Shown piece by piece: positions 1-64,000 of a DNA stretch of 64,000 nt (position 1 is the stretch's first letter; every line of letters begins with the position of its first letter). The position numbers and the translations under genes are program-made. The stretch covers positions 1 through 64,000 of the forward strand of contig CALXYN010000005.1 of the NCBI GenBank assembly GCA_944392975.1. Reading direction: 5' to 3'. Below the pieces are notes generated by a model that did no database searches, was not told the origin of the DNA, and saw nothing but the letters and a program-made list of their open reading frames with translations. Source of the DNA: an uncultured Spirochaetaceae bacterium (GTDB lineage: Bacteria; Spirochaetota; Spirochaetia; Sphaerochaetales; Sphaerochaetaceae).

Positions 1-153
1 GATCTCGATTTCCTTCCTCCTGCACAGCTCCCTCAGTATCTTGCCTATCTCCGTCCTCAGCCGGCCGTAGATTACCTGCCGCCTGTATTTCGGCGCGAAC
101 ACTATATGGTATTTGCAGTTCCATTTCGTATGAGCTAGACTCTCACTATCCAT
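1..153 (-). CDS. tnpA: IS200/IS605-family transposase TnpA, N-terminal part (runs off the window)
   Basis: Reading leftward from an ATG at 151-153, the frame is open to the window edge and gives 51 residues. They include the run HTKWNCKYHIVFAPKYRR, the characteristic start of IS200-type Y1 (HUH) transposases, which cut and rejoin single-stranded DNA. A GGAG lies 7 nt before this ATG; an in-frame ATG at 157-159 is too close to it to be the start. The HUH motif and catalytic Tyr would lie beyond the edge, so integrity cannot be judged. Confidence 0.85.
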   Translation of the reverse strand, partial: MDSESLAHTKWNCKYHIVFAPKYRRQVIYGRLRTEIGKILRELCRRKEIEI

Positions 154-243
154 TCCCATTCTCCTTATCTTCGGTGCTTCCTGGCAGTCGCACCTTTGAT
201 AGTAGAATGGGCTTTTATTTATGTATAGCTAAAAGCTTTCCTG

Positions 244-266
244 AACCTCCGCACCATGCGGAGGTT
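244..266. repeat. Perfect 10-bp stem-loop, probable IS200-element end hairpin
   Basis: AACCTCCGCA, a 3-nt loop, then its exact complement TGCGGAGGTT. It sits about 90 bp upstream of the tnpA start, where IS200/IS605 elements carry the subterminal hairpin recognised by TnpA. The TTTT following it on the plus strand could also make it act as a weak terminator. Confidence 0.6.
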
Positions 267-276
267 TTCGTTGCAC

Positions 277-309
277 AAAAAAACGGTGCTCTGTTTCCAA
301 AGCACCGTT
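277..309 (-). terminator. Rho-independent terminator of the lysine operon / zinc-ribbon gene
   Basis: On the minus strand an 8-bp stem ACGGTGCT...AGCACCGT with a short loop (283-308) is followed by a run of seven T. It is the first strong terminator downstream of the minus-strand genes ending at 423. The stretch 310-422 holds no gene; it contains an A/T-rich palindrome at 390-407. Confidence 0.8.
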
Positions 310-422
310 GCTGATTTTCTTTTACTCTTTTTTTAGACGGTGTCAACAGAAAAACTCAAATTATTATAGATATAGTCTGTTATTATTTTGAGTATAAGAA
401 GATACTCTAGATAATTTACACA

Positions 423-635
423 TTATTTCCCCATAAGAAAATCTATGATATTCCATCCTAGCGATGAATTCTCCCTGTAGAATTCTGTGTATCCGCATCG
501 AGTGCAAATAATTGCCGTAAAGCGCTTGTTCTGCACATCAAAGACCTTCGAGAAATTACCACCTGTTGTCTGTATCCGCTCGCTATCAAACTCAGTACAT
601 CCGCATTTTGGACATATATAGCCTTTATTTTTCAT
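423..635 (-). CDS. Small zinc-ribbon protein (COG3478/YpzJ type)
   Basis: A 70-residue protein with two cysteine knuckles, CPKCGCTEF near residue 8 and CTRCGYTEFY near residue 44. This pattern is typical of predicted nucleic-acid-binding zinc-ribbon proteins of the COG3478 type. Their biochemical role is not established. A GGAAG ribosome-binding site lies 6 nt before the ATG. It follows lysA after a 55-bp gap in the same orientation and ends just before a terminator, so it is probably the last gene of the lysine transcript. No link to lysine synthesis is implied by the sequence itself. Confidence 0.8.
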   Translation of the reverse strand: MKNKGYICPKCGCTEFDSERIQTTGGNFSKVFDVQNKRFTAIICTRCGYTEFYRENSSLGWNIIDFLMGK

Positions 636-690
636 TGTTCTTCCTTCGCTGATATCATAATCCAGATACTTGAATTAACGGAAGAAGATC

Positions 691-1938
691 TCAGATTTCA
701 AGTGGTTCATCTAGCTGTGTTCTCAGATAATCCTCGATAGTCTCCGCACGTCTTATCATCGCAATACTCCCATCCTTTCTGATCAGATACTCCGCATGTC
801 TGAGTTTTCCGTTGTAATTAAAGCCCATTGAATGCCCATGAGCACCGGTATCATGGATTATAAGGAGGTCACCGCGTTCAAGCTCTGGAAGCATTCTGTT
901 GATTGCGAATTTATCATTGTTCTCGCAAAGTGAACCTGTAACATCGTACTTGTGATCATGGGGCCAGTCATCCTTTCCCGGTACAGTGATATGATGATAA
1001 GCGCCGTACATCGCCGGACGCATCAGGTCCGCCATCGTAGCATCGACGCCGACATAATCCTTATACTTATGTGCAACATGCCTTACCCTCGTAACAAGGT
1101 ATCCATAGGGCCCTGTGATAGCCCTTCCCATCTCGAACGAGACCTTCAGCGGATAATCTACCATCTCCTCATAGAGTCTATGTATCTCATCTCCAAGCTT
1201 TTCAAAGCTGATTGCCTTGTCCTCCGGTCTATATGGAATACCAACGCCACCTCCAAGATCGACACGCTCGATGATTATACCTGTCTTCTTCCTTATTTCA
1301 TTTACAAGCATGAAAAGCATTCTTGCAGTCTCGACGATATATGAAGCATCGAGCTCATTCGATGCAACCATTGTATGCAGCATGAAGTGTTTCGCCCCCT
1401 TCTCCTTTGCTATTCGGTAGCAATCGAAAATCTGAGAACGTGTCACACCATATTTTGACTCAACAGGGTTACCGATGATTGCGTTTCCTGTACGCTCTGC
1501 CCCAGGATTGTATCGGAAAGATACAGTCTCAGGAAAACTTCCCACAGCTCTCTCTACAGCTTCTATATGCGTAATATCATCAAGGTTCAGTACAGCACCA
1601 AGTTCATATGCCTTTCTGAATTCTTCGTCGGGAGTATCATTTGAAGTGAACATAATGCGTTCACCTGTTATTCCTGCCTGTTCTGCTATGATGAGCTCGG
1701 CAAGTGACGAACAATCAGCCCCGAATCCAAGAGAGCCCAGCATCCTCACAATGTTCACATTTGGAAGGGCCTTGACTGCAAAGTAGTTGATAAACCCCTC
1801 ATTCCAAGCAAATGCCCTCTGAATGCGCCTCACATTATTCTCTATTGCAGCTTCATCATATATATGAAATGGCGTTTCAACCTTAGCCGCAAATGCATTT
1901 ATTTCACTTTCCGGGAGTGGGAAAACCTTCGTACTCAT
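691..1938 (-). CDS. lysA: Diaminopimelate decarboxylase
   Basis: PLP-dependent fold-III decarboxylase converting meso-diaminopimelate to L-lysine, the last step of the pathway. Visible signs are the PLP lysine in FAVKALPN (Lys56), the glycine-rich phosphate-binding stretch DLGGGVGIPY near residue 240, and the CENNDKF motif near residue 340, which corresponds to the CESxD active-site cysteine motif of the family. Its 415 residues fit LysA. The start ATG overlaps the dapL stop by 4 bp, indicating translational coupling. It is the fourth gene of dapB-dapA-dapL-lysA. A related carboxynorspermidine decarboxylase is possible by fold but unlikely in this operon. Confidence 0.93.
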   Translation of the reverse strand: MSTKVFPLPESEINAFAAKVETPFHIYDEAAIENNVRRIQRAFAWNEGFINYFAVKALPNVNIVRMLGSLGFGADCSSLAELIIAEQAGITGERIMFTSNDTPDEEFRKAYELGAVLNLDDITHIEAVERAVGSFPETVSFRYNPGAERTGNAIIGNPVESKYGVTRSQIFDCYRIAKEKGAKHFMLHTMVASNELDASYIVETARMLFMLVNEIRKKTGIIIERVDLGGGVGIPYRPEDKAISFEKLGDEIHRLYEEMVDYPLKVSFEMGRAITGPYGYLVTRVRHVAHKYKDYVGVDATMADLMRPAMYGAYHHITVPGKDDWPHDHKYDVTGSLCENNDKFAINRMLPELERGDLLIIHDTGAHGHSMGFNYNGKLRHAEYLIRKDGSIAMIRRAETIEDYLRTQLDEPLEI

Positions 1939-3158
1939 AAATTCTCCTCAATACTTCTCACTGCACTCTCGACATTCTCTCTGTGACCATATGCTGAGAC
2001 TCGTACATACCCTTCACCAGCTGGTCCGAATCCAGAACCGGGAGTCACGACGACGGAGGCCTTGTCAAGAAGGAGGTCGAAGAACGACCAGCTTGAAAGT
2101 CCATCAGGACAAGAGACCCAGACATAAGGACTATCGATACCACCAAAGCACTGTAGCCCCTTCCGCTCCAGTCCTTTCTTTATTATCCGTGCATTTTCAA
2201 GATAGTAATCCACAAGCGCGTCGCACTCTTTCCTTCCTTCTGGAGAGAGCGCTGCAATGCCACCTGCCTGTGAAATCGAGGATGCGCCGTTGAAGAATGT
2301 ACACTGCCTGCGATTCCATAATCTGTTGAGGGTTCCATGAGGAGCATTCTCTGCCTCAAGGGACTCTGGAACAATGCTCCATCCAAGTCTTACACCGGTG
2401 AATCCGGCATACTTGGAGAAGGAATTGAGTTCGATTGCACAACGTTCAGCACCTTCAATCTCGTAGATTGAATGCGGAATACCCGGAGTCCTTATGTAAT
2501 CAGAATACGCAGCATCAAATATTATTATTGAACCATTCTCAATCGCATAATCCACAAACCTCTTCAATTCTTCCTTCGTAGCTACGGCCCCTGTTGGATT
2601 ATTCGGAAAACAGAGATAGATAAGATCTGCATGCTCAGAAGGAGGAGATGCAATGAATCCCGTCTCTGCCGTTGCTGGCATGTAGACAATTCCATCGTAC
2701 CCGGCATTGGCCTCATTGTAATTTTCCGTATGTCCTGCAGCTACATTGGAATCAACATACACTGGGTATGAAGGATCCTGGACTGCAACGACACTGTCCT
2801 GACTGAAGATTGACTGTATGTTAGCAGCATCACTTTTTGCGCCATCGGATACGAAGATCTCAGACATACCAAGCTCAATTCCAAGCTCACTGTACCTCCT
2901 GCCGATAGCTTTTCTGAGAGCAATGTCCCCTTGCTCATCACCATAACCTGTGTATGTTGCCCTGTCTGAAAGCAAATCAATCTTATGCTTCATGGCTGCA
3001 ACAATAGACGGAGGAAGAGCCTCTGTCGTATTGCCTATTCCGAGCCTGAGAATAGGACGTCCCGGATTTCTCTCCTGCCAGATCTTTGTACGCCTTGCAA
3101 CCTCGGGGAAAAGGTATCCAGATGATAACCTCAGAAAGTATTCACTGCATCTTGCCAT
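1935..3158 (-). CDS. dapL: LL-diaminopimelate aminotransferase
   Basis: Class I/II PLP aminotransferase of 407 residues. DapL converts tetrahydrodipicolinate directly to LL-diaminopimelate, bypassing the succinylase and acetylase branches. Seen in the sequence: CFPNNPTGA (residues 183-191), FDAAYSDYI near 214-222, and the PLP lysine in NSFSKYAGFTG (Lys249). The DapL assignment rests on family resemblance plus position between dapA and lysA, with no dapD, dapC or dapE nearby. It overlaps dapA by one base and lysA by 4 bp. DapL is known from plants, chlamydiae, Leptospira and other spirochaetes, which fits the suspected host. Confidence 0.9.
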   Translation of the reverse strand: MARCSEYFLRLSSGYLFPEVARRTKIWQERNPGRPILRLGIGNTTEALPPSIVAAMKHKIDLLSDRATYTGYGDEQGDIALRKAIGRRYSELGIELGMSEIFVSDGAKSDAANIQSIFSQDSVVAVQDPSYPVYVDSNVAAGHTENYNEANAGYDGIVYMPATAETGFIASPPSEHADLIYLCFPNNPTGAVATKEELKRFVDYAIENGSIIIFDAAYSDYIRTPGIPHSIYEIEGAERCAIELNSFSKYAGFTGVRLGWSIVPESLEAENAPHGTLNRLWNRRQCTFFNGASSISQAGGIAALSPEGRKECDALVDYYLENARIIKKGLERKGLQCFGGIDSPYVWVSCPDGLSSWSFFDLLLDKASVVVTPGSGFGPAGEGYVRVSAYGHRENVESAVRSIEENL

Positions 3159-4063
3159 CAGATTCTGCCCTCCTTTATATCAGCAAACATACTATCGACA
3201 ACGGAAAGAAGAGCGTGCTCCTTTTCTTCACTCTCCATGCTGCACAGCGGAAGCCGGAAGCTTGGAAGGCAAAGGCCTTTATGTGCCATAGCTGTCTTTA
3301 TCGGAATCGGATTAGTCTCATAAAAGCAAGCCTTGAAGAAAGGGGCAAACCATGCGTTCAGACACTCAGCCTTTTCCATTTCACCAGCAAGTGCTGAATG
3401 AACCATATCAGCCATCTGCTTAGGGAAAAGATTCGATGCAACGGAGATTACACCTTCCCCTCCAAGTCTGATCAGATCCAGGGCTAGATTGTCATCGCCT
3501 GAAAGAACAGAAAAACCAGGCTTTCTTGTCCTCACAACATCGGCCATCTGGTCTAAATTCCCGGAAGCCTCCTTCACAGCCACGATATTAGGGCATTCAT
3601 CCTCAAGTCTTCGAAGTGTTTCTGTTTCAAGATTCACACCTGTTCTTCCCTTGATATTGTAGAGAATGCATGGAACATGTACCGATGCTGCAACAGCCTT
3701 AAAATGGAGATAGAGCCCCTTTTGTGTCGGCTTGTTATAATATGGATTGACAAGAAGAACAGCATCCACGCCTGCATCCTCTGCATGCTGTGATAGTCTT
3801 ATAGCCTCTGAAGTAGCATTCGATCCAGTTCCGGCTATCACAGGTACCCTTCCTTTTGCATATTGCACAGTCTTCGCGATTACCCTATCGTGCTCCTCAT
3901 GAGAAAGCGTAGGACTCTCACCTGTTGTTCCGCATGGAACAATACCATCAATTCCACTCCGAATCTGGAATTCTATAATCTTCTCAAGTGCATAGTAATC
4001 GACATTGCCGATTTCCATGAATGGTGTTATAAGTGCAGTGAATGTTCCTCTGAAAGTTGTCAT
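3158..4063 (-). CDS. dapA: 4-hydroxy-tetrahydrodipicolinate synthase
   Basis: Class I TIM-barrel aldolase of 301 residues that condenses pyruvate with aspartate semialdehyde. The CGTTGES loop (44-50), Tyr135 in LYNIKGRTG and the Schiff-base lysine in VAVKEASGN (Lys164) are all present, so it should be active. It lies second in the lysine operon, overlapping dapB by 4 bp at its start and dapL by one base at its end. A paralogue of the same superfamily at 48220-49128 sits in a sugar-acid cluster and has a different job. Confidence 0.93.
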   Translation of the reverse strand: MTTFRGTFTALITPFMEIGNVDYYALEKIIEFQIRSGIDGIVPCGTTGESPTLSHEEHDRVIAKTVQYAKGRVPVIAGTGSNATSEAIRLSQHAEDAGVDAVLLVNPYYNKPTQKGLYLHFKAVAASVHVPCILYNIKGRTGVNLETETLRRLEDECPNIVAVKEASGNLDQMADVVRTRKPGFSVLSGDDNLALDLIRLGGEGVISVASNLFPKQMADMVHSALAGEMEKAECLNAWFAPFFKACFYETNPIPIKTAMAHKGLCLPSFRLPLCSMESEEKEHALLSVVDSMFADIKEGRI

Positions 4064-4800
4064 ATTCTCCCTCCTGATATATCCTTGATGAAATCATCAA
4101 GCGTATAGATGCCGTTATTCCGGTTCACAATCCACTCTGCAGCCATAATCGCACCAGAAGCGAACCCCTCTCTTGATCGGGCCTTGTGAGTTATCTCAAT
4201 TGTATCCGCCCCGCCGTCCATAATCAGTGTATGAGTGCCAGGCTCTGACCCGACGCGAACAGAAGATATCTCAATCACATCTTCTGCAATACGTCCATCT
4301 GGACATCCAGTCACAATCCTTTTCTTCCTGTCTATTGCATCAATGAGACGCGATGCAATCATCAGAGCTGTACCGGATGGATGGTCAGCCTTTCCTGTAT
4401 GGTGACTCTCTACAACAGCAACATCGTACTGATCAAATACATCAATAAGTCTTGCCGCATTGGAAACTATCTGCAGATAAATTGCGACACCTATCGAAAA
4501 ATTGCCTGAATAGATTATCTTTGCCTTTCCCTCTATCTGGCTGAGCACAGATTCATCCCAACCCGTTGTTCCTATGACAGCGGGACAACCCGTTTCTGCA
4601 TAGATTTCAAGATTATCCAGAACCGCTGAAGCTGAAGAGAAATCAATTGCGACATCTGCTTCTGTCAGCATACCAGCCTCAAGCATCCCAGTAGGCAGAA
4701 GCGGATCGACGATAAGTACAATCTCATGTTCCCCGCTATCTTCAATAAGCTTCTCTACAATTTTTCCCATACGGCCATAGCCAATCAAAGCAATTTTCAT
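4060..4800 (-). CDS. dapB: 4-hydroxy-tetrahydrodipicolinate reductase
   Basis: NAD(P)H-dependent reductase of 246 residues. It opens with the Rossmann motif MKIALIGYGRMGK and carries the conserved active-site region ESHHTGKADHPSGTAL in the middle. The open frame extends nine codons further upstream, but those codons lie in an AT-rich promoter-like stretch and family members start at the MKIAL methionine, so 4800 was chosen. No convincing Shine-Dalgarno sequence precedes either start. This is the first gene of dapB-dapA-dapL-lysA. The final epimerase DapF is not in the window. Confidence 0.92.
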   Translation of the reverse strand: MKIALIGYGRMGKIVEKLIEDSGEHEIVLIVDPLLPTGMLEAGMLTEADVAIDFSSASAVLDNLEIYAETGCPAVIGTTGWDESVLSQIEGKAKIIYSGNFSIGVAIYLQIVSNAARLIDVFDQYDVAVVESHHTGKADHPSGTALMIASRLIDAIDRKKRIVTGCPDGRIAEDVIEISSVRVGSEPGTHTLIMDGGADTIEITHKARSREGFASGAIMAAEWIVNRNNGIYTLDDFIKDISGGRI

Positions 4801-4839
4801 ATCCAATGCTATAGCATAATATAACATTTTTGTCTATAT

Positions 4840-4856
4840 AATAACATTATGTTATT
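4840..4856. promoter_or_regulatory. Palindrome in the dapB-cysE divergent intergenic region
   Basis: AATAACATTATGTTATT is a 17-bp inverted repeat with perfect 8-bp arms about 40 bp upstream of dapB, in the ~157-bp region from which the lysine operon and cysE-cysK diverge. Similar TAACA half-sites flank it at about 4821 and 4860. It could be an operator; no regulator is encoded beside it. Confidence 0.35.
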
Positions 4857-4957
4857 TTAATAACAAATTATCATATTCTCGAAAGCATCAGATTCAAAAT
4901 GTTTTTTTCGTCTGACAACAGATAAAAATAATCAAACAAAGAAAATACTCTGCTACT

Positions 4958-5800
4958 ATGATTGCCTGTCACAACCATAATGTTGATAATCATGCTATGT
5001 TCAGATCACATACAGGACTTGCAGCACTTCCATCAATGGATAACATGAAGGAGCTTGAAGAGGCGCTTCTGGCATTATTCTTCCCAGAAGAATACACATC
5101 ATGCCGATACAATGCACTCGCTATCCTCCGAAGCTCGATAATCAGTGCACTCCGGTATTGCTACCCGGATGAGACAGAGAGCACATTGATCGCAAGGACA
5201 GATGAGACTCTTAAAAGAGCAGATAGAGAGACAACAAAGATCCGCAAGCTTCTCACCCTTGATGCTGAAGCAGGCTTCAACAGCGACCCCGCGGCACACA
5301 GTATAGATGAGATCATTCTCTGCTACCCCGCAATCCGTGCGCTGACGATGCATCGCTGTGCACATTTTCTATACAAGGAAGGTATTCCACTTATTCCAAG
5401 AATGATGAACGAGGAAGTGCATTCAGCAACCGGCATAGATATTAATCCGGGAGCAACCATAGGAGAGAGCTTTTTCATCGACCATGGAACTGGAGTCGTG
5501 ATTGGAGAGACAACCATCATAGGAAATAATGTGAAGCTCTATCAAGGAGTGACGCTAGGAGCACTTTCTATACCCAAAAAGGGCTGTGGCCAGCTTCTTG
5601 AGGGGGCGAAGAGACACCCGACAATTGAAGATAATGTGACAATCTATGCTAATGCCACAATTCTCGGGGATATCACTATCGGACATGATACAATCATCGC
5701 ATCAAACTCCTGGATAAGAGATAGTATCCCACCATGTTCCATGGTGAGAACTTCGCTACCGGAGATAAAGGTAAGACCTATAAAGAGAAATCAGAAATGA
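4958..5800 (+). CDS. cysE: Serine O-acetyltransferase
   Basis: 280-residue left-handed beta-helix acetyltransferase forming O-acetyl-L-serine from serine and acetyl-CoA. The helical N-terminal half (to about residue 150) is followed by hexapeptide repeats containing DINPGATIGESFFIDHGTG, VVIGETTIIGNNVKLYQGV and, further on, DNVTIYANATILGDITIG; the DHGTG His is catalytic in the family. The start is uncertain because no good ribosome-binding site is visible; ATGs at codons 14 and 27 are alternatives. The last codons overlap cysK in an ATGA arrangement, so the two cysteine-synthesis genes are translationally coupled. Confidence 0.92.
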   Translation: MIACHNHNVDNHAMFRSHTGLAALPSMDNMKELEEALLALFFPEEYTSCRYNALAILRSSIISALRYCYPDETESTLIARTDETLKRADRETTKIRKLLTLDAEAGFNSDPAAHSIDEIILCYPAIRALTMHRCAHFLYKEGIPLIPRMMNEEVHSATGIDINPGATIGESFFIDHGTGVVIGETTIIGNNVKLYQGVTLGALSIPKKGCGQLLEGAKRHPTIEDNVTIYANATILGDITIGHDTIIASNSWIRDSIPPCSMVRTSLPEIKVRPIKRNQK

Positions 5801-6717
5801 TATACAAAACTGCATCCGAACTGATTGGTAACACACCTCTTCTTGAACTATCGAATATTGAAAGAAAATACAACATCAATGCAGAAATACTCGCAAAGCT
5901 TGAATACCTCAACCCCACAGGATCCGCAAAGGACCGGGCCGCATTGATGATGATACTGGATGCTGAGGCAGATGGCAGGTTGAAAAGAGGTTCTGTAATC
6001 ATTGAACCTACATCGGGGAATACAGGCATCGCGCTTGCTTCAATTGCCGCCTCCAGAGGCTACCGAACGATTATCGTGATGCCGGACTCCATGTCTGAAG
6101 AGAGACAGATTCTTATGAAGGCATATGGTGCAGAACTTGTACTTACAGATGGCAAAAAAGGAATGAGTGGCGCAATAGCAAAGGCAGAGGAACTCAGAGC
6201 TGAGATTCCCGGCAGCTTTATTCCTGATCAGTTCTCAAATCCATCGAATCCGAAAGCACACATGCTTACTACAGGACCGGAGATTCTCAGGGATACGGAT
6301 GGTAAGCTGGACTTTCTGGTTGCAGGCGTTGGAACAGGAGGAACTATCTCTGGTACAGGAAAGTTTCTGAAAAAGAACATTCCAGGACTTAAAGTGGTAG
6401 CTGTGGAACCAGAGGACTCTCCCGTACTCTCAAAAGGGTATTCAGGGTTGCATGGAATTCAGGGAATCGGAGCAGGCTTTATTCCAAAGGCTCTCGATGT
6501 CAATGTATGCGAAAAAGTCATAACTGTAAGTAACGATGATGCATATAAAGCAGGCAGGATACTGGGAAATGAAGAAGGAATCCTCTGCGGGATATCATCA
6601 GGGGCAGCACTCCACGTAGCTATTGAACTTGCGAAGAACGAAGGAGAAGGAAAACGCATTGCAGTAATCCTCCCGGATAGCGGAGACAGATACCTCTCGA
6701 CACCTATGTTCAGATAG
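5797..6717 (+). CDS. cysK: Cysteine synthase A (O-acetylserine sulfhydrylase)
   Basis: 306-residue fold-II PLP enzyme that makes L-cysteine from O-acetylserine and sulfide. The PLP lysine lies in PTGSAKDRAA (Lys45), the phosphate-binding loop is PTSGNTG near residues 71-77, and GVGTGGTISGTG is present near residue 176. The frame is open 21 codons upstream inside cysE, but the ATG at 5797 (ATGA overlap, start MIYKTASELIGNTPLL) matches the family start. Together with cysE this forms a complete two-step cysteine unit. Confidence 0.94.
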   Translation: MIYKTASELIGNTPLLELSNIERKYNINAEILAKLEYLNPTGSAKDRAALMMILDAEADGRLKRGSVIIEPTSGNTGIALASIAASRGYRTIIVMPDSMSEERQILMKAYGAELVLTDGKKGMSGAIAKAEELRAEIPGSFIPDQFSNPSNPKAHMLTTGPEILRDTDGKLDFLVAGVGTGGTISGTGKFLKKNIPGLKVVAVEPEDSPVLSKGYSGLHGIQGIGAGFIPKALDVNVCEKVITVSNDDAYKAGRILGNEEGILCGISSGAALHVAIELAKNEGEGKRIAVILPDSGDRYLSTPMFR

Positions 6718-6724
6718 GACACAT

Positions 6725-6760
6725 CCGGACTAAAACATGCAACTGCGTGTTTCAGTCCGG
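6725..6760. terminator. Long stem-loop between convergent cysK and livF
   Basis: CCGGACT and AGTCCGG form a 7-bp base extended by a further imperfect stem around a 4-nt loop. It sits exactly between the two convergent stop codons and probably blocks read-through both ways. Neither side has a T-run, so it is not a classical intrinsic terminator. Confidence 0.5.
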
Positions 6761-6766
6761 GATGAT

Positions 6767-7465
6767 TCAACCACCAAGATATGCTTTTCTTACCCCTTCA
6801 TCGTTAATAAGATCGGAGCCCCGACCAGAAAGTATTATCGATCCGGTCTCCATTACATATCCTGTATCAGCAACCTGAAGGGCCATATTCGCATTCTGCT
6901 CTATGAGAAGAATTGTTACACCTTCCTCGTTTATCCTTCGGATTATCGAAAAAATATCATGAACAACAAGCGGAGCAAGACCCAGCGATGGTTCATCCAT
7001 CATTATGAGCTTAGGCCTCGACATGAGGGCTCTACCTACAGCAAGCATCTGCTGTTCTCCACCAGAAAGTGTACCGCCGAACTGCCAGCTCCTCTCCTTC
7101 AGTCTGGGAAAGAGCTGATACACCCAGTCGATATCCTCATCAATATTCCCAGTCCTAAGGTATGCACCAATCTTCAGATTCTCAAGAACAGTAAGATCGG
7201 GGAAAATACGGCGTCCTTCTGGGACGAGCGTTATGCCCTTACCTACGATATATGCAGGATCTTTACCTGTTATATCCTCGCCATTGAACATAATCTTTCC
7301 AGCTTTGGGCTTGACTAATCCTGCAATAGTACGGAGCGTCGTAGACTTGCCGGCTCCATTGGCTCCAATCAAAGTAACAACCGATCCATCTGGAACGGAA
7401 AAAGATATATCTCTTACGGCCTCAATTCCACCGTAGTTTACTGACAGATTGCTAATCTCAAACAT
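6767..7465 (-). CDS. livF: Branched-chain amino-acid ABC transporter ATP-binding protein LivF
   Basis: 232-residue ABC ATPase. Walker A is GANGAGKST near residue 34, the signature is LSGGEQQMLAVGRAL near 135, and Walker B is LIMMDEPSLGL near 155. The frame opens eight codons earlier, but a GGAG positioned 9 nt before the ATG at 7465 and the MFEISNLSVNYGG start seen in LivF proteins favour 7465. Its start overlaps the end of livG by 8 bp. With LivG it should power uptake through LivHM of ligands delivered by the periplasmic LivK-like protein. This family also transports urea and other amides, so the substrate is inferred from the family only. Confidence 0.9.
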   Translation of the reverse strand: MFEISNLSVNYGGIEAVRDISFSVPDGSVVTLIGANGAGKSTTLRTIAGLVKPKAGKIMFNGEDITGKDPAYIVGKGITLVPEGRRIFPDLTVLENLKIGAYLRTGNIDEDIDWVYQLFPRLKERSWQFGGTLSGGEQQMLAVGRALMSRPKLIMMDEPSLGLAPLVVHDIFSIIRRINEEGVTILLIEQNANMALQVADTGYVMETGSIILSGRGSDLINDEGVRKAYLGG

Positions 7466-8303
7466 CTTTTGACACTCCAAGATAGGCATCTATTACGCGC
7501 TGGTTTTTCTGTATCATCTCAGGTGTTCCTTCTGCGATGAGTGAACCGAAGTCGAGTACATATACTCTGTCCGATATCCCCATTACAAGATCCATATGGT
7601 GCTCAATCATGAATACAGTAAGATTGTAACGGTTTTTTATCTCCTTTATGAAACCTGCAAGCTCAAGCGTCTCCTGAGGATTCATTCCTGCAGCAGGTTC
7701 ATCAAGAAGCAAAAGCCTAGGTTTCGTTGCAAGCGCTCTTGCAATCTCAAGCCTCCGCTGAAAGCCATATGGAAGACTCACAGCTTTCTCGTATCTGTGT
7801 TCCCAGAGGCCTTGTTCCTTCAAAAGCTTCTCCGTCTCTGCCCTCATAGCTCTCTCTTCCTTATAGTCAAGTCTGAGAACGGAGGCAAAGATATTTGCCT
7901 TTGCCCTGAGATGCATAGCAGTAAGGACATTGTCAAAGACATTCATGCTTCTGAACAGCCTTATATTCTGAAAAGTCCTTGCAATACCAAGCTTAGTGAT
8001 TTCATCAGGAGTCGGATCGATTGTCTTTTCTGATGAGAACAACACCGCTTTATTCCCCGCATATGTTCTCTTCATCTTCCCTGATGGATGATTAACGATG
8101 ATGGTTTTACCGTCAAAGCTGATTCTACCATTTGTTGGCTCGTAAACACCCGTTATGCAATTAAATGCTGTTGTCTTGCCAGCACCATTAGGCCCAATCA
8201 GCGCTATGATTTCACCTTGGTCTACGTGCAGGGAAAGGTCATTGACAGCTACAACCCCGCCAAATTGCATCGTTACATTCTCAAGCTCAAGAAGTGCACT
8301 CAT
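7458..8303 (-). CDS. livG: Branched-chain amino-acid ABC transporter ATP-binding protein LivG
   Basis: 281-residue ABC ATPase. Walker A is GPNGAGKTT near residue 37 and Walker B is LLLLDEPAAGMNPQET near residue 190, the latter sequence being typical of LivG. The signature region reads SLPYGFQRRLEIARAL, with SLPYG replacing LSYGQ, as is common in LivG. An insertion between Walker A and the Q-loop (about residues 68-95) makes it slightly longer than E. coli LivG. Overlaps livM and livF by a few bases. Confidence 0.9.
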   Translation of the reverse strand: MSALLELENVTMQFGGVVAVNDLSLHVDQGEIIALIGPNGAGKTTAFNCITGVYEPTNGRISFDGKTIIVNHPSGKMKRTYAGNKAVLFSSEKTIDPTPDEITKLGIARTFQNIRLFRSMNVFDNVLTAMHLRAKANIFASVLRLDYKEERAMRAETEKLLKEQGLWEHRYEKAVSLPYGFQRRLEIARALATKPRLLLLDEPAAGMNPQETLELAGFIKEIKNRYNLTVFMIEHHMDLVMGISDRVYVLDFGSLIAEGTPEMIQKNQRVIDAYLGVSKDV

Positions 8304-9412
8304 TCCGGCCTCCTTCTTCTATTAGAAATCCTCCTGATTCCGTTTCTGAGCCGTTCGTATGAAAGCTCTTTATCGCCCATTATTCCTCTGGAAAAGAAGA
8401 GGACAATGACCATTATGATGAGAGAGAATACAAGACGGCGGAATCCGGAACGGAAAAGATTAGGAGCATCTATACCCAAGAATGTTCCCATATCGAGGCC
8501 ACGGAGCCACCACTCTGAGAGAGCGATATACAGAAACGATGCGATGCATGATCCTGATATCGAACCAATACCACCTATGACAACTATGAGAAGTATCTCA
8601 TATGTAAGTACGGTCCTGAATTGCTGTGCCTGAACTGTGTACTGGAACATCGCCAGAAGTGCACCAGAGACTCCAGCAAAGAATGATGAGATGACGAATG
8701 AGAGTTCTTTATGCCTGAAGAGGTTTATTCCCATGGCCTCTGCAGCTGTCTCATCATCCCTTATGGCCTTAAAAGCCCTTCCATAGGAGGAGTTTATCAG
8801 GAGCACGATAAGAAGTATGCAGATACCGACAACGATGAAAACAAATAGCGTCGGAGGGAAAGGTATATCTGTAAAAGGAATTGTTATTCTAGACAGATCC
8901 TTGAACTCTCTAAGAAGATTGGCACCATTAGTCAGCGGGCCAAGCACATCCCACTGGAATATAGCACGGATGATCTCAGCAAAACCCAGCGTTGCTATTG
9001 CCAGATAATCTGATTTAAGACGAAGAACAGGTAGTCCAATCAGGAAAGCAAAGAATGCTGCGACAAGACCGGCAGCAACAAGACCTATGAATACACCAGT
9101 ATCAAATGGCACGATACACTCATAGTATCTGTAGACTCTCTCAGACTGCTTGACTGCAAGAGGCATCGTGAAAATAGCATATGTATATGCGCCAAGGAGC
9201 ATGAACCCTGCCTGTCCCAGCGAGAACAGCCCTGTAAAACCATTCAGGAGGTTCATAGAAACTGCGACAAGCGAGTATATAGCTCCTTTCCGGAGAACGG
9301 TGAAGATAATGCTTGTCGGCCTAAGCGTGAACTCAAGTATGGTTATAAATATGTAGACTGCAGCTATTGCCACAAAGAGCCTTATAAGATGGTTTCTCTT
9401 ATCTTTCTCCAT
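8300..9412 (-). CDS. livM: Branched-chain amino-acid ABC transporter permease LivM
   Basis: 370-residue permease with about nine hydrophobic segments. The conserved LivM stretch KSDYLAIATLGFAEIIR lies in the middle and LRDDETAAEAMGIN-like coupling-helix sequence (IRDDETAAEAMG) follows. The start at 9412 was chosen because an AGGAGG sits 5-6 nt upstream of MEKDKRNHLI; the frame is open eight codons further but would overlap livH. It pairs with LivH in the membrane. The last bases overlap the livG start by 4 bp. Confidence 0.9.
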   Translation of the reverse strand: MEKDKRNHLIRLFVAIAAVYIFITILEFTLRPTSIIFTVLRKGAIYSLVAVSMNLLNGFTGLFSLGQAGFMLLGAYTYAIFTMPLAVKQSERVYRYYECIVPFDTGVFIGLVAAGLVAAFFAFLIGLPVLRLKSDYLAIATLGFAEIIRAIFQWDVLGPLTNGANLLREFKDLSRITIPFTDIPFPPTLFVFIVVGICILLIVLLINSSYGRAFKAIRDDETAAEAMGINLFRHKELSFVISSFFAGVSGALLAMFQYTVQAQQFRTVLTYEILLIVVIGGIGSISGSCIASFLYIALSEWWLRGLDMGTFLGIDAPNLFRSGFRRLVFSLIIMVIVLFFSRGIMGDKELSYERLRNGIRRISNRRRRPE

Positions 9413-9422
9413 ACTTTCCTCC

Positions 9423-10337
9423 TCAGACCTTATCAACAGATTTCTCCCCGAAAAGCCCTGTGGGCCTTACGATGAGAACGATGATGAGAAATGCGAAAGT
9501 GAACGCATCGGAAAATGTCGTCCAACCTGATCCGGGAATACCGAATATGGAGGCACCACCCTTTATAATATTCTCGCATATACCGATTATGAATGCTCCG
9601 ATGACAGCACCGGGAATCGACCCTATCCCACCAAATACAGCAGCAACAAAGGCCTTGAGCCCTGGCATCGATCCACTTGTAGGTGTCACAGATGCATAGT
9701 TTGTGAAATACAGAAAGGAGGCAATCGCTGCAAGAAGAGACCCGAGCATGAATGTCATAGAGATTACACGGTTGATTTTTATACCCATAAGCTGGCTTGT
9801 CTCGAAGTCTCTGGAGACAGCTCTCATCGCCATACCAATCTTCGTGTGTTTGATCAGCAATGTCAGGAGCACTACCAGAACAACTGTCAGAACTGGAGTG
9901 ATGAGCGTTACAACCCTCGTCGAAGCTCCCCAGATCTGCACAGACCTTGAGAGAACAGGGATCTCAGGATAGACCTTAGCCAAACCGCCAGTGAAATAGA
10001 GTGCAGCATTCTGGAGAAGATACGAGACACCTATCGCACTGATCATAACTGACATTCTCGGCGCACTCCTGAGTGGCTTATATGCAACACGTTCTATTAC
10101 GAAACCAAGAAGAACCGTCAGAATAAGAACTGCAGGAATTGAAAGCACAAATGGCATTGAAGACGAAAAATATACCATCATCAATCCCGCACACATGAAA
10201 ACATCACCATGAGCAAAGTTTATGAGACGCAGGATACCATAGACCATTGTATATCCTATTGCTATAAGAGCATACTGGCCACCTACAGATATCCCAGATA
10301 GAAAATATGAAAGATTCTGATGGAAGAAATCCGCCAC
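9423..10337 (-). CDS. livH: Branched-chain amino-acid ABC transporter permease LivH
   Basis: 304-residue integral-membrane permease. It opens with QYALIAIGYTMVYGILRLINFAHGD split over residues 20-46, which is the hallmark LivH sequence, and has GGIGSIPGAVIGAF near residue 240. Translation starts at a GTG (10335-10337) with an AGGAGGT 7 nt upstream. It is the second gene of the livKHMGF operon, separated from livK by a small stem-loop. Confidence 0.92.
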   Translation of the reverse strand: MADFFHQNLSYFLSGISVGGQYALIAIGYTMVYGILRLINFAHGDVFMCAGLMMVYFSSSMPFVLSIPAVLILTVLLGFVIERVAYKPLRSAPRMSVMISAIGVSYLLQNAALYFTGGLAKVYPEIPVLSRSVQIWGASTRVVTLITPVLTVVLVVLLTLLIKHTKIGMAMRAVSRDFETSQLMGIKINRVISMTFMLGSLLAAIASFLYFTNYASVTPTSGSMPGLKAFVAAVFGGIGSIPGAVIGAFIIGICENIIKGGASIFGIPGSGWTTFSDAFTFAFLIIVLIVRPTGLFGEKSVDKV

Positions 10338-10368
10338 GCGGTTTACCTCCTGTTATGGTTTAAATGAT

Positions 10369-10389
10369 GCGGCAGGATGTACCTGCCGC
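10369..10389. repeat. Intercistronic stem-loop between livK and livH
   Basis: GCGGCAGG, a 5-nt loop, then CCTGCCGC: a perfect 8-bp GC-rich stem with no T-run, 20 bp after the livK stop. Such hairpins often stabilise the upstream message so that the binding protein is made in excess over the permeases. Confidence 0.55.
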
Positions 10390-10408
10390 TGGGATGTAAA
10401 GATACCGG

Positions 10409-11581
10409 TCAGTCAACGACTACCGCAGGAAGAGCATCCCATCCACCTGTCGTGGTATTGGCATGCTTTACATAAACTGTATTGCGGATTGCATCGCCAT
10501 TGACATCATCGAGCGCAATGTGTCCCGTCACACCGTCAATCTCTGTTGTCCAGAGAGCTTCCATGATATCAGCAGGATCTGTGCTTGCTGCATTCTCGAT
10601 TGCCTGGAGCGCAAAATAATAAGCATCGTAACCCATGGCTGTGACTGCACTGATAGTATCATCACCACCATTATTTGCCAGTCTTGTGGAATCTGCATTC
10701 ACCCATTCCTTGAATGCTGCATCAAACTCAGGATCTGCACCCTCTGGATAGAATGTAGTGACAGTTATATCGACATTCTTTCCAAGAGCTGCCTGAAGAA
10801 TAACATTTGAATCCCATGTATCACCTGCAAGGATCGGCATACCAAGGCTCTGGCTGTCGGCCTGGTTGATAATGAGCTGGGCAGCTTCTGTCGATACTGG
10901 AGAGAAGAAGACCTCGCAACCATTATTCTTCGCATTGGCAATGTAAGATGTGAAATCGCTGTTTCCCTCAGGGAATGTCTCAGAGACGACCTCTCCACCT
11001 AGAGATGTAAACTGCTCGATGAAGTAATTGACAAGACCTCCCGAGTAGTCATCGCCAAGCTTTGCAAGACAATAAACCTTTCTTGCACCCAACTCGTTAT
11101 AAGCATAGTTAGCGAGAACAGTACCCTGGAACGGGTCGAGATAGCAGATGCGGAAATAGTGGCTGTTTCCTTCCGTAACCTGAGGATTTGTACATGTGAT
11201 TCCAATTGCCGGAACACCTGCAACACGGAATGTATCGCTTCCTGCAATTGAGACACCTGAACCATATGAGCCAAGAACGACGGAAGCTCCTGCATTTATG
11301 AGTGTGGAAGCAGCCGATGCAGCTCTGTCGTTTGAGCTTTCATTGTCAGCCAGGACAAGCTCAACGGTATATTCTGTATCGCCGACCATTACCACAGGAG
11401 TGAGCGAATTAGCATATTGGATACCAAGAGTCTCCTGCTTTCCACCAGCACCGTTATCACCGGATGCCGGTTCAAAGATGCCGATTTTTACAACTGTGGC
11501 GTCAGACTCACCAGATCCACCTGCGAATACCATGGTACATGCGATTAGTGTCATGACCAATATGAGCGCAGCTTTTCTCAT
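10409..11581 (-). CDS. livK: Branched-chain amino-acid-type periplasmic binding protein LivK
   Basis: 390-residue type I periplasmic binding protein (Peripla_BP_6). A 20-residue hydrophobic signal peptide ends in VFAGGSGES, without a lipobox cysteine. The mature part begins VVKIGIFEPASGDNGAGG, as in LivJ/LivK proteins, and contains SYGSGVSIAG near residue 95 and LAKLGDDYSGG near 165. It is the promoter-proximal gene of livKHMGF and has a strong GAGGAGG ribosome-binding site. The actual ligand (Leu/Ile/Val or another amino acid or amide) cannot be told from sequence. Confidence 0.88.
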   Translation of the reverse strand: MRKAALILVMTLIACTMVFAGGSGESDATVVKIGIFEPASGDNGAGGKQETLGIQYANSLTPVVMVGDTEYTVELVLADNESSNDRAASAASTLINAGASVVLGSYGSGVSIAGSDTFRVAGVPAIGITCTNPQVTEGNSHYFRICYLDPFQGTVLANYAYNELGARKVYCLAKLGDDYSGGLVNYFIEQFTSLGGEVVSETFPEGNSDFTSYIANAKNNGCEVFFSPVSTEAAQLIINQADSQSLGMPILAGDTWDSNVILQAALGKNVDITVTTFYPEGADPEFDAAFKEWVNADSTRLANNGGDDTISAVTAMGYDAYYFALQAIENAASTDPADIMEALWTTEIDGVTGHIALDDVNGDAIRNTVYVKHANTTTGGWDALPAVVVD

Positions 11582-11596
11582 TTTTTCCTCCTCATA

Positions 11597-11614
11597 TAGA
11601 TAATTCGTTATCTA
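11597..11614. promoter_or_regulatory. Hairpin with TTCG loop in the livK leader
   Basis: TAGATAA-TTCG-TTATCTA is a perfect 7-bp stem with a TTCG loop on the plus strand (CGAA on the transcript), ending a few bases before the livK ribosome-binding site. It may be an operator or a leader hairpin. Confidence 0.35.
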
Positions 11615-12248
11615 CAGTAGTGATAACAGAATTAAATCTGATAGGTTGTCGTAATAATACTTAAACTTATTGATAGATGGAATACTTACAAATGCAAATT
11701 TGCTGTATTTTTATAAAATATTTTGCATATTCACTCGTATTTTTTAAATACTATAGTCAGTTCCGACAAAATCAAGGTTATGCTTTTTCACGTTGCATAC
11801 AAAATGCAACAAAGAAGAGATGAAGGAAAAAGCAAATGTAAAGAGTCTGAGAGATTTGTGTTTTCCACCTTTTAAAGACAATTCAGCAAATTAAGAAACA
11901 ATAATATTTCTACCTTATGAGTCCATAGAAAATATGGTGAAAAATGTTTGAATCCGTGTCCCTCATTGCCTATTCTTCCAAGCATTCAATTTCAACACGA
12001 TTTCCCCAAGTGCGTCCGAATATACCACAAGCGTGCACATAATAATCCTTGCAGTGCTAAGGCGATGGAATAAGTAATCAGTTATGAATTATGAGGATAG
12101 AATTCATCATGAACGTAGCCAAGGAAGAATACCTCTTAAAAGAGAGTCAGCTATAGTGATGGTACCACACCTGTAAAGCGGAGAGGCCCCTCAAGGAGAT
12201 TATGAAAAAATCTTCTGTAACTGCCCGGCCATTAAAAATATACTATTC
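11615..12248. other. Non-coding stretch between livK and the redox cluster
   Basis: About 630 bp without a supportable gene. 11615-11760 is AT-rich and presumably holds the livK promoter, though no hexamer pair stands out. From about 11930 to 12240 base composition changes. On the minus strand short open runs separated by stops are seen at about 11940-12110, reading like an eroded coding fragment that I do not recognise. It abuts the broken 3' end of the cyclophilin-like gene at 12249, so it may be debris of an insertion or deletion. Confidence 0.4.
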
Positions 12249-12575
12249 TTAAGAAAGACTAAGATAAAGTATGATGTCACAGGCAGTCGTATTTGTCGGT
12301 CTGTCGTTTCGAGTAAGAGGAAAACCTAAACTTCCAACCTTCTTCATCGATGCATAATCCGACATATCAACAGTAATTGCACCTTCCCCAAGATGCTCAA
12401 ACAATGCCCTTACAGAAGAATTATCCTCCATCCTTGCAGTCAGGGTTCTGCCATTCACAGTTATATTCATTGTTCTAGTCATAGAATCATTTTCTCTGTT
12501 ATCGGTATCTGGCGAAGTACATGCTACGCCAGAGAAAGCAATAATCAATAAAAATGGAACAAAAAGTTTTCTCAT
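12249..12575 (-). pseudogene. Cyclophilin-like-fold lipoprotein, C-terminally truncated
   Basis: 108 residues. A lipoprotein signal peptide with lipobox FSGVACTS is followed by the start of a cyclophilin_like2-type domain: NITVNGRTLTARMEDNSSVR, then TVDMSDYASMKKVGSLGFPL and ACDIILY. Family members continue after DIILY for a further strand (typically ending in a VIFYG-type sequence), but here four unrelated residues and a stop follow. It is therefore probably a truncated, perhaps inactive, gene. The start ATG overlaps the stop of the CMD-cupin gene by one base. A paralogue that retains the end of the fold lies at 17391-17822. Confidence 0.65.
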
Positions 12576-13309
12576 CAGCAAAGACCTTTATAAACATCAT
12601 CAGAAACAGGTTCGCACCATTCGTTCTTCGTATTCTCACCAGGAACTTCAACTGCTATGTGAGAAAACCAGCTGTCCGCGGCAGCTCCATGCCAGTGCTT
12701 CACCTCTCTAGGTATTGTTACAACATCTCCTGGCTTGAGCTCGACAGCTTCTTTTCCCCATTCCTGATACCATCCGCGTCCTGATGTGCAAAGGAGTATC
12801 TGTCCGCCACCTTTATCTGCATGATGAATATGCCAGTTGTTGCGACAACCTGGTTCAAATGTAACATTTGCCATGAACACTGTTTTTGATGGATCTGTGA
12901 GAGGTTTAAGATAAGAATTGCCGATAAAATACTGGGCGAATGCTGCATTTGGTTCTCCGAGACCAAACATTCCTCCATCCTTTCCTCCATCATCCTTATA
13001 CACCTCAAGTGCAACCCGGAAAGCCGCCCAGGCATTAGGCCATCCTGCATAGAATGCGACATGGGTAAGGATCTCCCCCATCTCTCCTTTCGTTACTCCA
13101 TTCTTCTTTGCAGTCTGCATATGGTACTTGAATGAGCTGTCTATAAGTCCTTTTGACACAAGTACCGTAACAGTGAGTATTGACCGCATCTTAAGTGAAA
13201 GCTTGTCTTCTCTCGACCATACCTCTCCGAAAAGCACGTCATCATTGAGATGAGCAAATTCATCTGCAAATCCTGTAAGGGCATCCCGTCCTGCTGTCTG
13301 TTTGACCAT
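12575..13309 (-). CDS. Carboxymuconolactone decarboxylase-like domain fused to a cupin
   Basis: 244 residues. Residues 1-110 form a CMD/AhpD-like helical domain (RSILTVTVLVSKGLIDSSF, HVAFYAGWPNAWAAF) and residues 135-235 a cupin (NWHIHHADKGGGQILLCTSG, PGDVVTIPREVKHWHGA), whose histidines could bind a metal. The CMD half lacks the CxxC pair of peroxidase-type members. Such fusions are common beside flavodoxins and aldo/keto reductases in anaerobes; their substrate is unknown. It diverges from the LysR gene and a copy of the inverted 19-bp repeat lies in its promoter region, so it is a likely target of that regulator. Confidence 0.82.
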   Translation of the reverse strand: MVKQTAGRDALTGFADEFAHLNDDVLFGEVWSREDKLSLKMRSILTVTVLVSKGLIDSSFKYHMQTAKKNGVTKGEMGEILTHVAFYAGWPNAWAAFRVALEVYKDDGGKDGGMFGLGEPNAAFAQYFIGNSYLKPLTDPSKTVFMANVTFEPGCRNNWHIHHADKGGGQILLCTSGRGWYQEWGKEAVELKPGDVVTIPREVKHWHGAAADSWFSHIAVEVPGENTKNEWCEPVSDDVYKGLC

Positions 13310-13365
13310 ATTTATTCCTCCGTTGATTCACTTTCTGCCTATAATTTAATATCTGCATAATTTAT

Positions 13366-13384
13366 ATGTCTAATACTTATTTTT
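13366..13384. promoter_or_regulatory. Probable LysR operator, copy 1
   Basis: ATGTCTAATACTTATTTTT, in the 126-bp region between the CMD-cupin gene and the LysR gene. The exact reverse complement occurs at 14318-14336 in front of the flavin-reductase operon. A 19-bp exact match in two promoter regions on either side of a regulator gene is strong evidence of a shared binding site. Confidence 0.7.
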
Positions 13385-13435
13385 AATATCTAAAAATGCT
13401 TTCAAGTAATTTATTTCAATGGTAACATCGTATTC

Positions 13436-14302
13436 ATGGAACTACGAGTATTGAGATATTTCCTGACAATCGCAGAAGAAGAAAACATAACCAGAGCTGC
13501 AGATATACTGCATGTGACCCAGCCAACACTTTCACGCCAGATTATGCAGCTTGAAGATGAACTGGGAACGAAGCTTTTCAAGCGGAGCAAATACTGCATC
13601 AAGCTCACAGAAGATGGACTATTCCTCAAACGCAGGGCAGAAGAAATACTCTCCCTTGCTGAGAACACCGCAGAATCTATCAGCAACAAAAATAAGGATA
13701 TCGTGGGAGAGATAACGATTGGCTGCACGGAAACGCACAGCATGAACAGTTTTGCAGAGAAGATGGCAGAATTCAGGAGACTTCACAGCGGTGTCAGCTA
13801 CAGGGTATATACGACAAATGCAGACGGAATAAAAGAGAATATAGAGAAAGGAGTCTTCGAACTCGGACTCGTTACGGAACCTGTAGATACATCCAGATTC
13901 GAGACGTTACATCTCAAAGGCAAGGAAAGGTGGGGAGCTCTTGTAAAAGCAGATGATCCTCTTGCCCAGAAGGAATTTGTCTATCCAGAAGATGTAAACT
14001 GCCTGAATCTGATACTTCCTACCCGTTCTGAAGTGCGCTACATACTTGAGGGATGGTTAGGAAAATCCTTTCAGGATCTTCAGATTGCTGCATACTACAA
14101 TCTCGGAAGGAATGTCGCTGTGATGGTACATGAAGGACTCGGTACAGGCATATGCTTTGATCTCTTCGCTGACTACGATGGACTTAAATTCATTCCAATG
14201 CTACCACCTCTTATGACAGGCAGCGCAGTCTGCTGGAAGAAGAACCAGCTTTTCTCAACTGTCACAAAAAGCTTTATAGACTTTCTTAAGAATACGTATT
14301 AA
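13436..14302 (+). CDS. LysR-family transcriptional regulator
   Basis: 288 residues. The winged helix-turn-helix lies at the N-terminus (MELRVLRYFLTIAEEENITR, AADILHVTQPTLSRQIMQLE, LGTKLFKRSK), and residues 90-285 form the periplasmic-binding-protein-like effector domain. It is divergent from CMD-cupin and followed by the flavin-reductase/aldo-keto-reductase operon. The 19-bp repeats on both sides suggest it controls both arms and itself. The ligand is unknown; in comparable clusters such regulators respond to redox or electrophile stress. No clear Shine-Dalgarno sequence precedes the ATG. Confidence 0.9.
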   Translation: MELRVLRYFLTIAEEENITRAADILHVTQPTLSRQIMQLEDELGTKLFKRSKYCIKLTEDGLFLKRRAEEILSLAENTAESISNKNKDIVGEITIGCTETHSMNSFAEKMAEFRRLHSGVSYRVYTTNADGIKENIEKGVFELGLVTEPVDTSRFETLHLKGKERWGALVKADDPLAQKEFVYPEDVNCLNLILPTRSEVRYILEGWLGKSFQDLQIAAYYNLGRNVAVMVHEGLGTGICFDLFADYDGLKFIPMLPPLMTGSAVCWKKNQLFSTVTKSFIDFLKNTY

Positions 14303-14317
14303 GCATTTCTTCAAATA

Positions 14318-14336
14318 AAAAATAAGTATTAGACAT
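14318..14336. promoter_or_regulatory. Probable LysR operator, copy 2
   Basis: AAAAATAAGTATTAGACAT, the exact reverse complement of 13366-13384. It lies 16 bp after the LysR stop codon and 44 bp before the flavin reductase start, in the only gap long enough to hold a promoter for the plus-strand redox operon. Confidence 0.7.
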
Positions 14337-14379
14337 CCTTGTTTTCTCTGTCTTAATCTCTGTGGTGTGGAGAAAAAAG

Positions 14380-14931
14380 ATGAAGAAGAACATAGGAAAG
14401 ATGGTAGCACTCTATCCAATGCCAGTTGTTGTAGTAGGTGCGTTCGTAGAGGATAAGCCGAACTGGATGCTTGTCGCCCATACAGGGATCATCGGCCATG
14501 ACAGGATGATGATAAGCTCGGCAGCCCCACATTACACGAACAAGGGTATCAGCCTTGGGCATATGATATCCCTAAACATCATAGACAAGACACTTCTTGC
14601 GAAAGCTGATAAAGCAGGATCGGTCAGCGGAAGCAAAGAAGATAAATCAGAACTATTCAATTGGGATACGGGAGACTATAGTGCTCCAGTAATTACTGAT
14701 TCAAAGCTTTCGATGGAATGCAAGGTGGTAGATATCTACGAAAGCGATGGATTCCACAACTATATACTCCAGCCCGTTGCGGTCTATGCTGAAGATTTGA
14801 TAGTCAATGACAGAGGCAAGATAGATTACGAAAAGCTCTCCCCTGTCCTCTTCGATATGCCAAATTATGAGTATCTGGAGACAGGCAAGGTAATTGGCAA
14901 ATGCCTTTCATTTTTGGGCAATAAGGAATGA
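14380..14931 (+). CDS. Flavin reductase-like (flavoredoxin family) FMN-binding protein
   Basis: 183 residues of the split-barrel flavin reductase fold. Typical are the opening NIGKMVALYPMPVVVVGAF, then TGIIGHDRMMISSAAPHYTN and the GISLGHMISLNI segment. These proteins bind FMN and transfer electrons or reduce flavin. ATG at 14380 was preferred over an upstream GTG frame start because GGAG is correctly spaced before it. The stop overlaps the next ATG (ATGA). It is the first gene of the plus-strand redox operon. Confidence 0.85.
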   Translation: MKKNIGKMVALYPMPVVVVGAFVEDKPNWMLVAHTGIIGHDRMMISSAAPHYTNKGISLGHMISLNIIDKTLLAKADKAGSVSGSKEDKSELFNWDTGDYSAPVITDSKLSMECKVVDIYESDGFHNYILQPVAVYAEDLIVNDRGKIDYEKLSPVLFDMPNYEYLETGKVIGKCLSFLGNKE

Positions 14932-15782
14932 GCATGGAATACTTTACTCTTTACAATGGCGTGAAGATTCCATCCCTAGGGTTCGGGACCTTTCAGATAA
15001 CAGATAATGAAATCTGCAAAAACAGTGTTCTAACAGCCATTGAATCCGGTTATCGCATGATGGATACAGCAGCATGCTATGGTAATGAAAATGCTGTCGG
15101 AGAGGCAGTTGCCGAAAGCAGGATTGACCGTAAGGATTTTACGCTTGTATCAAAAGTATGGATACAGGACTCTGGATACAGAAAGACAATGATCTCTTTC
15201 GAAAAGACTCTGAAGAATCTGCAAACGGATTACATTGACCTGTACCTGATTCATATGCCTTTCGGGGATTACTATGGCAGCTGGAAGGCAATGGATGAGC
15301 TGCTGAAGGATGGAAGAGTCAAGGCGATCGGAGTATGCAATTTCTCACGTTCAAGACTTGTGGATCTGATTCTCGGAACAGGAATCATACCGATGGTGAA
15401 CCAGATTGAGCTGCACCCATTCTGCCAGCAGAAGGAACTCAGGAAGATCATGAAGGAATACTCCATCACGCCAATGGCATGGGCACCGTTTGCAGAAGGA
15501 AGAAACAGCATCTTCTCTGATTCCAGGATTTCAGCAATCGCAGAGAAACATGGCAGGACAAATGCCGGGGTAATCCTCAGATTCCTCATCAATGAAGGAG
15601 CAGCCGTCATACCGAAATCCATCCATGAGGAAAGGATAAGGGAAAACGCAGCCCTGGATTTTCCGCTGGACAGCACAGAAATGAATGAAATGAGAGCGCT
15701 TGACAGCGGAAAGCCTCTGATTCTCGATACAGAAGATCCAGAAGAAGCTATCAGACTGCATGGGATAACTTTTAACCAGTAA
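14928..15782 (+). CDS. Aldo/keto reductase (2,5-diketo-D-gluconate reductase-like)
   Basis: 284-residue TIM-barrel NADPH oxidoreductase. The catalytic tetrad is visible: Asp and Tyr in MMDTAACYGNE, Lys in LVSKVW, His in YLIHMPFGDYY. NADPH-binding AVIPKSIHEERI is near the C-terminus. The substrate is probably a small aldehyde or ketone but cannot be specified. Translationally coupled to the flavin reductase by an ATGA overlap; the gap to the next gene is 16 bp. Confidence 0.9.
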   Translation: MSMEYFTLYNGVKIPSLGFGTFQITDNEICKNSVLTAIESGYRMMDTAACYGNENAVGEAVAESRIDRKDFTLVSKVWIQDSGYRKTMISFEKTLKNLQTDYIDLYLIHMPFGDYYGSWKAMDELLKDGRVKAIGVCNFSRSRLVDLILGTGIIPMVNQIELHPFCQQKELRKIMKEYSITPMAWAPFAEGRNSIFSDSRISAIAEKHGRTNAGVILRFLINEGAAVIPKSIHEERIRENAALDFPLDSTEMNEMRALDSGKPLILDTEDPEEAIRLHGITFNQ

Positions 15783-15798
15783 CAAAAAGGAGAAGAAA

Positions 15799-16332
15799 AT
15801 GAAGATAGCAGTCATAACATCAAGCCCGCATAAAAACGGTTCATCGAATCTGCTTGCCTCAGAATTCATCAGAGGGGCAGAAGAGAAAGGACACTCAGTC
15901 ACACTCTTCGATGCGGGACACAGCGAAATAAAGTCCTGCATCGGATGCGACAAATGCAGAATGAACGGAGAGTGTGTACACAATGATGACGGACGGAAAC
16001 TAAGGGACATCATACTCTCCTCTGACATGATGGTGCTTGTAACACCACTCTACTACTATGGCTTTTCATCACAGCTGAAGGCAGTCATAGACAGATGGTA
16101 CAGCTATACGACAAGGCTTTCATCAAAGCATATGAAGACTGCGCTCATCGTCGCGGCCTGGGACAGCAATGACTGGACAATGACAGATATCGAGCATCAC
16201 TATCTGACGCTCTGCCGCTATATGAACTTCGAGAATGCCGGCATGATACTCGGCACCGGCTGCGGAAGCCCATCAATGACAAGGGAAACAGAATTCCCTG
16301 AAAAGGCATACAGACTTGGGAAGAGTCTCTGA
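15799..16332 (+). CDS. NAD(P)H-dependent FMN reductase / flavodoxin-fold iron-sulfur flavoprotein
   Basis: 177 residues. The flavodoxin-like N-terminus MKIAVITSSPHKNGSSNLLA holds the FMN phosphate loop (SSPHKNGSS), followed by ksCIGCDKCRMNGECVHNDD, the cysteine-rich insertion found in this subfamily, and TPLYYYGFSSQLKAVIDRWY. The cysteines could bind an Fe-S cluster. A strong AAGGAG precedes the ATG. Part of the plus-strand redox operon. Confidence 0.87.
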   Translation: MKIAVITSSPHKNGSSNLLASEFIRGAEEKGHSVTLFDAGHSEIKSCIGCDKCRMNGECVHNDDGRKLRDIILSSDMMVLVTPLYYYGFSSQLKAVIDRWYSYTTRLSSKHMKTALIVAAWDSNDWTMTDIEHHYLTLCRYMNFENAGMILGTGCGSPSMTRETEFPEKAYRLGKSL

Positions 16333-16358
16333 GAACTGAAAGAAAACAGGAGGAAAAC

Positions 16359-17363
16359 ATGGAATACGCTAAAATCGGAAATACGGAAATCGAAGTTTCA
16401 AGAATATGTCTTGGCTGCATAAGCTTCGGAAAGGCTGGGACAATGCATGACTGGACTCTTGATGAAGAGAAATCAGAAGAGATAATCAGGCACGCACTTG
16501 ATCTTGGCATCAACTTCTTTGACACAGCAAATAGCTACTCTGAAGGTACCAGTGAAGAGTATCTTGGTAAAGCAATAAAAAAGAACATCGCCAGGGATAA
16601 GGTCGTAATCGCCTCAAAGGTCTACTTCAATCCAGGAAGACTTTCAAAAGAAGCCATCCACAGGGAGATTGAAGGAAGCCTGAAGCGGCTGGGCACTGAT
16701 TATCTTGACCTATACATCATCCATCGCTTCGATTATGACACACCAATCGAAGAAACGATGGAAGCTCTGAATGATCTTGTTGTCTCAGGAAAAGTCAGGG
16801 CAATTGGGGCATCTGCCATGTATGGTTACCAGTTCCATAACATGCAGATTGCCGCCCGTGACAATGGATGGACGCAGTTCTCTGTGATGGAGAATCATTA
16901 CAATCTCCTCTATCGCGAGGATGAGAGGGAAATGATTCCAATTTGCCGGCAGATGAATGTTTCGCTCATCCCATACAGTCCTCTTGCCGCAGGCCATCTG
17001 ACAAGACCTGAGTGGAATTCCGATTCAATCCGCAGCCGTACGGACAAGGTTGCAATGGGGAAATATGACAGGACTGAAAAAGAGGATATGGCAATTGTCA
17101 ACCGTGTCCATGAGCTTGCAGAACGATACGGTGTGAAGATGTCAGAAATCGCTCTTGCATGGCAATGGGCAAAAGGTGTCACCGCACCTATCATTGGAGC
17201 AACCAAGGCTACGTACATTGACGATGCAGAGGGCGCACTTTCTGTAAAGCTCTCAGATGAGGACATTGCTTATATTGAAGAACCATATGAGCCGCATCGG
17301 ATTGTCGGTGCAATCGACCACAATCCTGCCGATGGTGTGATGCTTCTTGACGAGAAGAAGTAA
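16359..17363 (+). CDS. Aldo/keto reductase (YajO/YghZ-like)
   Basis: 334-residue aldo/keto reductase. Catalytic Asp/Tyr in FFDTANSYSEGTSEEYLG, Lys in VIASKVYF, His in YIIHRFDYDTP; cofactor-binding PIIGATKATYIDD near residue 275. It is a different subfamily from the one at 14928: a longer loop follows the tetrad His and the C-terminus is extended. AGGAGG sits upstream of the ATG. Same operon. Confidence 0.9.
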   Translation: MEYAKIGNTEIEVSRICLGCISFGKAGTMHDWTLDEEKSEEIIRHALDLGINFFDTANSYSEGTSEEYLGKAIKKNIARDKVVIASKVYFNPGRLSKEAIHREIEGSLKRLGTDYLDLYIIHRFDYDTPIEETMEALNDLVVSGKVRAIGASAMYGYQFHNMQIAARDNGWTQFSVMENHYNLLYREDEREMIPICRQMNVSLIPYSPLAAGHLTRPEWNSDSIRSRTDKVAMGKYDRTEKEDMAIVNRVHELAERYGVKMSEIALAWQWAKGVTAPIIGATKATYIDDAEGALSVKLSDEDIAYIEEPYEPHRIVGAIDHNPADGVMLLDEKK

Positions 17364-17390
17364 TACAACAGTCTGAGGATACTACCTAAG

Positions 17391-17822
17391 ATGAAGAAAG
17401 CAATAACTGTACTGTTTTTATTCACAGCCATATTCGCATCATGCATGGCTGCAGGAGAAGATGTCATGGAAAGAAGAATCTTAGTCACAGGAAACACAGG
17501 TAGAGTCATTTTTGAACTGAACGATTCAGATGCCGCAGAGAGTCTATGGAATCAGCTTCCGCTTGAAGCAGAGGTAAGCAATTTCAGCAACAACGAGAAA
17601 ATCTTCTATCCTGATGACTCTCTGAATACAGCAAATACTCCAATCGCCGAAGGTGGTACTGGTACACTTGCGTATTACAGGCCATGGGGCAATGTCGTCA
17701 TGTTCTACGGCCCCTTCTCATCAAATGGATCGCTTTACGGCCTTGGAGAAGCTATTGATGGAAAAGAGCTCATTCCCACACTTTCTGGAATGCTCAGAAT
17801 CGAGAAGGAAGAGCAGCAATGA
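17391..17822 (+). CDS. Secreted cyclophilin-like-fold protein
   Basis: 143 residues with an N-terminal hydrophobic signal (AITVLFLFTAIFASCMAAGE), in which FASC could serve as a lipobox. The rest matches the cyclophilin_like2 family: VIFELNDSDAAESLWNQLPL, GGTGTLAYYRPWGNVVMFYG, and the tail YGLGEAIDG. These proteins are structurally cyclophilin-like but not proven isomerases. It ends in an ATGA overlap with the following flavodoxin gene, and represents the intact counterpart of the truncated gene at 12249. Confidence 0.8.
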   Translation: MKKAITVLFLFTAIFASCMAAGEDVMERRILVTGNTGRVIFELNDSDAAESLWNQLPLEAEVSNFSNNEKIFYPDDSLNTANTPIAEGGTGTLAYYRPWGNVVMFYGPFSSNGSLYGLGEAIDGKELIPTLSGMLRIEKEEQQ

Positions 17823-18475
17823 GACGCATAATCCTGTTATTAGCAATAATAGTATTCTCAACAGCATATATGTCTGCAGGCGGTAGCAATGAGAGTGTTG
17901 GGCATTCTCAGGAAACTACAGAAGGAAGGGTTCTTGTTGCATATTTTTCATGGGCCGAAAACAACGATGGAAACTTTGGTGTAGATGCCGCATCTACATC
18001 CAGCCTGACACGGCCAGGGAATGTTGAGGATCTGGCAGCATTCATCTCTTCCATGATTGAATCTGACAGGTTCTCCATACAGGTAGAGAACCCCTATCCT
18101 GCAAACTGGGATGACTGTCTTGAAAGGGCAAACAATGAAAGAAGAAATGGAGAGCATCCCGCGCTTTCTTCCGTTGTCCGGAATATTGAGGAATACGATA
18201 TTGTTTTCCTTGGGTATCCGAACTGGTGGTACGGCATTCCGATGGCCTTGTACACATTCTTTGAGGAAAATGACCTTTCAGGAAAACAAGTTTATCTTTT
18301 CTGCTCACATGGCACAGGAGGGCTAGCAAGAAGCGTTGATCAGATAAGAGAAGCTCTGCCTGATAGCAATATCTCGGAGAATGTGTTTGATATCAATGAA
18401 CATCAGGCACATGGAAGCTTCCATGATGTCCAAAACTGGCTTCTGGAGCTTGGTTTCCAGATAAGGCAGAACTGA
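17819..18475 (+). CDS. Exported flavodoxin-like protein 1
   Basis: 218 residues. The signal peptide ends ...YMSAGGSNES (no lipobox Cys), then a flavodoxin_4-type domain: VLVAYFSWAENN at the FMN loop, NIEEYDIVFLGYPNWWYGIP and LFCSHGTGGLARS. The FMN phosphate loop reads YFSWAENNDGNF instead of the usual YFSRSGNT, and a 20-residue insertion follows, as in a known subgroup of these proteins. Probably an extracytoplasmic electron carrier or NAD(P)H:flavin partner of the aldo/keto reductases, but no assay-based function is known to me. Confidence 0.85.
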   Translation: MRRIILLLAIIVFSTAYMSAGGSNESVGHSQETTEGRVLVAYFSWAENNDGNFGVDAASTSSLTRPGNVEDLAAFISSMIESDRFSIQVENPYPANWDDCLERANNERRNGEHPALSSVVRNIEEYDIVFLGYPNWWYGIPMALYTFFEENDLSGKQVYLFCSHGTGGLARSVDQIREALPDSNISENVFDINEHQAHGSFHDVQNWLLELGFQIRQN

Positions 18476-18482
18476 TAGGGGA

Positions 18483-18988
18483 AAGACTGCAATAGTCTAA
18501 TTCTCTCTTGGTGGAAATACTGCGGGATGTGCGGCAGTCCTCCATTCTTTTTTATAGAATCTGACCTCTTTTCGCTCACCCCGCTTCTTCCATATCCAAA
18601 AAGCTATGGGAGACTTTTAAAGGAAACAAGGAAGGAGGCGGAGGAGAAAAAGGTCATAGACCTTGCACCTATGGATTTCAAGCCCGATCAATATGCAAGG
18701 GTTCTGCTTGGAACGCCTAACTGGTGGGGAGGACTTTCAACCCCAGTCAGGTCATTCATCAGACAATATGATTTTGGAAGCAAGGAAATAGCGCTATTTG
18801 CCACACATGGAGGAAGCGGGATTAAAAGCGTAGAAGAAGAAACAATATCGCTGCTCCCCTTAACCTCGCATTTCCTTGGAACACTGTCCATCTTTGACGA
18901 TGGAGAAGGAAGACTTGAAAAAAGATGCCAAGAATGGCTGGAGAAACTTGAAAAGGAGAAAGATAAATATAAAAAAAACACTGATAAT
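18483..18988 (+). pseudogene. Flavodoxin-like protein 2, disrupted by a nonsense codon and a frameshift
   Basis: From 18483 the frame reads KTAIV-stop-FSLGGNTAG, the classic flavodoxin start KTAIVYFSLGGNT in which the Tyr codon has become TAA (18498-18500). Around the T6 run at 18548-18553 the frame shifts by one base, and the rest of the fold continues in the other frame: DLFSLTPLLPYPKSYG, LLGTPNWWGGLSTPVRSF, FATHGGSGIKSVE. The longest remaining open frame is 18527-19030, which lacks the FMN loop. Two independent lesions argue for a true pseudogene, although a sequencing error at the T-run cannot be excluded. No signal peptide, unlike its two neighbours. Confidence 0.75.
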
Positions 18989-19508
18989 CGCATTTATGGT
19001 GGCAGCAATATCAATGCCGCTGCTCTCTGATCCTCTTGTGGTGTATTTCTCAAGATCAGGAAACACTGAAAGTGTCGCAGAGCGTATAGCAGAAAGAGTG
19101 GATGCAGATGTTTTTGAGATTGAGACCGTTCAGGAATATCCGGAGAACTATGATGAACTACTCGATTATGCCAGAAATGAGCAGCGCTCTGCTGCACGTC
19201 CAGAACTGTCAGAGCATATTGATGATATCGAGAGGTATGATGTCATATTCCTAGGCTATCCAAACTGGTGGGGTGATATGCCTATGCCACTATACAGCTT
19301 TCTCGATGAATACGACCTTTCTGATAAGACGATAATGCCATTTGTAACATCCGGTGGAAGCGGATTCTCCCGTACTATAAGATCCATAGAAAGCGAAGAG
19401 CCAGAGGCTACTGTTCTCGATGGGCTTTCAATAAGAGACCGACGAGTCCACGACAGTTCCACAGACAGAGCAATCGAGGAATGGATTGAGGATTCGGGGC
19501 TGTTCTGA
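18969..19508 (+). CDS. Exported flavodoxin-like protein 3 (start codon uncertain)
   Basis: Flavodoxin with the FMN loop VVYFSRSGNTESVAERIA, then EIETVQEYPENYDELLDYA, VIFLGYPNWWGDMPMPLYSF and MPFVTSGGSGFSRTI. The natural N-terminus would be a signal peptide starting KKTLIIAFMVAAISMPLLSD, preceded by AAGGAG at a good distance, but the codon at the expected start (18969) is ATA, not ATG. The first in-frame ATG (18996) would cut into the signal peptide and has no ribosome-binding site. Either ATA is used inefficiently or the protein starts inside. The stop overlaps the next ATG (TGATG). Confidence 0.8.
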   Translation: MKKTLIIAFMVAAISMPLLSDPLVVYFSRSGNTESVAERIAERVDADVFEIETVQEYPENYDELLDYARNEQRSAARPELSEHIDDIERYDVIFLGYPNWWGDMPMPLYSFLDEYDLSDKTIMPFVTSGGSGFSRTIRSIESEEPEATVLDGLSIRDRRVHDSSTDRAIEEWIEDSGLF

Positions 19509-20008
19509 TGAAAAGACAAAGACTAATCTTGGACATCGCTATGAGTATTCTTCTTGTACTCCAGATGCTCTACTTTCTCATAGGAGAAGCATATCATGAA
19601 TGGGCAGGAATACTGCTCATTATCCTGTTCACAATACATAACGCAATCAACAGAAAATGGTACAAAACTATCCCAAAAGGGAAATACAGACGCAAAAGGA
19701 TAGTTCATACAGCCGTAAATGCTATCTGCATCATTTCGTGCTTCCTTCTCCTCATAAGCGGCCTTTCCATGGCAAGGCACTCATTGCCAATCCCTATCAT
19801 TCCTATGGGAGCGGCAAGAATCATACATATGATTGCCTCCTACTGGGGATTCATAGCAATATCGATGCATGCTGGTTTTCATATGGCACCACTTGTAAGG
19901 AAAGCAGGTGGGAATCTTGCTGGAAAGATCATCATACTGATTATGATGGCTGGAGTCTTTTCAACATGTTTAAACCATCTGACAAATAATAAGGCTCTTC
20001 CTGCATAA
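19508..20008 (+). CDS. DUF4405 membrane protein, probably C-terminally shortened
   Basis: 166 residues with four hydrophobic segments. The family pattern HEWAGILLIILFTIHNAINR, then KWYKTIPKGKY and HMIASYWGFIAISMHAGFH is clear; these histidines recall cytochrome b561/ferric-reductase-like haem ligands. Relatives continue for another 50 or so residues with one or two more helices; here the frame ends with the unrelated-looking HLTNNKALPA, so the 3' end may have been lost. Likely membrane partner of the exported flavodoxins in the same operon. Function inferred. Confidence 0.72.
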   Translation: MKRQRLILDIAMSILLVLQMLYFLIGEAYHEWAGILLIILFTIHNAINRKWYKTIPKGKYRRKRIVHTAVNAICIISCFLLLISGLSMARHSLPIPIIPMGAARIIHMIASYWGFIAISMHAGFHMAPLVRKAGGNLAGKIIILIMMAGVFSTCLNHLTNNKALPA

Positions 20009-20438
20009 AGACGGGTAAAATCGAAGCAAAAAAGCAGGAAAGGGCCAGAAATTGAAAATGCCATCTCAATCAGCAATGTTGAAGATAGGCAACACTTAAC
20101 GGATATAATTTGACAGATGTTCTCATCCGAGATAGCTCAGTGGATTCCCGAGCAGGAACTCTTCCAGATGAATTGCCAGCAAACCAGCATCAGCCTTTGC
20201 TGATACGGAAAACACCTCGCTTCCCGGGTATTTATGCTGTAAGAGTCAGTTAAAAAGGACATGACGGAGCGACCGTTCTATTCTTCTACCTGTTCGCTCT
20301 TGTATCATACGGAAAAAATTTCAGATTATTTTTGTTGACAAGTACAAAGAAATGACTGAGAAATCTTAAAAACGTGTAAAAATCATACTATTAAAAATTA
20401 AAATTCGTGAAATAATATAGCTATAAAAGCTTAAAAAC
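20009..20438. other. Intergenic region between the redox operon and the ATPase gene
   Basis: About 430 bp with no supportable gene. 20009-20110 may be the decayed 3' end of the DUF4405 gene. A small hairpin ATCAGC-CTTT-GCTGAT lies near 20190-20205. The last 80 bp are AT-rich and carry two copies of CTTAAAAACGTG (20365-20376, 20430-20441) ahead of the ATPase gene. Confidence 0.5.
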
Positions 20439-20441
20439 GTG
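20365..20441 (+). promoter_or_regulatory. Pair of 12-bp direct repeats before the DUF4143 ATPase gene
   Basis: CTTAAAAACGTG occurs at 20365-20376 and 20430-20441, 65 bp apart, the second copy ending 9 bp before the ATG at 20451. They may be regulator-binding sites. The region between them is AT-rich. Confidence 0.4.
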
Positions 20442-20450
20442 AGAGTTATA

Positions 20451-21803
20451 ATGAAACGCAAGATAACTGAAGAGTTCATCAAATGGAAAAATGAAGATAA
20501 GGGACGTACTGCATTGCTGGTCGAAGGTGCCCGCCGTGTCGGGAAAAGCTATATTGTTGAAGAATTTGCAAGAAAATATTACAAAAGCTATATCTTGATT
20601 GATTTTATGATTGCAAGTCCTCAGGTCAAGCAACTGTTTGAGGATTACCTTGATGATCTTGACTCGTTTTTTGCTCGTCTGTCTTTGTTTACGCATAGGG
20701 AACTTTTTGAGCGTGATACACTTATCATTTTTGATGAGATTCAGATGTATCCGAAAGCCCGAGCAGCTTTGAAATATCTTGTTGCAGACGGCCGCTATGA
20801 TTACATAGAAACCGGTTCTCTGCTTTCAATAAGGAAAAATACAAGTCAGATAGTCATTCCTTCAGAAGAAAAGCACATAAAACTTAACCCGATGGATTTT
20901 GAAGAGTATTTGTGGGCCCGTAATGATAATGTGACAATGAAGCTCATACGCACATGCTTTGAGGAGAAAAAGCCAATCGGACAGGCCGCCCACAGGGAAA
21001 TCATGAAAAGATTCAGGGAATATATTCTCATAGGCGGAATGCCGCAGGTTGTAAAAACATTCATTGAGACAAATGATTTCATGAAAGCCGAAGAAGCAAA
21101 AAAGATGATTCTAGATCTTTATCGGGATGATATTTCCAAATATGCTGAAGGATACAAGGAAAAAGTCAGAGCAATATTCGATGAGATCCCGTATTCACTT
21201 GCAAGGCATGATATCTCATTCAAACTGGCTGCCATAGATAAAAATGCACGTATGAGGGACTATGAAAGTGCCTTTTTCTGGTTGAAGGATGCCATGATAT
21301 GCAATATGTGCTATATGAGTACGGAACCGAATATAGGATTGGGCATCAATGCTGAAAGACTGAGGCTGAAGCCTTATTTTTCTGATACAGGTTTGCTTAT
21401 CAGCATGATATTTGATGAAAACGGTCTGGCTGATAGAGAAATATATGAGAAAATCCTTACAGACAAGCTTGAAGTGAATCTTGGTCTCGTAATGGAAAAT
21501 GCTGTTGCCCAGATGATTACGGCGAGTGGAAGGAAACTCTATTATTATGCGTCAAATGATGCAGAAGATAAGAATAACCGTATGGAAATTGATTTTCTCA
21601 TTCGAAAACGTGGTGTGACAAGCAGGCATAATATTATTCCAGTGGAAGTGAAGTCGAGCTCTCACTATAAAACAATATCATTGAATAAGTTCATTAAGAA
21701 ATTTCAGAATTATTCAGGAGCTCCGATTATCATTCATACGGGCGACTATATGGTGAAAAACGGAATAGAATGTTTTCCGGTCTATATGACAGAGTTGCTT
21801 TAA
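20451..21803 (+). CDS. AAA-type ATPase with C-terminal DUF4143 domain
   Basis: 450 residues from the ATG at 20451 (an in-frame GTG lies four codons upstream). N-terminal ATPase: Walker A LLVEGARRVGKSY near residue 26, Walker B DTLIIFDEIQMYPKAR near 90, sensor YIETGSLLS near 122. C-terminal DUF4143 domain ends in a PD-(D/E)XK-like segment MEIDFLIRKRG and IIPVEVKSSSHYK (D-E-x-K pattern). Such proteins are common in anaerobes, often in multiple copies; a role as a solitary toxin-like or defence ATPase is suspected but not shown. It lies just outside the presumed island boundary at 21949. Confidence 0.85.
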   Translation: MKRKITEEFIKWKNEDKGRTALLVEGARRVGKSYIVEEFARKYYKSYILIDFMIASPQVKQLFEDYLDDLDSFFARLSLFTHRELFERDTLIIFDEIQMYPKARAALKYLVADGRYDYIETGSLLSIRKNTSQIVIPSEEKHIKLNPMDFEEYLWARNDNVTMKLIRTCFEEKKPIGQAAHREIMKRFREYILIGGMPQVVKTFIETNDFMKAEEAKKMILDLYRDDISKYAEGYKEKVRAIFDEIPYSLARHDISFKLAAIDKNARMRDYESAFFWLKDAMICNMCYMSTEPNIGLGINAERLRLKPYFSDTGLLISMIFDENGLADREIYEKILTDKLEVNLGLVMENAVAQMITASGRKLYYYASNDAEDKNNRMEIDFLIRKRGVTSRHNIIPVEVKSSSHYKTISLNKFIKKFQNYSGAPIIIHTGDYMVKNGIECFPVYMTELL

Positions 21804-22066
21804 AACAGTAAGGCTCAAGATGTTCTTTTAGATAAGATTCTCCTGTTCCAGAAGACGTACTCTGTACTTGATCATCGTTTTTACTGTCTCATGAAAAGAG
21901 ACTGCTTCAAAAGTTTGACTTTTCTTCTTAATTATATAAATTGGTGTTATTCCCACTCAATAATTTCATTGTCTCATACGCTATCTATGGTGTTACTCAA
22001 CCTCAAATAACCGCTATATATCTCCATACCTCAGATGTTTTAGGATTTTCTGGGGTCAAATCTGGG
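21804..22066. other. Junction region containing the presumed island end
   Basis: No intact gene. On the minus strand 21828-21956 is open for 43 codons (ends RLLEQENLI-stop) and looks like the tail of an unidentified gene. ATTCCCACTC at 21949-21958 matches the guaA 3' end. From 21987 begins a sequence shared with 36550-36644. Confidence 0.5.
21949..21958. other. Presumed attachment site, distal copy (guaA-type core)
   Basis: On the minus strand ATT GAG TGG GAA TAA encodes Ile-Glu-Trp-Glu-stop, the end of GuaA. The current guaA 3' end (42181-42190) has the same ATTCCCACTC core. guaA 3' ends are known integration sites for genomic islands. Only 10 identical bases plus near-matches, so support is moderate. 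Confidence 0.5.
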
Positions 22067-22072
22067 TCAGGG
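21987..22072. repeat. Duplicated gene-tail sequence, copy A
   Basis: About 86 bp related to 36550-36644: ATGGTGTTAC against ATGGCGTTAC, then a 10-bp variable part, ATAACCGCTATATATCTC against ATAACCACTATATGTCTC, and a similar ...TAGATGTTT/GATGTTTTAGGA... segment. On the minus strand each copy begins at or right after the stop codon of an unrelated gene (here the antitoxin). Confidence 0.55.
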
Positions 22073-22441
22073 TGAATATTCACCCCGTGCTTCCTGCAGC
22101 ATAAGTACAAGATCGGGTTTCTGCGATATGAGATAAATCAGATTCTTGGCTGTAGGGGAAGGTGTATTCCGTCCTGTTTCCCAGGCTTCTACAGTTCTTT
22201 TGGACACTCCGAGCACATTCGCAAAAGCCTTTTGCGTCATACCAAGAGATTCACGTTCGGCTTTCACATTCACATCTGGAAGACTTTTCTTTCTGGCAAT
22301 CGTTTCTAAGCTTGCTTTCCCCTTCTCATATGCAAGAGCTTCTTCAAGCCCTTCTTTTATGCCGCTGAAGAAATCGACATCTTTGAAATTGTTTTCTATT
22401 TCTTCCATGCTATATTCTGATTTGAAAACATGATCGCTCAT
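22067..22441 (-). CDS. HTH antitoxin (HigA/XRE type)
   Basis: 124 residues. The C-terminal half is an XRE helix-turn-helix: RESLGMTQKAFANVLGVSKR, TVEAWETGRNTPSPTAKNLI. The N-terminal half is acidic, as in COG2944-type antitoxins that follow a RelE/HigB-like toxin gene. GGAGG precedes the ATG. The toxin gene directly upstream is only a 3' fragment, so the antitoxin now appears orphaned. It could still bind its old operator or act against a toxin elsewhere. Confidence 0.85.
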   Translation of the reverse strand: MSDHVFKSEYSMEEIENNFKDVDFFSGIKEGLEEALAYEKGKASLETIARKKSLPDVNVKAERESLGMTQKAFANVLGVSKRTVEAWETGRNTPSPTAKNLIYLISQKPDLVLMLQEARGEYSP

Positions 22442-22443
22442 AT

Positions 22444-22638
22444 CTATTCCTCCATTATGGCATCAACCATTCGACGAAGCAGCTTACGTTGCTCAGAAGT
22501 CAAATCCTCCTGTACATTTTTTGGATAAGCAAACAGAAGATACAGCTTTTCTTTCTCAAGAACATCAAGATAAATCACTCTTCCGCCACCACTCTTTCCT
22601 CGACCTGAGGTGAACCCGCAAAACAGCCCATTTTTATA
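22444..22638 (-). pseudogene. RelE/HigB-type toxin, 3' fragment
   Basis: On the minus strand the last 62 codons before a TAG at 22444-22446 read RGKSGGGRVIYLDVLEKEKL, YLLFAYPKNVQEDLTSEQRK, LLRRMVDAIMEE. This is the C-terminal half of the RelE-like toxins paired with the HTH antitoxin that starts 3 bp later. The frame is closed by a stop just upstream of the fragment and no start or N-terminal half (about 50 residues) is present. The toxin is therefore broken at its 5' end, next to the 3' end of the DUF262 gene. Confidence 0.75.
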
Positions 22639-22700
22639 TCATGTGATATGCCTTGATATGATTTTGCCGGATATGCAATTTGCAAAGAACATTGATTTTA

Positions 22701-24551
22701 TCATTTTGCAAAGAAGATGAAGCCAGAGATTCTTATTCCTATCATGGAAGTAGCTTCCTCAATATCCTGCTTGGTCCAATATGCCTTTTTAACTCCGCCA
22801 TACTTGCGTACAAGTTGCCTTGCCATCGGATATGAGCTATCTACGTATCCGCACTTATCCTTAAGGCTCATTGAAACCTTGGTTCTGAACCATTCGTTAC
22901 CTATTGACCTGTTTATCTTCTGCTCAAGGAGGATTTTGTTGCCGAGCTTGTTCACGGTTCCATAGAACTCATCATCGGAGGTTATGCCGGCATCGGTCCG
23001 TATAGTCTGGATGCTACTTCCGCTGTAGGGCATGATATGCTCTATATCATACTTGGTTCCGAGGCTGAATGGGATGCCGTCTTCAGCTGCTACGAGATAC
23101 TCGTTCAGGAATACCAGAGAGTTCTTGCTGTAATCAGCAATGGAGGTCTTTATGTCATCAGGGCTCCATGTCTTTTTGATATGGTCAGAGAAATCCATGA
23201 TAATCTCCGAAACGAGAACGGATGGATTTGCAAGTTTCTCCAACTCGCCGAAAAGAAATGTTTTGAAGTTCCTGCTTGAGTATCCAGCATCAACAAGCTC
23301 AAGTATCGCGAAGAGCCTGATCATAGCATCAGCAAGCGGCGCTACATTCTTCTCTGTTATATCCTCTGCACTGAAGCGGTGAAAATAGGTGGAAAGGAAG
23401 AACTTGAAGCTATCATTGAATCTGGAAAGTACCTGTACCGAGGGGTATTCAGATGTCTTCTTCCATATTCGTGCGATGTTGTTCATATCATTGCAGAGCT
23501 CAACAGGATGCAACAGGAGATTCTTGTTGATTTCCGTGAAATACCTCCTAAGGCCAGGCATTGTTACATTTGGTGAACCGGATTCCCCAATGATTTCTCC
23601 TCCAGCTGCCTTTTCGTAGTACATCTGCTGCATCAGAATGGAATCGAGATCGCATATACCAAGCCCGTTGAGTTCGTCAACCTGGTCCTTGAGGTCTTCC
23701 CATGCTTTACGGAAGCTATTGCTCAGTCCCTGCGATTCAGCACTCGCATAAAGCTTGGCAGAGATTATATCCGAATCGTAAAGCGGCAGGCCGTCGGAAT
23801 TCAGCGAATTGAACATCGTTATTGCCTGATCAACCTTCCAGCTCTTGATCTCGATGAGCTCACATTTGCTGATTATCTTATCTGCTATGCTGTTGATTTG
23901 GGAATCGGAAAGCAGGCCGGCCTCGTTATAGAAGAACCTGAAGTTCCGGAAGAAATTCGTGAACTTGTTGTCTTTCTGTTTATACGGAATCTTCGTCGTA
24001 TTGCGTTCGGCTTCTTCATAGCTTGAAGACATTATGATTCTGTTGAAATCATCCTTATAGCGTTCGTTGATTGAAAGGTTTTCTATGAGCTCCACCTTCC
24101 TGTATATCTTAGCATCCATCTTTTCATCCGGTTCATCAGGAATGTCATCCTCCTTCGCCTTATATAAAATCTGCATCAGAGAACGCCTTTTTCCCCTCAG
24201 GCCGCGGCGGAGCTGGATGGAATCTTCGTCATTCGTCATCTTGCGGATCTTCTCGTTGATTCTCATAAGGAGTGCTTTAAACAGGAGATAGAACGTAGTG
24301 GTACGCTGTTGGCCGTCAATCAGTGCAAACTTAGTGTCGTTATCCTGGCAGTTTACGATTACGGTTCCAAAGAAATAGTTATCCTTACTATCTGCCTCTG
24401 AATAATCCAGTATATCCTGCCAGAGCTTATCGCAGTTCTCCTTTGTCCATGAGTATGCCCTCTGGTACTCCGGTATTACGAATATTGTATCCTCATCGAT
24501 ATTAAGGTATTTCCCGATTGCAGAGAGCTGAGGCTCTATATTCTTGGCCAT
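22701..24551 (-). CDS. DUF262/DUF1524 protein (GmrSD-like type IV restriction nuclease)
   Basis: 616 residues. The N-terminal DUF262 (ParB-like NTPase fold) shows IPEYQRAYSWTKENCDKLW near residue 28 and the nucleotide-binding ALIDGQQRTTTFYLLF near 77. The C-terminal DUF1524 HNH nuclease has YDIEHIMPYS near 505 and NKLGNKILLEQKINRSIGN near 535. GmrSD proteins cut glucosylated or otherwise modified phage DNA; this single-chain form is a likely type IV-like defence enzyme. The last residues (IGIRISGFIFFAK) do not look like the family tail, so the very end may have shifted frame. GGAGG precedes the ATG. Divergent from an ADP-ribosylglycohydrolase gene, 45 bp apart. Confidence 0.88.
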   Translation of the reverse strand: MAKNIEPQLSAIGKYLNIDEDTIFVIPEYQRAYSWTKENCDKLWQDILDYSEADSKDNYFFGTVIVNCQDNDTKFALIDGQQRTTTFYLLFKALLMRINEKIRKMTNDEDSIQLRRGLRGKRRSLMQILYKAKEDDIPDEPDEKMDAKIYRKVELIENLSINERYKDDFNRIIMSSSYEEAERNTTKIPYKQKDNKFTNFFRNFRFFYNEAGLLSDSQINSIADKIISKCELIEIKSWKVDQAITMFNSLNSDGLPLYDSDIISAKLYASAESQGLSNSFRKAWEDLKDQVDELNGLGICDLDSILMQQMYYEKAAGGEIIGESGSPNVTMPGLRRYFTEINKNLLLHPVELCNDMNNIARIWKKTSEYPSVQVLSRFNDSFKFFLSTYFHRFSAEDITEKNVAPLADAMIRLFAILELVDAGYSSRNFKTFLFGELEKLANPSVLVSEIIMDFSDHIKKTWSPDDIKTSIADYSKNSLVFLNEYLVAAEDGIPFSLGTKYDIEHIMPYSGSSIQTIRTDAGITSDDEFYGTVNKLGNKILLEQKINRSIGNEWFRTKVSMSLKDKCGYVDSSYPMARQLVRKYGGVKKAYWTKQDIEEATSMIGIRISGFIFFAK

Positions 24552-24584
24552 CGATTTCCTCCATGATTCAGTGTTTTGCTGTAG

Positions 24585-24590
24585 TATACT
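24585..24590 (+). promoter_or_regulatory. -10 element (TATACT) 6 nt before the ADP-ribosylglycohydrolase ATG
   Basis: TATACT ends 6 nt before the ATG at 24597, so transcription would begin at or next to the start codon (leaderless mRNA). No Shine-Dalgarno sequence lies between. The -35 region is poor. Confidence 0.4.
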
Positions 24591-24596
24591 GCTGAT

Positions 24597-25712
24597 ATGG
24601 AACTGTTGGATAGGTATAGAGGTTGCCTAATAGGTGGAGCTGCAGGAGATGCTTTAGGTTACCCCGTGGAATTTCTAAGCCTTGATGAGATAATCAGGGA
24701 ATACGGAGGGAACGGCATAACATCATACAGGCTGGGGAATAAGATTGCAGAGATATCCGATGATACCCAGATGACGTTGTTTACCGCGACCGGTCTTCTT
24801 CACGGTATCACTCGGGCTAGCATGAGAGGCATTTCAGCTGCTCCTTGGGACTATATCCGTTATAGCTATAAGGACTGGTATCGGACACAGACGGAGAGGT
24901 ATCCTCTTGATGGTTATCATTATTCATGGCTCGACGATGTACCAGAGCTGTTCTCCAGACGTGCACCAGGAAACACGTGTCTCAGCGCTCTCTCATCGGG
25001 TGCTGTCGGAACAGTTGAGAATCCCATCAACAACAGCAAAGGCTGCGGAGGGGTTATGCGCGTCGCTCCTGTCGGCCTCTATTGCGGAAGGAGATACAGG
25101 ATCGATATGGTAGATTATATAGGTGCAGAGGTTGCAGCATTGACACACGGTCATCCACTTGGATATATACCAGCCGCTGCCTTGACGCATATCATCACGC
25201 TAATTGTACACCATGGATGCGCTGTCGATGAGGCGATTGCTGCAATGCAGACAGCGATAAAGGGACAACACTATGATGAGAATGATGTAAACTGTTTTCT
25301 TAATATAATCAGGAAAGCGGTCGATTTTGCCTATGATAAGAGTGTAGAGGATAGGGAGGCTATCCGAATGCTTGGAGAGGGCTGGGTGGCCGAGGAAGCT
25401 CTTGCGATAGCGCTTTTCTGCTCCCTCCGGTATAGCAATGATTTCAGCAAGGCTATTTCAGCAGCAGTGAATCACGATGGAGACAGCGATTCAACAGGAG
25501 CCATAACCGGGAACATCATTGGAGCTTACGTTGGATTTTCAGGAATTTCTGACGAATGGACTAGAAATCTAGAACTGAAAGATATCATCATGGAAATTGC
25601 TGACGATCTTTTTCATGATTGCAGGATTTCCGAGTATGGAAATGAAAAGGATCCAGAATGGGAGGAAAAATACTTCTGCAATAGATATCCTCATGGAATT
25701 AAGAAAAACTAA
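24597..25712 (+). CDS. ADP-ribosylglycohydrolase (DraG family)
   Basis: 371 residues of the all-helical ADP-ribosylhydrolase fold. Metal-binding motifs are present: GCLIGGAAGDALGYPVEF at the N-terminus, ISDDTQMTLFTA near residue 58, and VNHDGDSDSTGAITGNIIGA near 295. Family enzymes remove ADP-ribose from proteins or nucleic acids. No ADP-ribosyltransferase partner is visible. It is divergent from the DUF262 nuclease, and the start is unusual in lacking a ribosome-binding site but having a -10 box just upstream. In a defence context it could reverse phage-induced or toxin-induced ADP-ribosylation; that is inference. Confidence 0.9.
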   Translation: MELLDRYRGCLIGGAAGDALGYPVEFLSLDEIIREYGGNGITSYRLGNKIAEISDDTQMTLFTATGLLHGITRASMRGISAAPWDYIRYSYKDWYRTQTERYPLDGYHYSWLDDVPELFSRRAPGNTCLSALSSGAVGTVENPINNSKGCGGVMRVAPVGLYCGRRYRIDMVDYIGAEVAALTHGHPLGYIPAAALTHIITLIVHHGCAVDEAIAAMQTAIKGQHYDENDVNCFLNIIRKAVDFAYDKSVEDREAIRMLGEGWVAEEALAIALFCSLRYSNDFSKAISAAVNHDGDSDSTGAITGNIIGAYVGFSGISDEWTRNLELKDIIMEIADDLFHDCRISEYGNEKDPEWEEKYFCNRYPHGIKKN

Positions 25713-25754
25713 GTATAACTGCACTACAGGAGATTCCATCTCACAGCTATCCCC

Positions 25755-26254
25755 TTGTGCTTTATCATTGATTCTCCTGAACGCAAGCTGAACGTGGAAT
25801 ACATCTCGGAGCTGAACTCAATGGGATTCATACGTGATGGCTTCAATCTCGTAGTCTGGGAGACTCCGGGTACTGGGAAGTCATGGATTGCAAGGATGAT
25901 TGCCATATCTGCCTGTGCTGCTGGACTACGCACGAGATGGGCATCCTTTCCTGTCCTTTATGGCCAGTTACTGAGGCTCTACAGGAATACCGATGGGTAG
26001 CCCCTTATAGCAAGCTCATGTACTATTCCCGATTTGCCCTTCTCTGCATTGATGAATTCCCGAATGTCTCTGATATGGATCCCTTCCTTGTACAGCAGAT
26101 GTTCAACACATTCTCAGTGAAGAGGCATTCCATCCTTCTCCGTATGCAATGCCAGCGAGCTGTTCTCTATAACAAGCATAGGACAGTCCATAAAAGGCCG
26201 CATTCTCCAGACTCCATTTAAGCGGTGCTAATCTCCGGCTTACAGACATCCAAT
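25755..26254 (+). pseudogene. IstB-like ATPase of an IS21-family element, frameshifted remnant
   Basis: Three frames are needed to recover the protein. First frame: VEYISELNSMGFIRDGFN, Walker A VVWETPGTGKSWIARMIA (25860s), then RWASFPVLYGQLLRLYRN to about 26000. Second frame: YSKLMYYSRFALLCIDEFPN (Walker B) to about 26150. Third: NASELFSITSIGQSIKGRIL to about 26245. No istA partner remains. This is the transposition helper of an IS21-type element, long inactive. 26255-26358 holds no gene. Confidence 0.8.
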
Positions 26255-26358
26255 AAGGAATTCTACGATTCCTGCGGATAGGTTCTCCGAACCAGGGCGG
26301 ACAATCTATCCGTTTTCAACCGAACATATTCTCATTTTGAAGCGGAAAAACATAAGCA

Positions 26359-29300
26359 TTAACTAACCAAACCTGAATATCGGTTATAAACATATTCAAA
26401 TACCTGTTCACGGCAATTGTCGATTTCGCCCCAATCGTATGATTCCGGCAGATTTGAATAAAGAAGATTACGAATTGTATTTGAAACAGTAGCTTTTGTT
26501 TCATCTTTATCTGCCCAATGATCCATTTTTGAAATCTGATCCTTAACGGCTTGAAGCAACTCAATAGAAACCTTTTTGACTTTTGCAATATCAGCCCTTG
26601 AAAGGTTTTCGGCTTTTATTTTGTCGAAGATTGCAAGCTCTTCATCGGATGTAAAACCTTCTCTTACTACCCTAGCCTCCTCTTCCGTCAATTCAGAGGC
26701 AAAATCTATCAGTTCTTGGAATATCTTCTCAATTTCAGCCCGGTCTTGATCCTTGTTGTATTCCTCAATTATCTTCTGAAACCTTTCATAAAAGTCTATG
26801 CGGGTTGGATTGGCAGAACACATCTTGTCAAGTTTATCCGCAAGGATAGATTGAAGCTCCTTAAAGACAAGTGCCTTGTTCTTTGCTCTTTGGAACTCTT
26901 TTGCAAGCAATCCAAAATCAATTGCGCTAATATCGAACCTCGTGGAAGTACTTATTCTCTGTCCTTCCATTTCAAGTTCTCTGCTGATTATCTCATTGAT
27001 ACGTACCATCAGTTCTGTCGTATCATCATTGCTAGGCTTAGCATGGAGAGCATTATAAATTTCAGCAAGGGCGTTACGTTCTTTGATTTCAGAATAAGCC
27101 ATATCATCCCGGTCTGCGTACCTTGAAATCCGAATTAGCTCAGAAACAAGTGCTGAAAAATTCTTCTTGACTGTATCTGGAGAACAGACTGCATTTACGG
27201 CATCATGGAGCTTTCTTACTTTCTCCATGCTAGAAGCATTAACCAACTCATCGAGAGAAAAACCTCTCTCTGACAGCACTTCTCTGCTTTCAGACAATAA
27301 CTCACGTATATGCTTAATAAGCTCATCCTTGTCGATTGTAGGATCAGTTCCTGCTGTAGAAGCGTTCACAGTATAATCAGCAAGAGCTTTCCTCAAAGCT
27401 TTGACAATACCAATGTAATCGATGATGAGGCCATTAGACTTACCTTCATTCACACGATTTGCCCTAGCAATAGCCTGCATCAAAGTATGGGCTTTAAGAG
27501 GTTTATCAAGATAAAGACAAGAAAGAGATTTAACATCAAATCCGGTCAGCCACATAGCACATACAAATACAATGCGGAATGGATTATCTGAATCTTTGAA
27601 ATCCTTATCAAGGTCTGGGTTGTTCATCATCTTCCATCTATGAGGGATGATATCCAATCCCCATTTTTGGAAAACAGCTTCTTCATTCTGCTCTTGGCTG
27701 ATAACAACAGCCATTTCTGTTTCCTTCATCCATGTCAGTTTTCTGTTTAATTCCTGAACCTCCTGAAGATCCTTCTCTCGTTTAATCCTGAGCTGCAAAG
27801 CCTCTATCTCTTCATTCCAATATTCCTGAACATAGTTATACATTCGCACACATGTAACTTTGTTCAAGCATACAAACATGGCTTTACCGGTTGTCCAGAG
27901 ATCCGAATAATGGCGGACAAAATCTTTGGCTATCAATCGAAGCCGAGGTTCTGTGATAAGAATATGAATCTCTTTGCTGAAATTCTCTTCCAGTTTCGCC
28001 TGTTTCTCCTCATCAATGTCCGCTTCTTCAATGGCATTGATAATCTCATCAGTAATATCTGGATTATTAAGACCTCTTATTCGTACCCCGCGATTTTCAT
28101 AATACAGAGGAACTGTGGCTTTATCTTCTACAGCTCTTCTAAAGTCGTAGATGGATACATATTTGCCAAATGTTCTCTGCATGATGTTATCACTCGTAAA
28201 CAGAGGAGTTCCGGTAAAACCAATCTTAGAAGCCTCTGGCAAAAAATGATCTAAATTATCAGCAAATACACCATACTGGCTCCGATGTGCTTCATCAGAA
28301 AAGATTATTACATCGTGATCGAGATGTAATGGTGTTTCATTCGGTCTGTTAAACTTCTGAATAAGTGTGAAGATATAACTGCTGTTTCCTTTGAGTTTTG
28401 TAACAAGATCTTCTCCACTTGAAGCAATACAATTCTTGGAAGGGATACCATTCAGAAGACCACAATTTTCAAATGTGCCGCTGATCTGTTTATTCAGTTC
28501 ATCCCTATCAGTAAGAATAACGATAGTTGGAGAACCAATAAACTTCCTTCTGATCTTCTGTGCAAGGAAAAGCATCGAATAGCTCTTACCACTTCCCTGG
28601 GTATGCCAGAATACACCAAGACGTCCTTCTAGCTCTTTTCTATTTCTGTATGCTTCAACAGCCTTGTTTACACCGAGATATTGATGGTTTCTAGCAAGAA
28701 TCTTTACTAATCGTCCATCGGAATGATCATATAGGATGAAATTTTCTAAAATATCTAAAAAATTTTCTTTCTTGCAAATGCCTCTTAGCATTGTATCCAA
28801 AAGAGTATCGCCATTATCCTCCTCATTCAGACGTTTCCATTCACTGAAGAAATCAAACTTGCTGCCAAGAGTACCAATCTTAGAATCCAATCCGTTGGAC
28901 AACATTACAAATGCGTTGTAATAGAATAGCTGAGGAATAGTACACTGATAATCTGTATAGTTATCGTTATACGCATTCTGAACATCGATGCCAGCTTTCT
29001 TCAGTTCTATGAACAGCAAAGGCAATCCATTTACAAACCCAACGATATCTGCACGTCGATGATAGACATTGCCGTAAACAATGAATTCCTTGATAGCAAG
29101 AAAGTCATTGTTATCAGGATTGTTGAAATCAATTAGCAAAGCTTTACGACTCTCAACTTCACCTTTCTTGTTGACGTTTGAAACTGTTACACCGTCTCGA
29201 ATCAGATTGTATTTCTCTTCATTGATCTCCAAAAGGCTCTGTGTAGAAACTCGATGCTTCAAAACATTAATTACATCATCAATCTGCTTATCTGTTATCC

Positions 29301-29496
29301 AAGGATTTATTCTTTTGAGTGCTTTTTTGATATACCGTACAAGCAAGACCTCATTATATGATTCTCTGCCAAACGTCCCTGACTTACCAAGAATCTCAGT
29401 ATTATGAGCAAATGAAACATTCCAATGCAGCTCATTTTCCAGCAAGTCTCCTGCTGCATCTCTAACAAAAACATTCTCAGAATATTCATTGCTCAT
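26359..29496 (-). CDS. hsdR: Type I restriction enzyme R subunit
   Basis: 1045 residues. The N-terminal nuclease shows the PD-(D/E)XK pattern RADIVGFVNGLPLLFIELKK near residue 155. The SF2 translocase has Walker A HTQGSGKSYSMLFLAQ near 300, DEAH box IIFSDEAHRSQYG near 410, and SAT-like GFTGTPLF near 433; helicase motif VI lies at MQAIARANRVNEGKSNG near 690. The C-terminal third is helical. ATG at 29496 was chosen because GGGGA lies 8 nt upstream; the frame is open seven codons further. Last gene of the hsdM-hsdS-abiJ-hsdR operon; looks intact. Confidence 0.95.
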   Translation of the reverse strand: MSNEYSENVFVRDAAGDLLENELHWNVSFAHNTEILGKSGTFGRESYNEVLLVRYIKKALKRINPWITDKQIDDVINVLKHRVSTQSLLEINEEKYNLIRDGVTVSNVNKKGEVESRKALLIDFNNPDNNDFLAIKEFIVYGNVYHRRADIVGFVNGLPLLFIELKKAGIDVQNAYNDNYTDYQCTIPQLFYYNAFVMLSNGLDSKIGTLGSKFDFFSEWKRLNEEDNGDTLLDTMLRGICKKENFLDILENFILYDHSDGRLVKILARNHQYLGVNKAVEAYRNRKELEGRLGVFWHTQGSGKSYSMLFLAQKIRRKFIGSPTIVILTDRDELNKQISGTFENCGLLNGIPSKNCIASSGEDLVTKLKGNSSYIFTLIQKFNRPNETPLHLDHDVIIFSDEAHRSQYGVFADNLDHFLPEASKIGFTGTPLFTSDNIMQRTFGKYVSIYDFRRAVEDKATVPLYYENRGVRIRGLNNPDITDEIINAIEEADIDEEKQAKLEENFSKEIHILITEPRLRLIAKDFVRHYSDLWTTGKAMFVCLNKVTCVRMYNYVQEYWNEEIEALQLRIKREKDLQEVQELNRKLTWMKETEMAVVISQEQNEEAVFQKWGLDIIPHRWKMMNNPDLDKDFKDSDNPFRIVFVCAMWLTGFDVKSLSCLYLDKPLKAHTLMQAIARANRVNEGKSNGLIIDYIGIVKALRKALADYTVNASTAGTDPTIDKDELIKHIRELLSESREVLSERGFSLDELVNASSMEKVRKLHDAVNAVCSPDTVKKNFSALVSELIRISRYADRDDMAYSEIKERNALAEIYNALHAKPSNDDTTELMVRINEIISRELEMEGQRISTSTRFDISAIDFGLLAKEFQRAKNKALVFKELQSILADKLDKMCSANPTRIDFYERFQKIIEEYNKDQDRAEIEKIFQELIDFASELTEEEARVVREGFTSDEELAIFDKIKAENLSRADIAKVKKVSIELLQAVKDQISKMDHWADKDETKATVSNTIRNLLYSNLPESYDWGEIDNCREQVFEYVYNRYSGLVS

Positions 29497-29506
29497 AATA
29501 TTTCCC

Positions 29507-30358
29507 CTATTTATCAAATATTAACTTATATTTCTCTGAAAGGTAATTCACAAATGCAGAACAAGTAACAAGCATGAAGCGGGCATCTTCTATCTGAGGA
29601 TTCGCAAATTCCACATTGCCATGGCGAAATGCCCCATCATCAGATGAGTATCCATATAAAGTACTAAATGCATTCTTTAATGACTTATGCAATTTTATTT
29701 CATTCTTTTCTAAAACTGAAAGGCATTCTCCTAAAGTAGCTTTGCTATTCCCCGTAATATGTCGGCACATAGATTCAACGGCGATAATTGAATCTTTAAT
29801 ACTGTTTCTATAATCTGGATTCTGCCTATCTGAAAAAAGCTGCATGGCATTCTTAAGAAGCTGATTTACAGAATCAAATGGTGTTGTCTGAGCATTCTTA
29901 ATTGCTTCAAGTTCAATATCATCGAGCTTTGGAACAACCTTACAATCAACAAGACGATATTGAGCCTTTTCCATCTGGAGAATTCTATCAAATTCAGCAA
30001 CAATGGTATTTTTCTTGGAGACATCTACGAATTCCAAATAAAGTTCAATCAAATCATATATTGCATACCATTCTCTACTACTCATTATGAAATCACGGAG
30101 AGTGTTATAATTCAAATTATGGCTATTGCTACCCTGCCTCTCATATTCAATGCCAAATTCATATAATATTTTCTCAATAGGAGTCTCATTGAATCGGTAT
30201 CCTCCGTATCCATGCAATGACGTCCAAAAACCTGAATCATCATCCTCTTGTTCCAATTCAGATTTCCAGATGACCATCAACACTCGATGTTTCAATGAAT
30301 CTGAATCCATATTGAAAGACAATTCAGGTTTTAAATTATTTCTATCAGAAAAGGTCAT
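29507..30358 (-). CDS. AbiJ-like protein (AbiJ_NTD4 type) inside the restriction operon
   Basis: 283 residues. N-terminal section: HRVLMVIWKSE and RFNETPIEKILYEFGIEYER, like the N-terminal domain of AbiJ abortive-infection proteins. C-terminal section: IIAVESMCRHITGNSKATLG, ECLSVLEKNEIKLHKSLKNA, YSSDDGAFRHGN, a helical domain often seen in such proteins and possibly HEPN-related. It overlaps hsdS by 4 bp and the upstream extension of hsdR, so it is an integral part of the operon. AbiJ proteins are thought to abort phage infection, but the mechanism is not known. Assignment is by resemblance; the domain boundary is inferred. Confidence 0.65.
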   Translation of the reverse strand: MTFSDRNNLKPELSFNMDSDSLKHRVLMVIWKSELEQEDDDSGFWTSLHGYGGYRFNETPIEKILYEFGIEYERQGSNSHNLNYNTLRDFIMSSREWYAIYDLIELYLEFVDVSKKNTIVAEFDRILQMEKAQYRLVDCKVVPKLDDIELEAIKNAQTTPFDSVNQLLKNAMQLFSDRQNPDYRNSIKDSIIAVESMCRHITGNSKATLGECLSVLEKNEIKLHKSLKNAFSTLYGYSSDDGAFRHGNVEFANPQIEDARFMLVTCSAFVNYLSEKYKLIFDK

Positions 30359-31476
30359 CTTTGCATCTCCTCATTGTTGGTATCTTTAAATATTCTATTC
30401 ATAAGAAGATCTCTTGCACTTCTGGCACTCTCAATCACTTTCTCACATACTGCTATCTTATCAAAAAACGGAGCTACCCTTCTTTCAAACAAATTCAATT
30501 GTTTCTTTGACAAATGAGGAACTGCAAGGGAATTCAACTGCTTTGCATTGACATGAGGCTGTGCTGCTCCTCTCTGTAAAATTTTCATTAAATCTGGCGA
30601 TGATTTCAAAAAACAATACACAAAATAAAGATAATCAGTTTTGCGACAATCTAAGAACGAACAGTCAGAAGCCCAAACAGGTCTTGTATATAATCGAACG
30701 AATCCAGCATTAGCACCAGAAGCACTAACTGTTATAACAGGGCTTTCTGTATTCGAAACATTATGAAAATAAGAAGGTTCCAATCCCCCTGCCACGACTG
30801 GTACAATTCCAGCACATGCGTCCTTCGCTGTTATAACTTTTCCTCGATTAAATTCTCCAATTTCATTTAATATACATGTACCATCACAGGATTCTATCAC
30901 CTGCAAATAGTTAACAATAGCAGATTCCTCCAACAAGGAAATCTGCCTCTGATTATTCTCAATAAGATCATCATATACTGAGAGATATGAGGCTATCTTG
31001 TCTTGAACCTCAATAGGAGGTAAAAGAACAAAACAATCGCCAAGGCGATCTTGACTTAAGTTCTGTATATTTGCACCAACTGCATTATTTGATAAGGATT
31101 TTCTAAATAATGACGAATGAGTGTAATAAATTAGATATCGAGGATTTACAACACTTGTATCAATTCTTGCGCGAATACAGAAACCGGAAAATGTAACAGG
31201 TTCTCCAGGTAGATTTTCAATGAGTAAGGAACGCCCCACAAGATTCTTATTACCATTAGAACGAACAAAAACAATATCGCCGTCTTTTAATATAAATTCT
31301 TTCCTTACTATAGACTCTTTAATCTCTCCAAGTTCAGTATAGTCAGGAATCAATTTGGTTCCAAAATTCGATACTCCAATATACTTGATTCCGTGAGTAG
31401 TATATGTAGACTTATCAAAATTTAAGCCATTACGAAATTCTGCAAATTCCTTAAATCTGATAAACCCGTATTTCAT
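30355..31476 (-). CDS. hsdS: Type I restriction enzyme specificity subunit
   Basis: 373 residues with two target-recognition domains and two conserved helical spacers. TRD1 about 1-150 ends with PPIEVQDKIASYLSVYDDLI, and TRD2 about 195-330 ends with HLSKKQLNLFERRVAPFFDK. TRD1 contains LKDGDIVFVRSNG and TRD2 contains PVITVSASGANAGFV. It defines the DNA sequence recognised by the HsdM/HsdR complex. Starts within the hsdM stop (ATGA overlap). Confidence 0.93.
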   Translation of the reverse strand: MKYGFIRFKEFAEFRNGLNFDKSTYTTHGIKYIGVSNFGTKLIPDYTELGEIKESIVRKEFILKDGDIVFVRSNGNKNLVGRSLLIENLPGEPVTFSGFCIRARIDTSVVNPRYLIYYTHSSLFRKSLSNNAVGANIQNLSQDRLGDCFVLLPPIEVQDKIASYLSVYDDLIENNQRQISLLEESAIVNYLQVIESCDGTCILNEIGEFNRGKVITAKDACAGIVPVVAGGLEPSYFHNVSNTESPVITVSASGANAGFVRLYTRPVWASDCSFLDCRKTDYLYFVYCFLKSSPDLMKILQRGAAQPHVNAKQLNSLAVPHLSKKQLNLFERRVAPFFDKIAVCEKVIESARSARDLLMNRIFKDTNNEEMQR

Positions 31477-33314
31477 ATATCTAATTTCTCCATATTCTTT
31501 GAAATCTGTGCCATCAGCTCATTAGACTGATTCTGCAAGTCTTGGAGTTCATGATAGATTTCTTTCATTCGTTGATGAAAATCAACCCCATCATCTTCAA
31601 TGGGAGCAACACCAACATATACACCAGGTGTCAAGGAGTAATTCTTAGCTGCAATTTCGCTTCGGGTTGCAATCTTGCAGAGTCCAGGAATATCCTTATA
31701 TTCCCCTTCTCCAAATTTCTCGAATAACCATTCAGCTTCTTTTGTAAGAGCTATCAAATCTGCAAGATCTTCAAGCTGATCATCATAGTCTGCTCGCTTT
31801 TGTTTACGCTGTTTTGTTGGAGTTGCTTTTACATCATCGTTAGCTTTCTTTTCCAACTCTGCATATTGGGATTCAAACGTTTTGACAGCCTCTGCAAATG
31901 ATGCTCCATCAAAGTTCGTGATGAGTTCTGCGATTCTAGATTTATACTCATCGAGAAGTGCTTTGTACTTATCTGTTTCGCCTCTGTACAGATGTACTAT
32001 TGCCTGGAGGTTTTTCAGCTGCCATTCATTCCACTCACAGAGAGTGCGATCAACCTGTGTGAAATAATTCCTTGCATCTATAAACAGAACCTTATCCTGA
32101 AGTTCAGACTTCTTCCCTTTATCAAAGAACCAAAGCGAGCAAGGAAGAGACTTAGTATAGAAGAAATTGTTTCCTACGCTTATCATCACATCGACATGTC
32201 CTGTATCAAGCAACCGCTTTCTTATCTCCCTGTCTTTTCCAGAACTGTCAGTTGCAGATGAAGCCATAACAAACCCTGCTCTACCATGTTCGTTCAGATA
32301 AGCATAGAAATAAGAAATCCAAAGATAATTGGCATTGCTGACCTCTTTTGTGTCCTTGTTATATGAAGGAAGCCCGAATGGTAACCTACCAGCACTTGAT
32401 GCAGCTTCTACTTTCACTTTATCAACATTGAATGGTGGATTAGCCATAACATAATCACATTTGCCTTCTAGATTATGGGCATCATGATAGAATGTATTGG
32501 CTTCATCACCGGACTTTATCACTCCAGTAAGCCCATGAACAGCAATATTCATCATGCATAGCTTGGCATTGTATTCGACCTTTTCCTGTCCATAAAATGT
32601 CATAGCCTGATTTGCCTGCATACCGGTACTGTTCACAAAATCACCGGTCTGAACAAACATACCGCCACTTCCACAGGCAGGATCAAGAAGAACTCCATGA
32701 GTTGGCTCAAGAACATTGACTATCATCTTTACCAATGACTTTGGTGTGAAGAACACGCCATCATCTGAAGCAACAGTTTTTGAGAACTTATTGAGGAAGT
32801 ATTCATAAATCCTACCGATGACATCTCCCCCAACATCATCAAGAGCATTGTTATTGAATATTCTGAGAAGTTCGGCCAAAAGATCATCAGCAAAGCTCGT
32901 GTAGTTCTTAGGTAATACTCCAACTAGCTGACTACTCTGCTCCTCAATCAATGTCATGGCATTATTCACGACTTCTCCCAAGCTATTCATTGCATTACCT
33001 GAACTACTGATAAGGCCAAGGGAAGCAATATCTTCAGGGAGATTCACAAGATATGAGTACTGTGCTTCTTTTGGAAGGAAAATAGCACTTTTCTGTTTGA
33101 AGTCACTTGCTTCTACAGGAAGTGGAACACCTCCTCTTGTTGGTCTGTTGACCAAGATTTCTTTCTCTACAATCTTAAATCTGCTATATGCATAGCGTAA
33201 GAAGATAAGTCCCAGCACAGGCATACAATATTCATTTGATGTAAGCTTTGATCCCGCACGAAGCAGATCAGCAGATTCCCATAATTGTTTTTCGAGCTTC
33301 TTTATATTTGTCAT
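31473..33314 (-). CDS. hsdM: Type I restriction enzyme DNA methyltransferase subunit
   Basis: 613 residues. N-terminal helical HsdM domain (KKLEKQLWESADLLRAGSKL, MPVLGLIFLRYAYSRF), then N6-adenine methyltransferase domain with SAM motif I DPACGSGGMFVQTGDFV near residue 207 and catalytic motif IV VMANPPFNVDKV near 286. A helical C-terminal region follows. All motifs are intact, in contrast to the HsdM-like gene 18 bp upstream. Forms M2S and R2M2S complexes with HsdS and HsdR. Confidence 0.95.
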   Translation of the reverse strand: MTNIKKLEKQLWESADLLRAGSKLTSNEYCMPVLGLIFLRYAYSRFKIVEKEILVNRPTRGGVPLPVEASDFKQKSAIFLPKEAQYSYLVNLPEDIASLGLISSSGNAMNSLGEVVNNAMTLIEEQSSQLVGVLPKNYTSFADDLLAELLRIFNNNALDDVGGDVIGRIYEYFLNKFSKTVASDDGVFFTPKSLVKMIVNVLEPTHGVLLDPACGSGGMFVQTGDFVNSTGMQANQAMTFYGQEKVEYNAKLCMMNIAVHGLTGVIKSGDEANTFYHDAHNLEGKCDYVMANPPFNVDKVKVEAASSAGRLPFGLPSYNKDTKEVSNANYLWISYFYAYLNEHGRAGFVMASSATDSSGKDREIRKRLLDTGHVDVMISVGNNFFYTKSLPCSLWFFDKGKKSELQDKVLFIDARNYFTQVDRTLCEWNEWQLKNLQAIVHLYRGETDKYKALLDEYKSRIAELITNFDGASFAEAVKTFESQYAELEKKANDDVKATPTKQRKQKRADYDDQLEDLADLIALTKEAEWLFEKFGEGEYKDIPGLCKIATRSEIAAKNYSLTPGVYVGVAPIEDDGVDFHQRMKEIYHELQDLQNQSNELMAQISKNMEKLDI

Positions 33315-33332
33315 AATTTCCCATCCTAAGGT

Positions 33333-34640
33333 TCAGAATACTGATAAATCTTTCAGTTTATTTTCTATCGCTGCATAGAGTGTCTTCAACTCTGCATTGA
33401 TTTCATCAATAGAAAAAGTCGAAGATTCCACAGGCTTCAAATATGCAATCGGAGAAATATTGCCAATATCCAACTCTTCATATGGAACAACATTTGATAT
33501 CTCTGTAACAAGATTATTCTTGATGATATCAGCAATGCTGATGGTCACATCTTTACCATTTTCATCAATGTATGCTTCATATTCAGTGTCTATCTTGCAT
33601 TTGGTAACATCTACGAATACAACTTTCTCATTCTCTTCTTTTGAAAGAATAAAGAGATTAGTCTTAACAGCTGAACCATACCAGCTTCCAGGAAGCGATA
33701 CTACTGCTTTAAGGATATGCTTATTGATAATATATTCCCTAACTGTCTGAATCTGTTTCTGTGTCCCTGCTAAATATGGCCCGGTTGATGTGATTACAGC
33801 TGTGCCACCTTTCTTTAGGGCCTGAATAGCACGCAACAAGCAAATACCAGACAAATCCCTTGTCGCGATACCATCGCACAAGAAATCAGAATCAATATAT
33901 GTAAGCCCCAACGGGGGATCCATGAATATTTTATCAGCAACCGCAATTTCTATTTCCTCTGCTGAGAGGTTCCTTTCTTCAAAACACAAATTATCAATAC
34001 CAAACAATATCGAGAGAAGAAGAACACTTGATTTCTTTTTAATATCATAAAGTCTGCATTCTTTGGCATTCCCTTCAGTAATAGCAAAAGTTGATATCCC
34101 CGAACCTGCAACATAATCAACAAATGCATCATCAACTGTCACATTGAGCAGATTTCTTACAAGACGATACAAAGCATATGAAGCAGCAGATAAAGTCCTA
34201 CGTGAATAATACATCGCAGAAAGATTATTCACAGCCTGCACAATATTATCGAGCTCTTCTATTTTCTCATCTCCATTAAGAGAGGATAGATTCCATCCTG
34301 GAAGGATTGAAAGATTGATATTGTTGATAAATTGATTGGCTATATTCTCAGAAAACCGGATCCTGAGAACATGCAGTTCTGTTCTTGTTTTATTCTCCAA
34401 GTTAGTAATAATTAAAGGAACATCATCAGCTGGATAATCTGAAGTTTTCATGTCACGGAAGTAATCTGAAACTCTTCGATACTTCTCGAAATCAGATACC
34501 TGAGACATTCCAATGCCTTTATCTGATACATATTTAAGTGTTATGAGACTGAGATAGCATTCGATTGCAACGTCATCTACAATACTGGCAAATAATGCCG
34601 CCATTCTTCGAAGTTCATATTTTACTTCCTGGTTCAACAT
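33333..34640 (-). CDS. Degenerate HsdM-like N-6 DNA methylase
   Basis: 435 residues. A helical N-terminal half (about 1-165) resembles HsdM. The Rossmann part has VDYVAGSGISTFAITEG near residue 172 in place of DPACGSGG, and MDPPLGLTYIDSD near 238 where adenine methylases have NPP(Y/F/W). The position that stacks on the flipped base is thus Leu. Later segments (LKKGGTAVITSTGPYLAGT, LKAVVSLPGSWYG, VKTNLFILSKE) are well conserved with HsdM. It may bind DNA and SAM without methylating efficiently. It overlaps the HsdS-like gene by 7 bp; AAGGAG precedes the ATG. Function unknown. Confidence 0.75.
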   Translation of the reverse strand: MLNQEVKYELRRMAALFASIVDDVAIECYLSLITLKYVSDKGIGMSQVSDFEKYRRVSDYFRDMKTSDYPADDVPLIITNLENKTRTELHVLRIRFSENIANQFINNINLSILPGWNLSSLNGDEKIEELDNIVQAVNNLSAMYYSRRTLSAASYALYRLVRNLLNVTVDDAFVDYVAGSGISTFAITEGNAKECRLYDIKKKSSVLLLSILFGIDNLCFEERNLSAEEIEIAVADKIFMDPPLGLTYIDSDFLCDGIATRDLSGICLLRAIQALKKGGTAVITSTGPYLAGTQKQIQTVREYIINKHILKAVVSLPGSWYGSAVKTNLFILSKEENEKVVFVDVTKCKIDTEYEAYIDENGKDVTISIADIIKNNLVTEISNVVPYEELDIGNISPIAYLKPVESSTFSIDEINAELKTLYAAIENKLKDLSVF

Positions 34641-35209
34641 TCCACGTTCTCCTTAAAAAGCAATTCAAATCTCTCTTTCTCAAGGCTAAAGACATTTTCA
34701 ACAAGATATCTCAGTTCCAAAATACTGCGATATCTTTTTCCAATTTCAGCCTGAATTGCTGAAGAGAGTTCTGGAATTTCCAAAGTACGAACACTATTGA
34801 TTTTCAATATGGCCACAACAGACCCACCGCATGCTACTTCATACTGATGCATAGCAGTTTTACTGTTCAGATATGCCAATAAGAAGAATGGATCAACATC
34901 TTTAATTTCAGTCAAACGGCAGCAGAATGAAGGAACAAGCAATCCTTCTTCAGTTTTGTCTATATATGCAGCACCATAAGGGGACGAAAGCTTAAAGATA
35001 ATATCCCCTTCCTTTGTTAAGAAATTTGGAGATGGATCTTTTGAGATCGGGGCTTCATCAAGATCGTCATGGATGACACCGCCATCGCGGATAGCCTTCG
35101 GCATGAGAATCCGTGCAGATTTAATAGCTGAAGAAGTTTCTCCTGATTTAGTTTTCAATCTTGATATAATCTGTCCAGAAATTACATTACATAGCGAATC
35201 CAGTCTCAT
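34634..35209 (-). CDS. HsdS-like protein with a single target-recognition domain
   Basis: 191 residues. It has one TRD followed by one conserved helix: MRLDSLCNVISGQIISRL, then KEGDIIFKLSSPYGAAYI, FLLAYLNSKTAMHQYE and LEIPELSSAIQAEIGKRYRS. Ordinary HsdS proteins have two TRDs; half-sized ones act as dimers in some type I systems. Start at the ATG preceded by AGGAGG at 6 nt. It overlaps the upstream 146-residue gene by 23 bp and the HsdM-like gene by 7 bp, so the three are tightly coupled. Confidence 0.75.
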   Translation of the reverse strand: MRLDSLCNVISGQIISRLKTKSGETSSAIKSARILMPKAIRDGGVIHDDLDEAPISKDPSPNFLTKEGDIIFKLSSPYGAAYIDKTEEGLLVPSFCCRLTEIKDVDPFFLLAYLNSKTAMHQYEVACGGSVVAILKINSVRTLEIPELSSAIQAEIGKRYRSILELRYLVENVFSLEKERFELLFKENVEC

Positions 35210-35627
35210 ATTCAACCTCCTGAGCTATAAGCTTATTGTACGAATTAAAAGAATCCAGCTTCCACTTTGTTTTCTGTTCTCTGGATTCATAAACCTTATC
35301 GTTTCTAGGTTTCCAGTTTGATTCTTTCTTCAGTTCTGATATTGAACGACTATCATCGTAATTTTTCCCTGATGCTAGAAACTCCCTCTTATTTCTTGCC
35401 TGAAGATATGGATTCATATCGTTGACTTGTTGTTGAAGCCTGTATTCCCTACGAGTAACTTCCCTTACTTTGATAATGGCATCTTTATTACCATGTTTAA
35501 CCCTTGGTATATATCGACATATCTTGCTTGCTTCTCCGGAAGTCTCTGCAACGACCGGAAAATCTATAGCTACATATCTTCCGCGCCCGACATGCCCACA
35601 AGCCGCAGTAACAATATAATATTTCAT
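35187..35627 (-). CDS. Unrecognised 146-residue protein, first gene of the methylase operon
   Basis: I do not recognise a named family. N-terminal part MKYYIVTAACGHVGRGRYVA is compact and hydrophobic, followed by IDFPVVAETSGEASKICRYI and a conserved-looking PRVKHGNKDAIIKVREV. The C-terminal half is charged and rich in Arg/Lys/Glu, probably extended or helical. No signal peptide or transmembrane segment. It is read from a consensus promoter (35666-35694) and overlaps the HsdS-like gene. Position suggests a dedicated partner of the HsdM-like/HsdS-like pair. GGAG precedes the ATG. Confidence 0.7.
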   Translation of the reverse strand: MKYYIVTAACGHVGRGRYVAIDFPVVAETSGEASKICRYIPRVKHGNKDAIIKVREVTRREYRLQQQVNDMNPYLQARNKREFLASGKNYDDSRSISELKKESNWKPRNDKVYESREQKTKWKLDSFNSYNKLIAQEVEYETGFAM

Positions 35628-35645
35628 ACAGTATCTCCTATGTAT

Positions 35646-35724
35646 TATTTTTTAGGTACATCTGCATAATATAACCACCCATAATTCATGTCAATATATT
35701 TACTGATATATTTTTTAGGTACAT
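35646..35724 (-). promoter_or_regulatory. Consensus promoter bracketed by 16-bp direct repeats (seven-gene restriction operon)
   Basis: On the minus strand: -35 TTGACA (35689-35694), 17-bp spacer, -10 TATTAT (35666-35671). Identical sequences ATGTACCTAAAAAATA lie at 35709-35724, just upstream of the -35, and at 35646-35661, at or just after the start point. This bracketing suggests cooperative repression or DNA looping. The first gene starts at 35627. Confidence 0.8.
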
Positions 35725-35773
35725 TAATCCTAAAAAGAAAACATTCTCTTCTCGCCAAAATTAATGAAAAGAT

Positions 35774-36540
35774 TTAGCCTTTGAACATATCCAGATATTG
35801 TCTTATATGATCCTTATCCCCATATTCGGCTTCACATAGTATTTTAATTTCAAGCAAGTGACTCTGATTGAAATGAACTTCAATGTTGTCAATTGTTACA
35901 GGAATCGGCGCCTCTAATGTATATTCAGCCTTTCTTAATTCATAAAGGAAATTATTCAGTTTATCAGAGTCTTTCCGTTTTTCCTATACTCCTTGGCACA
36001 TTCAGAACATAAGCATAAATGCATGGCCTTTAATTCTCGCCTAGGTTTTTCTTCAATCTGCACTATTTCTGTATCATCAATCGGTTTTCCACAGATCTGA
36101 CATACATAGAAACCACTGTCGGAATCGTAATATGTGCTCTTAATATAGTCCCTGACAATACCAGGCTTTTCAGAAACCCTTACTTGCTGTACCCTTGCTT
36201 CAAACTTGACGCGAGGTGCATTACGATATTCCTTGTAAACAGTCTTTACAAAATCTGCAGGATGCTTTACCGGCTTGGAAGGGAAAGAAAAAACATTCAG
36301 TCTTTCCTGTCTTAAATCAATTTTATTCCTGAGATAAGCATTATCGAAATATGGTTGCTCTTTAGTAGAAGCTGAATCTATGATCTGTTCAAATTCTGCA
36401 ATATTGTATCCATACTCTGTTTTCAATTTTTTCTCAAATTCCTCATTAGAAATTTCATCATTTCTGGATGTCCCAGAATGCATAAATATCTCATCAGCTT
36501 TTGAAAGATCAATGTTATATCTACTCTGCAGAAATGATTC
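35774..36540 (-). pseudogene. C-terminal fragment of a large protein (possibly DUF3883/sacsin-like family), frameshifted
   Basis: On the minus strand the frame begins abruptly near 36540 without a start (reading YLESFLQSRYNIDLSKADE) and runs through 35956 with a four-cysteine zinc-finger-like part, FYVCQICGKPIDDTE and HLCLCSECAKEYRKN. At about 35970 a one-base shift leads into a second frame, FLYELRKAEYTLEAPIPVTI ... LLEIKILCEAEYGDKDHIRQ, ending with TAA at 35774. The layout CxxCGKP ... CxxCAxxY followed by a beta-rich tail is known from the ends of long ATP-binding/DUF3883 proteins, but the match is weak. The 5' part is missing. Confidence 0.6.
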
Positions 36541-36549
36541 TAAATATTT

Positions 36550-36644
36550 ATGGCGTTACCTTATCTCATATAACCACTATATGTCTCATTCGTCTCATCT
36601 ATCCTAGATGTTTCAAGAACTTTTGGGGGCAGACCAGGGGCAAA
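36550..36644. repeat. Duplicated gene-tail sequence, copy B
   Basis: About 95 bp related to 21987-22072 (see there). On the minus strand it starts right after the stop codon of the AlbA/HATPase-type fragment and ends exactly where the frameshifted zinc-finger fragment begins, so it marks a junction between two unrelated gene pieces. Confidence 0.55.
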
Positions 36645-36651
36645 CAATTGT

Positions 36652-37453
36652 CTAATCAACAATGATCCATCTGCCATCAGTTCGCGATCCTTCCCTGATA
36701 ATGATTCCCTTATCTTCCAACCAATCAAAATCTCTTCCAATTGTGAGTGCTGAAACCTTTTGTATAATTGCGATTTCAGAAATAGTTATGGTTGGATTAC
36801 TTCTTATCAAATCAAGTATTGCATTACGCCGAATCACAGAACCTTTTGATGATTCTTTAGATAACAACACATCATCCTTCCCGACATCTGCATTATGAAG
36901 AACGTCATTAGGATTCTTTCCATATAATTGCTCAACAATCAACATATATTTCTCAGAGGGTTTCAAAACAAGGGAAATGCTTTTCTCATAGACTTTATAT
37001 TCAGGTTCCGGATTTCCATCTGCCTTGCAAGCATTCAGCATCTTCGGTATCCCTGTACCAAACTTTTCCACAAACCCTGCATATTTGAAGGCGTTCGAAA
37101 TAAGCGGATTGATATGCATCGAATCGTGATTCTCTATTGTCCAGCCAGAAGGAAGAACTGCTCTATTGCTAATTTCCATCTTAAGATCAAATACATTGAT
37201 TGTGATTAGCTGGCAGGCCGACCAGTCATTGTGCATTAAAGAGTTGTAGATACCCTCTCTGATAGCCACATCAGGATAAGGCTGAGTCTCATGTCTTGTT
37301 GTCTTATCATAAGAGATTAGATTGTATTTATAGTTCGTATTCAGAGCTCTAATGATTGCTTTACAAAGCACCAGTAATGATCCTTTTATCTCATCCTGAT
37401 AGAGGATATCAGCTTCACTAGCAAAACGTCCTATCTGGACATAGAAGCATTTC
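36652..37453 (-). pseudogene. COG2865-type ATP-binding regulator, lacking its N-terminal AlbA_2 domain
   Basis: The frame is open from about 37453 (VQIGRFASEADILYQDEIKG) to the stop at 36652; the first Met gives a 239-residue ORF from 37371. It contains PYPDVAIREGIYNSLMHNDW, a HATPase_c_4-like region with FGTGIPKMLNAC, and a C-terminal winged helix NAILDLIRSNPTITISEIAI. Full-length relatives carry an AlbA_2 (SLFN-like) domain of about 200 residues ahead of the GRF motif. Here that part is cut off at the start of the STAND gene promoter. Probably a non-functional 3' fragment. Confidence 0.7.
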
Positions 37454-37478
37454 CAGAATTCTTAAAATAGAAATCTGA

Positions 37479-37484
37479 TATAAT
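37479..37484 (+). promoter_or_regulatory. -10 element (TATAAT) 6 nt before the STAND NTPase ATG
   Basis: A perfect TATAAT ends 6 nt before the ATG at 37491, placing the transcription start at the ATG itself. No Shine-Dalgarno sequence and no good -35 are present. The spacing equals that before the gene at 24597. Confidence 0.5.
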
Positions 37485-37490
37485 AGACAT

Positions 37491-40400
37491 ATGAATGAAA
37501 GCATTATCGAAACACTTGTAAAATATAAACTCGATAACTTCAACTACCACCATGGAGGTGACGCTGATTTTGAACTGCTTGGAATAAAGCTCATTCAAGC
37601 TGCATTTCCGGAAGCTAGTGTCAGACAATCAAGTGGCTCGGATGCGGGCGGCGATGGCGGAAGAGATGGCATAGCTGTCATAAACGGAGAAGAATACAAA
37701 ATCGCCTGCTCAATCGACAAAAATCCCAAAAGAAAAATCAGAAAGGAAGCCTCTCGGGAAAAAGCATATCACGACAAGATGATATACTGTACAAATCAGC
37801 TCATTGATGAAAAAACAAAAATTGAACTTCAGAATGAAATAAAAGGCTTGATAATCATCGATTGCGATCAAGCTGTTAGCCTTATTATGAAAAATGAAGC
37901 TCTGAAAAAACTCATAGGTATACCTGCTGAACAGCTGGCTATTTCCTTCGAGTACCTTAGAAATCATAACCAGTTCTTTCGAGAGAAAAATACAATCGAT
38001 TCATATATTGAAAGAACAGTTTTCACCAAACACGGTGAGTTTGCTTTAATTGATTGGATCATCAATTCTCCAGATAAAACACTTTTCAGAAGGCTATTCC
38101 TAGTCGAAGCTCCTGCCGGATACGGAAAAACTTCCTCCCTGAAAAAACTCCATCAGAAGATAATTGAAACAGAAAAATTTCTTCCCCCCGTGTATATCAA
38201 TCTTGAAGACTGCTATAGAAAAGGACTGCTTAACACCATCATAGATGAAACATATGCAGTCTCTGGAGATTACCGACTGGAAGATTGCTTTCTGATTCTT
38301 GATTCATATGACAGAATAGGTTCAAAAGCTGATGATTTATTCTGCGAGTTGTCTGTATTCCTCTCCAACCAGAGTAGATTTCGATCCATTCTGATTGCCG
38401 CACGGGAAGGAGAATATGACACCTCTGCTATTGAAGAATTTGCCCGTAAACACAATCTTGAAGTCGATAAAGCATGGCTTGTAGCTATTAAAGAACAGGA
38501 TATCGATATATTGCTCGATTCAGCAGTTTCAGGAGCAAATGTAAAAAGGGAAATTGTTGATTTCCTCAGATTTAATTCAGTTTATGAAAATATATTCTAC
38601 GTCACTAATGTAATACGTTTTTATTCGGACAGGAAAAAAATACCGAAAGTCCTTGATGATCTGCTTGCTTTCCTTCTCCGCAAAGAACGTGAATTGCATA
38701 ATCTTTCAGAGAATGAGGTTCTAGCTTTCTCTTTCTATTCAATGCTTTCTGACGCAAAGGACTTTAAATCTAAATTCGGATATTCAATCAATTCCTTTTC
38801 ACATCAGATTATCGAAGAATATGCAGCTGCAATAGTCCTATCACGTTTATCGATTACAGAAATCCTCAGATACACAACTGTTGACGGATTTATAATCTCC
38901 AATCTGAAAAATACTATAGGCCTCCTTCTCAACCACATTCTTCTCTACGAAAAAGGAGTGAATCTGATGGAAGTGCTTATGAAAAACTCTGAGAATTGCG
39001 ATGTATTCTTCAAAATAGAGCCGACAAATCTGACAAAAGACATCAAACTCAGAATATTCAGGGATTACGTCAATCATGTTCTAAAAGAACACATATATGA
39101 CATAAATATGGAATTATCCAAATTCATCGGAACTGATCCTGAAGAATATCTGAATATCATTATGCTGAAACTTATATATGCAGATGATAACGAAAATCAA
39201 AATCTGCTCTTTGGCATAATACTGGCGGCAGTAAGGCAAGAAGAACGGTTAGTTTTCACCAATCTAGCGAAACAGCTTATCACATTCGCCTATTCACACA
39301 TACTCAGCGGTAAACCGTTATACATTGGGGCACTGTCATGGATTTTTCTTTATATAAAAAGGCAAATTCCTGAACTTAAGGCTGAAGAACTCAGTATCTT
39401 CCAGAATTTCCTTCTGAAGGATATTTCCTCACCTGAAACATATATCGGATTCTGCTTCCTATTTCACAACTCTGTAAAAAACATCAATGAGAAGGAATAT
39501 ACGGAGATATGGAACAAATACTGGAATCTCTGTGAAAGAAATATACTGCCAGCACATTACATTCCAGATGAAATAGAAGAAGGGACCACAGAACAGACAT
39601 CCCTTGTATTTATACCAAGGCCATTTTATGACTTCATTACCCATGCCATAGAAGAAGGCGCCATTAGTTACTCAAAGGTATTGGGATTTATGATTGCATC
39701 ACTGAAGAACAGTAGATCTGCGGCATATCAGGAACGGGACATCATCCAATTTATGATATATGGTATCAATCAATACGGTGTTGAAAGCAAAGAAACCGAG
39801 CAGATTCCTGCAGCAATGCAAATCCTCTGTGATCTGTCACCTTATGATTCAACATGGCATGATTTCTTTATGGAAACTGAGCAAAATAAGAACGCACTAA
39901 TAAAAATGATGTGCATGGCATTCAGCAAGATTAAATACCTCTATTCTACTGGACTAAGTGCTGTTGCCGAAGAAATAATGAAATCATCAGATTTATATAA
40001 TTCGGTCTTGTCATGTATAAGCAAAGAAGAATTCGGCGATTTTCTGAAAGTCTACTTCCCTATGTTCTCTCGAACCGATTTCTCTGATGATGTATATGAG
40101 CAACTTCCTGAATTACTCAGAAATGATATAGATAGGACTGAATCAGATAAAAGGGAAACTCAGGAAAAGATACAAAAAGAAAAAGAACGGAAACTAGAAC
40201 AGCAGAAGCAATCCATACACGAGCTTTTCAATGAAATAGAACTGCTCAGCAAAATAGAGAAAATATATTCTGCTCTGGATTATTCAATAAATCTAAATGC
40301 TTCTTTGCAAGAGTACAGCAAGACACACGATGATTATTTCTGTATTCATTGCATAAAGGAATTGCGGGAAAAAGATTACGATTCGTTCCTTAAAGAATGG

Positions 40401-41633
40401 AAATCAGGAAATAAGGCTTACATACGCTTATGGCTTGTCCTCTCCTATATCAATAGTTCAGATATGGGAATACATATATTAAGTGGAAAAGAAATGGAGG
40501 AAGTCTGGAACTGGATCAGGATGCTGATCCCTATAATAACCGAAAACTGCAATGTACAAAGGATAGTCGCTGCTGTTCTTCAATATCCAGAGATGCAGGA
40601 ATTTGCAGCAAATGATTCAATCCTTGCTTTACTGCCATATGTTTGGTGGCATCAGTTTATCGACACGCCTACAATCACAACATTCAAGACAACAGGGAGT
40701 TATGATTATCAGTTATTTTCCGTCGATTTTCTCTATCAAATAGTCACAGAAGAGGAAGTTGACGAATATATACTTGAAGACCTGCCTCTTGATAACTGTA
40801 ACCGCGGAGAATTCTTTACTATGTATATAGACGCCCACAGGGAAATAACCCAATCTGAAATTGTCAGAAGAGCAGCAAAGAAGCGATACTTAACATTTCT
40901 TATCAGATTCTTAGATGATCCTAACTTGTCCTCTGGCAACATGAAGATTCTCGCAGAGCTTGATATCCATATCAATGATTTTCCATGCAAGAAACTTTAT
41001 GAATCATTATCAAGAGCACTTTTGTCAAAAAAGAAAGATTTCAAGATTATTCCATCTTGGAGAATACTCAACTTTTTCATATCTGGTTCAAATAAAGTTG
41101 ATAAAGCGACTGCTGGCATATATCTGCAAAAAATATTCCAAAATATTGATGAGGGACCAGAAAATGATAAATGCAAGAAGAAAGTTGCCGAAATATATAT
41201 GCTACATATACACGATAATTCTGAAATCAATTGCTGGTACATAAAATATCTCATGAGGACAGGCAGTACGATCTCGGAAGAATTTGCATATTCAACTTCA
41301 CAGGAAGCTTTTTTTGCTGATATAGATTCGCTGAAGCTATTTCCGAATCTAATCGCAACCTGCGAAGACAAATGTGATGATTATCATCGTATTATCATAG
41401 GTCTAGTAAACAATTCACTGAAATATTTCTGCAACATAATCCAGTCGCTTAGCGAAGAACAAAGGAAAATCTTTCTGAATACAATGGATATCCTATGTTC
41501 ATCCGGTAGAAACTTCTGGGCATTCCCGCTACGGAAAGAAGCAAGAACAAAACTACTGATGAGCCTCTCACATAAACCAAGTGAGGATGAAATCATCATA
41601 CAATGTAGGAACATCATAAAGGGCACTCTCTAA
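37491..41633 (+). CDS. PD-(D/E)XK nuclease-STAND/NACHT-like NTPase with long helical C-terminus (Avs-like)
   Basis: 1380 residues. Residues 20-150: Mrr/PD-(D/E)XK-like nuclease, with SGSDAGGDGGRDGIAV and EEYKIACS giving D59...E68-x-K70. Residues 200-450: P-loop NTPase, Walker A VEAPAGYGKTSS (Lys213), Walker B CFLILDSYDRIG (residues 266-277), ILIAAREGE near 300 (sensor/Arg region), and FSHQIIEEYAAAI (446-ish), the helical motif that ends NACHT/STAND modules. Residues 450-1380: no recognised domain, mostly helical, with a charged coiled-coil near 885-925; probably the sensor. This order (nuclease-STAND-sensor) matches antiviral STAND (Avs) proteins that detect phage proteins and degrade DNA. 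Its only nearby gene is a broken one. Identification as Avs-like is by architecture, not by a homologue I can name. Confidence 0.75.
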   Translation: MNESIIETLVKYKLDNFNYHHGGDADFELLGIKLIQAAFPEASVRQSSGSDAGGDGGRDGIAVINGEEYKIACSIDKNPKRKIRKEASREKAYHDKMIYCTNQLIDEKTKIELQNEIKGLIIIDCDQAVSLIMKNEALKKLIGIPAEQLAISFEYLRNHNQFFREKNTIDSYIERTVFTKHGEFALIDWIINSPDKTLFRRLFLVEAPAGYGKTSSLKKLHQKIIETEKFLPPVYINLEDCYRKGLLNTIIDETYAVSGDYRLEDCFLILDSYDRIGSKADDLFCELSVFLSNQSRFRSILIAAREGEYDTSAIEEFARKHNLEVDKAWLVAIKEQDIDILLDSAVSGANVKREIVDFLRFNSVYENIFYVTNVIRFYSDRKKIPKVLDDLLAFLLRKERELHNLSENEVLAFSFYSMLSDAKDFKSKFGYSINSFSHQIIEEYAAAIVLSRLSITEILRYTTVDGFIISNLKNTIGLLLNHILLYEKGVNLMEVLMKNSENCDVFFKIEPTNLTKDIKLRIFRDYVNHVLKEHIYDINMELSKFIGTDPEEYLNIIMLKLIYADDNENQNLLFGIILAAVRQEERLVFTNLAKQLITFAYSHILSGKPLYIGALSWIFLYIKRQIPELKAEELSIFQNFLLKDISSPETYIGFCFLFHNSVKNINEKEYTEIWNKYWNLCERNILPAHYIPDEIEEGTTEQTSLVFIPRPFYDFITHAIEEGAISYSKVLGFMIASLKNSRSAAYQERDIIQFMIYGINQYGVESKETEQIPAAMQILCDLSPYDSTWHDFFMETEQNKNALIKMMCMAFSKIKYLYSTGLSAVAEEIMKSSDLYNSVLSCISKEEFGDFLKVYFPMFSRTDFSDDVYEQLPELLRNDIDRTESDKRETQEKIQKEKERKLEQQKQSIHELFNEIELLSKIEKIYSALDYSINLNASLQEYSKTHDDYFCIHCIKELREKDYDSFLKEWKSGNKAYIRLWLVLSYINSSDMGIHILSGKEMEEVWNWIRMLIPIITENCNVQRIVAAVLQYPEMQEFAANDSILALLPYVWWHQFIDTPTITTFKTTGSYDYQLFSVDFLYQIVTEEEVDEYILEDLPLDNCNRGEFFTMYIDAHREITQSEIVRRAAKKRYLTFLIRFLDDPNLSSGNMKILAELDIHINDFPCKKLYESLSRALLSKKKDFKIIPSWRILNFFISGSNKVDKATAGIYLQKIFQNIDEGPENDKCKKKVAEIYMLHIHDNSEINCWYIKYLMRTGSTISEEFAYSTSQEAFFADIDSLKLFPNLIATCEDKCDDYHRIIIGLVNNSLKYFCNIIQSLSEEQRKIFLNTMDILCSSGRNFWAFPLRKEARTKLLMSLSHKPSEDEIIIQCRNIIKGTL

Positions 41634-41806
41634 ATCAGAACACTTTGAAAACAAAAGTATGCTGAAAGAACATCCATATGCAAGAACATTCCTATATTCC
41701 AATTACTGACAATCTGACAGATTCCAATTTTGTGATGTATATAGCCCCATTGGACTCCCCAATCAAAAATCAACTATAAGGTTAGAAAGTATAAGAACCG
41801 TGAATC
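41634..41806. other. Spacer after the STAND gene
   Basis: About 170 bp, AT-rich, without gene or clear terminator hairpin. Confidence 0.4.
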
Positions 41807-42117
41807 ATGGCTTACTTTTTATACATTTCTCGTCATCCCGAAGATCCGCACAGAACTATACACTATGGATTTCTGGGATTAGCAAAGAAACAAGACATCT
41901 CATTCGATCTATTTTGCTATACTGACAATCAAGAAAATCAATTATGTCATGATTGACAGGATATAAATCTTAATACAGAAGCAATTCTTTATTTGCCAAC
42001 TATTTATTTTCATATATCGATAATACAGATAATACGTATACCAGTTTTAAAGATTTTGGCGTGGTAGGAATTTGGAAAGAAAAATCCGAAATAATAGCGA
42101 CAATTGACATAAAATGA
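41807..42117 (+). pseudogene. Short broken gene, unrecognised
   Basis: An ATG at 41807 opens 49 codons (MAYFLYISRHPEDPHRTIHY ... NQLCHD) closed by TGA at 41954. After an unclear stretch another frame reads NTDNTYTSFKDFGVVGIWKE and ends at TGA 42115-42117. Both halves have a natural protein composition, so it looks like one roughly 100-residue gene interrupted by a frameshift. No family recognised. It is the last item before the guaA end of the island. Confidence 0.4.
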
Positions 42118-42178
42118 AAAATCGTCATAAAACAAATGATTGCCTTATAACGATTTATTCATCACGTTAAAAATGTAA

Positions 42179-43165
42179 TCATTCCCACTCTATCGTCCCA
42201 ACAGGTTTCGGTGTCATATCATAACAAACTCTGTTAACACCTTTGACCTCTTTCAGGATTCTGTCAGTAATGTGGCTGAGAAGATTGAAAGGAATATCTT
42301 CAACTGTTGCTGTCATTGCATCTTTTGTATTTACTGCTCTTATAATCACAGGGTACTCAAAAGACCGTTTTCCATCTCTTACACCAACAGACTTGAAATC
42401 AGGAACAATTGTAAAATACTGCCAGACTTTTCCTTCCAGGCCATTGGCGGCGAATTCTTCTCTTAGAATTGCATCTGATTCACGTACACATTCCAGACGG
42501 TCACGAGTAATAGCACCAAGACATCTTACACCAAGCCCAGGACCCGGGAATGGCTGCCTGTAAACCATATTGTCAGGAAGCCCGAGAGCTTTTCCCACGA
42601 CTCTGACTTCGTCCTTATAAAGGAATTTCAATGGCTCAACAAGCTTAAACTTCAAATCATCAGGGAGTCCTCCCACATTGTGATGAGCTTTTACACCATC
42701 ACTTTCAAGAATATCCGGATAAATAGTTCCTTGTGCCAGGAATCCGATACCATCAAGTTTTCTTGCTTCTTCTTCAAAAACACGGATAAACTCAGCTCCG
42801 ATTATCTTTCTCTTCTGTTCGGGATCGGAAACACCAGCAAGCTTATCAAGGAAACGGTCTACAGCATCAACATATATGAGGTTTGCATCCATTTCATGCC
42901 TGAATACCTGTACAACCTGCTCAGGTTCGCCTTTTCTCAAAAGGCCATGATTGACATGAACACAAACTAGATTCTTTCCGATAGCCTTAATAAGAAGAGC
43001 TGCAACAACAGAAGAATCAACACCTCCGGAAAGCGCAAGAAGGACCTTTCCATCCCCTACTTGCTTTCTGATAGCCTCCACAGCCTCATTAATAAAAGAC
43101 ATAGAAGAACTTTCTGTTGCTATTCTTTCCATACTTAGAGGACGAACATTACCACTGAAATCCAT
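42179..43165 (-). CDS. guaA: GMP synthase, ATP-pyrophosphatase subunit only
   Basis: 328 residues. PP-loop LLALSGGVDSSVVAALL (residues 43-59), then HVNHGLLRKGE, HHNVGGLPDDLKFKLVEPL, the conserved PFPGPGLGVRCLG and the C-terminal dimerisation end CYDMTPKPVGTIEWE. It corresponds to the C-terminal two-thirds of bacterial GuaA. The N-terminal class I glutamine amidotransferase domain (about 190 residues) is absent, and no such gene lies in the window. It should aminate XMP with ammonia or with a separate glutaminase. Start at 43165 chosen for AAGGAG at proper spacing; an in-frame GTG lies two codons earlier. Its 3' end is the presumed island attachment site. Confidence 0.9.
   Translation of the reverse strand: MDFSGNVRPLSMERIATESSSMSFINEAVEAIRKQVGDGKVLLALSGGVDSSVVAALLIKAIGKNLVCVHVNHGLLRKGEPEQVVQVFRHEMDANLIYVDAVDRFLDKLAGVSDPEQKRKIIGAEFIRVFEEEARKLDGIGFLAQGTIYPDILESDGVKAHHNVGGLPDDLKFKLVEPLKFLYKDEVRVVGKALGLPDNMVYRQPFPGPGLGVRCLGAITRDRLECVRESDAILREEFAANGLEGKVWQYFTIVPDFKSVGVRDGKRSFEYPVIIRAVNTKDAMTATVEDIPFNLLSHITDRILKEVKGVNRVCYDMTPKPVGTIEWE
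42181..42190. other. Presumed attachment site in the guaA 3' end
   Basis: ATTCCCACTC, reverse complement GAGTGGGAAT, encoding the last codons of GuaA (Ile-Glu-Trp-Glu-stop). Matches 21949-21958 and bounds the ~20.2-kb segment between them. Confidence 0.5.
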
Positions 43166-43177
43166 AATCACTCCTTA

Positions 43178-43193
43178 TTAAGAATATTCTTAA
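43178..43193. promoter_or_regulatory. Perfect 16-bp palindrome upstream of guaA
   Basis: TTAAGAATATTCTTAA, its own reverse complement, beginning 12 bp before the guaA ATG and next to the AAGGAG. Its position at the transcript start suggests an operator or a 5'-end structure. The remainder, to 43376, holds the divergent promoters of guaA and the lyase; no further pattern was recognised. Confidence 0.45.
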
Positions 43194-43376
43194 ATAATTG
43201 TACTTCATTTGCGGTTGCTATGTCAGCAAACTTTATCATACCCATTTCAGGTAATACTTTATTACAAAAACACATACATTGTAGTCGGCTTACAAATAAA
43301 ACTTGTCACAAACAATTCAAAGCTGTCGCTATCACCAAGATAACATCTCCCCTATAACTATAAACGGAGGTAAATA

Positions 43377-44654
43377 ATGACAAAAAGGATTGGTTTAGTT
43401 CTTCTTGCTTTAGTATCTATTGTACTACCAATATTCGCTTCTGATACACCCGATGAATACAAGCTCGTAGGGTATGGTTCAGAAACAAGAGGTGGTCTTG
43501 ATGGCCGTATCATTAAAGTAACGACCCTCAACGCAACAGGAGAAGGTTCATTTACTGAAGCCCTGAATGCAGAGGGGCCCAGAACAATCGTGTTTGAAGT
43601 TGCAGGAGTAATTGATCTTGGAAAACAGCAAATTGATATCACAGAGCCTTATCTGACAATCGCTGGACAGACTGCACCATCGCCTGGAATCACACTCATC
43701 CGTGGAGGACTCACAGTCAGAACGCATGATGTAGTGATTCAGCATATCAGATTCAGAATGGGAGATGCCGGTGCTGAAAAGGGAGAGAAATATGAACCAG
43801 AGATCTCAACATATGGAGCAGAAGCGTATAACATCGTCGTTGATCACTGCTCTGTATCATGGGGTGTCGATGAAAATCTCTCCACATCAGGACCTCGTCT
43901 CGATGGACCAGAGGCAACATCCCACAACCTTACATTCTCAAATAACATAATTGCAGAACCTCTTTGCTATTCGGTACACAGCAAAGATGGAAACCATGGT
44001 ATGGGAACTCTTGTTCATGACAACTGTACTAATGTCACGATAATCGGAAACTACTATGCCCACAATTATGAACGCAATCCTTGGTACAAAGGAGGATGCA
44101 CAGGCATTGTCCTGAACAATCTCATATACAATCCAGGGAAATGGGCTATGAGAATGGGATATGTTCCTAAAGAATGGAATAATTCGGATACAGCTCCTGT
44201 AAATCCGCGTGTAACAATAATCGGAAATTACATGAAGACAGGTGTTGATACCCCTGAAACCACAGCAATGGTGGGAACTAACTACAATAATGGAGACTGC
44301 TATCTTGAAGACAATATCGCAATTCATCTCGATGGAAGCGAATGTCCTATAACAGATGGGAACATCACTATTCTTGATGAAAAACCATCATGGATAGAAG
44401 GACTTGAAGTCCTGCCCGCAGAGGATGTTCCAATGCACGTACTTGCCAATGCAGGAGCAAGACCAAAGGACAGAGATGCTATTGACATGCGTCTTGTGAA
44501 TGAATTCATTACAGGTACAGGCAATCAGATAGACAGCCAGAATGAAGTCGGAGGATATCCGGAAGTTGAACCTGTATACAGGGCTCTGGAACTTCCTTCT
44601 GAAAATGAATCAATTGAATCCTGGCTTGTACAATACACAGCCCAAGTTCAATAG
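43377..44654 (+). CDS. Secreted pectate lyase-like protein (PL1-type beta-helix)
   Basis: 425 residues. A typical signal peptide (IGLVLLALVSIVLPIFA) is followed by a right-handed beta-helix region: GSFTEALNAEGPRTIVFEVA, PYLTIAGQTAPSPGITLIRG, VIQHIRFRMGD, YNIVVDHCSVSWGVDENLST (the 'vDHCS.sW' motif of pectate lyase-like proteins). Expected to cleave polygalacturonate or a related uronan outside the cell by beta-elimination. GGAGG precedes the ATG. It is convergent with the long sugar-acid operon, and functionally fits it. Exact glycan unknown. Confidence 0.85.
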   Translation: MTKRIGLVLLALVSIVLPIFASDTPDEYKLVGYGSETRGGLDGRIIKVTTLNATGEGSFTEALNAEGPRTIVFEVAGVIDLGKQQIDITEPYLTIAGQTAPSPGITLIRGGLTVRTHDVVIQHIRFRMGDAGAEKGEKYEPEISTYGAEAYNIVVDHCSVSWGVDENLSTSGPRLDGPEATSHNLTFSNNIIAEPLCYSVHSKDGNHGMGTLVHDNCTNVTIIGNYYAHNYERNPWYKGGCTGIVLNNLIYNPGKWAMRMGYVPKEWNNSDTAPVNPRVTIIGNYMKTGVDTPETTAMVGTNYNNGDCYLEDNIAIHLDGSECPITDGNITILDEKPSWIEGLEVLPAEDVPMHVLANAGARPKDRDAIDMRLVNEFITGTGNQIDSQNEVGGYPEVEPVYRALELPSENESIESWLVQYTAQVQ

Positions 44655-44663
44655 GATATGAAT

Positions 44664-44689
44664 CATCAGGGGCATTTAAGCCCCTGATG
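44664..44689. terminator. Bidirectional hairpin between the lyase gene and the aldarate operon
   Basis: CATCAGGGGC-ATTTAA-GCCCCTGATG, a perfect 10-bp GC-rich stem ending exactly at the garD stop codon and 9 bp after the lyase stop. No long T-run, but position and stability make it the likely end of both transcripts. Confidence 0.7.
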
Positions 44690-46198
44690 TCACGTAATTG
44701 GAGCTGGATTATCAATAATCAGATCATTATAAAGACCGAGGTTTTCTGCCTTGCTCTTTTTTCCACTTGCAGTATCAAGAATGAGATCATATAGCTTAAG
44801 ACCTACATCCTCGACAGAAGCCATTCCATTGATAATATCCCCTGCATCTATATCAAACAGATCGGGCCACATCTGATAAAGCTCAGAATGTGTGGATATC
44901 TTCAGCACAGGAATCTCTCGTAGCGAATATGGTGTACCCCGTCCCGTACTGAAAACCTGTAATGTAATTCCGGAAGCAAGTTGAGTCGGTCCACATACAA
45001 TATCGCTGGCGGGAGTTGCTGCGAATATCAGACCGTGCTTATCCGGCGTCTCCCCAGGCCCTATAACCTCTGAAATCGGAGAATGTCCACTCTTGGCTAT
45101 AGACCCAAGAGCCTTCTCAACGATGTTACTAAGTCCACCTGCCTTATTTCCAGGAGTAGGATTTGCACTTCTATCTGCACCACCTTTTGCAAGATAATTA
45201 TCGTACCATCCGATTTCCTTTCTCAATTTCTCAACAGTCTCTTCATTTTCACACCTGGAAGCAAGGAAGGAAACACCATCTCTTACCTCAGTAACCTCGG
45301 AAAACATGACTGTAGCACCATTAGCAACGAGCATGTCGAAGGCAACACCAATAGAAGGATTGGCACTGAGTCCGCTGAATGCATCAGAACCACCACACTG
45401 TGTTCCTATTATAAGTTTCTCAAGAGGTAGTTCTGTACGTTTCCGTTCATTCAGCTTACGTAGTTTCCGCTCAGCCATGCGGCATATTGATGAGACCATA
45501 TCATTGAATCCATGGCACTGCTGCAACACTATTGTATTCTCATCATTAAGTTCAGAGGGAGAAAGAATACGGTCAAGTGTAAGCTTTTCGCATCCAAGAG
45601 ATACAACCATCAGTTCCCCGCCAAAATTCGGATTATGCAAAAGATTTCTGACACTTCTTATTGGTATTTCAGCATCTGGCGCATTTATTGCAACACCGCA
45701 ACCATAAGGATGAATAAGGGCTGTAACATCATCCACATTCGGATAGGAAGGCAATATCTCCCTTTTTATTTTCTCAAGAGCAACTCGAATGACACCGGCA
45801 GTACACTGCACAGTAGTACCAATAGCAAGAATATTTCTCGTTCCTGCATATTTTCCATCGCCATTATCATATCCAAAGAAAGTCTTCCTCTTTGGTGGAT
45901 TCTGCCACTTTCTGCCTTTGTTCTCATGAACCAGCGATGAAAGAGATGGAGAAACAGGAAGCTCAATCATTTTTTCATTAATCCAGCTTCCCTCTTTTAC
46001 ATCCTCTTTAAGCTTTCCAAGAGATACTCCATACCTTATTACATCATCCCCGGCTTTCATAGTTTTCAGCGCGACTTTATGTCCCTGAGGGATAAATGAT
46101 AAAGCCTTGAATGGATAATTATCGAAAGCTGTCCCCTTTTCAGTATCAGAGACAGCAATTGCAACATTATCATCAGCTGAGATTCTAATGAGTTTCAT
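44690..46198 (-). CDS. garD: Galactarate/altronate dehydratase (UxaA/GarD family)
   Basis: 502 residues. The N-terminal SAF domain (about 1-75) is followed by the catalytic part with GTRNILAIGTTVQCTAGVI, then HPYGCGVAINAPDAEIPIRS, NPNFGGELMVVSLGCEKLTL and IIGTQCGGSDAFSGLSANPS. The NPNFGGE...GLGCEKL pattern is closer to GarD (galactarate dehydratase) than to UxaA. Conserved cysteines suit Fe2+ binding. GarD makes 5-keto-4-deoxy-D-glucarate. The neighbours GarR and a DapA-type aldolase support the aldarate reading; altronate dehydratase is the alternative. Confidence 0.82.
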   Translation of the reverse strand: MKLIRISADDNVAIAVSDTEKGTAFDNYPFKALSFIPQGHKVALKTMKAGDDVIRYGVSLGKLKEDVKEGSWINEKMIELPVSPSLSSLVHENKGRKWQNPPKRKTFFGYDNGDGKYAGTRNILAIGTTVQCTAGVIRVALEKIKREILPSYPNVDDVTALIHPYGCGVAINAPDAEIPIRSVRNLLHNPNFGGELMVVSLGCEKLTLDRILSPSELNDENTIVLQQCHGFNDMVSSICRMAERKLRKLNERKRTELPLEKLIIGTQCGGSDAFSGLSANPSIGVAFDMLVANGATVMFSEVTEVRDGVSFLASRCENEETVEKLRKEIGWYDNYLAKGGADRSANPTPGNKAGGLSNIVEKALGSIAKSGHSPISEVIGPGETPDKHGLIFAATPASDIVCGPTQLASGITLQVFSTGRGTPYSLREIPVLKISTHSELYQMWPDLFDIDAGDIINGMASVEDVGLKLYDLILDTASGKKSKAENLGLYNDLIIDNPAPIT

Positions 46199-47343
46199 AC
46201 AACGATATTGTCCTTTATGTAATCGTAATCAAAATCCCAGCCAAGACCAGGGACTGATGGAATGGATACAAAACCATTTTCATCCATAGGATCATAGATT
46301 GATTTGAACCACGGCTTCGGAGTCTCGTAGTCAAGGAGAGGGTGCAACAGGCCTCTCTCAAAATACTCACCATTTGGAATGGCACCCAGCACATGCAAGT
46401 TGCCTATTGTATTACCATGAAGTTCAATATTCATCCCGAATGATTCATAAAGATGTGCAGATTTCATCACACTCGTAATGCCACCCGTAACCTCTGTTCC
46501 GGCACGTCCTATATCAGAAGCACCGGCTGCAATCCAGTCCGCCCTTGTCCTGTTCTTACCCTCAACAGTCTCAGGTCCACAGATTGGAAGCCTTGTATGG
46601 GAATTAAGCCATACATAGGAAGACATTGAATGTTCATCCATAGGTTCCTCCATCCAGAGAAAGCCAAGTTCATAAAGGGCATCAGCTATATATAGGGCCT
46701 GTTCCCTGGTGTAATCATGATAAGGATCAAGCATCAGAGCAATATCAGGGCCGACAGCATCGCGTACCATCTGACAGGCTTTCACATCCAGCTTCGGATC
46801 TGGATTGGGAATAATCGGAGGCATCCACGTATGAAGCTTTATGGCTTTATATCCCTTTGCGACGAGTTTCTTTGCAAACTCTGCATATGCTTCTGGGGTA
46901 TCAAGCCCTCCTTTTATGTCATCGCCGACCATAATAGAACCATAGGCAGGAACCTTGTCTTTATAGCCTCCCAACAGCTTATAAACCGGGACTCCGCATT
47001 TCTTTCCACAGATATCCCAGAGAGCAAGATCGAGTGCACAGAGTGTACGGTCAGTAAAATCGGAATGAAGTCTCTGCCATGTCCGCATTCTCTGCCAGAT
47101 GTGTTCATGCATGAAGGGATCCTCACCAATAATTGCCGGTGCAACTACTCTGTTGAGGACATCTACAAGCATGTTGCCATCCACTGCATGTCCTTCCGTA
47201 CCATCATCACAGACAATGGTCAGAAAACCGACTTTTGCCTCATGCGGTTTCCCTGGATGAGAGTGCCCTTCCCCATCCCTCACCATTCTGGACTGATATC
47301 TTATATATTCAGCCTTGGCGCTTACAATTTTCATTTTATTCAC
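46195..47343 (-). CDS. Enolase-superfamily sugar-acid dehydratase (mandelate racemase subgroup)
   Basis: 382 residues. Capping N-terminal domain and TIM barrel with GYKAIKLHTWMPP (catalytic strand 2), IALMLDPYHDYT and FLWMEEPMDE (Mg-binding Asp and Glu), PICGPETVEG, and NIELHGNT near residue 320 (His of the acid/base pair). The KxH pattern after 'KAIKLH' instead of KxK means the exact reaction cannot be read off. Likely a dehydratase for galactarate, glucarate, galactonate or a similar acid. Overlaps garD by 4 bp and the reductase gene by 8 bp. Confidence 0.83.
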   Translation of the reverse strand: MNKMKIVSAKAEYIRYQSRMVRDGEGHSHPGKPHEAKVGFLTIVCDDGTEGHAVDGNMLVDVLNRVVAPAIIGEDPFMHEHIWQRMRTWQRLHSDFTDRTLCALDLALWDICGKKCGVPVYKLLGGYKDKVPAYGSIMVGDDIKGGLDTPEAYAEFAKKLVAKGYKAIKLHTWMPPIIPNPDPKLDVKACQMVRDAVGPDIALMLDPYHDYTREQALYIADALYELGFLWMEEPMDEHSMSSYVWLNSHTRLPICGPETVEGKNRTRADWIAAGASDIGRAGTEVTGGITSVMKSAHLYESFGMNIELHGNTIGNLHVLGAIPNGEYFERGLLHPLLDYETPKPWFKSIYDPMDENGFVSIPSVPGLGWDFDYDYIKDNIVV

Positions 47344-48223
47344 CTTTTATCGAGACATTACCGATCTTCTCGTAAAATCTAGCAAGTGCACTATGGTCTT
47401 CTTTTTCATATCCATATGCCTTTAGTGACTGCATCATTTCCATTACCTCACCAGTGAGAGGAACAGGAGCATTGACTGCATGTGCAGCATTAAGTGCATT
47501 TGCAAGATCTTTTATATGAAGCTCAATTCTGAATCCAGGCTTGAAATTGCCATCAATCATCATTGGAGCTTTTGCATCCATTACCGTTGAACCGGCAAGC
47601 CCGCCACGTATTGCCTGATATACAAGCTCAGGGTCAGCACCCACTTTTTTGCTGAACGAGAGAGCTTCTGCAACCGCTGCAATGTTGCAGGCTACAACAA
47701 TCTGATTGGCAAGTTTCGCTATATTACCAGCTCCAAGATCACCAACATATGTAACAGAAGCAGCCATTGCCTTGAGAACAGGCAGAAAACGTTCGAAAGT
47801 TTCTTTCTTTCCACCAACCATAACGGAAAGTGTTCCATCTATGGCTTTCGGCTCTCCTCCAGACACTGGAGCATCCAGCATATCACAGCCTCTGCCGGCA
47901 AGTTCAGAGCCTATCTTCTTCGATTCAACAGGATCAATTGAAGACATATCGATAAGAGTGAATCCTGGCTTTGCTGTTTCCAGCAATCCGCCTTTTCCAA
48001 GGACGGCTTCTCTCACCTGGGGGCTGTTCTGCACCATTGTTATGCATAAATCACATTGAGATGCAATTGCAGCTCCATTCTCAGCAAAAGTCGCCCCTGC
48101 GGATATAAGTTCTTCAGCAGCTGCCTTCTTATGATCACAGACAACAAGATCATGTCCAGCTTTCATAAGATTCATAGCCATCGGGCGGCCCATGATACCA
48201 AGTCCTATAAATCCTATTTTCAT
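47336..48223 (-). CDS. garR: Tartronate semialdehyde reductase
   Basis: 295-residue beta-hydroxyacid dehydrogenase. NAD-binding GFIGLGIMGRPMAMNLMKAG, substrate-binding DAPVSGGEPKAIDGTLSVMV near 120, catalytic Lys in GNIAKLANQIVVACNIAAV near 170, and the tail KDLANALNAAH. These features and length match GarR/GlxR, which reduce tartronate semialdehyde to D-glycerate after aldol cleavage of 5-keto-4-deoxyglucarate. Overlaps both neighbours by a few bases. Confidence 0.87.
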   Translation of the reverse strand: MKIGFIGLGIMGRPMAMNLMKAGHDLVVCDHKKAAAEELISAGATFAENGAAIASQCDLCITMVQNSPQVREAVLGKGGLLETAKPGFTLIDMSSIDPVESKKIGSELAGRGCDMLDAPVSGGEPKAIDGTLSVMVGGKKETFERFLPVLKAMAASVTYVGDLGAGNIAKLANQIVVACNIAAVAEALSFSKKVGADPELVYQAIRGGLAGSTVMDAKAPMMIDGNFKPGFRIELHIKDLANALNAAHAVNAPVPLTGEVMEMMQSLKAYGYEKEDHSALARFYEKIGNVSIKGE

Positions 48224-49128
48224 ATGCCCTCCTTTATGTATTCCGCTTTCACGAGTTCAGCTCTTAGTGCAGTCATCTGACCATCGGGTGATGGTTTATT
48301 TGGAAGATATGGAACACCAAGATTTCTTCCCAGAAGATTTCCATAATCCTTTGTAGCTACCGGGAAAGAAGATTTATCCATCTGCAGACGTATCGGGTTA
48401 AGCTTGAACTGAGCTTCAAGCGATTCACCAAGTTTCCCAGCTTTGAAATTATCATAGATGGAACAGACAAGTTCTGGCAGGAAATTTGCAGTACAGCAAA
48501 CAGCGCCGACAGTACCAACACAAAGGCCTGCATAAATCATCGTATCCTTACCACACATTACCCTGAAACCGATATCTCTGTTTCGCCTTATGAACTCCTC
48601 CGTCTGTGTGATATCGCCGGAACTATCCTTCATTCCGATAATGTTGTCTTTCTCGTGGCACAGTCTTTCCACAAGGTTCTGGGAAAGACCATATCCTGTA
48701 CGACCTGGATTATTATAAAGAAGCATAGGAGACCCAGAAAGACTGTCTGCTATCGAAGAAAAGTGTGTATAAAGCTCATCTTCTGTAGGTTTCAGAAACA
48801 TTGGCTGAAGTACGGAAACAGCTTTTGCTCCCATTTCCAGGCCCATATTGGCAAGAGCAATGCATTTCTTTGTCCTGATTGCACCGATGCCCATGTAAAC
48901 AGGAACTCGGCCAGCAGTCTGATCCATAATGATGGCAAGTATTTGACGCTGTTCATCCTCATCCTGCATATAGAATTCGCCGTTAGAACCAAATGCAAGT
49001 ATTCCGGAAACACCTCCGGAAATCACAAAATCCACATGCTGGCGAAGAGCCTTTTCATCAACATGCTCATCACTATCTATTGGAATTGCAATCGGCGGAA
49101 TAATACCGCTGAAAAAATCTGCATCCAT
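48220..49128 (-). CDS. DapA-superfamily lyase, probable 5-keto-4-deoxyglucarate aldolase or dehydratase
   Basis: 302 residues from the ATG at 49128, which has GGAGG at 5 nt (an ATG four codons upstream overlaps that site). The family residues are present: FGSNGEFYMQ (substrate loop), LYNNPGRTGYGLS (Tyr) and IIGMKDSSGD (Schiff-base Lys). Not a lysine enzyme: a true dapA is at 3158-4063. Next to GarD and GarR it most simply acts as an aldolase giving pyruvate and tartronate semialdehyde, replacing class II GarL. A KdgD-type dehydratase is the alternative. Confidence 0.78.
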   Translation of the reverse strand: MDADFFSGIIPPIAIPIDSDEHVDEKALRQHVDFVISGGVSGILAFGSNGEFYMQDEDEQRQILAIIMDQTAGRVPVYMGIGAIRTKKCIALANMGLEMGAKAVSVLQPMFLKPTEDELYTHFSSIADSLSGSPMLLYNNPGRTGYGLSQNLVERLCHEKDNIIGMKDSSGDITQTEEFIRRNRDIGFRVMCGKDTMIYAGLCVGTVGAVCCTANFLPELVCSIYDNFKAGKLGESLEAQFKLNPIRLQMDKSSFPVATKDYGNLLGRNLGVPYLPNKPSPDGQMTALRAELVKAEYIKEGI

Positions 49129-49139
49129 ATACACCTCCA

Positions 49140-51026
49140 TTAATAGACACAGCCATCTTTTCTATAACGAGCCCAGACATTCTCAAAAAAACCGTCATCC
49201 TGAGGAATCGGACGCGGCTGTCGGTATGTAATACTGACAGAATTGCCATCCAGTTTTATCTCCTGGATATCCGGAGAATCCTCATTCTCAAGAGAGAAAC
49301 GGAACCGTTCATCAAGAGCTTCAGGCTGAACAGAACCTTTTTCATCTGAATAGATGGCACTGCCTCTGCTGCCGCCTTTTCTAAGAGCATAATCTATCAT
49401 TGCTGAAAGATAGACCCGACTCTCGATAAGCGCATTTCGATATTCAAAAAGGAGCCAGATACGGCCAGGAGAAGAGACCCTTACATCTTTCAAAGCCTCA
49501 TAATCCATCTCAGTCGCTGCAAGTGCTTTTTTCAAAAGAGAAATGTCCCTTATACATGATGCATAGAGGCTCATGCGTTTTCTCAGATTGCTATACGCCT
49601 CCTCTGCATCGATGGTACCAGAACTGGAATTATTTATAATATTCTCAGCCCATAGAATTTCTTCATCCATGGAACAGGAAGAATCCCATCCACCCGTTCG
49701 TTTTGCCGCAATGTACTCAACAGCTCTCGAAGATCCTACCTGTCCTGCATTCAGAGCACTTCCACCTGGCCTGTATACGCCATGAGAGGCAGCACATTCC
49801 CCGACAGGAAAAATTCCAGAAACGTTTGATTGCCACCAGAGATCAATTGCAAGGCCTCCATTGTTATGCTGTGCAGAAAGGGAAATCTCAAGCCTTTCAT
49901 GTTCCAGATCGACTTTTTTATCCAGATAGAACTGATATGCGGGTTCATTCAGCTGATGCAGTCTCTCTATTGGAGTTCTTCCCAGAGCCCCAGCAGCCTC
50001 AAGATATTCCCTTGCCTCTTTCTGCAAATCAGCAAATGGTATTTCAGTATTATCTGGATTATGCATGAAATCGAGATAGACACGTCTTCCCTTCTCCAGT
50101 TCGAGATAGCAAAGTACATCTATAAGCGATGAGCCCCCGTCGATTTTCCTTGCATCGAATGGCCATTGATAACCCTTAAGGAAAACGCGTGAAAGCATCT
50201 CCTCTCTCGGTAAAGGATAGGAAGAGAGAAAATCATATTCAGTTCCATCACTGTCAACGGAAACAAAACGCGGAATAACCTGCATATATGATCCAGACAC
50301 ATTCCAGCGAGGATGGCAGGATGCAAGACCATACTGCCACTCAGTAAGATTCTTGCCCATTACTCCAGCTTCAAAAGCAAGTCCGGTAGCACCGAACTGG
50401 CTTTCAGGATACACGCTCATACTGTAAATACCGGCAGGACCACCTGTTGCCAGTATGAGAGAACGGCAACGAATCAGAAGAAGCTCATTCGTTCTCCTCG
50501 AAATGAACAGGACACCTCGCACTTCATTATCGCTGGCAATGATCTTAATCAATTGATAACCATCAATAATCTCAGGACCATCATCAAGTACTGCTTTCTC
50601 CAGAGCTTCAGTCATGTATCTGGAAGTATACGGACCTGCACTTGTTGCCCTGCGTTTTGGATCATGGTCTGTCCTGTAGCCTATATACTGTCCATAACGA
50701 TCGTGTGGAAAAGGTACTCCTAAAGAAGCAAGACGAGTGAAAGAAGGAACGGAAAGAGCCGCTTCACACAGGGCCACATCACCATCAACACACTTACCTT
50801 TATAGAGGTCCTGAGCCATCTCCATGATACTGTCAGAGTCACAGCCTGAAAGAGAAAGCTTGTAATATGTCTGTTTATCAGATCCGGTATTGCGGCTTGT
50901 TCCAGCCTTAATGCCTTCCGTGACCAGCACAACATCTCGCACACCTTTTTTCCAAAGGAGATCCGCAGCATTAAGACCAGCAGCTCCTGAACCGACAATA
51001 ACAGTCTCTACATTCCTCGCCTGCAT
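49140..51026 (-). CDS. FAD-dependent fumarate-reductase-like flavoprotein
   Basis: 628 residues. N-terminal dinucleotide-binding TVIVGSGAAGLNAADLL, then RNTGSDKQTYYKLS, SLILATGGPAGIYS near 190, the flavoprotein-subunit motif SAQHNNGGLAIDLWWQ near 395, and FPVGECAASHGVYRPGGSAL near 420. The fold is that of fumarate reductase/succinate dehydrogenase/L-aspartate oxidase/adenylylsulfate reductase. The C-terminal helical domain is present. No Fe-S or membrane subunit is nearby, so it probably works alone on a sugar-derived acid or with a soluble carrier. AAGGAG precedes the ATG, which overlaps the SDR stop. Confidence 0.8.
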   Translation of the reverse strand: MQARNVETVIVGSGAAGLNAADLLWKKGVRDVVLVTEGIKAGTSRNTGSDKQTYYKLSLSGCDSDSIMEMAQDLYKGKCVDGDVALCEAALSVPSFTRLASLGVPFPHDRYGQYIGYRTDHDPKRRATSAGPYTSRYMTEALEKAVLDDGPEIIDGYQLIKIIASDNEVRGVLFISRRTNELLLIRCRSLILATGGPAGIYSMSVYPESQFGATGLAFEAGVMGKNLTEWQYGLASCHPRWNVSGSYMQVIPRFVSVDSDGTEYDFLSSYPLPREEMLSRVFLKGYQWPFDARKIDGGSSLIDVLCYLELEKGRRVYLDFMHNPDNTEIPFADLQKEAREYLEAAGALGRTPIERLHQLNEPAYQFYLDKKVDLEHERLEISLSAQHNNGGLAIDLWWQSNVSGIFPVGECAASHGVYRPGGSALNAGQVGSSRAVEYIAAKRTGGWDSSCSMDEEILWAENIINNSSSGTIDAEEAYSNLRKRMSLYASCIRDISLLKKALAATEMDYEALKDVRVSSPGRIWLLFEYRNALIESRVYLSAMIDYALRKGGSRGSAIYSDEKGSVQPEALDERFRFSLENEDSPDIQEIKLDGNSVSITYRQPRPIPQDDGFFENVWARYRKDGCVY

Positions 51027-51793
51027 TACAGTCTCCTTATATGGAAACCACCATCTACATCAATGAAAGAACCTGTTGTATAAAGCAGGTCATCGCCGGC
51101 AAACACCGAGACAGCAGCAGCAACATCCTCTGGTGTACCCCAGCGAGCTATCGGGAAAACACCATCAGCAATAAGCTTGTCATACTTATCATTTACTGTC
51201 TTTGTCATGTCGGTTTTTATCACACCGGGACGAACTTCATTCACAAAGATTCCATAAGGAGCAAGAGCATCAGCATATACCTTAGTAAGCATCGATATAC
51301 CGGCTTTGGAGACGCAGTACTGAGCCCTATTTGGAGAAGATACCTCTGCCGAACAAGAGGAAATATTCACAATCGTACCCCGTTTCCTACCAGTTATGCT
51401 TTGAGAGACCATGACCTTTGCCACAAGCTGTGTCATAAACATATTGGATTTCGTATTTGTATCAACAACATAATCCCAGCTCTCCTCAGACATAGAGAGG
51501 ATATCCGTTCTTTCCTTAGGAGCAACACCCGCATTGTTAACAAGCAAATCAATTCTACCAAAGCGCGAAACCACTTCATTCACAAGATGTTCTCTCTCGC
51601 TCTGCTGTGAGACATCACACTGAATGTATACAGGTTTCAGGCCTTCTTTCCCAATCTCAGCAAGCGCATCGGCAACGGCCTCTTCACTGCGACGCCCCCC
51701 GCACACAACCTGAAAACCATCAGCTGTCAGCCTTCTGGATACAGCAAGTCCTATTCCTCGGCATCCACCTGTAACTATAGCAATCCTGTTCAT
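51026..51793 (-). CDS. Short-chain dehydrogenase/reductase
   Basis: 255 residues, classical SDR. Cofactor loop VTGGCRGIGLAVSRRL, NNAGVAP, catalytic Ser in IVNISSCSAEV, and YCVSKAGISM (Tyr-x3-Lys). Ends TTGSFIDVDGGFHIRRL. Annotated often as 3-oxoacyl-ACP reductase, but in this operon an oxidation or reduction of a sugar acid is more likely. GGAGGG precedes the ATG. Confidence 0.87.
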   Translation of the reverse strand: MNRIAIVTGGCRGIGLAVSRRLTADGFQVVCGGRRSEEAVADALAEIGKEGLKPVYIQCDVSQQSEREHLVNEVVSRFGRIDLLVNNAGVAPKERTDILSMSEESWDYVVDTNTKSNMFMTQLVAKVMVSQSITGRKRGTIVNISSCSAEVSSPNRAQYCVSKAGISMLTKVYADALAPYGIFVNEVRPGVIKTDMTKTVNDKYDKLIADGVFPIARWGTPEDVAAAVSVFAGDDLLYTTGSFIDVDGGFHIRRL

Positions 51794-51811
51794 TTTACCC
51801 TCCCTCCTGCT

Positions 51812-52816
51812 TCAGCTTATTTTTATCTTCTTACCTCTTGAATGCTGAATGGCATTGACAATCCGCACCGCATTAAGGCCAGTATGACAATCACCGATAA
51901 ATGGCCGGTTTTCAGCAAGAGATCTGTAGAACTCCTCAATCATGATTCCATGGGAAACGCCCCACTCAGACTTTTCCCCCTTCAATACCTCTGCACCATG
52001 GAAAATCACGTTTCCATTCTCTTCTTCGATGGTAAGTCCGCTCTGCTTCACAGTAAGCACAGCTTTTTCAAGCCTCAATTCGACTGTGCAGATTTTTGAG
52101 CCCGGATAGCAATTTGAGCAGAAACCTACTGCTGTTGCACCGTTTTTCAAATAGAAGAGAACTGCTGCCGTATCATCAACGACATAGTCATCAGTATCTC
52201 TGAGCTTTGCATCGAACCCGGAAAGCGCCTCAACTCCACCTGTGAGATAATCGAGAAGATCCAGCGTATGTATTGACTGATTTATGATGCAGCCACCACC
52301 TTCACCTTCATAGGTACCTCTCCAAGGACTCTCTGAATAGTATTTTCCATGACGGTCCCAGGCCACAAGAACCATGCCACTCATTATCTTTCCATATACA
52401 CCATCATCAATAAGCTTCTTTGCTTCTACTGTTGCCTTATTCATCCTGTTCTGGAAACAGACGCCAAGACGCATTCCGGTCTCTTCACTTACCTTGACCA
52501 TTCTTTCTGCATCGTACGGTGTTATCGCAAGAGGCTTTTCACAAAAGACATTGATACCATGTCTCATCAAATCAATGGCAATTTCAGGATGAGTGTTATG
52601 TGGTGTGACAATGTGTGCCACATCGATATTCTTATCAAAGAGATCCCGATAATCAGTAAGGACGGATCCCCCAAAACGCTCGGAGAACGCCTGAGCTTTT
52701 TCTCTATCTATATCAACAGCATAGACAAGGTCTGCAAAACTGCTTCCAGACAATGCTTTACCATGATTTTTTGATACTGCTCCGCAGCCAATGACTGCAG
52801 TTCTTGCTTTTTCCAT
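51812..52816 (-). CDS. Gfo/Idh/MocA-family oxidoreductase 1
   Basis: 334 residues. NAD(P) fold AVIGCGAVSKNHGKALS, then DVAHIVTPHNTHPEIAIDLM, cofactor-binding FCEKPLAIT (Lys) near 95, and the C-terminal beta-sheet domain with HTLDLLDYLTGG (catalytic His). Acts on sugars, sugar acids or inositols. AGGAGG precedes the ATG, which overlaps the regulator stop (TGATG). One of three paralogues in this operon. Confidence 0.88.
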   Translation of the reverse strand: MEKARTAVIGCGAVSKNHGKALSGSSFADLVYAVDIDREKAQAFSERFGGSVLTDYRDLFDKNIDVAHIVTPHNTHPEIAIDLMRHGINVFCEKPLAITPYDAERMVKVSEETGMRLGVCFQNRMNKATVEAKKLIDDGVYGKIMSGMVLVAWDRHGKYYSESPWRGTYEGEGGGCIINQSIHTLDLLDYLTGGVEALSGFDAKLRDTDDYVVDDTAAVLFYLKNGATAVGFCSNCYPGSKICTVELRLEKAVLTVKQSGLTIEEENGNVIFHGAEVLKGEKSEWGVSHGIMIEEFYRSLAENRPFIGDCHTGLNAVRIVNAIQHSRGKKIKIS

Positions 52817-55053
52817 CAGCCTTCCTCCTGTTTAAAACTTCTGTATTGTCCAGGTGTCACGCCTTCGAGCTTACGGAACACTCGCATGAAAGTGCGCAAT
52901 GATCCGAAACCGCACTTATCGGCAATCTCCTGTATCTGTTCTCCTTTTTCAAGAAGCCGTTTTGCTACCTCAACGCGTATATGCGAGATGTAATCGGAAA
53001 TATTCATTCTGTGATAGCGTTTGAATATCTTAGACAAATACGCCAATGATATACCCAGGGAATCTGCAACTTCAGAAACATTGAGCATCGGATCAGAATA
53101 ACGCTCACCAATAAGGGCAATCGCTTTCTGATAGATTCTATAGGTTTCATCCTGAATATTTCCCATTGCATTTCTTGCTTCAACCACAGAAGAGCAGAAT
53201 TTCTTTACGTTCTCCTCCAGCGTCAACCTTACCGTTTCAGGATTTCTTGTCTGGAGTATCACCGGAACTGAAAATGGCACGAATTGAGATCCGAATATAT
53301 CTTCAAGCTTCACAGAAATACGGAGAATGTCATTGGAAATTGCGAAAAGAAGATAACGGAGATGACGAGGAGAAACACCAGCTTCTGTATTCTTCTGATA
53401 AACATCTCTGATAATCTCTATAGCTTCATCAACATTACCTTCTGACACAGCATTGCTAAGTACATAAGCAGATTCAGGAGAATAGATGTATCTCCTGCCA
53501 TTTGCCATCGCATTTACATCGCGTGAGAATACAAGCTCGTGGATATTCATGTTTTTCCTGTATTCAAGCGTGCTTATTGCAGAAACATAAGCATTCCCGA
53601 TATTCTCAACACCCTCTACTTTATCAGAAGCAGCCATTCCAGAGATGATATCAAGCGGAAGCTTGTCAGCATAAGATGCTATGTCACGATAGACATCATT
53701 ACCAGCTGCAAGATACTCCTCTGTGAATGAGAAAAGGACTGCGGCTCCATATTGCGATGGAAATGGATATACCTTCATCATCTCTTTAGGAATGACCTCG
53801 TTGATGGCATTCTCGACAGTCTCTGTATTCTCAGTATCAGCAATGAATACCATGAATTTATCTGTCGGGAAGGATATTCCGCATTCCTCAAGAGCATTCT
53901 GCGAGACAAATCCATCTTCAGGCCCGGAAACAAGAGTCTTTAGCATACTCGACTTCAGAGAAGCTGTCTGTTTTTCAATAACAGATCCAAGTCCCTCTTT
54001 CTCGCGTTCAAGCCTGGAAACAGATGAGACAAATGGTGAGTAAATTCCATCTGCTTCCTCTGTATCTGCTCCGATTTCATTTATTGCATTCTCAAGTTCA
54101 CTCCAATCCTTGCGTATTCTCCGGACTGAAAATATCGCAGTAAAAAGTCCAGCCACAATTATGTAGACAATCATCGCACTGTACATCAGATATACCGGGC
54201 GGTAATATTCAGATTTCTCTATGCGTATCACATATGTGAAATTTGTCTCATCAGAAGGTGCTGTAGCTATGATATCATCCCTCCAGGGATTCTCATTAGA
54301 GGAGAGAGAGAAGAGCGTAACATCTTCGGCGCTTTCAACTGGATTATCAGAGAGATCAAAGATAAACTTCCCAGTTACAGAACTGAAGAGCATGATGTTG
54401 TTATACTGGCCAAAATCACTTTCGTTGTCGCGTATTGAATCAAGAGATACTATTGCAGCCACATAAAACTTACTGCTCAGGTAGTTCAATGGTCTTGTGA
54501 TGATAACCCTGTGTATTTCCCTTCCGTTTGGAAGTGTATAGGAGGCATCATGAATCTCCATAGCCTGAATACGGTCAGAAAATATTTCCGTCGCCTCTTC
54601 CTGTGTAAGCTGTAGATTGTATTCCATCAGGCTATGTATACGGCTTAACCGACCATAGCGTACTGTAGAAATATACAGATCCATAGATGGACTATAGACA
54701 ATAAGCCCATCTATGTAAGATTTTGTCGTGTCGACCCTCTGAAGAGAGGAGACCTGCTGGAAAAGCAGATAAGCAGGGATATCTCTGAACTCCTCGTATT
54801 GGGAAATATCATCAAAATCCTCATCCATGAAAAGCTCAGTAGCTGACGCATTCACGTCAGCAAAGATGCTATCCATTGTGAATTTCACATGCTCTACTGC
54901 AAGCCCGTTATAATAACTTGTCTCTCCATCAATAATCGACATGAAAATGGCAATAAAAAAGAAAAAGAGGACAATGGGAATCACGAATATCACAAAATAT
55001 GTGATTCCCCAGGATGCAACTACATTCTTTTTGAAAGTCCTCTTCTTAACCAT
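52816..55053 (-). CDS. AraC-type regulator with membrane-anchored extracytoplasmic sensor
   Basis: 745 residues. First transmembrane helix at residues 12-36 (VIFVIPIVLFFFFIAIF), a roughly 250-residue external sensor region, second helix near 290 (VYLMYSAMIVYIIVAGLF), a cytoplasmic linker, and a C-terminal double helix-turn-helix (YQKAIALIGERYSDPMLNVS, ISLAYLSKIFKRYHRMNISD, EIADKCGFGSLRTFMRVFRK). This one-protein sensor/regulator design is known from polysaccharide operons of Paenibacillus, Bacillus and Treponema. It presumably senses oligosaccharide outside and activates this operon. The start at 55053 follows the upstream stop by 2 bp; an ATG nine codons earlier is possible. Confidence 0.86.
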   Translation of the reverse strand: MVKKRTFKKNVVASWGITYFVIFVIPIVLFFFFIAIFMSIIDGETSYYNGLAVEHVKFTMDSIFADVNASATELFMDEDFDDISQYEEFRDIPAYLLFQQVSSLQRVDTTKSYIDGLIVYSPSMDLYISTVRYGRLSRIHSLMEYNLQLTQEEATEIFSDRIQAMEIHDASYTLPNGREIHRVIITRPLNYLSSKFYVAAIVSLDSIRDNESDFGQYNNIMLFSSVTGKFIFDLSDNPVESAEDVTLFSLSSNENPWRDDIIATAPSDETNFTYVIRIEKSEYYRPVYLMYSAMIVYIIVAGLFTAIFSVRRIRKDWSELENAINEIGADTEEADGIYSPFVSSVSRLEREKEGLGSVIEKQTASLKSSMLKTLVSGPEDGFVSQNALEECGISFPTDKFMVFIADTENTETVENAINEVIPKEMMKVYPFPSQYGAAVLFSFTEEYLAAGNDVYRDIASYADKLPLDIISGMAASDKVEGVENIGNAYVSAISTLEYRKNMNIHELVFSRDVNAMANGRRYIYSPESAYVLSNAVSEGNVDEAIEIIRDVYQKNTEAGVSPRHLRYLLFAISNDILRISVKLEDIFGSQFVPFSVPVILQTRNPETVRLTLEENVKKFCSSVVEARNAMGNIQDETYRIYQKAIALIGERYSDPMLNVSEVADSLGISLAYLSKIFKRYHRMNISDYISHIRVEVAKRLLEKGEQIQEIADKCGFGSLRTFMRVFRKLEGVTPGQYRSFKQEEG

Positions 55054-55055
55054 GA

Positions 55056-56174
55056 TCAGACAGGAAGACTCCCTCCGCATTTCTCTGCAAGCTTCTCTTT
55101 GAAGAGATCCCCATCGATTGGCAGGTCAATCCAGGAATTACCCATCCACGAAGAAAGATGAATTGCATTTGAAATGGAAAGGCCAAGAATACCTTCCTCT
55201 CCTGGAGCGATAAGCTTAGTACCCTTCAGAATGGCATCACAGAAGTTAGTGATAATACCAGGATGAGATGTATATGTACCTTTGACAGGCACCTCAACCT
55301 TCCAGCACTCAGGCTGACCGATTCCACCCTTGAAGTGGCTGTTGAAGGAAATGGTGTCTTCTCTCAGGCGCGAGAATGAAAGCTTATTATCCTCAAGCAC
55401 AATCTTTCCTCTTGTACCGGTAATCTCAAACCTGTTAGTACCAGGAGCATCTGCAACCGTTGTGATGTATGTGCCTGTTGCACCATTTGGATACTCAAAA
55501 AGAGCAGTCACATCATCCTCAACTTCAATATTTCTGTGCTTGCCATAATAGACTTCAGCCTTGACTCTTGAAGGCATACCTGCAATCCACTGGAACAGAT
55601 CCAGGTTATGAGGATTCTGATTGAGGAGAACCCCGCCACCTTCTCCTTTCCAGGTTGCGCGCCATGAGCTCTGATCATAATAGCACTGAGCTCTATACCA
55701 GTTTGTAATAATCCAGTTTGTGCGAGTTATCTCACCAAGCTCACCACTCTGAACAAGGTCTCTTGCTTTCTGATAAATCGGATTCGTTCTCTGGTTGTAC
55801 ATAATACCGAAAACCTTACCGCTCTCAGCGGCAACCCTGTTCATCTCCTCAACCTGCTTTGTATATACACCTGCAGGTTTCTCACAAAGATAGTGAAGTC
55901 CTGCCTTGAATGATTCGATAGCATATACAGGATGGAAATAGTGAGGAACTGTAGGTATAACAGCATCACAGGCTCCTGAATGAATCAGATCTTCTGCAGT
56001 AGAGAAATAGGAAACACTATCTCCCAGAAGAGCCTTTGCAGCCTCGATACGCTTCTCATCGATATCTGCAACACATGTCAGAACAGCATTTGGAATCTTG
56101 CCGTCTACAAATGACTTCACATGCTGTGAACCCATCTTTCCGTAACCGATAATTCCTATTCTTACCTTATCCAT
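55056..56174 (-). CDS. Gfo/Idh/MocA-family oxidoreductase 2
   Basis: 372 residues. GIIGYGKMGSQHVKSF, CDAVIPTVPHYFHPVYAIES, LCEKPAGVYT, and GGGVLLNQNPHNLDLFQWIA (catalytic-region His). This subfamily is common in oligosaccharide operons, with an extended C-terminus that ends LSSWMGNSWIDLPIDGDLFK. Overlaps the isomerase gene by 8 bp; GGAGG precedes the ATG. Confidence 0.88.
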   Translation of the reverse strand: MDKVRIGIIGYGKMGSQHVKSFVDGKIPNAVLTCVADIDEKRIEAAKALLGDSVSYFSTAEDLIHSGACDAVIPTVPHYFHPVYAIESFKAGLHYLCEKPAGVYTKQVEEMNRVAAESGKVFGIMYNQRTNPIYQKARDLVQSGELGEITRTNWIITNWYRAQCYYDQSSWRATWKGEGGGVLLNQNPHNLDLFQWIAGMPSRVKAEVYYGKHRNIEVEDDVTALFEYPNGATGTYITTVADAPGTNRFEITGTRGKIVLEDNKLSFSRLREDTISFNSHFKGGIGQPECWKVEVPVKGTYTSHPGIITNFCDAILKGTKLIAPGEEGILGLSISNAIHLSSWMGNSWIDLPIDGDLFKEKLAEKCGGSLPV

Positions 56175-56943
56175 TTATTCCTCCATCAAGTTCCCTGAGG
56201 GTTTTCAGAGAAAGTTCAGAATCTTTTATCCAATCATCAGAACTTCCCTCAATACTCATTCTTCCGTCGTAACCAGCCTCTTTTAGATACGAGAAGAAGG
56301 ATACAACCTCTTCCCTCTTTTCAACAGGGTATTTACGACCTTCCAGAAGCGCGATATGTGTATGCATAAGCGGCGAAACAAGAGGAATTCTATGCATGTC
56401 CTCCCCTTCTTTTGCCATATGGTACAAATCTGCAAGAAGCCCGACATTTGGCTCATTTGCTTCCAGTGCAAGAGCAGCTCCTTCTGTCAGGGAATTAATC
56501 AAATTCGTCTCTCCTCTGTTAAGAGGTTCAATTGCAATATCAATACCATGACGAGCCGCAATCTTTCCAATAAGCTTTGTTTTGGAAACAAGGGCACTGA
56601 AAGCTTCCGCCCATTTCCATCCCTCTGGAACAAAACGGGATTTACCACTTCCGAAGACAGCTACAGTTGCCCCAAGTGCATTCATTCTTGTGAAAGCTTT
56701 ATCAAGATAGGCCTCAAGTGATTCATCACTTTCCGCACCTTCTCCTAAAAGCTTCATGGTCTTCAAAAACAGAAGGGAACATGCTTCAACTGAAATTCCT
56801 GAGTTCTCCACTACCTGCAGTGCATTTTCAAAATCCGAATCGCTCATGGCAGCAATGGAATTGAGTTTTCCTTCGATATAATCAAATCCAAGCTTCCTGC
56901 ATTCTGCAGCTTTCAGAATATCTATGCAGATTCCGAATCTCAT
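56167..56943 (-). CDS. Sugar-phosphate isomerase/epimerase-type TIM barrel 1
   Basis: 258 residues of the xylose-isomerase-like barrel. Metal-binding residues are visible in IAIEPLNRGETNLIN (Glu), LLADLYHMAKEGED (Asp, His), HTHIALLEGR and MSIEGSSDD (Glu). Likely isomerises or epimerises a keto-sugar or sugar acid. The start overlaps the heparinase-like gene stop (ATGA). Confidence 0.84.
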   Translation of the reverse strand: MRFGICIDILKAAECRKLGFDYIEGKLNSIAAMSDSDFENALQVVENSGISVEACSLLFLKTMKLLGEGAESDESLEAYLDKAFTRMNALGATVAVFGSGKSRFVPEGWKWAEAFSALVSKTKLIGKIAARHGIDIAIEPLNRGETNLINSLTEGAALALEANEPNVGLLADLYHMAKEGEDMHRIPLVSPLMHTHIALLEGRKYPVEKREEVVSFFSYLKEAGYDGRMSIEGSSDDWIKDSELSLKTLRELDGGING

Positions 56944-58958
56944 TTTACATCAGCCCCCTTTTCAGAAAATGAAATGGTCTTTCCAAGAATGGAAACCGAT
57001 CCTCCTTCATGTGTTACGGAGATATCAGCTTTGATCTCTGAACGTGCAATGACTGTAATGACTACAGAATCTGCCTTTCCATTCTTTCTTAAAGAGAACT
57101 GGGAAACAGGAACACGCACAGGATATCCGAACGAAACCCATCCACCCTTAGGATCTTCAGACCCTGTAAGGAGTACACCATTCCAGCCATCATCAGATGC
57201 AGCATATGACAGGCGATATTCCCTGCCCCTGTCTGTTGTATAAAGAACATCCTTGTCAGACATCTTTCCAGTAGGACGGGCAAAGTTCCAGTAAAGCCTG
57301 AGATCGTGATCACATCTACCTTCTCCCGATATATAATCACAGATAACGCATACACCCTTTCCTGGGAGAAGAACCACCTGTCTTCTATGGAATACAGGAT
57401 CATCCATATAGACATAGCCATTATGGGAGATGTCCATAATTTTCTTATCTGTATCTGATGTGAACTGATGGACCATGCCCCTTACACCACGGACTCTCGA
57501 TACGCCAGGGAATTCTCCCATTGTATGATCATCAACAAACAATGTGTTATGAGCAGGAACGGATGTAAAGTAATGTCTCCAATCCTTCCAGATGGAAGTG
57601 TTGTAGATGAACCTGCCACAGTCAATGAGGATATCCTCCCCACCCATCATCAGCTCCACATGACCGGTATCATTATGCGAATGTGTACTCTTCTCTCCTC
57701 TCTCAAGCTTTACCATCTGCATGAGGAGATAATCCTCTTCTGGACCAAAGCCAGTACGCATTGCATATATACCTGCATCGGAAAGGAATGAATCGTGAAT
57801 TTCAGGTTCCACTCCTTCTTTTCCGCCTGTTGCCAGATAAATGAAATCCTTTCTTCCAGTAAGTTCTCCCATATGGCGGAAATAAGAACGCATCTCGTTA
57901 AGATCCTCAGGGAAGAATGTCAGGTTCATTCCTTCATAAATTGAGGTATCACAACGTCTCGTCAGAAGATCGTCCCTGTCTGCATCACCAATCATCGGAG
58001 TAGAGAAATCAGGTTTCATGATATCAAGAAGGAATTCTGCAGTCTTCTCAAGCTTTGCCATTGCATACGATGGAACTGTATATCCATTGAGACGGAGTAG
58101 CTGCACTGCCTGCAGGAATGAAAGAGAAGCTACCATATGATAGATAGGCGTTCTTTCCATGTGAACACCATCCTCATCAAATGAATAGAGAATCTCATAC
58201 ATCACACGACGATAGCCTTCCTCTCTCCAGATCTTCGCATCCTTCATTTCCGGGAACATGATACCCATCTGCAAAAGCGCTCCACATTCCATCGTGAGCC
58301 AGTTAGATGATCTGGTATGGTTTGTATAGTGTCCAAGAAGGAATGTTGCATGATCATGAACTGATGAAAGGAATACTGACCAGAGATCATCATCAAACGA
58401 AGGACTCTTACGGAATATTTCCATACATGGGAGCCAGGTCGTATAGATTCTCATCGCGGTCTCTATATTTCTCCATGGCTGACCAGGGAATGGAGTCTTT
58501 ATCTCATCAGGAGAGGCAATATGCGCTGCGGCTGGGCAGCTTTCATAGAAACTTCTGAGCTGTGCCCCGAATTCCTTTACATACTTCTCATCTCCTGTAA
58601 GAGCATAAGCCCTTGCAAGTGGCTGCCAGTAGATATGACGCCACAGGGACCATGTCCATTCATTGTCCTTCGAAGTTTCAAGGGTTGGATTGAAATCCCA
58701 TTTGATGGGACCTTCAAACTGATAGCCGAATATATAATGTCTCATCGTCCTCTCTGCTTCCTCGATAATCTCGGAATCAGATGCAAACGATGCTGTGTTT
58801 CTATTGAAAAGATAAACAGGTTTTTCCCTTGTGCGGAAATGTTCTGCAATGGCATGAAGAGCCTGGATTTTATCACAATTTGCTGCACTTTCAGCAGCTT
58901 TCTCTAATCCTGGATACTGGAAATCGATGATTTCCATCAATCTATCCTGCGTATTCAT
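56940..58958 (-). CDS. Heparinase II/III-family polysaccharide lyase (cytoplasmic oligouronide lyase)
   Basis: 672 residues. Alpha-barrel N-terminal half (WRHIYWQPLARAYALTGDEK, NIETAMRIYTTWLPCMEIF, NHTRSSNWLTMECGALLQMG, where Asn/Tyr/His are catalytic in the family) followed by the heparinase II/III beta-sandwich (GEKSTHSHNDTGHVELMMGG, near residue 430). No signal peptide, so it probably acts inside the cell on imported oligosaccharides. Heparin, alginate, ulvan or pectin-derived fragments are all possible substrates. AGAGGA precedes the ATG. Confidence 0.85.
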   Translation of the reverse strand: MNTQDRLMEIIDFQYPGLEKAAESAANCDKIQALHAIAEHFRTREKPVYLFNRNTASFASDSEIIEEAERTMRHYIFGYQFEGPIKWDFNPTLETSKDNEWTWSLWRHIYWQPLARAYALTGDEKYVKEFGAQLRSFYESCPAAAHIASPDEIKTPFPGQPWRNIETAMRIYTTWLPCMEIFRKSPSFDDDLWSVFLSSVHDHATFLLGHYTNHTRSSNWLTMECGALLQMGIMFPEMKDAKIWREEGYRRVMYEILYSFDEDGVHMERTPIYHMVASLSFLQAVQLLRLNGYTVPSYAMAKLEKTAEFLLDIMKPDFSTPMIGDADRDDLLTRRCDTSIYEGMNLTFFPEDLNEMRSYFRHMGELTGRKDFIYLATGGKEGVEPEIHDSFLSDAGIYAMRTGFGPEEDYLLMQMVKLERGEKSTHSHNDTGHVELMMGGEDILIDCGRFIYNTSIWKDWRHYFTSVPAHNTLFVDDHTMGEFPGVSRVRGVRGMVHQFTSDTDKKIMDISHNGYVYMDDPVFHRRQVVLLPGKGVCVICDYISGEGRCDHDLRLYWNFARPTGKMSDKDVLYTTDRGREYRLSYAASDDGWNGVLLTGSEDPKGGWVSFGYPVRVPVSQFSLRKNGKADSVVITVIARSEIKADISVTHEGGSVSILGKTISFSEKGADVK

Positions 58959-58983
58959 ATAATCCTCTGGAAGTGTAATCGAT

Positions 58984-59008
58984 GGCCGCAGGAGAATATC
59001 CCACGGCC
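58984..59008. repeat. Stem-loop between the solute-binding protein and lyase genes
   Basis: GGCCG-CA-GGA-GAATA-TCC-CA-CGGCC, a symmetric hairpin with an internal CA/CA loop in the 77-bp gap after the binding-protein gene. As after livK, it may protect the binding-protein message. Confidence 0.5.
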
Positions 59009-59035
59009 CGAATAAACGATAAGGGTATACCTTAA

Positions 59036-60649
59036 TTACTTTGCCATGTACCTATCGTATGCAGCCTGCTTGATTTCGATAGCTCTGTCGATACCGAAAT
59101 TGTGAAGCTGTTCAATATAGGAATCCCAGCTAGCATCGATATCCTCAGCACCTGTGATGAACTTTGTTTCCATCTCATCTGTGAAGGTTTCGATGTTGTT
59201 CATTATCTGAGCAAGCTCTGAAGCTTCTTCAGTAGTAGTTGTTGCTGGTGGATACATGTATTTACCAAAGTCTGTCTGTGCCCAGAGCTTGATTGCTTCC
59301 TGGAGCTCAGGCAGTGAGTAATACTGCTCGATATATCTTGGATCCTGGATGTATCCGCCTGTTGCATATGTACGTGTATACATACTGAGAGCCTGAGAAA
59401 TCGTATATCCTTCGCTTGTGAGTCCATCTTCTCCTGTAGGAACGACCTTATCAGTATATGTCGGGTATCCATCAATCATTGTGTATGTATCACCCTCAAC
59501 ACCGAAGTTATCAAACATCATTCCTTCTTCCGAGTAAGCATAGTCAAGGAACCTTGCGACAGCTTCAATGTTATCGCATGCAGTTGTGATAGCAGAAGAA
59601 GAACCAGAAGCATCGTAGATATTGTTCATCTTAGCAAACTTGGAAAGGCGTCCCTTCTCCGGTGAAAGCGGCTTTGAAGATACAAGTTCTACAGTTGGAT
59701 CTGACTGCCTCATTGCAGGAAGCCATGTTCCGATTCCGGATCCACCAGGAGCATATGCTGCACCGCAGAGTCCGTTGAGAACGTTCACTCCAAGCTTGTT
59801 CTTATCTACGGAGAGATAGTCGTTATCAAGAAGTCCCTCTTCATAGAGCTTGTTTGTGAACTTGAGATATTCTTTTCTCTGTGGCTCAATGAATCCGTTC
59901 TTAACAACACCGTCTTCTACATAGAATGAATTGCCTGCTGTCTCTGCATAGCTATCAAATCCAGGTCCAAGAACTCTGGAAACATGCTCTTTGCGGAGTG
60001 AGAGAGGCATCTCGATTCCCATTTCTTTGAATGCAACAAGTGCTTCATAGAGCTCTTCCGGAGTCTCTGGAACATCAAGACCGGCTTTGTCGAGAAGGTC
60101 CTTTCTCCAGACCCAACCCTCTGAGAAGAGAAGTGGGTTATTTTCATAGCTTGTTCCCCTGAGGAACGGGAAGCAGTAATATGTTCCATCATCAGTGGAA
60201 ATCATCTTTGCAATGTCAGGATGTTCTTCAAGGAATGCTGTGATATTTGGACAGTATTTCTCAAATACATCATTGAGAGGGATGATGACTTTATCTGCAA
60301 TTGCAGCAGCTGGTCCACCTGGATAACTGATCCATTTATACTGGATGATGTCAGGATAATCGCCAGAAGCAACAAGAATATTGAAAGCTTCTGTTGAGTT
60401 GGATCCTGAATCAGTTACGTGCTGGAACTCAATCTGTACGCCAGTTCTTTCCTGGAGCTGCTGCCAGTAAACTGTATCACCAAAGCTCTGAGCGACCTGG
60501 GCAATATTCGGGTTAAGAGGAGCCCACATTGTGATGATAGGTCTGCCATCTTCGGTTGTTGCACTCTCTTTCGACCCACCGGCGGAAAGAGGAAGAACGA
60601 TAACCAGAAGCATTGCGACTATCGCAAAAATCTTCGAAATCTTCTTCAT
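59036..60649 (-). CDS. Extracellular solute-binding protein (LplA-like, oligosaccharide)
   Basis: 537 residues. The signal peptide ends LSAGGSKES, without lipobox Cys. The body is family-1 solute-binding: PIITMWAPLNPNIAQ, LQERTGVQIEFQHV, NILVASGDYPDIIQYKW, YYCFPFLRGT, WVWRKDLLDKAGLDVPETPE. Long LplA-type proteins deliver oligosaccharides to LplB/YtcP permeases. No permease gene is in the window, unusual for this family; it may lie beyond the right edge or elsewhere. GGAGG precedes the ATG. Confidence 0.87.
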   Translation of the reverse strand: MKKISKIFAIVAMLLVIVLPLSAGGSKESATTEDGRPIITMWAPLNPNIAQVAQSFGDTVYWQQLQERTGVQIEFQHVTDSGSNSTEAFNILVASGDYPDIIQYKWISYPGGPAAAIADKVIIPLNDVFEKYCPNITAFLEEHPDIAKMISTDDGTYYCFPFLRGTSYENNPLLFSEGWVWRKDLLDKAGLDVPETPEELYEALVAFKEMGIEMPLSLRKEHVSRVLGPGFDSYAETAGNSFYVEDGVVKNGFIEPQRKEYLKFTNKLYEEGLLDNDYLSVDKNKLGVNVLNGLCGAAYAPGGSGIGTWLPAMRQSDPTVELVSSKPLSPEKGRLSKFAKMNNIYDASGSSSAITTACDNIEAVARFLDYAYSEEGMMFDNFGVEGDTYTMIDGYPTYTDKVVPTGEDGLTSEGYTISQALSMYTRTYATGGYIQDPRYIEQYYSLPELQEAIKLWAQTDFGKYMYPPATTTTEEASELAQIMNNIETFTDEMETKFITGAEDIDASWDSYIEQLHNFGIDRAIEIKQAAYDRYMAK

Positions 60650-60667
60650 TTGTCATCCTCCTTTTAT

Positions 60668-61810
60668 TCAGACAAACGCTGCTTTATGTGTTTCCGGAAG
60701 TTTCCAATTCCGGTAACAATCAAGATACTCATCTTCAAGGCCAGGAATTGCATAATAAGAATCATCATTGATGGTCTTACGTTCTGCGTCATACCTGAGA
60801 TACACAGGTAAATTCTCAGCAAGAAGAACTGTTTTAACGTGGGGAACAGAAGCTTCCAGAGTGCAATGCGGCCGAACACCTGTCTTTACACCTTCTATTG
60901 CATCGTAAAGCTTCTGCATCTTATGGCCTTTATCAATAGCAGAGTAATCACGGACTGTGCCATCTTTCATATGAGCAATGAAAACTCCAGAATCTTCCTC
61001 GATGGTGCCATTCTCAAATTCATATGTGCCAATTGGCCCTACTTTTGTCGAATCAACGCAGTGTGCCGTATAATAATATGCATCGATACCGACAGCTGTC
61101 CTGATTTTCAAAGCACATGCATCGAAATTCTCGATACTTGGCCGCCCTTTATAAAGAACGCCTTCCAGAGATTCTATATCCGAGGCATCATCCATTGTTC
61201 CTCCAAGAAGGAATAGCATATTCTGCACCTGATGTGCACAGGCATTTGCAAGAGGGCTGTCAAAAACATACTCACCATGACAGGAAAGCTTTCCAGCCCA
61301 GCCACTTCTCGAATAGTATTTATCGCCCCTTCTCATAAGACGAAGAGACCTCATCCTTATAGGAGAACCAAAAACACCATCAAGAATATCCTGCTTAAGA
61401 GCAAGCACATCGCGTGCATAGCATTGCTGATACCCGACAGCTACAAATCCCTTGCTGTTCTTCTCCTTCTCTATGAGTTCCTCCATCTTTGAGACACTTA
61501 TCACAACAGGCTTTTCTGTCAGCACATTACTACCATTTTCGAGAGCTGTATTTATATACCTGCAATGAGTGTGAATCGGAGAGGAAATCACAGCAAGATC
61601 TGCACTGCCCTCCTTCATGTAAAACTCTTCAGGAGAAGCGTAGATATGTATGCCCCTTTTCTCAAGCTCTGCTGCATATGGTGATTTGAATGCGAACGGA
61701 TCAGCGACACCTTTGAGATATGCATCAGGAATATCATTTTCCAGAAATTCCTTTACATAGTTCTCCCCATAACCGCCAATTCCGATGAGAAGTACAGAAA
61801 CCTTATCCAT
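60668..61810 (-). CDS. Gfo/Idh/MocA-family oxidoreductase 3
   Basis: 380 residues. VSVLLIGIGGYGENYVKEFL, DLAVISSPIHTHCRYINTAL, LTEKPVVISV, and SPLANACAHQVQNMLFLLGG (His of the catalytic region). A divergent member with an extended C-terminus. Start at 61810 was chosen because GAGG is spaced 6 nt before MDKVSVLL; the frame opens four codons earlier. It overlaps nothing; the preceding gene ends 2 bp inside. Confidence 0.85.
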   Translation of the reverse strand: MDKVSVLLIGIGGYGENYVKEFLENDIPDAYLKGVADPFAFKSPYAAELEKRGIHIYASPEEFYMKEGSADLAVISSPIHTHCRYINTALENGSNVLTEKPVVISVSKMEELIEKEKNSKGFVAVGYQQCYARDVLALKQDILDGVFGSPIRMRSLRLMRRGDKYYSRSGWAGKLSCHGEYVFDSPLANACAHQVQNMLFLLGGTMDDASDIESLEGVLYKGRPSIENFDACALKIRTAVGIDAYYYTAHCVDSTKVGPIGTYEFENGTIEEDSGVFIAHMKDGTVRDYSAIDKGHKMQKLYDAIEGVKTGVRPHCTLEASVPHVKTVLLAENLPVYLRYDAERKTINDDSYYAIPGLEDEYLDCYRNWKLPETHKAAFV

Positions 61811-61811
61811 A

Positions 61812-63038
61812 TCAGTCCTCAAAAGCAGAAGCCAGAATGCCTTTCTTATCTACATAAAGAGCTCCCGTAGGACATACCTGGAAGCAATATCCGCACCCTA
61901 TGCAGGAATCTGTCTTTCTGGCCTTTCTACCATCCATCTCCACACCCTTATACCAGCAAACATCCGTGCAGCGATGGCAGCCGATGCATTTCTCTGTATC
62001 AACTGAGGCAGCCTTATACGCGGCACCAAGTTTGTTCTGTCTTGCTTTTGCAAATGCTGAATCCATATTGAAAAGCTTGAGGGCATCTCCTTTCAGGGAA
62101 GCCATATCTGGATATCCATGCTCATCCATCCACTTCTCAAACTGGGAAATTATTCTCTTGCAAGCAGTCACTCCACCGGCACAAGCCACTGCTCCGAGCT
62201 GTACCATATCACTGCCCGCCATAATAAGGCGAAGGGCCTGATCATAGCTGAATACACCACCGCCCGCAAACATCGGAATATCAATTCCCTTGTTTCTGGC
62301 TTCTGCAACAGCATAGCAGACTATAGGATTGGACTGTGTTCCGCCATATCCTGCGCCAGGGCGAGCTTCAGTTGTTTTCCAATCAAGATCAAAATAGAAG
62401 CCTTTCCATCTTGCTGTAGGACCGACAGCAGATGCACCGGCAGCAACAGCATTTCTCATAGATGTAAGTGGATCACATGCCTCTACTGCAAGCTTAACCA
62501 TAACAGGAACGGAAGGAACCGTTTCTCTGATCATCTTCGTACAGTTATAGACAAGCTGGTAATAATTGAACTGACGATCCTTTGCAACAGCGACACCAGG
62601 TGTATTGAAATGAAGCTCAAAGGCATCTGCTCCTGCAAGTGCAAGTTCCTTTGCCTGATTCTTCCAGTCCTTTTCCCAGTCACCACCTTTAACGATATCG
62701 CTATAGTGACCAATGGATACCCACAGCTTGATATCGCTATCCATCTTCTCTTTGATTTTCTTAACTTCTTCGCAATACTGCTCAAGAGAATTCATTGTAT
62801 CTGGAAGCTGTGTTCCAACTGCATGAGAATGAAATGCAGGCTCTCCTTTATACATTGCCTCTGCTGATGGATAAATGAAGCTTCCGCCCCCCATGCCATG
62901 TCCATAATTACGAAGAACAATTGCACCAGGACGGCTCTCAGCAGACTTAAGAACGTTATCTGCTCCTCTTGTCGCAGGGCTTGAAGCGATAACAAACGGA
63001 TTAATCATATCAAATGCATCAACGTGAAGGTTTGCCAT
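61812..63038 (-). CDS. Dihydropyrimidine/dihydroorotate dehydrogenase-like flavoprotein with two 4Fe-4S clusters
   Basis: 408 residues. FMN-binding TIM barrel like PreA/DHOD class 1 (residues 1-300: VMVKLAVEACDPL, GGTQSNPIVCYAVAEARNKG, MFAGGGVFSYDQALRLI) with a C-terminal ferredoxin pair CIGCHRCTDVCWYKG and CIGCGYCFQVCPTGAL. In family members a catalytic Cys sits in NLSCP(H/N); here the equivalent strand reads ELHFNTPGVAV, without Cys. A standard pyrimidine reductase function is therefore doubtful; it may reduce or oxidise a sugar-derived enoate. AAAGGA precedes the ATG. Confidence 0.82.
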   Translation of the reverse strand: MANLHVDAFDMINPFVIASSPATRGADNVLKSAESRPGAIVLRNYGHGMGGGSFIYPSAEAMYKGEPAFHSHAVGTQLPDTMNSLEQYCEEVKKIKEKMDSDIKLWVSIGHYSDIVKGGDWEKDWKNQAKELALAGADAFELHFNTPGVAVAKDRQFNYYQLVYNCTKMIRETVPSVPVMVKLAVEACDPLTSMRNAVAAGASAVGPTARWKGFYFDLDWKTTEARPGAGYGGTQSNPIVCYAVAEARNKGIDIPMFAGGGVFSYDQALRLIMAGSDMVQLGAVACAGGVTACKRIISQFEKWMDEHGYPDMASLKGDALKLFNMDSAFAKARQNKLGAAYKAASVDTEKCIGCHRCTDVCWYKGVEMDGRKARKTDSCIGCGYCFQVCPTGALYVDKKGILASAFED

Positions 63039-63050
63039 AATTTTTTTCCT

Positions 63051-63794
63051 TTATCCTATCCACTGATGAAGGACTGAAGCATCCTCCACAAACTGCTCAG
63101 TGGTATTGTCCTTAACGAATTCCAGAAGCGCATATCCTTCCCAATCTTCAGGAAGTGCTTCTGAATATGATTTCCAGTCACTCTGACCTTCTGAAAGAGG
63201 TCTTCTGCCTGTTAAATCCCAATAAAATACATGAAGGTTGATGATTCTATCTCCCAGCATCTGGATTCCCCTGACTCTCTCAGGAACATCCATTAACATC
63301 GAAGGCTGCCAGAGAGTACGGAAATTGTCTCTGCCAACCTCATCAATGAAATCAAGACCAGAATCATTTGTGTCTGTAAGAGTATTCTTATGCCATTCAA
63401 GGACGATTGTCAGACCAGATTCAGCTGCTTTATCAGCAATCATTCTCGCCTCATCAATCATTTCCTTTCTTTCAGCAGCAGAAACAGCAGAAGAGGCTTT
63501 CTCTCCTGCCCATATTCTCACGATATTCGTACCAAGAGCCTGCGCAGCATGAAGTCGCGGTTCAATATCCATGCCCATTCCAAGCTTGTAGTAAGAACCA
63601 TACTCTGCAGTCTTAAGACCGCTGATAGCTGTCAGGGCTCCGATTCTTCCAGCTTCGAGAATATTATCGACAGGAACATGATGTCCTTCACTCCATTCAA
63701 TGGCTTTCAATCCAGCCTTAACAGCAAGTGCTATGACTTCCTCTACACTTCTATCTTTAAATGTTGCAGAAACAAGACCAGGAATAAGCTTCAT
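63051..63794 (-). CDS. Sugar-phosphate isomerase/epimerase-type TIM barrel 2
   Basis: 247 residues. Metal ligands in TIVLEWHKNTLTDT (Glu, His), TLWQPSMLMD, NLHVFYWD (His) and YALLEFVKDN (Glu). Similar to hydroxypyruvate isomerase/UlaE-type barrels. Start at 63794: GGAG lies 5 nt before the ATG, which overlaps the stop of the upstream gene (TGATG). Confidence 0.84.
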   Translation of the reverse strand: MKLIPGLVSATFKDRSVEEVIALAVKAGLKAIEWSEGHHVPVDNILEAGRIGALTAISGLKTAEYGSYYKLGMGMDIEPRLHAAQALGTNIVRIWAGEKASSAVSAAERKEMIDEARMIADKAAESGLTIVLEWHKNTLTDTNDSGLDFIDEVGRDNFRTLWQPSMLMDVPERVRGIQMLGDRIINLHVFYWDLTGRRPLSEGQSDWKSYSEALPEDWEGYALLEFVKDNTTEQFVEDASVLHQWIG

Positions 63795-64000
63795 CAAAGC
63801 TCCTTTACCTTCGCCCAGAGGGTATCATCAGCAAATACACCGATTCTCATCGATTCTTCGCGTGTTTTCTTCATTCCTTCTCCTGGATAATGGACCGAAT
63901 TACCTTCCTTTACAGGCGTGGAGGCATCTAGGTCAGCCAGTGTCTTACCTATTTCATCTTCAAGGCGAGCCCTGTCAGGGAAATTGAAAAGGCTGAATGC
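63794..64000 (-). CDS. Malate/L-lactate/ureidoglycolate dehydrogenase (Ldh2) family, C-terminal part (runs off the window)
   Basis: The last 68 codons read FSLFNFPDRARLEDEIGKTL, then VKEGNSVHYPGEGMKKTREE and SMRIGVFADDTLWAKVKEL. The HYPGE...R...GV.VD...W pattern is the C-terminus of the Ldh2 family, which includes 2,3-diketo-L-gulonate reductase and malate/ureidoglycolate dehydrogenases. In this sugar-acid operon a keto-sugar-acid reductase is likely. The N-terminal ~270 residues lie beyond the edge. Confidence 0.8.
   Translation of the reverse strand, partial: AFSLFNFPDRARLEDEIGKTLADLDASTPVKEGNSVHYPGEGMKKTREESMRIGVFADDTLWAKVKEL

Follow-up and report, generated by a model that had tools for sequence, protein, structure and literature searches.

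A three-gene module consisting of a small protein (X), a one-TRD specificity-like subunit (S') and an HsdM-like pseudo-methyltransferase (M') was found in the same order in four genomes from two phyla, two of the four being close kin. In all four modules a pair of operator-like repeats brackets a sigma70-type promoter, which is the new element of this analysis. As judged from sequence, this suggests that a former restriction enzyme has been reused as a self-regulating DNA-binding switch. The reading that we prefer, with a probability of roughly one half, is that X-S'-M' encodes a non-methylating relative of the 'type 1 1/2' methyltransferases which acts as an autoregulatory DNA-binding complex and which, where it is linked to a type I operon, would control that operon.

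ORF calls in the window (the whole stretch of 64,000 nucleotides analysed) agreed with the first-pass annotation on the three genes, all of which are on the minus strand. X (35187-35627, 146 aa) carries an N-terminal CGHVG...RVKHxxKDAI domain of a family without a name. S' (34634-35209) has 191 aa counted from its ATG, the mechanical ORF beginning two codons earlier at the TTG at 35215, and M' (33333-34640) has 435 aa. The X and S' genes overlap by 23 bp (35187-35209) and the S' and M' genes by 7 bp (34634-34640), and 18 bp separate the end of M' from a canonical HsdM gene (31473-33314; 613 aa, with DPACGSGG and NPPF). This is followed, on the same strand, by a two-TRD HsdS (30355-31476; 373 aa), an AbiJ_NTD4-domain protein (29507-30358) within the type I operon between HsdS and HsdR, and HsdR itself (26359-29517; 1052 aa, with HSDR_N and motor domains). 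The type I system 3' of the module is complete, as had been proposed. A GmrSD-type gene (22701-24551, minus strand) is located near the type I operon. On the other side of the module, a plus-strand gene (37491-41633) encodes a 1380-aa protein with a weak match to nSTAND NTPases (E 0.02) and an N-terminal stretch which by eye resembles a PD-(D/E)xK nuclease; this might be an Avs-like defence gene.

The combination of a GSG in motif I with DPPL in motif IV, described in the first-pass annotation for the HsdM-like protein, is present in M' of the window. Across the four M' proteins motif IV reads DPPL, EPPL, NDGP and SDFP, none of which conforms to [DNS]PP[YFW], and the GxFxTP pocket motif, which should precede motif I, is missing from all four. 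The canonical HsdM proteins aligned alongside (n=13) retain NPPF or NPPY, with one reading NMPF, and have the pocket motif as GEFFTP, GEFYTP, GAHFTS and the like. The GxG of motif I and an aspartate (D199 in M' numbering) are invariant in the four M' proteins, as would be expected if M' and S' formed an active methyltransferase with an unusual Asp-Pro-Pro-Leu motif IV. We consider this highly improbable, as the other three M' proteins do not share the DPPL sequence and the pocket motif is lost throughout. On these motifs, the M'/S' pair very probably cannot methylate, and the earlier description of a non-methylating pair is favoured.

Homology of M' to type I methyltransferase subunits is apparent in profile searches. 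The M' profile matched the M subunit of EcoR124II in the PDB at 1e-26, and the M1 and M2 subunits of 7vru were also matched. The window M' itself matched N6_Mtase (Pfam, PF02384) at 1.9e-8 over residues 266-347 only, and the M' of the Acholeplasmatales module (see below) at 1.5e-34. In a core tree with canonical HsdM proteins the four M' sequences formed one clade (UFBoot 96), which was far from the HsdM proteins encoded next to the modules. The AlphaFold2 model of M' (four sequences, single chain) had a pLDDT of 43.6 and was too poor for use.

The single TRD ascribed to the HsdS-like protein was borne out. S' matched Methylase_S (Pfam) weakly (E 0.028) and the mad5/Specificity_I profiles at 2.6e-13 to 2e-8. 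Membership of the MADS system was considered and rejected: the score of S' (26 bits) is below the curated NF047740 cut-off (400), and the matches listed for the eight proteins scanned included no further mad family. TRDs are the most variable part of ordinary type I systems. In each of the pairs compared, identity was higher in the S' TRD than in M' (60 vs 48%; 34-38 vs 23-28%), the reverse of the pattern in ordinary HsdS, and the DNA specificity of S' therefore looks fixed.

The module most similar to that of the window is in an uncultured Spirochaetales bacterium of the same genus (locus L014, genome G066, CASENB010000001.1), with the three genes at 53, 56 and 48% identity. The second is in an Acholeplasmatales MAG (L032), in which the order X-S'-M'-HsdM-HsdS-HsdR repeats the layout of the window, and the third is on a short contig of a MAG filed as Erysipelothrix rhusiopathiae (L034). 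The module proteins of L032 and L034 are about 21-37% identical to those of the window. Recurrence in three further genomes makes the arrangement more than a chance one. Overlapping or tight gene spacing is retained across the four modules, which is in keeping with the earlier proposal of a three-gene module, and a type I operon lies directly 3' in two of them (window and L032). A GmrSD gene is present just upstream of the L032 module. The L014 module, 259 bp past a tRNA-Thr gene, has no adjoining type I gene, and in the G066 assembly, which is 86% complete, there was no HSDR_N match and no N6_Mtase match resembling a canonical HsdM. The suggestion that the module might be self-standing thus holds for one genome, in which type I HsdR and canonical HsdM were not detectable.

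The M' clade is small (four members, two of them from one genus), and the three modules besides that of the window are all from MAGs. No further member was clearly above the background of canonical HsdM in approximately 790 Bacilli and Clostridia genomes. Viral contigs yielded nothing when scanned with M', with three forms of X or with S', and tblastn of plasmids and phages with M' gave partial matches of about 26% identity which, where annotated, were type I M proteins. Two candidates were rejected: a 594-aa gene following S' on a Fusobacteria plasmid (L116), which was M'-like by position and proved to be unrelated, and the M' of L110, which grouped with canonical HsdM on the tree.

The rarity of the clade and the loss of its catalytic motifs would both fit a functionless, decaying remnant of a former system of the 'type 1 1/2' or type I kind. 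Such decay is improbable given that the ORFs are intact at 21-56% identity across phyla and that the S' TRD, the promoter and the operator-like element are all conserved. It is also at odds with the pattern of substitution between the window and L014: the differences at codon positions 1, 2 and 3 were 0.39, 0.30 and 0.57 for X, 0.32, 0.23 and 0.59 for S', and 0.40, 0.26 and 0.59 for M'. With the third position so much more divergent than the first two, all three genes are under purifying selection as proteins.

X had no match in Pfam, NCBIfam or PADLOC and no convincing PHROG or PDB sequence match, so that the earlier statement that it belongs to no nameable family is sustained. The X profile had no PDB sequence match below E 0.1, and Foldseek searches with the X model gave weak matches only (E 0.13 or worse in the PDB, 0.017 or worse among viral proteins). 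The targets were for the most part uncharacterised small phage proteins, along with ribosomal proteins, and no function was drawn from them. The AlphaFold2 model of X (pLDDT 80.9) is a beta-beta-alpha-beta arrangement plus helices, with strands at residues 2-10, 18-27 and 51-57 and a helix at 30-37. The invariant core comprises C10 G11 H12 V13, A27, R38, R42 V43 K44 H45, K48 and A50. The topology of the model suggests that the two conserved loops share one end of the fold, a placement that would be compatible with a site for binding metal or phosphate.

X is much more widespread than the module. A profile scan of 84,980 species returned 23 loci, of which three hold X-S'-M' (L014, L032 and L034); the scan was built on a pair of short peptide patterns and must have overlooked some members. 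With two scans, the window and a phage taken together, 38 distinct X loci were found, four with S'/M' and 34 without. The small protein had been put forward as a dedicated partner of the M/S pair; its homologues are instead scattered, a distribution which the first-pass annotation had itself named as speaking against that claim. The proposed association is supported in the other direction, with X upstream of the pair throughout the four-member M' clade. At six loci X genes adjoin nrdG/nrdD (anaerobic ribonucleotide reductase), namely L013 (phage NatCom_17901), L024, L028, L159, L160 and L162. Further X genes neighbour XRE-type regulators, and some form fusions with BspA-type leucine-rich repeats. 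In L020, L025, L163, L165, L166 and L168 the X domain is placed behind an N-terminal region, which matches BspA-type leucine-rich repeats in L020 and is similar-looking in the other five; several of these six genes adjoin a gene of about 320 aa which may encode a nuclease.

This distribution bears on the possibility that the module is a self-standing defence or sensor system, in which S'/M' would sense the sequence or modification of invading DNA and X would be the effector. The setting is suggestive, as the window module lies in an island with type I, AbiJ_NTD4 and GmrSD genes, the L032 module is beside GmrSD and the stand-alone L014 copy is near a tRNA gene; the invariant Cys/His/Arg/Lys cluster of X might also suit an effector. 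We nevertheless judge a defence role to be unlikely, with 34 X loci that lack S'/M', among them a phage locus and operons with nrdG/nrdD, against it. In addition, no toxin or nuclease signature was seen in X in the PHROG, PDB and Foldseek searches.

The evidence for regulation comes from the region upstream of X. In the window, two direct copies of the unit ATGTACCTAAAAAATA, identical at 16 of 16 positions, are 63 bp apart on the minus strand. Copy 1 (35704-35723, TGTACCTAAAAAATATATCA) is upstream of the -35 hexamer, and copy 2 (35641-35660, TGTACCTAAAAAATAATACA) is at the predicted transcription start; between them is the sigma70-type promoter (TTGACA-17-TATTAT, 35666-35694, 11/12 match). The repeats have the same placement around a sigma70-type promoter in L014, L032 and L034. 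Alignment of the four modules gave the 20-bp element TGTACMWAAAAAAYAWNWCA, with ten positions invariant across all eight copies. The pair of each module was significant at p<0.01 against shuffles. At p<0.02 against dinucleotide shuffles, a pair was found in four of four modules, in one of 23 X-only loci (L029) and in none of ten hsdM-first loci (4/4 vs 1/33; Fisher p=7.6e-5). As the pair was first noticed post hoc in the window, the replication consists of the other three modules, one of which is from the same genus. An invertible promoter, prompted by inverted copies in L087 and L105, was also considered and was set aside, the module copies being direct repeats. The regulatory role suggested earlier for the M/S pair is favoured by these operator-like repeats at its own promoter.

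In a genome search allowing up to two mismatches, zero-mismatch copies of the element in G000, G066 and G394 were at the module only, those in the genome of the window being copies 1 and 2. Four further genomes from the genus that lack the module had no element at 0 or 1 mismatch. Because the exact sites are confined to the module, it is the module, and not a regulon, that looks to be the target. The sites also appear to be independent of the type I enzyme, since G066 keeps both module and sites without an HSDR_N match or a canonical HsdM.

In the mechanism that we propose, S' and M' would assemble as M2S2, as expected from the 'type 1 1/2' enzymes (PMC3874165), with S' supplying a fixed DNA specificity and M', presumably unable to use SAM productively, retained as a structural clamp. 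The complex would bind both 20-bp sites around its own promoter, and this binding would repress the promoter or hold expression at a set level. The same switch would also control hsdM-hsdS-hsdR in the window and in L032, and X would join the complex as a small accessory domain.

Some features of the repeats are less easily accommodated. Their spacing varies (63 bp in the window and L014, 70 bp in L032 and 80 bp in L034), which counts against the autoregulatory reading. The element is only weakly dyad-symmetric, with at best 40% symmetric matches, where an interrupted palindrome would be expected for a simple S' homodimer. As an X-only locus also carries a repeat pair, the repeats could instead be bound by X or by another factor, including a host factor. 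In this locus, L029, the sole X-only one with a significant pair, the copies (AAACAGGCAGAAAGTA, 6450-6564) are 80 bp apart, and a downstream gene has, by eye, the look of a CRISPR-associated CARF protein.

One-TRD S genes were also found leading type I operons with intact HsdM and full HsdS, in a spirochaete set, which from its neighbours we take to be Brachyspira, and in Bacilli genomes. Half-S leaders were recorded at L067-L073, L087, L088, L105-L107, L113, L116 and L117. The half-S TRD follows HsdM where compared (43-98% identity); for the full HsdS of those operons, the first TRD mostly gave 15-31%, with two pairs alike at 62 and 96%. Repeat pairs reached p<0.02 in three of 11 other half-S operons (L110, L113 and L116) against 1/33 in the controls, a marginal excess (Fisher p=0.043). 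In L116 (Fusobacteria ZRK30 plasmid CP102407.1, 5850-6000), two copies of GTAATTTATGGAAAATTAC, an interrupted palindrome, flank the TTGACT..TATAAT promoter of the half-S gene. The pair in L087 had p=0.023, and L087 and the related L105-L107 keep inverted TGTYATTT-N8-like copies around the promoter, which in most are not individually significant. The hsdRSMS promoter of S. xylosus, a held-out case, had no operator pair, and only a hairpin resembling the hsdR terminator was seen.

M'-S' fusions of 571-586 aa, with N6_Mtase followed by one Methylase_S, were observed in L089 (1899-3650), L111 (4302-6020), L112 (6397-8112) and L115 (6059-7819), where motif IV reads NYPF, NYPF, CDFS and DPPA, respectively. 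A canonical HsdM follows them except in L112, where the fusion is alone; in L089 and L115 an extra gene of about 180 aa lies in between.

A wider reading, which we hold tentatively, is that of a class of transcriptional regulators evolved from type I methyltransferases, in which a half S on a dead HsdM acts through paired operators around its own promoter to control restriction operons, the half-S genes that lead operons with an intact HsdM possibly being the form of this switch that still methylates.

The S. xylosus system also bears on a different explanation, in which S' and M' would be auxiliary subunits that join HsdM/HsdS, either to provide a second specificity or to assist assembly, and would alter methylation or restriction in the manner reported for hsdS_short. 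In S. xylosus, proper methylation was seen only with the short HsdS gene present, and the half-HsdS alters methylation even from a foreign promoter (PMC10030836). Heteromeric M1/M2 type I methyltransferases exist (PMC9613975), and a complete type I operon adjoins two of the four modules. As a general account this seems rather doubtful: the G066 module has no detectable type I partner in an assembly of 86% completeness, the module M' proteins are far from the adjoining HsdM on the tree, and the operator pair and the fixed TRD of S' would be left unexplained. For the linked copies, a direct enzyme role is a live rival, because the S. xylosus short HsdS changes methylation under a foreign promoter. 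That this half-HsdS acts on methylation itself, and that its native promoter lacks the pair, counts against the autoregulatory reading.

To our knowledge, the control of type I operons on entry into a new cell is poorly understood. If the autoregulatory reading is true, a restriction methyltransferase has been turned into a dedicated DNA-binding regulator, for which the exact operator is in hand, and a possible role for half-HsdS genes is at once suggested. Models for the interaction of two kinds of HsdS within one system are lacking according to the 2025 BlihIA paper (PMC12429846), and there is no agreed account of the role of the short S in hsdRSMS (PMC10030836, PMC12429846).

Among known systems, the 'type 1 1/2' methyltransferases M.AhdI, M.BsaBI and M.PshAI are M2S2 enzymes with a separate M and a one-TRD S (PMC3874165). 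The module resembles them in its adjacent but separate M' and one-TRD S', in four genomes, and differs in the loss of motif IV and GxFxTP from M', in the X gene in front, and in that no type II nuclease gene was seen beside it. PacII-type M1M2S enzymes, which are non-canonical type I methyltransferases, likewise have two different M-like proteins, and the M' profile matches both M1 and M2 in 7vru. In PacII, however, each M is catalytic (NPPF/NPPY) and a single two-TRD S serves the two (PMC9613975), whereas the motifs of M' are lost. RptR of gammaproteobacteria is a small repressor of type I operons which binds the 6-bp palindrome TAGCTA (PMC12255303). The point in common would be a type I operon that is autoregulated by way of promoter repeats, as predicted here. 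The module element differs in being 20 bp long (TGTAC...), and for X there was neither a PDB sequence match below E 0.1 nor a significant fold match. The staphylococcal hsdRSMS operons have a short S gene of 191 aa ahead of hsdM, and also a two-TRD hsdS (PMC10030836, PMC12429846), and these operons, like BlihIA, resemble the linked arrangement in combining one short and one long HsdS. In hsdRSMS, however, the short S directly precedes an intact HsdM, whereas in the module M' lies between S' and HsdM, and S' has a degenerate M' and an X of its own, in a unit that can stand alone.
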